This document shows, piece after piece, positions 1 through 16,445 of a stretch of 16,445 nucleotides of DNA. The DNA comes from Willaertia magna. Taxonomy: Eukaryota; Heterolobosea; Eutetramitea; Acrasida; Naegleriidae. The number at the start of each line of letters is the position of its first letter. Positions within the stretch are counted from its first letter, which is position 1. A program made the translations under genes and the position numbers. Under the pieces are notes generated by a model. That model searched no databases. It had not been told where the DNA came from and saw nothing but the letters and a program-made list of their open reading frames with translations. The stretch is taken from NCBI GenBank assembly GCA_902984215.1, contig CADWAF010000915.1, positions 1 to 16,445 of the forward strand, given 5' to 3'.

Positions 1-1468
1 AAACTTGACGTCAATATCATAAATTTTCCAAATATTCTTAAAATTAAATATTTCACTAATTATTTTACTTGAAACTGTAAAAAACACAACAAAATTACAT
101 GCTGCTCTTACTTTTAATTTAAAATTTTGATTTGAAAAAACTTGATGATTACCTAAATGTTTTTTTAAATCAATTTCATTAAAATAATCTACAGTTTCCA
201 GAAATACTTGTCCAAAATCTCCACTTGCATGTATCTTTCTATTTTCTAAACCAAGAATATTTACAAAATAAAATTATAAAATATTACAATAAAACTTACT
301 AGTTACAATTATTGTTCCATATCCACCACACTCCATTTCTTCAATTTCATTATTATCAAAAGTATCTAATAAATGTGGTCCATTAATTATACCATTTGGA
401 AAACTTTGTGATTCACCAAACTGAAATGCATTATTATATCCAAATACATAAAATTTTGAATTGATTGTTTTAACGGCAACAAAGAAATATCCATTGTAAA
501 CTTCTATAACTTTTTCTTTAATATCAATTTTTGTAAATTTTTCTCTATCAAGACAAATTTTTACACCACTCGCTCCATAATCAGTTGATCCACAACCATA
601 TAATTCACCGTCTTCAGTTAATGCAAAACTTGTATTGTAAGTAGCATAAACTTTTCTAATTTTTGATGAAATGTGACTTGTTTCTGATATTCTAAATTTT
701 ATGTCTTTATAGTTACCAACATTACTGTAATCCTCTTTTACTCCAAGTTGACCATAATCTTTACAAAAAAATTACAGTTATTAAAAAATTATACAAAACA
801 TACAATTATCTCCAAAACCAAAGATTTTTCCACTTTCAGTTAATAATAAAATATGAGCGTAGCCACAAGCAACTTCTACAATTCTTTCACCATTTAATAA
901 TTCTTTTTTAATTGTATTATTTTCATTTAAATAAATATTATATTTTTCACTGGCTCCAAATAAATAAACATTTCCTTTTTCTATTTCATTAAGATAAACA
1001 CAATCAAATTAAATAATAAAATTAAAAAATAATTTACATACTACTCAATAAAACAAATATTGGACTAAATTTAGCAAAAATCTTTTGAATTGGATCTTCT
1101 TTCGTAAAATTTAATAACTTAAATTCATTTTCCTTCTTTTTAATTTCACTATTAAAATCTTCACCATTGTCACTATTACAAAAAAATTTATCATCTATTC
1201 CAATACTATTATTGTCATCTAAATAACAAGACATCACATAAACTTTACCAAATTCATCCAAAAGCACACAATAATAATTTGATAATTTAACGTCAGTTAT
1301 TTTAATATTATTTTTTATTAATAAAGCTTCTTGATTATTATAATTTCTATAATTTCTTTTTAAAATTAAAGTAAATGGTTCGTTGTATTTTAAATCGCAA
1401 GGATTGTAAGTTTTAATATTGTTGGTAGCAGTTTTCGACTGGTAAAGCGTTAAACCGTGTATTGACAT
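1..1468 (-). CDS. RCC1-repeat protein, 3' end outside window
   Basis: Four exons read leftwards: 1468-1042, 980-804, 758-300 and 245-1, giving 436 residues without a stop before the window edge. The introns (61, 45 and 54 nt) start GTATGT, GTATGT and GTAAGT and end AG, and all joins keep frame. The spliced product shows repeated RCC1 blade motifs such as VLLSKKGNVYLFG, CGYAHILLLTESGKIFGFGDN, TSFALTEDGELYGCGS and CGGYGTIIVT. RCC1 repeats form a beta-propeller used in protein binding or guanine-nucleotide exchange; which applies here cannot be told. The last visible residues (IWKIYDIDVKF) resemble the start of a BTB domain, so an RCC1-BTB architecture is possible but lies beyond the edge. The start is the first ATG of the open frame, 110 bp from the end of the next gene, which is on the same strand. 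Confidence 0.85.
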
Positions 1469-1578
1469 CTTTCAAGTTTATTTTTTTAAATTTTTAAAAC
1501 AGTTCAGTTTACTTTACAAAAATAACATTTATTGGTGCTTTTACAAAGGCATATTAGTTGACTCATTAGGTGAATAAT

Positions 1579-2784
1579 TTAAATTGTAACATGAGAGAAT
1601 GCATCTTCAATATCTTGAATTAAATCTTCTGCATCTTCAATACCAACACTTAAACGAATTAAAGTATCATCAATACCTAATTTCTTTCTTTCTTCCAAAG
1701 GAACTGAAGCATGTGTCATAATTGCAGGGAAGTTTACTAAACTTTCAACCCCACCTAAACTTTCAGCTAATTGGAAAATCTTAATATTTTCTAAGAATTG
1801 TCTTGATTGAGTAATGTCACCCTTAATCCAGAAAGTAATCATACCACCAAAACCAGTTGTTTGTTTAACACCAATATCATATTGTGGATGAGATTTTAAT
1901 CCAGGATAAACAATCTTTGCAACTTTTGGATGATTTTCTAAATATTTTGCAACAGCAATTGCATTAGCTTCATGTTGCTTCATACGAACGTGTAAAGTCT
2001 TTAAACCTCTTAAAGCTAAGAAACTATCAAATGGACTTGGAATACAACCTAATGCATTTTGTAAATATTTAATTCTCTTATAAAGATTATCATCAACACA
2101 AGCCATAACACCCATAACAGTATCAGAGTGACCATTCATATATTTAGTAACAGAATGCATGACAATATCAGCACCATGATTTAATGGACGTTGGAAATAT
2201 GCAGACATAAATGTATTATCAACAACTAAAAGAGCATCTGGACAATATTGATTTCTCCAATTTGATACTCTTTCAATGTCAGTAATCTTTAAAGTTGGAT
2301 TTGTTGGTGTTTCTAACCAAATCATTTTAGTATGTGATTTAACATGTTTTTTAAATTCTTCTTCATCGTTTAAATCAATGAAAGAGAATTCAACACCAAA
2401 GTTAGATGCAATATTTCTAAAGTAACGTTGGGTACCTCCGTAAACATCATCAACAGAGATAACATGATCTCCAGCCTTTAATAAGTGTAAAATTGTAGTA
2501 GTTGCTCCGAGTCCAGAACTAAATGCACAACCATATTTACCATTTTCTAATTTTGCAACACAAGCTTCAAATGCATCTCTTGTAGGGTTTGCAGTTCTTG
2601 CATATTCATAATTTCCTTGATATTTAACACCAGGTGAGGTTTGAGCAAAAGTTGAACTTAAAGAAATTGGAGTAATAACTGCACCGGTAATTGGATCTGG
2701 ACTTTGACCTGCATGAATTGCATCAGTTGCAAAGTGTTTGAATGGTTCAAGGAGTGTTTTAGAAGTATTATCGTTTGCTGACAT
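1579..2784 (-). CDS. Cystathionine gamma-lyase (PLP enzyme)
   Basis: An intronless 401-residue protein, full length for the Cys/Met-metabolism PLP family. The pyridoxal-phosphate lysine is Lys214 in SVTKYMNGHSD. Other family residues are Tyr61 and Arg63 (EYARTANPT), Gly91 in SSGLGAT, Tyr115 (DDVYGGT), Asp189 (VVDNTFMS) and Arg377 (LIRLSVG). By family knowledge the enzyme splits cystathionine to cysteine, 2-oxobutyrate and ammonia in reverse transsulfuration and can release hydrogen sulfide. The overall pattern, including SLGGVESL and PAIMTHAS, is closer to eukaryotic lyases than to bacterial cystathionine gamma-synthases, but the two are hard to separate by eye, so synthase activity is the alternative. 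The N-terminus has no obvious targeting peptide, suggesting a cytosolic protein. The ATG follows an A-rich leader. Confidence 0.93.
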   Translation of the reverse strand: MSANDNTSKTLLEPFKHFATDAIHAGQSPDPITGAVITPISLSSTFAQTSPGVKYQGNYEYARTANPTRDAFEACVAKLENGKYGCAFSSGLGATTTILHLLKAGDHVISVDDVYGGTQRYFRNIASNFGVEFSFIDLNDEEEFKKHVKSHTKMIWLETPTNPTLKITDIERVSNWRNQYCPDALLVVDNTFMSAYFQRPLNHGADIVMHSVTKYMNGHSDTVMGVMACVDDNLYKRIKYLQNALGCIPSPFDSFLALRGLKTLHVRMKQHEANAIAVAKYLENHPKVAKIVYPGLKSHPQYDIGVKQTTGFGGMITFWIKGDITQSRQFLENIKIFQLAESLGGVESLVNFPAIMTHASVPLEERKKLGIDDTLIRLSVGIEDAEDLIQDIEDAFSHVTI

Positions 2785-3022
2785 TATTTATTTTTGAGAT
2801 ATTTTTTCTTAATGCTTCATCTTCTCCAATAATTCATTCCTCTCCTTTTATTTATTTTCCAATTTCAAAGAATGAGGCTCAATTGGGTAGCTCCGCACTG
2901 TTATGCGCTTATTTTTTCTTGGGAACTGAAATTGTTTGAAGGAAAAACTTTAAGTGAATTGTTGAGAATGTTTTATTGGTTTTTAATTGATTGAGATACA
3001 GTTTGTTTGAAAACAATGTTAT

Positions 3023-3232
3023 TTATAAATGGGTATATTCTAACGGATCTACTACTGGTGGATTATTATGTTCTTGAAGTTGATCATGCTTGGATTTGAC
3101 TAAATCCCTAGAAAGTTCTAATTTAATTTTATTTTCTTCAAAGTGTTCTTTATATTCATCAACCATATGTTTTAATTCTGGATCACTCACTTTCTTTTCG
3201 TTATTACCTTCTCTTTTATCTTCTGATTGCAT
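3023..3232 (-). CDS. Small charged protein of unknown function
   Basis: A 69-residue product is predicted if translation starts at the ATG at 3232, which sits in the AAAAAACAATG context seen at other starts here. The protein is rich in Lys and Glu, probably mostly helical (LKHMVDEYKEHFEENKIKLELSRDLVKSKHD split over two helical stretches), and ends in a Pro/Val/Asp-rich tail. The open frame continues upstream to about 3298 and there encodes a membrane-like stretch (LILYWSTIAGVLLLIEKT), but no ATG lies in frame, so a longer form would need an upstream exon. I do not recognise a family. It is divergent from the zinc-finger gene starting at 3414. Existence as a gene is likely but not certain. Confidence 0.5.
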   Translation of the reverse strand: MQSEDKREGNNEKKVSDPELKHMVDEYKEHFEENKIKLELSRDLVKSKHDQLQEHNNPPVVDPLEYTHL

Positions 3233-3413
3233 TGTTTTTTCAATTAATAATAATACCCCAGCAATAGTTGACCAATACAAAATCAATTGGGTTTCCAACT
3301 TCTTTTCATTGTAAAATTAGTTTCTTGTATTTTTAATTTTAGACCAATAAATTTAAACCTAAAAAATTGTTTCAACATTAATTTGCATTAAACCAACCAA
3401 CACATTCGGGAAA

Positions 3414-5082
3414 ATGAGTAAAACTAGTAATCACCAACCATCATTAAAGAAGAATTCCAACACTCAACCAACTGATGCATTATTAAAACAACAAGTCTCT
3501 AAGAGTACTCCTTTAAATAACCTAACGGATTGCGTTTTTTACTTGAAAGATATGTGTACAAAAGTAGAGTATCGTTTTATTATTTGAGTAGAAGTAAGAG
3601 AAGATTACTTCTAGAAAAGAATGAGTTTTTTACTTTGCATTATATTTCTTCTGCTACCATTATCTTTTGCTTGTTGTTGGTTGAGTGTTTTTTATTTGCT
3701 TTTTTCAATCCCGAATTTTTATCCATACAAAATCCGAAAGGTTAAACCTGTAAAGACAAAGATCCCTGTATTCTTGCAAGAATATTACTTGTAATTATTG
3801 TTTACAGTTGAGGATAAGACGTTGTAGACAGCAGTAATGAAAGATTGGAGAAGTTTTGTATTTTACGATGCATACAAAAGGAGTACTCTTATTTGTTTAC
3901 GAGAAAGACAATTAAATTTATCTTTTTACTTGACTTGGAAGATAAATACTTTTATTTGCTAAAGAAAAGGCCTATCCTATATTTTATGCCGAACAAAGGT
4001 TTTAGGCTTATGCTACTATCCATCCATTTAGTTCGTTTAGTTTCCATACCAAATAAGAACAAGGCAAAGATAGTGGTAGCAGAAGAAGATGGATGGTCCT
4101 TTTTTATCTCTTCTTTTCTTTTGGGTATTTTCTCTTACTTTTATTTTTTTACGAACATTTTTTTTTACTAACACTTTTTTATTTATTTTATTATGATAAT
4201 TAGGGAGATAAATGTGAGTTTAGACATTGTGAAGCAACAAAACATAATACAAGAATTTGTAAATTTTGGACAAGGGGAGAATGTTTAAATAAGGATTGTT
4301 CATTTAGACATCCAACTATAAAACCAACAGTAGAACCAACCGTTACACCATGTTATTTTTATTCTATTGGAAGTTGTACTAAGGTTAATTGTCCTTTTTT
4401 ACATCAAAAGCCTGAAGTTAATAATAATACTATTAATAATGAATCTACTACTGTGTCAAAAATTGTGACAGAAAAAAAGGATATTGTAACTAATAAGAAC
4501 AATGAAGAATTGAAAAAGAGAAAAGAAATTGTAAAAGAAAATAAGTTAGATAATAAGTTGGTAAATAATAATGAAGTTCAAAATACAAAAAAGAGAAAAT
4601 TTGTTCGTGATATTAAACGTAAAGAAAATGATGACAGTATACTTTCAAATGATAAAGAAATTGAAAAGGAAGAGAAAGACATTAGTGAAGTAGTTACTCC
4701 TGTAATATCTGAGATTTCACAAGAAATTATTTGTCCTCAAAATAATATTCAACAACAAAAAGAAACAACTAATCAAGAAAATGAAGAAAAATCGACAGTA
4801 AAAGAAACGAAAGAAATTAAAAGAAAAGGATGGAAAAAACCTATGGCAAGCTCCATAAAGAAGAAAACTAAGACTCATCATTCCCATTCACCTATTAAGG
4901 AACATATTCCTTTAGAAGAGAAACAACCATTTAATGTAAAACAAACTGGTACAGATGATTTTGAGGACGAGCTTAAACAATTTGAAGAAAGTCTATCTAC
5001 TACACCTTTTACAGAAATTAAAACTGTTGGAGCTCAAATGGATTGGGAGTCAACCTTGGAAGAATTTAAAGAATATTTGTAA
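3414..5082 (+). CDS. Three-finger CCCH zinc protein, ZC3H11A-like
   Basis: Two exons, 3414-3563 and 4204-5082, encode 342 residues. Three CCCH fingers stand near the N-terminus: Cys40-Cys48-Cys54-His58, Cys69-Cys77-Cys82-His86 and Cys100-Cys108-Cys113-His117 (CX7CX4-5CX3H). Their order and wording (DCVFYLKDMCTKGDKCEFRH, then C-KFW, then PCYFYSIGSC) match the N-terminal module of animal ZC3H11A, a nuclear RNA-binding protein tied to TREX-dependent mRNA export. Residues 120-300 are low-complexity Lys/Glu/Asn-rich and probably disordered; the C-terminal 40 residues are acidic and more ordered (FEDELKQFEESL). The single intron is 640 nt and splits finger 1 between Lys50 and Gly51; removing it is what completes that finger. 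The exact cellular role is inferred from the family. Confidence 0.85.
3589..3613 (+). repeat. Intronic hairpin, 9-bp stem
   Basis: TAGAAGTAA at 3589-3597 pairs perfectly with TTACTTCTA at 3605-3613 around a 7-nt purine loop, 25 nt inside the 5' splice site. It could affect splice-site choice, or be chance in AT-rich sequence. Confidence 0.6.
3769..3784. repeat. 16-bp perfect palindrome in intron
   Basis: TATTCTTGCAAGAATA reads identically on both strands. It may be a dimeric protein binding site or a relic of an inserted element; no function is shown by the sequence. Confidence 0.6.
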
Positions 5083-5161
5083 ATTTTTATAGAACAAAGT
5101 TACTGTACATTAAAATAAAAAAGAAATTAAATTGTTAGATCTAATATTTTGTAAAAAGTTA

Positions 5162-5549
5162 TTATTGTAAATAAAATTCTACATTTTTGTTCCACTTGAA
5201 ATTATCAACGTTATTTGTTGTCACTTGATGCTCTTCCATTGAAATTGGATTTGGATTTTCTTCTAAATCATTTAAAGAAGCTCCCCATGAATTTAAAGGT
5301 TTTGTTGTCTTTAATTTATTAACAAAAGTATCTATCGTTTCCGAATCTCCATGTAATGTGATATGCACAAGTTGTTTATCTTTATCAGAATTTGAAGCTC
5401 CACCTTCTAATCCATGACTAATCATTCCTCTAACAATAGTTTGTCTAAACATTACATTTTGACATCTAAAACAATTTAATGGTTTATGTGGTTCCCTAAA
5501 ATTAAACTTACTTGCCTCTAGCAAAAAACCCCTTCACCACTTTGTTCAT
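5162..5549 (-). CDS. Acylphosphatase family protein
   Basis: Two exons, 5549-5512 and 5465-5162, with a 46-nt GTAAGT...TTTTAG intron, encode 113 residues. The 38-nt first exon supplies MNKVVKGFFARG and completes the acylphosphatase phosphate loop (GKCQNVMFRQ), which the second exon alone lacks. The catalytic arginine is Arg20 and the catalytic asparagine Asn38 in GLEGGASN; the 18-residue spacing equals that of known acylphosphatases. The family hydrolyses the carboxyl-phosphate bond of acyl phosphates. The usual VQG of the loop is CQN here. The domain ends near residue 80 (KPLNSWGA) and is followed by a divergent C-terminal tail of about 30 residues. The gene is convergent with the CCCH gene (79 bp apart) and divergent from the carrier gene (98 bp apart). 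Confidence 0.85.
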
Positions 5550-5647
5550 TATTTTTTTTTAAAGGCGAAATTATTTCTCCAAATTTATACTTTAACATGT
5601 CAAAAAAGATTTGATTTTGTAAAAGCTATTTCAATAATAATAAAAAA

Positions 5648-6695
5648 ATGTCTTCACAACAAGGAGGTGGTGTTGGTACATTCTTAATTAATTTATCTGG
5701 AGGAGCAATCAGTGGTGGTTAGTATTATTGTTATTAACATTTACAACTAAAAAAAATTTAAAATTTTATTTTATATAGCAATCGCTTGTTGTTGTGTTTT
5801 TCCAATTGATACTATTAAAGCTAAATTACAATCATCTTCTGGATCGGGATTAGTTCAAGTAATTAAACAAACTATTTCCGTAGAAAATGGTGGAGTTAAA
5901 GCTTTATATCGTGGCATTGGTCCTAATTTAGTTGGAATTATGCCAGAAAAGGCTATTAAATTGGCAGGTTTGTTTTTATTTATTTAATTATTTATTTTAA
6001 ATTAAAATTTACAAAATAATTTTTAAAATTTAACTAGCCAATGATTTCTTTAGAGGATTTTTATCAGAAAAATTTGTTTCAAATAAATCTGGACAAATCC
6101 AACAACTTCCTTTATGGATAGAAGTAGCAAGTGGTGGTTTAGCTGGAGCTTGTCAATTAGTGGCAACTACACCAATGGAATTATTAAAGTAAGTATTTTA
6201 ATAATTAAAATAGCTCAATAATAATTAAATAGAATTAATGCTCAACTTGCTAATAAAGGACATTCTACAATTCAATTTATTAAAGAAAGTGGAATTACAG
6301 GTTTATATAGAGGATTATTTGCAACTTTAATGAGAGATGTTCCATTTTCAATGATTTTCTTTACACTCAACGCTAGAATTAAAAATTATTTTAGAAGTAA
6401 AACTCAACAACAATATTTACCTTTACCTTACGTTTTATTAAGTTCTTCAATTGCAGGAAGTGTTGGTGCATTCTTAGCTACACCTATGGATGTAATTAAA
6501 ACTAGATTACAATATGTTGGTAAAGGAAATGAAATGCAAAATATGAATTATTTTAGTGCTGCAAAGTATTGTTACCAGAATGGTGTTTTATGGAGAGGAG
6601 CTTTACCTAGAGTTATGATTATATCACCATTGTTTGCAATTACTTTAATTTGTTATGAATTATTCCAAAAGATTTTGGGCATTAAGACAGTTTAA
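5648..6695 (+). CDS. Mitochondrial carrier, glutamate/aspartate type
   Basis: Four exons (5648-5717, 5779-5967, 6038-6188, 6233-6695) encode 290 residues, the standard carrier length. The introns are 61, 70 and 44 nt with GTTAGT, GTTTGT and GTAAGT donors. The three tandem repeats each carry the family signature PX[D/E]XX[K/R]: PIDTIKAKLQ near residue 32, PMELLKIN near 132 and PMDVIKTRLQ near 221. The repeat-linked GLYRGL and RDVPFSMIFF segments resemble the SLC25 glutamate and aspartate/glutamate carriers, so transport of glutamate or a related amino acid across the inner mitochondrial membrane is likely. No calcium-binding EF-hand extension precedes the carrier domain. Substrate is inferred and not certain. 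Confidence 0.92.
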
Positions 6696-7002
6696 AGGGA
6701 GAATAGGATATTTTTTGTAAATTACATTGACAAGTGACTTTAAAATAATATTGTATAACTAAGAGGCTATGGTGGTTTGTTTGATTTTAAATAAATTTAA
6801 TAGTATTGGGTCGAAGCTGGTGTTAATTCATACACTTAGTTTGGTGTTGTTAGTAAACCTTTGGAATGACTGTCCAAAAGCTCCCCGCAAATACCTCGTC
6901 TCCTTTCACATTTTGACAGTCACCTTTCAGAAAATTCACAGAAATTTACCGTTGTTAACAAAAAATTTCTGAAAAGCTCCACAAAAAGTTGTCACAAAAG
7001 AA
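6696..7002. promoter_or_regulatory. Intergenic leader with paired repeats before 7TM-RGS gene
   Basis: No gene was found in these 307 bp; open frames here lack coding character. The downstream half holds an 8-bp inverted repeat (TGACTGTC 6867-6874, GACAGTCA 6915-6922), a 9-bp inverted repeat (CAGAAATTT 6939-6947, AAATTTCTG 6963-6971) and a 9-bp direct repeat AAAAGCTCC (6876-6884 and 6972-6980). They lie within 140 bp of the downstream ATG and may be regulatory sites; that is inference. Confidence 0.35.
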
Positions 7003-8631
7003 ATGAGTATTACAGTCACACCTCCAATACAATGGCAATATGATGACATTATGGTAGATCAGTGTAATTATGCACCTCCACTCTATATTCAAAGAGCTCA
7101 CAGAATTCCACCAAGTGGTTTTTGGCGTATCTATTTACTAGGAACAATCTTTGGTTTTGCACTTGTATTTTACGTTTGCATTTTCGCATTAGTTATAATA
7201 AGAAGAAATAAATCACCATTAAAAGATAGATCACCATATTTACTTTTAGTTTCTGCAGTTGCAGGTTCTTTAGGTTTAGCATATATGTATAGTAGATTAT
7301 ATCTTGATTTAGCTTTAGTTTGTCCAATAACTTATTATGTTGTTGCTTTTGCTTTAATAACGTATTTTGTACCATATCTATTCCGTTGTTTTAGAACAAT
7401 TATGCAGGTAAGTAATTATTATTATTACACAACTAGTTCAATAATTATTAATATACTGCTGACAATAGTGGAAACTTGCAAAAGCAAAAGCTGAATTAAT
7501 GGATTCTAATCAACCATCTAGTACTCCTAATGATAAGAAACCAGTTAAAAAAGTAAAAGAAGAAAGTGCCACAGTTGACGTTGAATTAGTAGAAGAAGGA
7601 AGAAAAGGAGGAAATAAGAAATTTAAATCCGTAGCAAAGAATGAAAAATATGCAAAGTTAATTGCTTCTCAATTTTACTTTAGTGAAAGATTTTTAATTA
7701 TTGTTTTAATTGTTTTATTAGCTGTTTGGGCTTTATTAGTTTTTATTATTCATATGATTGTTTTATTCGGAGGAAATTCTTTAAATCCTTCTTGTCAAAA
7801 GAGATGTAATGAACATGAAGGTATTGCACTTAGAGCTTTTATTGGTTTTACAATTTTATTAATTATACCTTTTGCTATTTTACTTTTTATGATGAGAAAT
7901 ATTAATGATGATTTCTCTATTAGAAATGAAATGATTATCATGTTTGTATTTGCTATTATGATGGCTATACCTTTAATTGTTTTGGCTGCTACACCGGGAG
8001 CTTTTTGGTAAGTAGAATACTTCTTTAAATTAATACTAACAATGAATAACATCATGTTAATTGATAATATAGGCCGGAATCAGCAACGGTTGGTTATTTC
8101 ATAGGTATCTTACTATTTGGTAGTTTCTTAATTTCAGTTATCTATCCTTTAGGTTTATCTCTATTACGTACTACCAACTTTTCAACTCTATTTAAATTTA
8201 ATAAGGCTGATGAAACAACGGTACAAGAAGTTTCTCAGGCAAAAGTTCCTCAACATGAAACATTTGATTTCTATTTAACAGATAGTGAAGCTAGAGAAGT
8301 TTTTAAACAATTCCTCGTTCGTGAATTCTCCGTTGAAAATTTAATGTTTTATACTGAAGTTCAATACTTTAAACAATTAGAACAAGATGATGAAACGTTA
8401 AAAGAAACTGCTCAAACAATTTATGATACTTATGTTCAATTAGGTGCTCCTTTTGAGATTAACGTTCCTCAACCATTAAGAGATGAAGTTAGAAAGTCAA
8501 TGGATAAACCAAATCTTAGTATTTTTGATCAAACTGAAAATGCTGTTAAAAAGACAATGGAAGAGGAAAGTTTTGTTCGTTTTAAGAAATCTAGACTATT
8601 CCAAAACTTTATTACAAAATTCCAAAAGTAA
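7003..8631 (+). CDS. Seven-transmembrane RGS-domain protein
   Basis: Three exons (7003-7407, 7469-8007, 8073-8631) encode 500 residues; the introns are 61 and 65 nt, the second with a TACTAAC branch site at 8034-8040. Hydrophobic helices lie near residues 42-66, 78-98, 104-127, 210-235, 256-277, 289-311 and 320-346. Between helices 3 and 4 is an 80-residue Lys/Glu-rich loop. Residues 378-498 form an RGS domain (DFYLTDSEAREVFKQFLVRE, then the SVENLMFY contact motif). RGS domains speed GTP hydrolysis by G-alpha subunits; membrane-anchored 7TM forms are known from plants (AtRGS1) and several protists and may act as receptors or constitutive brakes. The last 20 bp overlap the end of the convergent RCC1 gene. 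Confidence 0.9.
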
Positions 8632-9943
8632 TAGAAAAAACATCATTAGTATAAGGAGAACATAAAACTATAGAACCCCATCCTCCACAAGCAATACATG
8701 ACACACCTAATTGTTTCTTTCCATTTACATCAATTATCATTGACTTTGGAAAAGTTTCCATCAATTTATCACTACAAACCGTTGGAATAATAAAAGGTTG
8801 TAAATTATCATTCACACTTTGTTGAAAACCAGAATGTCCAAACACTAATGCTCTACCAAACTTATCTAACAACATGGAATGATAACCACCACATTCTGCT
8901 TGTACAATATCCTTAAAATAAGAATGTTTTAATAGAACGCCGTCCTTAATAACTTTACCTTCCTCTTCTACTTCTTTACTTCTACATAAACAATTATATT
9001 GATCTCTTCCACAACTATATACACCACCTGAAGCACTAACAAATAATGCATGATAATATCCACATGCACCTGAAACAATAGGATCACCAAAACCCATAAT
9101 TTTAGTAATTGATCTTCTACTGGAATGTGACGATGCACCATTAACCATTTGGTCAATCTCACCACAACCATAAACCTCACCATTCTCACTAATAAAGAAA
9201 GAAAAATCATATCCAGCACATGCACTCACAATATTTACATTTTCTAATCCTCTTACCATTGTACAGGAATTTCCAAAACCTTGTCCCATAGAAAACGCTT
9301 TTTTATTAACATCTATTAAGATTGTATGGTAGTAACCGCAATGTACAGATTTTATCTTTTTAGATCTTAAATTTGTTTTTTTAAGTAAAACAGCGGAATA
9401 ATTAGAGTTAGAGTTTAATACTTCACCAAGTTGACCGTGTGAATTATCTCCAGTTCCAATAATTTCACCATTTCTTGTTAGTAATACTGTAAAATAATAA
9501 CCACATCTAACTGAGATTATTTCTTCATCTAATGATTCAATTAGTGTTGGTGAATCTATTGAAGAATGTAAATTGGAAGGATGTCCACATTGACAATTAG
9601 AATTTTGTCCACAACTAAGAACTCTTCCATCAGTTGTCAACATTATAGTATGAGTATACCCCATTGTAATTTTCTTAATTTTAAAGTTAGGTTGTATATA
9701 CTTAGGATCTAGTGGTGATGAAGTTACAGTTGTAGGGATTCCTCTTTGAGCACTTTGTTCTCCCATTGAAAATATTATAGATTTACTTGATTCACAGTTA
9801 TCTGTAAACATTTTCTGTTTCTTTTTATTATCATTAAATTGGCGATCACTTCCGCTGTCTCTGTTATCACCATTGTTATTGCTGTTATTGTTATTGGTTT
9901 TATTGTTAGATTTACCACGAAAGAAAGAAATTAAACTTTTCAT
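8612..9943 (-). CDS. RCC1-repeat protein, seven repeats
   Basis: An uninterrupted frame of 443 residues. The first 50 residues are Asn/Ser/Lys-rich and probably disordered. From about residue 85 there are seven RCC1 repeats, recognisable by motifs such as MGYTHTIMLTTDGRVLSCG, CGYYFTVLLTRNGEIIGTG, CGYYHTILIDVNKKAFSMG, CAGYDFSFFISENGEVYGCG, CGYYHALFVSASGGVYSCG, CGGYHSMLLDKFGRALVFG and CGGWGSIVL; seven is the number that closes a propeller. No BTB or other partner domain is present. The family acts in guanine-nucleotide exchange or protein docking; the specific role is unknown. The start used is the ATG after an AAATAAAA leader, but an in-frame upstream exon (10103-10045) is possible. The stop lies inside the last codons of the opposite-strand RGS gene. 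Confidence 0.88.
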   Translation of the reverse strand: MKSLISFFRGKSNNKTNNNNSNNNGDNRDSGSDRQFNDNKKKQKMFTDNCESSKSIIFSMGEQSAQRGIPTTVTSSPLDPKYIQPNFKIKKITMGYTHTIMLTTDGRVLSCGQNSNCQCGHPSNLHSSIDSPTLIESLDEEIISVRCGYYFTVLLTRNGEIIGTGDNSHGQLGEVLNSNSNYSAVLLKKTNLRSKKIKSVHCGYYHTILIDVNKKAFSMGQGFGNSCTMVRGLENVNIVSACAGYDFSFFISENGEVYGCGEIDQMVNGASSHSSRRSITKIMGFGDPIVSGACGYYHALFVSASGGVYSCGRDQYNCLCRSKEVEEEGKVIKDGVLLKHSYFKDIVQAECGGYHSMLLDKFGRALVFGHSGFQQSVNDNLQPFIIPTVCSDKLMETFPKSMIIDVNGKKQLGVSCIACGGWGSIVLCSPYTNDVFSITFGIL

Positions 9944-10249
9944 TTTTATTTGAAGTGAAATTGAGTTTTGACGTTTATTACATCACCTTTGTTACTTACA
10001 AACATCAATGATTATCATCATTAATCGGAGAATTGTGAACTTACAACCGTGATGATGGGTATTCTCTGTTGCTTCTTTTGCCAAGAGTTGAACTACTTTG
10101 CATTTTTTATTTAAATTTTTCTTATTAAAATAATTTACAATTTAACTATTTTTTTAAGGCTATAAATTGTTTTGTCTACATCCTATTATATATGTACAAA
10201 TAATTCTAGCAAATAACACGGTAATAAATTGATCACAGGGAGAAGTATC
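9944..10249. promoter_or_regulatory. Leader of RCC1 gene and 3' flank of TFIIF gene
   Basis: These 306 bp hold the leader of the minus-strand RCC1 gene and the downstream flank of the minus-strand TFIIF gene. A minus-strand ATG at 10103 in an AAAAAATG context opens a 20-codon frame ending at 10041, with a GTAAGT donor starting at 10044. No RNA gene was recognised. Confidence 0.4.
10041..10103 (-). other. Possible upstream ORF or alternative first exon
   Basis: The frame MQSSSTLGKRSNREYPSSRL stops at 10041 if unspliced. If the GTAAGT at 10044 is used with the AAAAG ending at 9936, a 109-nt intron is removed and codon 20 onwards reads LISFFRG in the frame of the RCC1 protein, replacing its first ATG. 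Two readings are possible: a regulatory uORF or an alternative N-terminus. Confidence 0.35.
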
Positions 10250-11311
10250 TTATTGTTCCCATTCTTCATCTTCTTCTTGTTCTGTACCTGTTTGTAAGGC
10301 TTCATCTGCGCTGTATTCTTCTTTCAAATTATAAAAACCTTTGAATTCTCCAGCCCTATTATAATTTGCAATTTTTGAAAGAATACCTTTAACAGCATCT
10401 TTTGGTTGATCAGTTTCATTAGCTAAGTCTTCCAATTTCCAATACTTTTTTTGTTTGAATAAATTGAATATATCTTTACGAATTTCATCTTCATCCTTTC
10501 TAACACGGTTATCTCTAGGTCCTTCTGATTTTTGAGTTTTTCTATATGCATCCATCAAGTTGGTAGTTTTCTTAGAAGGTACAACAATAGTACTTGCTCC
10601 TCCTTCTGTAGTGCCAGGTGTTACGGAAACATTGTCAGAAGATGAAGCAGCACCACGAGAATACTTAGAGACTTTGTCATATTGTTGTGAGAATCTATCT
10701 TTACGACTTGATTCTGTTTCTCTTTGCTTAGTTATCAATCCGTAAGCCTTTTGATTAGCCTTAACTACAGCATTGCAACTTAAATCAACATGTCCTAGGA
10801 TTTTAATTTCTGTTTTATCTATATAATCTAATTTTACTAGTGGTTCAATCTTCTTTCTTAATCTTAAACGTTCTCTGTCTTGTGTTTCTTCTTCAGTTAA
10901 CTTATTAAAACTAAAAACATACATAGGAGTACGTTTCTTATTATGTTGAAGACTAAATTGTGTTAAAACTTGTCCATTTTGATGGGTGCCTTGTTGAGGT
11001 GGTGTTATATTTAAAGATATGTCAGTCTTTTTATTTAATGTGTTTTCTTCTATAATAACGGAACCAATTGGTTCATCATCTTTATATTGTTCTAAATCTA
11101 TAAAATCCGGAATTTTAACAAGCCAAACTTTTTGATTAGCGTCATCTCCATTAACAATTCCTTCTAATGGAATTATTTCTCTTTTTTTTCTTTTATTTGT
11201 TACTACAGTACTACCACTTGATGATGATGTTGGTGGATTATTTGTAACATTGGTGGAAACTGGTAGTGATGATTGTGAAGTAGGTGAAGCTTTTCTTTTC
11301 TTATCATTCAT
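10250..11311 (-). CDS. Transcription factor TFIIF, beta subunit
   Basis: An intronless 353-residue protein. After a Ser/Thr-rich N-terminus of about 48 residues comes the TFIIF-beta dimerisation region (VWLVKIPDFIDLEQ, then the GSVII strand and the MYVFSF segment near residue 130), a basic middle section with Ser/Thr-rich linker, and near residues 268-333 the C-terminal winged helix (RKDIFNLFKQKKYWKLEDL, then LSKIANYNRAGEFKGFYNLK). The tail is acidic. In other eukaryotes this subunit (RAP30/GTF2F2/Tfg2) pairs with the alpha subunit, binds RNA polymerase II and helps it join the promoter complex. It is somewhat longer than human RAP30 because of the N-terminal tail and central linker. The gene is divergent from the Zn2Cys6 gene across 246 bp. 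Confidence 0.9.
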   Translation of the reverse strand: MNDKKRKASPTSQSSLPVSTNVTNNPPTSSSSGSTVVTNKRKKREIIPLEGIVNGDDANQKVWLVKIPDFIDLEQYKDDEPIGSVIIEENTLNKKTDISLNITPPQQGTHQNGQVLTQFSLQHNKKRTPMYVFSFNKLTEEETQDRERLRLRKKIEPLVKLDYIDKTEIKILGHVDLSCNAVVKANQKAYGLITKQRETESSRKDRFSQQYDKVSKYSRGAASSSDNVSVTPGTTEGGASTIVVPSKKTTNLMDAYRKTQKSEGPRDNRVRKDEDEIRKDIFNLFKQKKYWKLEDLANETDQPKDAVKGILSKIANYNRAGEFKGFYNLKEEYSADEALQTGTEQEEDEEWEQ

Positions 11312-11557
11312 TTTTTTCTAATATTTATTTTCGCTTTCCAATTACAATCTTTAGTTTGCACAAAGCTTCTTAAGAATTATTCTTTTCAATATCTTCCTCT
11401 ATTATTTACATTATTTTCATAGTTTCTCTTGATTGTAAGTTAGTTGACTAAATATTCAAAGAAAAACTGATCACTTGAAGAAAAGCGAAAGTCTTTTTGA
11501 AAATACAAATTCAAGTTTATTTTGAGCTTATTCTATTTTTTGATTACTTTTAAAAAA
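11312..11557. promoter_or_regulatory. Divergent promoter of TFIIF-beta and Zn2Cys6 genes
   Basis: This AT-rich spacer separates two divergent starts. It contains an 8-bp inverted repeat (TTCGCTTT near 11332 and AAAGCGAA near 11483) about 150 bp apart. No TATA element can be singled out in such AT-rich sequence. Confidence 0.35.
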
Positions 11558-12266
11558 ATGCCAAAGGCGACATCTTCATCAAAAAGTAAAAGGGTGGTTA
11601 AACAGCCTTATACAAAAAGGGCTTGTATTAGCTGCCACAAAGCAAAAGTAAAGTGTTCTCATGAAAGACCTTGTAGTCGTTGTACTTCTAAAAGGAATAG
11701 AATGTGTAGATTATATCCCTAAAAATCAACAACCTACTACTTGTTCCGCGAACCATAACAATGCTCAAGATGAATTATTTAGTGAGCCTTTACCTTCATT
11801 CAATATTGATGATAATATAGTCGCTAATGATGAACATTTCTTAGTTCCTAGTCATAACTTTATTTCAAATAATTCTTCTTTCTTCTCTAACAACAACTCC
11901 AATACAACAGAAAATAACGAAATACTGCAATTACCTGCACTTCCGTCCCTTCCGTTAAATGTTCCAACTTCCTCAAATAATCAACAACAAAATGTTCCCT
12001 CACTAACGCATAATGACTCATATGAAGAGTTTATTAATAATCCAATTAGTGAAATTCAGCCTTATTCATCTGCCCAACAAAATAATGGATTCTTAACGCA
12101 ACAAGACATTTCAAATCTAGGAAATATTATTTATGTAATTCTACAAAGACAAGAAAAACATACAAGAGAAATTAGAGAATTAAAACAAGACCTTTTAGAA
12201 TTAAAGTCGTGTGTTGTAAATATGAAGAGGGTAAATAATAATATACTGCCCGCTCTTCATGAATAA
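11558..12266 (+). CDS. Zn2Cys6 regulator with a +1 frameshift
   Basis: The ATG at 11558 follows a TAAAAAA leader. The first frame gives a basic N-terminus and a Gal4-type zinc cluster: Cys23, Cys26, Cys33, Cys39, Cys42, then a sixth Cys, and stops after 54 codons. The other frame, one base further on, continues from about 11694 to 12266. Reading across the AAAA run at 11690-11693 as if one A were skipped gives CX2CX6CX5CX2CX6C, the canonical spacing, followed by an Asn/Ser-rich region and a C-terminal coiled coil (LQRQEKHTREIRELKQDLLEL); the product would be 235 residues. Zn2Cys6 proteins are sequence-specific transcription factors, often dimeric. The break may be a base-calling error, a programmed +1 shift or inactivation. 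Both frames place a Cys at the sixth ligand position. Confidence 0.7.
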
Positions 12267-12525
12267 TCTTGAATGCAACCTATTTAAGAATATTGTACTT
12301 TTAAATAAAAATTGTAATTCAACCTAATACGTTACTTGACACTCTACGTTTGTGACATTTTATGGGTTGAGGTATAATTGTAAACTTCATACCAATGTAA
12401 AGAAATATGATGGCCTCCGTATGGGGACTTCGGATGGTTGGCTCCTTGGTAGAGACGCTGAGTTGAAAAGGTTTTTTGGATTTTGTTTAAAAAAAATCAG
12501 TAACGGAGGAACACATCCGATAAAA
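12267..12525 (+). promoter_or_regulatory. Rh gene leader with possible RNA structure
   Basis: Between the Zn2Cys6 stop and the transporter ATG lies a patch at 12410-12470 with more G and C than its surroundings. CCTCCGT (near 12415) is complementary to ACGGAGG (near 12503). A frame in phase with the transporter is open through this patch but has no convincing start (an ATG at 12421 is possible). It may be a structured 5' leader. Confidence 0.35.
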
Positions 12526-14378
12526 ATGAACGAAGTCAATAATTTCGGGGAAACGAGTAATGTTGGTAATCTCCCAGTGAATGCAAGTGCAACAACAATA
12601 GTAGAAGCTGAAACTTTAGATACAAAACAAATACCAAATGAACATCATAGTCATTGGAAAGCAGAAAGTATTACTTTTTTAGTAGGTATGTTTTTTTATT
12701 GAAATTTTTCTAGTTCATTCTTTTCCGTTAAAAGTTCTTGGAGTCTTTCAAGTTATATTTTTAATTCTCTTTTGGGTCTTCTTTGACTATGAAATAACTG
12801 TAACTAATAGTACTGAAACTAGTAATGTAGCAATAGAGCATGAAGCTGAAGAGAAAGTAAAACGTTATTATAAAACAATGTTAGATGTTGGTGTTATGTG
12901 TTATGTTGGTTTTGGATTTTTAATGACTTTCTTAAAGAAATATGGATACAGTGCATTCGGATTTAACTTTTTAATTTCAGGTAAGTTAATTATTTTGTTG
13001 TGAAATCTAATGAATATTTCCTTATTATTTAATTTATAGCATTTATCTTCCAATGGGGTGTACTAAATCAAGCTTTTTGGAGAGGTGTCTACCATGGTTT
13101 TCCAATAACAGGAGATGCTGCTAATCTTTCTTTACCTAGATGGATGGTTCACTTTGAAATGCCTGATTTAGTTGAAGGTCACTTTGCAACAGCATCTGTA
13201 TTAGTTTCTTTTGGTGCTTTCATTGGTAAAGTCACACCTTTACAATTATTAGTTGCAGGTTTAATACACGTAGTTTTTTATGCTGTGAATTTCTATGTTG
13301 GTGGTTTAGTATTTAGAGCTGCTGACATTGGTGGTTCTATGTTTATCCAGTAAGTATTTTCTTTCTAATTTTTTCTTTGGTGACTTAGACATTTGACCTT
13401 TTCCTAAACCTTTTCGTTTTGTGGCTTAGTTTATACGGAGCTGTTTTTGGTGTTACAGTTGCCTTTATTTTGTGGAATAAGAAAGCTCTTGCTGGACATC
13501 CTGCACAAATTTCAAGATATACATCTGATTTATTTTCATTAATTGGTACAATCTTTTTATTCTTATGTTGGCCATCTTTCAATGGTGCTGTAAGTATTAG
13601 AAATTATTTATTTATTGTTGACAATTAATTTAACAGTTAGCAGCTACTTACGCTCAACAATTCAGAACATTTATTAATACAATTATGTCATTGATGGGTT
13701 CTACAATTGCCACTTTCTTTGTTTCCAGACTTGTAAGAGGAGGTCTTTTTGCAATGGAAGATGTTCAAAATGCAACTCTAGCAGGTGGTGTAGCAATAGG
13801 AGCTGTTGCTGATTATGTTATACAACCAGGAGGTGCCTTAACAGTTGGTTTGGTTGCTGGTGCTGTAAGTGCTCTTGGATTTAGATTTGTTACTCCAAAC
13901 ATGAGAAAATACCTTAAAATTCATGACAGTAAGTAGTTCAATATTTATAGGTACTAACGTTAATTCTTATTTTAGCTTGTGGTGTTACAAATCTACACGG
14001 TATGCCAGGTTTCCTTGGTGGTGTCGCAAGTATTGTAGCTGCAGGTGTTGCAGCCGGTCAAAGATACAACTATGGATCAACCTATGATATTATGTTTAAG
14101 TAAGTGTTGTTTTTATTACAATATTTTGTAACGCATTGTAAAGAAAAGGAACTCACCAATGGGGTTACCAATTTGCAACCTTAGCTGTTACTATTGGTAT
14201 TGCTGTCACAGGTGGTGTTATTGCAGGTTTTGTTATTAGGTGGTTATTCCCTGAAAAGACACTCTTTGTAGATGAGGCATTCTGGGAAGTTGCTTCTGAC
14301 GATTTAAAGGTTGAAGATCCAGAGGAGGAAACCAGTGCAGATAAAAAGAATAATGACATTGAATTAAAAGATAAATGA
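12526..14378 (+). CDS. Rh-type ammonium transporter
   Basis: Seven exons: 12526-12685 (or -12667), 12714-12980, 13040-13349, 13430-13589, 13637-13928, 13976-14099 and 14144-14378; about 515 residues. Introns are 44-80 nt except the first, 28 nt with the GTATGT donor or 46 nt with GTATTA; both keep frame. The product is rich in membrane helices and carries strong Rh-family motifs: MCYVGFGFLMTFLKKYGYSA, SDLFSLIGT, WPSFNGA and QNATLAGGVAIGA. The two pore histidines are His246 (SMFIHLYGAVFG, codon split by the third intron) and His404 (TNLHGMPGF), 158 residues apart as in animal Rh glycoproteins. These proteins conduct ammonia or ammonium (and possibly CO2) across plasma or vacuolar membranes. 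A roughly 55-residue hydrophilic N-terminal extension precedes helix 1; the tail is charged. The ATG was chosen for its TAAAAATG context. Confidence 0.93.
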
Positions 14379-14567
14379 ACAGTTTTTAACTAGAGTTTTC
14401 ATAATGAATTGTATAATTATGATTTTATTTGATTATTAAAATTTAAATAAATTTTGAGATAGCCTTTTTCCGTTTATTACGCCCGGTTATTATAATCAAG
14501 TCACGAACCATTATTTGATCTGTCAGAAATTCACTTGCGTTCAGTTATCATCTTTTAAAAAAAAACA
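14379..14567 (+). promoter_or_regulatory. Upstream region of the peptide-precursor gene
   Basis: This 189-bp AT-rich spacer holds the 3' flank of the transporter and the leader of the next gene, ending in an A9-CA tract just before the ATG. No named element was recognised. Confidence 0.3.
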
Positions 14568-15263
14568 ATGAACAAGAGTATTTTAATAGCAACTGTTCTT
14601 GCAGTTTTATTCTTTGTTGCTTTTGCTGAAAGCAGATGTTATAGAACATATTATGGATTGTGGAAATGTTATGATGCAGTAGATGAACAATCTGACATCC
14701 GTAGAAATGTTGCTTTCTCTGACATCCACTCAAATAGAGAATTTGCTGATGCAGATATTAAATTCGGTAAAATCTTCAAGAAGATTGGAAAGATCGGATT
14801 AAACTTAGGTAAAGCATATTTAAGAACTCAAGGTATTCCATTAAATGATGAACAAGCAGATAAATTCTGGAAGAAATTGTGGGGTGTTGTTAAACAAGTT
14901 GGTAAAGGTGCAATTAAATCATATGTCAATCAAAACTTTGATGCAGAAGCTGATTTTAAATTAGGTAAATTATTAAAGAAGGTTGGTAAAGTTGGTTTAA
15001 AGTTAGGTAAAGCATATTTAAGAACTCAAGGTTTACCATTAGAAGATAATCAAGAAGTTACTGCACCAAGAAGAATATCTCCAAGAAGAAGATTCAGCGC
15101 AAAGAGAAGATTAATCAGAAGAAGAGTTAATGTTGAATCTGACAAATTTTGGAAGAAACTTTTCAAAGTTGTTGGTCAAATTGGAAAGGGAGCAATCAAA
15201 TCATATGTTAATCAAAATTTTGATGCTGAAGCAGACAGACTAATTAGAATTGGATGTTGTTAG
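14568..15263 (+). CDS. Secreted precursor of tandem cationic helical peptides
   Basis: An intronless 231-residue protein. Residues 1-22 form a clear signal peptide (hydrophobic ILIATVLAVLFFVAFA). Residues 23-63 are a propiece with two cysteines (24, 34) ending in FADAD. Then come A1 (64-92), B1 (98-129), A2 (130-158) and B2 (192-223). A segments are Lys/Gly/Ile amphipathic helices ending GKAYLRTQG; B segments begin DKFWKKL and end SYVNQNFDAEAD. An Arg-rich insert (163-191) lies between A2 and B2; the end is RLIRIGCC. Alternating acidic-Ala spacers before the A helices resemble dipeptidyl-peptidase-processed precursors of insect and amphibian antimicrobial or lytic peptides. I infer secretion or granule storage and membrane-active peptides, perhaps against bacteria. 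It does not look like saposin-fold amoebapores. Family not recognised. Confidence 0.8.
   Translation: MNKSILIATVLAVLFFVAFAESRCYRTYYGLWKCYDAVDEQSDIRRNVAFSDIHSNREFADADIKFGKIFKKIGKIGLNLGKAYLRTQGIPLNDEQADKFWKKLWGVVKQVGKGAIKSYVNQNFDAEADFKLGKLLKKVGKVGLKLGKAYLRTQGLPLEDNQEVTAPRRISPRRRFSAKRRLIRRRVNVESDKFWKKLFKVVGQIGKGAIKSYVNQNFDAEADRLIRIGCC
14757..14954 (+). repeat. Peptide precursor repeat unit 1 (A1-B1)
   Basis: This unit encodes residues 64-129: helix A1, a five-residue acidic linker and helix B1 with the DAEAD end. It matches unit 2 closely; the stretch coding GKAYLRTQG is identical at the DNA level in both units. Confidence 0.85.
14955..15236 (+). repeat. Peptide precursor repeat unit 2 (A2-B2)
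   Basis: This unit encodes residues 130-223. It has the same A-B order as unit 1 but with an extra Arg-rich segment of about 28 residues between A2 and B2. The unit is 282 bp against 198 bp for unit 1. Confidence 0.85.
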
Positions 15264-15337
15264 ACGAAATTTACCAAAAAAATAAAAATAAAAGCAAACC
15301 AATTAGACATTTCTTTTTAGGACTTTTAATAACAGAT

Positions 15338-15410
15338 GCCCGCTTAGCTCAGTTGGTAGAGCGTGAGACTGAAGATCTTAAGGTCGCTAGTTCGATCCTG
15401 GCAGCGGGCA
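15338..15410 (+). tRNA. tRNA-Phe (GAA)
   Basis: A 73-nt intronless cloverleaf. The acceptor stem GCCCGCT pairs fully with AGCGGGC, discriminator A. The D stem is GCTC/GAGC; the anticodon stem TGAGA/TCTTA encloses the loop CTGAAGA with anticodon GAA at 15371-15373; the T stem GCTAG/CTGGC encloses TTCGATC. The internal A and B boxes (TAGCTCAGTTGG and GTTCGATCC) fit RNA polymerase III. CCA is not encoded, as expected for a eukaryotic nuclear tRNA. Confidence 0.97.
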
Positions 15411-15729
15411 TAGATTTTAGGACAGTTTCTTTTTTCTAAGTATAGTGTAAAGATTTATTGTTAAGCATTATTTGTGGCGCTTTTGTAAGGAGTATTCTGA
15501 ATACCTGAAATTAATATAAAAAAAGAATAGAATGGCAGAAGTATGCTTCATTTTTTTAATTGTAAACTTTTTAAAAATTAAAATAATATTAACTACATGT
15601 ATTATTTGTAAGAGTACATATAAAGTTATTGTTCCATTTAAAGTTAATTAGGAAGACAAGATAATTAGTTTACAAAACGTTGCAATAAAGAAAACTAAAA
15701 TACAAGAAATTTGTTATATTCAATAATTT
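15411..15729. other. Intergenic region, no clear gene
   Basis: Apart from the tRNA terminators these 319 bp show a 13-bp palindromic stretch GTATTCTGAATAC near 15491 and an ATG at 15532 opening a 39-codon hydrophobic frame (MAEVCFIFLIVNF at its start), which I do not call as a gene. No RNA gene was recognised. Confidence 0.3.
15415..15435 (+). terminator. RNA polymerase III T-run terminators
   Basis: A TTTT run at 15415-15418 lies five bases after the tRNA, with a backup T6 run at 15430-15435. Runs of four or more T on the sense strand terminate RNA polymerase III. Confidence 0.7.
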
Positions 15730-15939
15730 TTACCAGATATCCCAAATCTCACTATATTCATGTCTATGTGGTAAATCTTCAATACCAACAAACTCCTGAG
15801 TTTTTTGTTTTGCCAAAGCACTTCTTTCAAGTGCTCTTTTTGTTCCGTGATACTCGCTCTTCCAGTAACTTTTGGAAGCCTTCTTACAATATTTACGAGA
15901 TGCACGTCTACCTCTTCTGCTATTTCTTGATCTTGTCAT
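15730..15939 (-). CDS. Small basic protein of unknown function
   Basis: A 69-residue frame with an ATG in the context ATCAAATG. The first half is very basic (MTRSRNSRRGRRASRKYCKK), the middle holds KSYWKSEYHGTKRALERS, and the end turns acidic and aromatic (EYSEIWDIW). The Arg/Lys-rich head with one Cys and several Tyr/Trp suggests nucleic-acid binding, for example a small ribosomal or nuclear protein, but I recognise no family. Codon choice looks like that of neighbouring genes. The opposite-strand frame over the same bases lacks coding character. Moderate confidence that it is real. Confidence 0.5.
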   Translation of the reverse strand: MTRSRNSRRGRRASRKYCKKASKSYWKSEYHGTKRALERSALAKQKTQEFVGIEDLPHRHEYSEIWDIW

Positions 15940-15983
15940 TTGATGTTTGTATTTTCAATTCCATCTCTTAAATAGTTATTTAG

Positions 15984-16383
15984 AAAGTAAAGTCTGAAGT
16001 TGATGTTGTTGAACTAGTTAAACCGTCGACTAGCAAAAGTACTTATTTCAGAGATGACTACAAAATGAAACAGAACCAAATGAATATAAATTTGCAATGG
16101 TTTTAGATAAAGCTTCAAGAATTTAAATCGAGAAGTTTTATTATTGTAAGTTTTTTTCACCCAGATTTGTGTTTACTGATATTCTTTTAATTACACCATT
16201 ATAAAATATTATTAGAAAGGTACCATCCAAAGAAATATTAATGGATTATATTCTACTAAATCCAGTGCCTACCTCAAATTTCTGAGTAATACTACAGATG
16301 ACTCCCTTACCACGATATTTAAATTTTCTAATAAAATTCTTAGCAAGCAAATTTTTGTAAATTTTATTTACATCAGCTATTGA
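15984..16383 (+). pseudogene. Frame-broken gene remnant of unknown family
   Basis: Coding-like segments appear in two frames. From an acceptor-like TTTAG (ending 15983) one frame runs KSEVDVVELVKPSTS to the AAAA run at 16062-16065; a second frame continues ETEPNEYKFAMVLDKAS to the TTT at 16122-16124; the first frame then resumes to a GTAAGT donor at 16146. After a 70-nt intron (acceptor ATTAG, ending 16215) it continues in phase with KGTIQRNINGLYSTK to a stop at 16381-16383. No start codon was found, so the 5' part is missing or lies in an unseen exon. Both breaks are one-base changes at homopolymers and cancel out, so either base-calling error or decay could explain them. Confidence 0.45.
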
Positions 16384-16445
16384 ATATAAAATTGCAGTAT
16401 AACTTTTTAAATTAATAAAAAATTAAATTATCTTAATATGTTGTA

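What the first reader, a model, noticed from the sequence alone, without database searches (positions are those of the whole stretch)
14568..15263. Undescribed-looking secreted precursor of repeated cationic helices
A signal peptide, a short Cys-containing propiece and two copies of an A-B pair of Lys-rich amphipathic helices make a multi-peptide precursor. This layout is typical of antimicrobial or lytic peptides in animals and would be unusual in an amoeba-like protist, where known pore formers are saposin-fold proteins. The helices, secretion signal and repeats are seen directly; antimicrobial function is inferred.
Basis: partly seen in the sequence, partly recalled or inferred. Interest (0 to 1): 0.88.

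Follow-up and report, generated by a model that had tools for sequence, protein, structure and literature searches.

The report
Amoeba peptide polyproteins with bacteriolytic enzymes
A free-living amoeba carries a whole gene family whose secreted proteins look like strings of positively charged, membrane-active peptides, and some of these strings end in an enzyme that would cut bacterial cell walls, so they may be part of how the amoeba kills its bacterial prey.

Summary
Window 14568-15263 (+) is an intact 231-aa ORF: signal peptide, Cys-containing propiece, two A-B pairs of Lys-rich amphipathic helices, an Arg-rich segment between A2 and B2, and an IGCC tail. It belongs to a multigene family with matches on 18 contigs of the window's own assembly; three database searches found other members only in Willaertia magna, Naegleria lovaniensis and five unnamed or environmental sources. 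Module copies show dN well below dS. Peptide-sized units are regularly bounded by an [E/Q/L]-[A/S]-D sequence (158 seen, 9.5 expected in 23 proteins; no clear excess in seven saposin or papain controls). The same boundary sits where peptides meet an enzyme: three W. magna proteins (one truncated) and one environmental protein end in NlpC/P60 peptidoglycan endopeptidase, one gene in a GH45 glucanase. Best reading: secreted or phagosomal polyproteins cut after Asp into linear cationic antimicrobial peptides, some co-made with a peptidoglycan hydrolase. Processing, activity and location are inferred. The paper searches made found no earlier description. Known in kind (multi-peptide AMP precursors), new in family and architecture; a testable candidate for unidentified active molecules of W. 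magna.

The parts
14568..15263 (+). Whole gene, 231 aa, single exon, stop included
   Evidence: the ORF listing; identical protein P0001 on a 336,893-base contig
14489..14496 (.). Palindrome ATTATAAT 79 nt upstream of the ATG, found upstream of 8 of 14 family genes examined (possible shared control element)
   Evidence: 4 of 77 control upstream regions have it; motif chosen after looking, so suggestive only
14568..14627 (+). Signal peptide, residues 1-20 (A-F-A, likely cleavage after residue 20)
   Evidence: by the -3/-1 rule, no dedicated predictor available
14628..14756 (+). Propiece, residues 21-63, with C24 and C34 and four [AS]D dipeptides up to the first helix
   Evidence: same CY..KC layout in paralogue C626
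14757..14861 (+). Peptide unit A1, residues 64-98 (helix 64-89, +7), ending in EQAD
14862..14954 (+). Peptide unit B1, residues 99-129 (helix 99-124, +6), ending in AEAD
14955..15047 (+). Peptide unit A2, residues 130-160 (helix 130-155, +8)
15048..15143 (+). Arg-rich linker, residues 161-192, ending in VESD; Arg-rich stretches also follow an A unit in paralogues such as C626, C739, C760 and C358
15144..15236 (+). Peptide unit B2, residues 193-223 (helix 193-218, +6), ending in AEAD
15237..15260 (+). C-terminal tail RLIRIGCC, shared as RFTRIGCC with the paralogue on C626

Best explanation
This is the precursor of several linear, cationic, amphipathic-helical antimicrobial peptides of the bacterivorous amoeba Willaertia magna. 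It enters the secretory pathway (inferred from the signal peptide), travels to phagosomes or granules (inferred), and is cut after the Asp of regularly spaced [E/Q/L]-[A/S]-D sequences by an unidentified protease (inferred), releasing peptides of about 31-35 residues that insert into and permeabilise bacterial membranes (inferred). Acidic spacers partly neutralise the helices in the uncut chain (inferred). In sister genes the same chain ends in an NlpC/P60 peptidoglycan endopeptidase or a GH45 glucanase (shown at gene level), so membrane breach and wall cutting would be delivered together.
For: Helix charge and amphipathicity. Module copies from ten genes: 21 A, 14 B and 13 LPYLKAG-type, pooled dN/dS 0.12, 0.19 and 0.09, with dN<dS in 208 of 210, 88 of 88 and 78 of 78 usable pairs. 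[AS]D exceeds the shuffle mean in 23 of 23 family proteins, by more than 2 s.d. in 20 of 23 (window: 8 seen, 1.6 expected). [EQL][AS]D: 158 seen against 9.5 expected in those 23, against 5 seen and about 3 expected in seven control proteins. 89 of 162 inter-[AS]D segments are 31-36 residues long. The boundary lies also between peptides and enzyme: LAD|TQ and ESD|SM before NlpC/P60, LSD|AT before the GH45 part. NlpC/P60 is over the Pfam cut-off in P0009, P0015 and P0018, with Cys and His motifs kept and the P0009 model matching solved NlpC/P60 folds (8er5, E 1e-9; T. vaginalis NlpC 6biq). One member, P0003, passes the Pfam cut-off of the frog antimicrobial family ocellatin (32.9 against 22.7 bits), which I read as convergence. 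In print, authors working on a T. vaginalis NlpC enzyme that did not lyse E. coli alone name cationic antimicrobial peptides or lysozyme as possible missing partners (PMC6299479, passages).
Against: No activity, peptide or transcript data were available. Helices could stay uncut; the Asp could be a helix N-cap instead of a cutting site. The [EQL] position was added after seeing the family, and the 23 proteins overlap in part. [AS]D is not confined to the family: in the control proteins 22 were seen against about 18.5 expected, and a few of these lie near domain or pro-region borders (C432, C733, C163, C408). The only peptidase family C13 hit in the assembly reads like a GPI transamidase rather than a secreted legumain (recalled motifs), so no protease is named. 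Some units are near neutral or acidic (for example -3 for the NFLLDILKGAAKDYVNKNWD type), and nine units of 33-39 residues in N. lovaniensis P0013 run from -2 to +4 with tails counted. The T. vaginalis enzyme failed to lyse E. coli even with the outer-membrane permeabiliser EDTA, so opening the outer membrane alone may not be enough.
Confidence: 0.7

Rival explanations
1. An unprocessed secreted structural or coat protein of helical repeats, for instance of the cyst wall or cell surface, with Arg-rich stretches binding acidic polymers; the Asp before each helix is only a helix cap.
For: [AS]D precedes helices and Asp/Ser are known helix caps (recalled). A GH45 glucanase fusion would fit wall remodelling. 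AlphaFold2 shows helices but cannot show cutting.
Against: The same boundary sits before enzyme parts that are not such helices (NlpC/P60, GH45 part, and the SH3_3 domain of the C754 protein), which a helix cap does not explain well. Unit number and order differ between paralogues. NlpC/P60 enzymes act on bacterial peptidoglycan (established for the family).
Confidence: 0.14
2. A precursor of secreted signalling peptides (pheromone- or neuropeptide-like), as multi-copy peptide precursors often are.
For: Tandem near-identical units behind a signal peptide, regular boundaries.
Against: The window's units are 31-35 residues, strongly cationic and amphipathic, of different types in one chain, and in relatives joined to a peptidoglycan hydrolase.
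Confidence: 0.06
3. A cationic carrier or targeting part whose job is to bind bacterial surfaces (LPS, teichoic acids) and concentrate enzymes or opsonise prey, without itself killing.
For: Cationic helices and Arg-rich stretches next to NlpC/P60 and GH45.
Against: Of the 12 G000 ORFs listed, three belong to enzyme-bearing genes (L010, L015, L020); the other nine and the window's show no enzyme domain. The boundary motif separates helices from the enzyme.
Confidence: 0.1

Closest known systems
Naegleriapores and other amoebic saposin-like pore formers (Naegleria fowleri; Dictyostelium Apls)
   Same: Several antimicrobial polypeptides released from one secreted precursor in a close relative (PMC5890168, passages, citing Herbst 2004).
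   Different: Saposin-fold domains with conserved Cys. The window family shows no such domain, and its helices hold no Cys. W. magna also has saposin proteins (C432, C42, C733). These show no [EQL][AS]D excess (1, 0 and 0 seen); C42 has no [AS]D at all, whereas two of six in C432 (residues 26 and 192) and the single one in C733 do lie beside or between domains, without the acidic context.
Linear cationic alpha-helical antimicrobial peptides of animals (ocellatins and the like)
   Same: Length, charge, amphipathicity; P0003 passes the Pfam ocellatin cut-off, while P0002, P0004 and P0007 match it below the cut-off.
   Different: The resemblance is a 10-residue stretch; other short-helix Pfam models also give weak sub-threshold matches. 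No common precursor layout is known to me. I read it as convergence.
Trichomonas vaginalis NlpC/P60 peptidoglycan hydrolases
   Same: Protist NlpC/P60 enzymes that act on bacteria (PMC6299479, abstract start and passages); fold matches 6biq, 6bim, 8ev4.
   Different: No antimicrobial peptide units in the same gene are mentioned in the passages seen; the authors looked for an outside partner.
Artilysins (engineered endolysins fused to membrane-active peptides)
   Same: Cationic or amphipathic peptide joined to a peptidoglycan hydrolase (search listing and abstract starts only).
   Different: Man-made fusions; here a natural polyprotein with a boundary motif that suggests separation.

Membership tests
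Multi-peptide antimicrobial peptide precursors (works like) | Secretion signal | tested here: met
   Residues 1-20 by composition and the -3/-1 rule; a Met followed by a hydrophobic stretch in 11 of 12 G000 ORFs checked, the twelfth running off its contig
Multi-peptide antimicrobial peptide precursors (works like) | Repeated cationic amphipathic units | tested here: met
Multi-peptide antimicrobial peptide precursors (works like) | Proteolytic release of peptides | not testable with these tools
   Boundary motif only; no peptidomics
Multi-peptide antimicrobial peptide precursors (works like) | Antimicrobial activity | not testable with these tools
   No assay
Saposin-like pore formers / naegleriapores | Saposin B domain with conserved cysteines | tested here: not met
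   No Pfam match to saposin in the window protein; helices hold no Cys; AlphaFold2 shows separate helices at low confidence
Ocellatin family PF08110 | Score over the curated cut-off | tested here: not met
   Window protein has no match; relative P0003 passes, over a 10-residue stretch
NlpC/P60 PF00877 (sister genes P0009, P0015, P0018) | Score over cut-off with catalytic Cys and His in place | tested here: met
   51.7, 51.6 and 49.3 bits against 23; DCSG and GHVGIY kept; fold match of the P0009 model. P0006 is truncated before the His and scores 12.5 bits, so it fails
Artilysin-like joint molecule | Peptide and hydrolase stay in one mature molecule | not testable with these tools
   The boundary at the junction speaks rather for separation

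The most novel reading that the evidence does not exclude
Naegleriid amoebae make natural polyproteins that hold, in one chain, membrane-breaching peptides and the peptidoglycan endopeptidase that profits from them, cut apart in the phagosome by an undescribed Asp-specific protease; this family is the main bacterial killing device of these amoebae and supplies the still unidentified antimicrobial molecules of Willaertia magna.
Probability: 0.27. Interest if true: 0.92.

Novelty: new variant of a known kind. Interest (0 to 1): 0.75.

Why it matters
Known pore formers of amoebae are saposin-like. A second, unrelated arsenal of linear helical peptides, in many units per genome and partly with built-in peptidoglycan hydrolases, would change the picture of how bacterivorous protists kill and where such peptides arose. 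It gives a named, testable candidate for an open practical question: lysate of W. magna C2c Maky inhibits P. viticola directly (PMC7463879, passages), its mode of action is stated to be undeciphered mainly because most of the molecules are unknown (PMC10609735, passage), and the amoeba eliminates intracellular L. pneumophila (PMC7168187, passages). Other candidates exist: a bactericidal permeability-increasing-type transcript was among the most highly covered in W. magna, and polyketide synthases were noted (PMC7285305, passages). The joined hydrolase also bears on the question why a Trichomonas enzyme cannot lyse E. coli alone.

Tried and rejected
Saposin/naegleriapore membership: rejected. 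Known structural or enzymatic family for the window protein: none over cut-off; solved-structure hits are weak, best E 0.04, to what look like designed helical repeats and to unrelated chains, taken as composition. Legumain as the cutting protease: the single C13 hit in G000 reads like GPI8/PIG-K with a membrane tail (recalled motifs); the assembly is probably partial, so not excluded. Prokaryotic or viral origin of the family: no relative in genome contigs (242 pattern matches, none confirmed) or viral contigs (43, none confirmed), both from one or two short patterns, so weak negatives. [AS]D as a general pro-region motif of this amoeba: not settled. Seven control proteins (three saposin, four papain-type) hold 22 [AS]D against about 18.5 expected and 5 [EQL][AS]D against about 3 expected, so no clear excess; but single ones lie at or near borders in C432, C733, C163 and C408, and the C754 NlpC protein has its only one exactly between propiece and SH3_3 domain. 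Misprediction of the GH45 fusion: rejected, since splicing two GT-AG introns (101 and 99 nt) from the assembly DNA gives exactly the 352-aa database protein. Upstream palindrome: 8 of 14 family genes against 4 of 77 controls, Fisher p 1.3e-5, but the motif was picked from the same genes, paralogues are not independent, control starts are only first Met of long ORFs, and one of the four controls is itself a distant family member. Caveats on counts: dN/dS copies were picked by a sequence pattern, which lowers dN; the 23 proteins include overlapping ones (for example P0007 and the C739 ORF).

Full report
What is in the window. The ORF at 14568-15263 (+) is real and intact. It encodes a signal peptide, a propiece with C24 and C34, unit A1 (64-98), unit B1 (99-129), unit A2 (130-160), an Arg-rich linker (161-192), unit B2 (193-223) and the tail RLIRIGCC. 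At DNA level the A units match over 119 nt (81%) and the B units over 100 nt (77%). Between A1 and A2 dN is 0.17 and dS 0.35, between B1 and B2 0.17 and 1.86, both over short stretches. Each helix is more amphipathic than shuffles of its own residues (p 0.0014 to 0.0076). AlphaFold2, with a shallow alignment of 13 sequences, gives four separate helices and no confident fold (mean pLDDT 42). The gene lies between an ammonium-transporter gene (PF00909, 50.7 bits against 23.2 for one exon) and a tRNA-Phe gene.

Where it comes from. A protein search finds the identical 231-aa protein on a 336,893-base contig and relatives in Willaertia magna. The window's assembly G000 (19.2 Mb, 894 contigs) is W. 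magna or nearly so: the ORF on C342 is identical over 341 aa to W. magna ABK040_000104 (P0003). A published W. magna c2c maky assembly is 36.6 Mb (PMC6892926, passages), so G000 is probably partial, and counts from it are lower bounds. W. magna belongs to the Naegleriidae.

A family. Searches of G000 with the window protein, P0005 and P0013 hit 18 contigs in all: C268, C739, C358, C760, C626, C699, C50, C762, C782, C359, C342, C266, C95, C865, C813, C221, C164 and C855. C813 holds only short pieces, and C221, C164 and C855 are distant. Three database searches returned 18 distinct proteins at the loose cut-offs of E 1, 1 and 5: the window's own, 11 named W. magna, one Naegleria lovaniensis (P0013), three unnamed from ENA or Logan sets (P0008, P0012, P0014), and two JGI ones (P0017, P0018). 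Two were weak when first found. P0017 had E 0.56 and was accepted by eye for its A-like unit between [AS]D boundaries; it then formed part of alignment A2, so its E is not independent. P0016 had E 0.047 and was accepted because its start repeats the C865 protein. P0018 was found through A2 (E 5e-39), and a direct comparison with the window protein gives E 2e-13 (single comparison). No animal, plant, fungal or bacterial name was listed; candidates are limited to proteins of similar length sharing short exact words, and searches scored only about 8000 candidates each. No relative was confirmed in viral contigs or in bacterial and archaeal genome contigs.

Selection. Module copies gathered by pattern from ten G000 genes, the window's included, are 21 A, 14 B and 13 LPYLKAG-type, with pooled dN/dS of 0.12, 0.19 and 0.09; dN is below dS in 208 of 210, 88 of 88 and 78 of 78 usable pairs. 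Picking by pattern lowers dN. The paralogue C626, over 180 aligned codons, has dN 0.26 and dS 0.66. The modules are coding and conserved, not random low-complexity sequence.

The boundary. In 23 family proteins [AS]D exceeds its shuffle mean every time, and by more than two standard deviations in 20. Of 142 distinct boundary contexts followed by at least 20 residues, P3 is E in 59, Q in 37 and L in 25 (121 of 142); P2 is A in 82 and S in 60; the next residue is K in 53. In the window itself 5 of 8 [AS]D have E or Q at P3. Cutting after each D would give pieces of which 89 of 162 are 31-36 residues long. [EQL][AS]D occurs 158 times against 9.5 expected in the 23 proteins, and 5 times against about 3 in seven saposin or papain-type controls; the [EQL] part was added after seeing the family. 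Homology of the units explains part of this conservation. Two points favour a processing site over a helix cap. A, B and the DEIF-type units of P0018 do not look alike. And the motif stands where the chain meets another domain: LAD|TQATPGQ and ESD|SMNGGS before NlpC/P60, LSD|ATYQC before the GH45 part, and EEESD|SFAPI before the SH3_3 domain of the C754 NlpC protein. The controls are not wholly clean: C42 has no [AS]D, but C432 has two of six beside domains, C733 its single one between its saposin domain and the rest, and C163 and C408 one each close to what I take, from recall, to be the start of the mature protease. A wider use of the motif in this amoeba is therefore open. The protease is unknown; the only C13 peptidase found reads like a GPI transamidase.

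The enzymes. P0009 (C358 in G000, continuous frame), P0015 and the environmental P0018 carry NlpC/P60 over the Pfam cut-off. The DCSG and GHVGIY motifs are kept. The P0009 model matches NlpC/P60 crystal structures, best 8er5 at E 1.1e-9, and T. vaginalis NlpC2 at E 8e-7, although the peptide part of that model is of low confidence (residues 1-202 below pLDDT 50). P0006 (C762) ends early, before the catalytic His, both in the database protein and in G000. P0018 has a signal peptide, alternating A-like and DEIF-type units and then NlpC/P60, so the layout also exists in a distant relative, although its contig is only 1375 bases. The C95 gene joins signal peptide, one A unit and an Arg-rich part to GH45 (186 bits, cut-off 27); its two introns splice exactly to P0010. 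Of the four NlpC/P60 matches in G000, two belong to family genes and two (C754, C633) carry no helix units that I could see.

Mechanism. My reading: entry into the secretory path, cutting after [AS]D in an acidic phagosome or granule, release of amphipathic helices that breach prey membranes, and, from some genes, simultaneous release of a wall-cutting enzyme. Shown here: sequence layout, conservation, gene-level fusion, kept catalytic motifs. Inferred: secretion, cutting, activity, place. From print: a T. vaginalis NlpC enzyme did not lyse E. coli alone, even with EDTA as outer-membrane permeabiliser (data not shown there), and the authors name cationic antimicrobial peptides or lysozyme as possible partners (PMC6299479, passages). 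This supports a need for partners but also warns that breaching the outer membrane may not suffice. A later paper repeats the need for partners and reports Lcn972-type peptides, with a predicted beta fold, in Trichomonas (PMC12612818, passages). Against: some units are near neutral or acidic, so the chain may hold helper or pro-units as well as killers.

Novelty. Searches for Willaertia, Naegleria, Heterolobosea and amoeba with antimicrobial peptide, naegleriapore or polyprotein precursor listed no title or abstract start describing this family. Passages of PMC9928731, PMC7285305 and PMC7696429 mention antimicrobial compounds, antimicrobial peptides in general or uncharacterised proteins, but not this; their supplementary tables could not be opened. 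Subscription papers and patents were not searched. The kind (multi-peptide AMP precursor) is known; the family, its boundary and its joined hydrolases appear new. I score it a new variant of a known kind, interest 0.75.

Noticed in passing
L016 (G000 C782) and L045 (G000 C164), C-terminal ends of the ORFs at 2946-3506 (+) and 2273-3802 (+): Both end in a C-x3-C-x13-C-x3-C segment, a spacing that recalls plant alpha-hairpinin peptides (recalled); possibly a further type of peptide unit.
   Followed up: no
P0005, P0008, P0012, P0013, C760 ORF (L011:2646-3923): These proteins end in Arg-Gly, and P0014 in Arg-Gly-Ile; a C-terminal Gly could be an amidation substrate.
   Followed up: no
Upstream of family genes; window 14489-14496: Palindrome ATTATAAT 45 to 152 nt upstream of 8 of 14 family genes against 4 of 77 other ORFs; post hoc.
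   Followed up: partly
L047 (G000 C432), L050 (G000 C42), L049 (G000 C733): Saposin-type proteins, two of them with several domains and so alike in kind to naegleriapore precursors, are present in the same assembly.
   Followed up: partly
L055 (G000 C163) and L058 (G000 C408): Papain-type proteases with one AAD each close to what looks like the start of the mature enzyme; the boundary motif may have a wider use.
   Followed up: partly
L041 (G000 C754), ORF 3169-3996 (+): SH3_3 plus NlpC/P60 protein without helix units but with an EEESD boundary after a short propiece.
   Followed up: partly
L022 (G000 C813): Two short B-like pieces about 1.1 kb apart beside near-identical duplicated stretches, probably remnants of family genes.
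   Followed up: no
window 1579-2784 (-), 8612-9943 (-), 10250-11311 (-), 13685-13936 (+), 15337-15411 (+): Cys/Met PLP enzyme, RCC1 repeat protein, TFIIF beta, ammonium transporter exon and tRNA-Phe: ordinary neighbours.
   Followed up: partly
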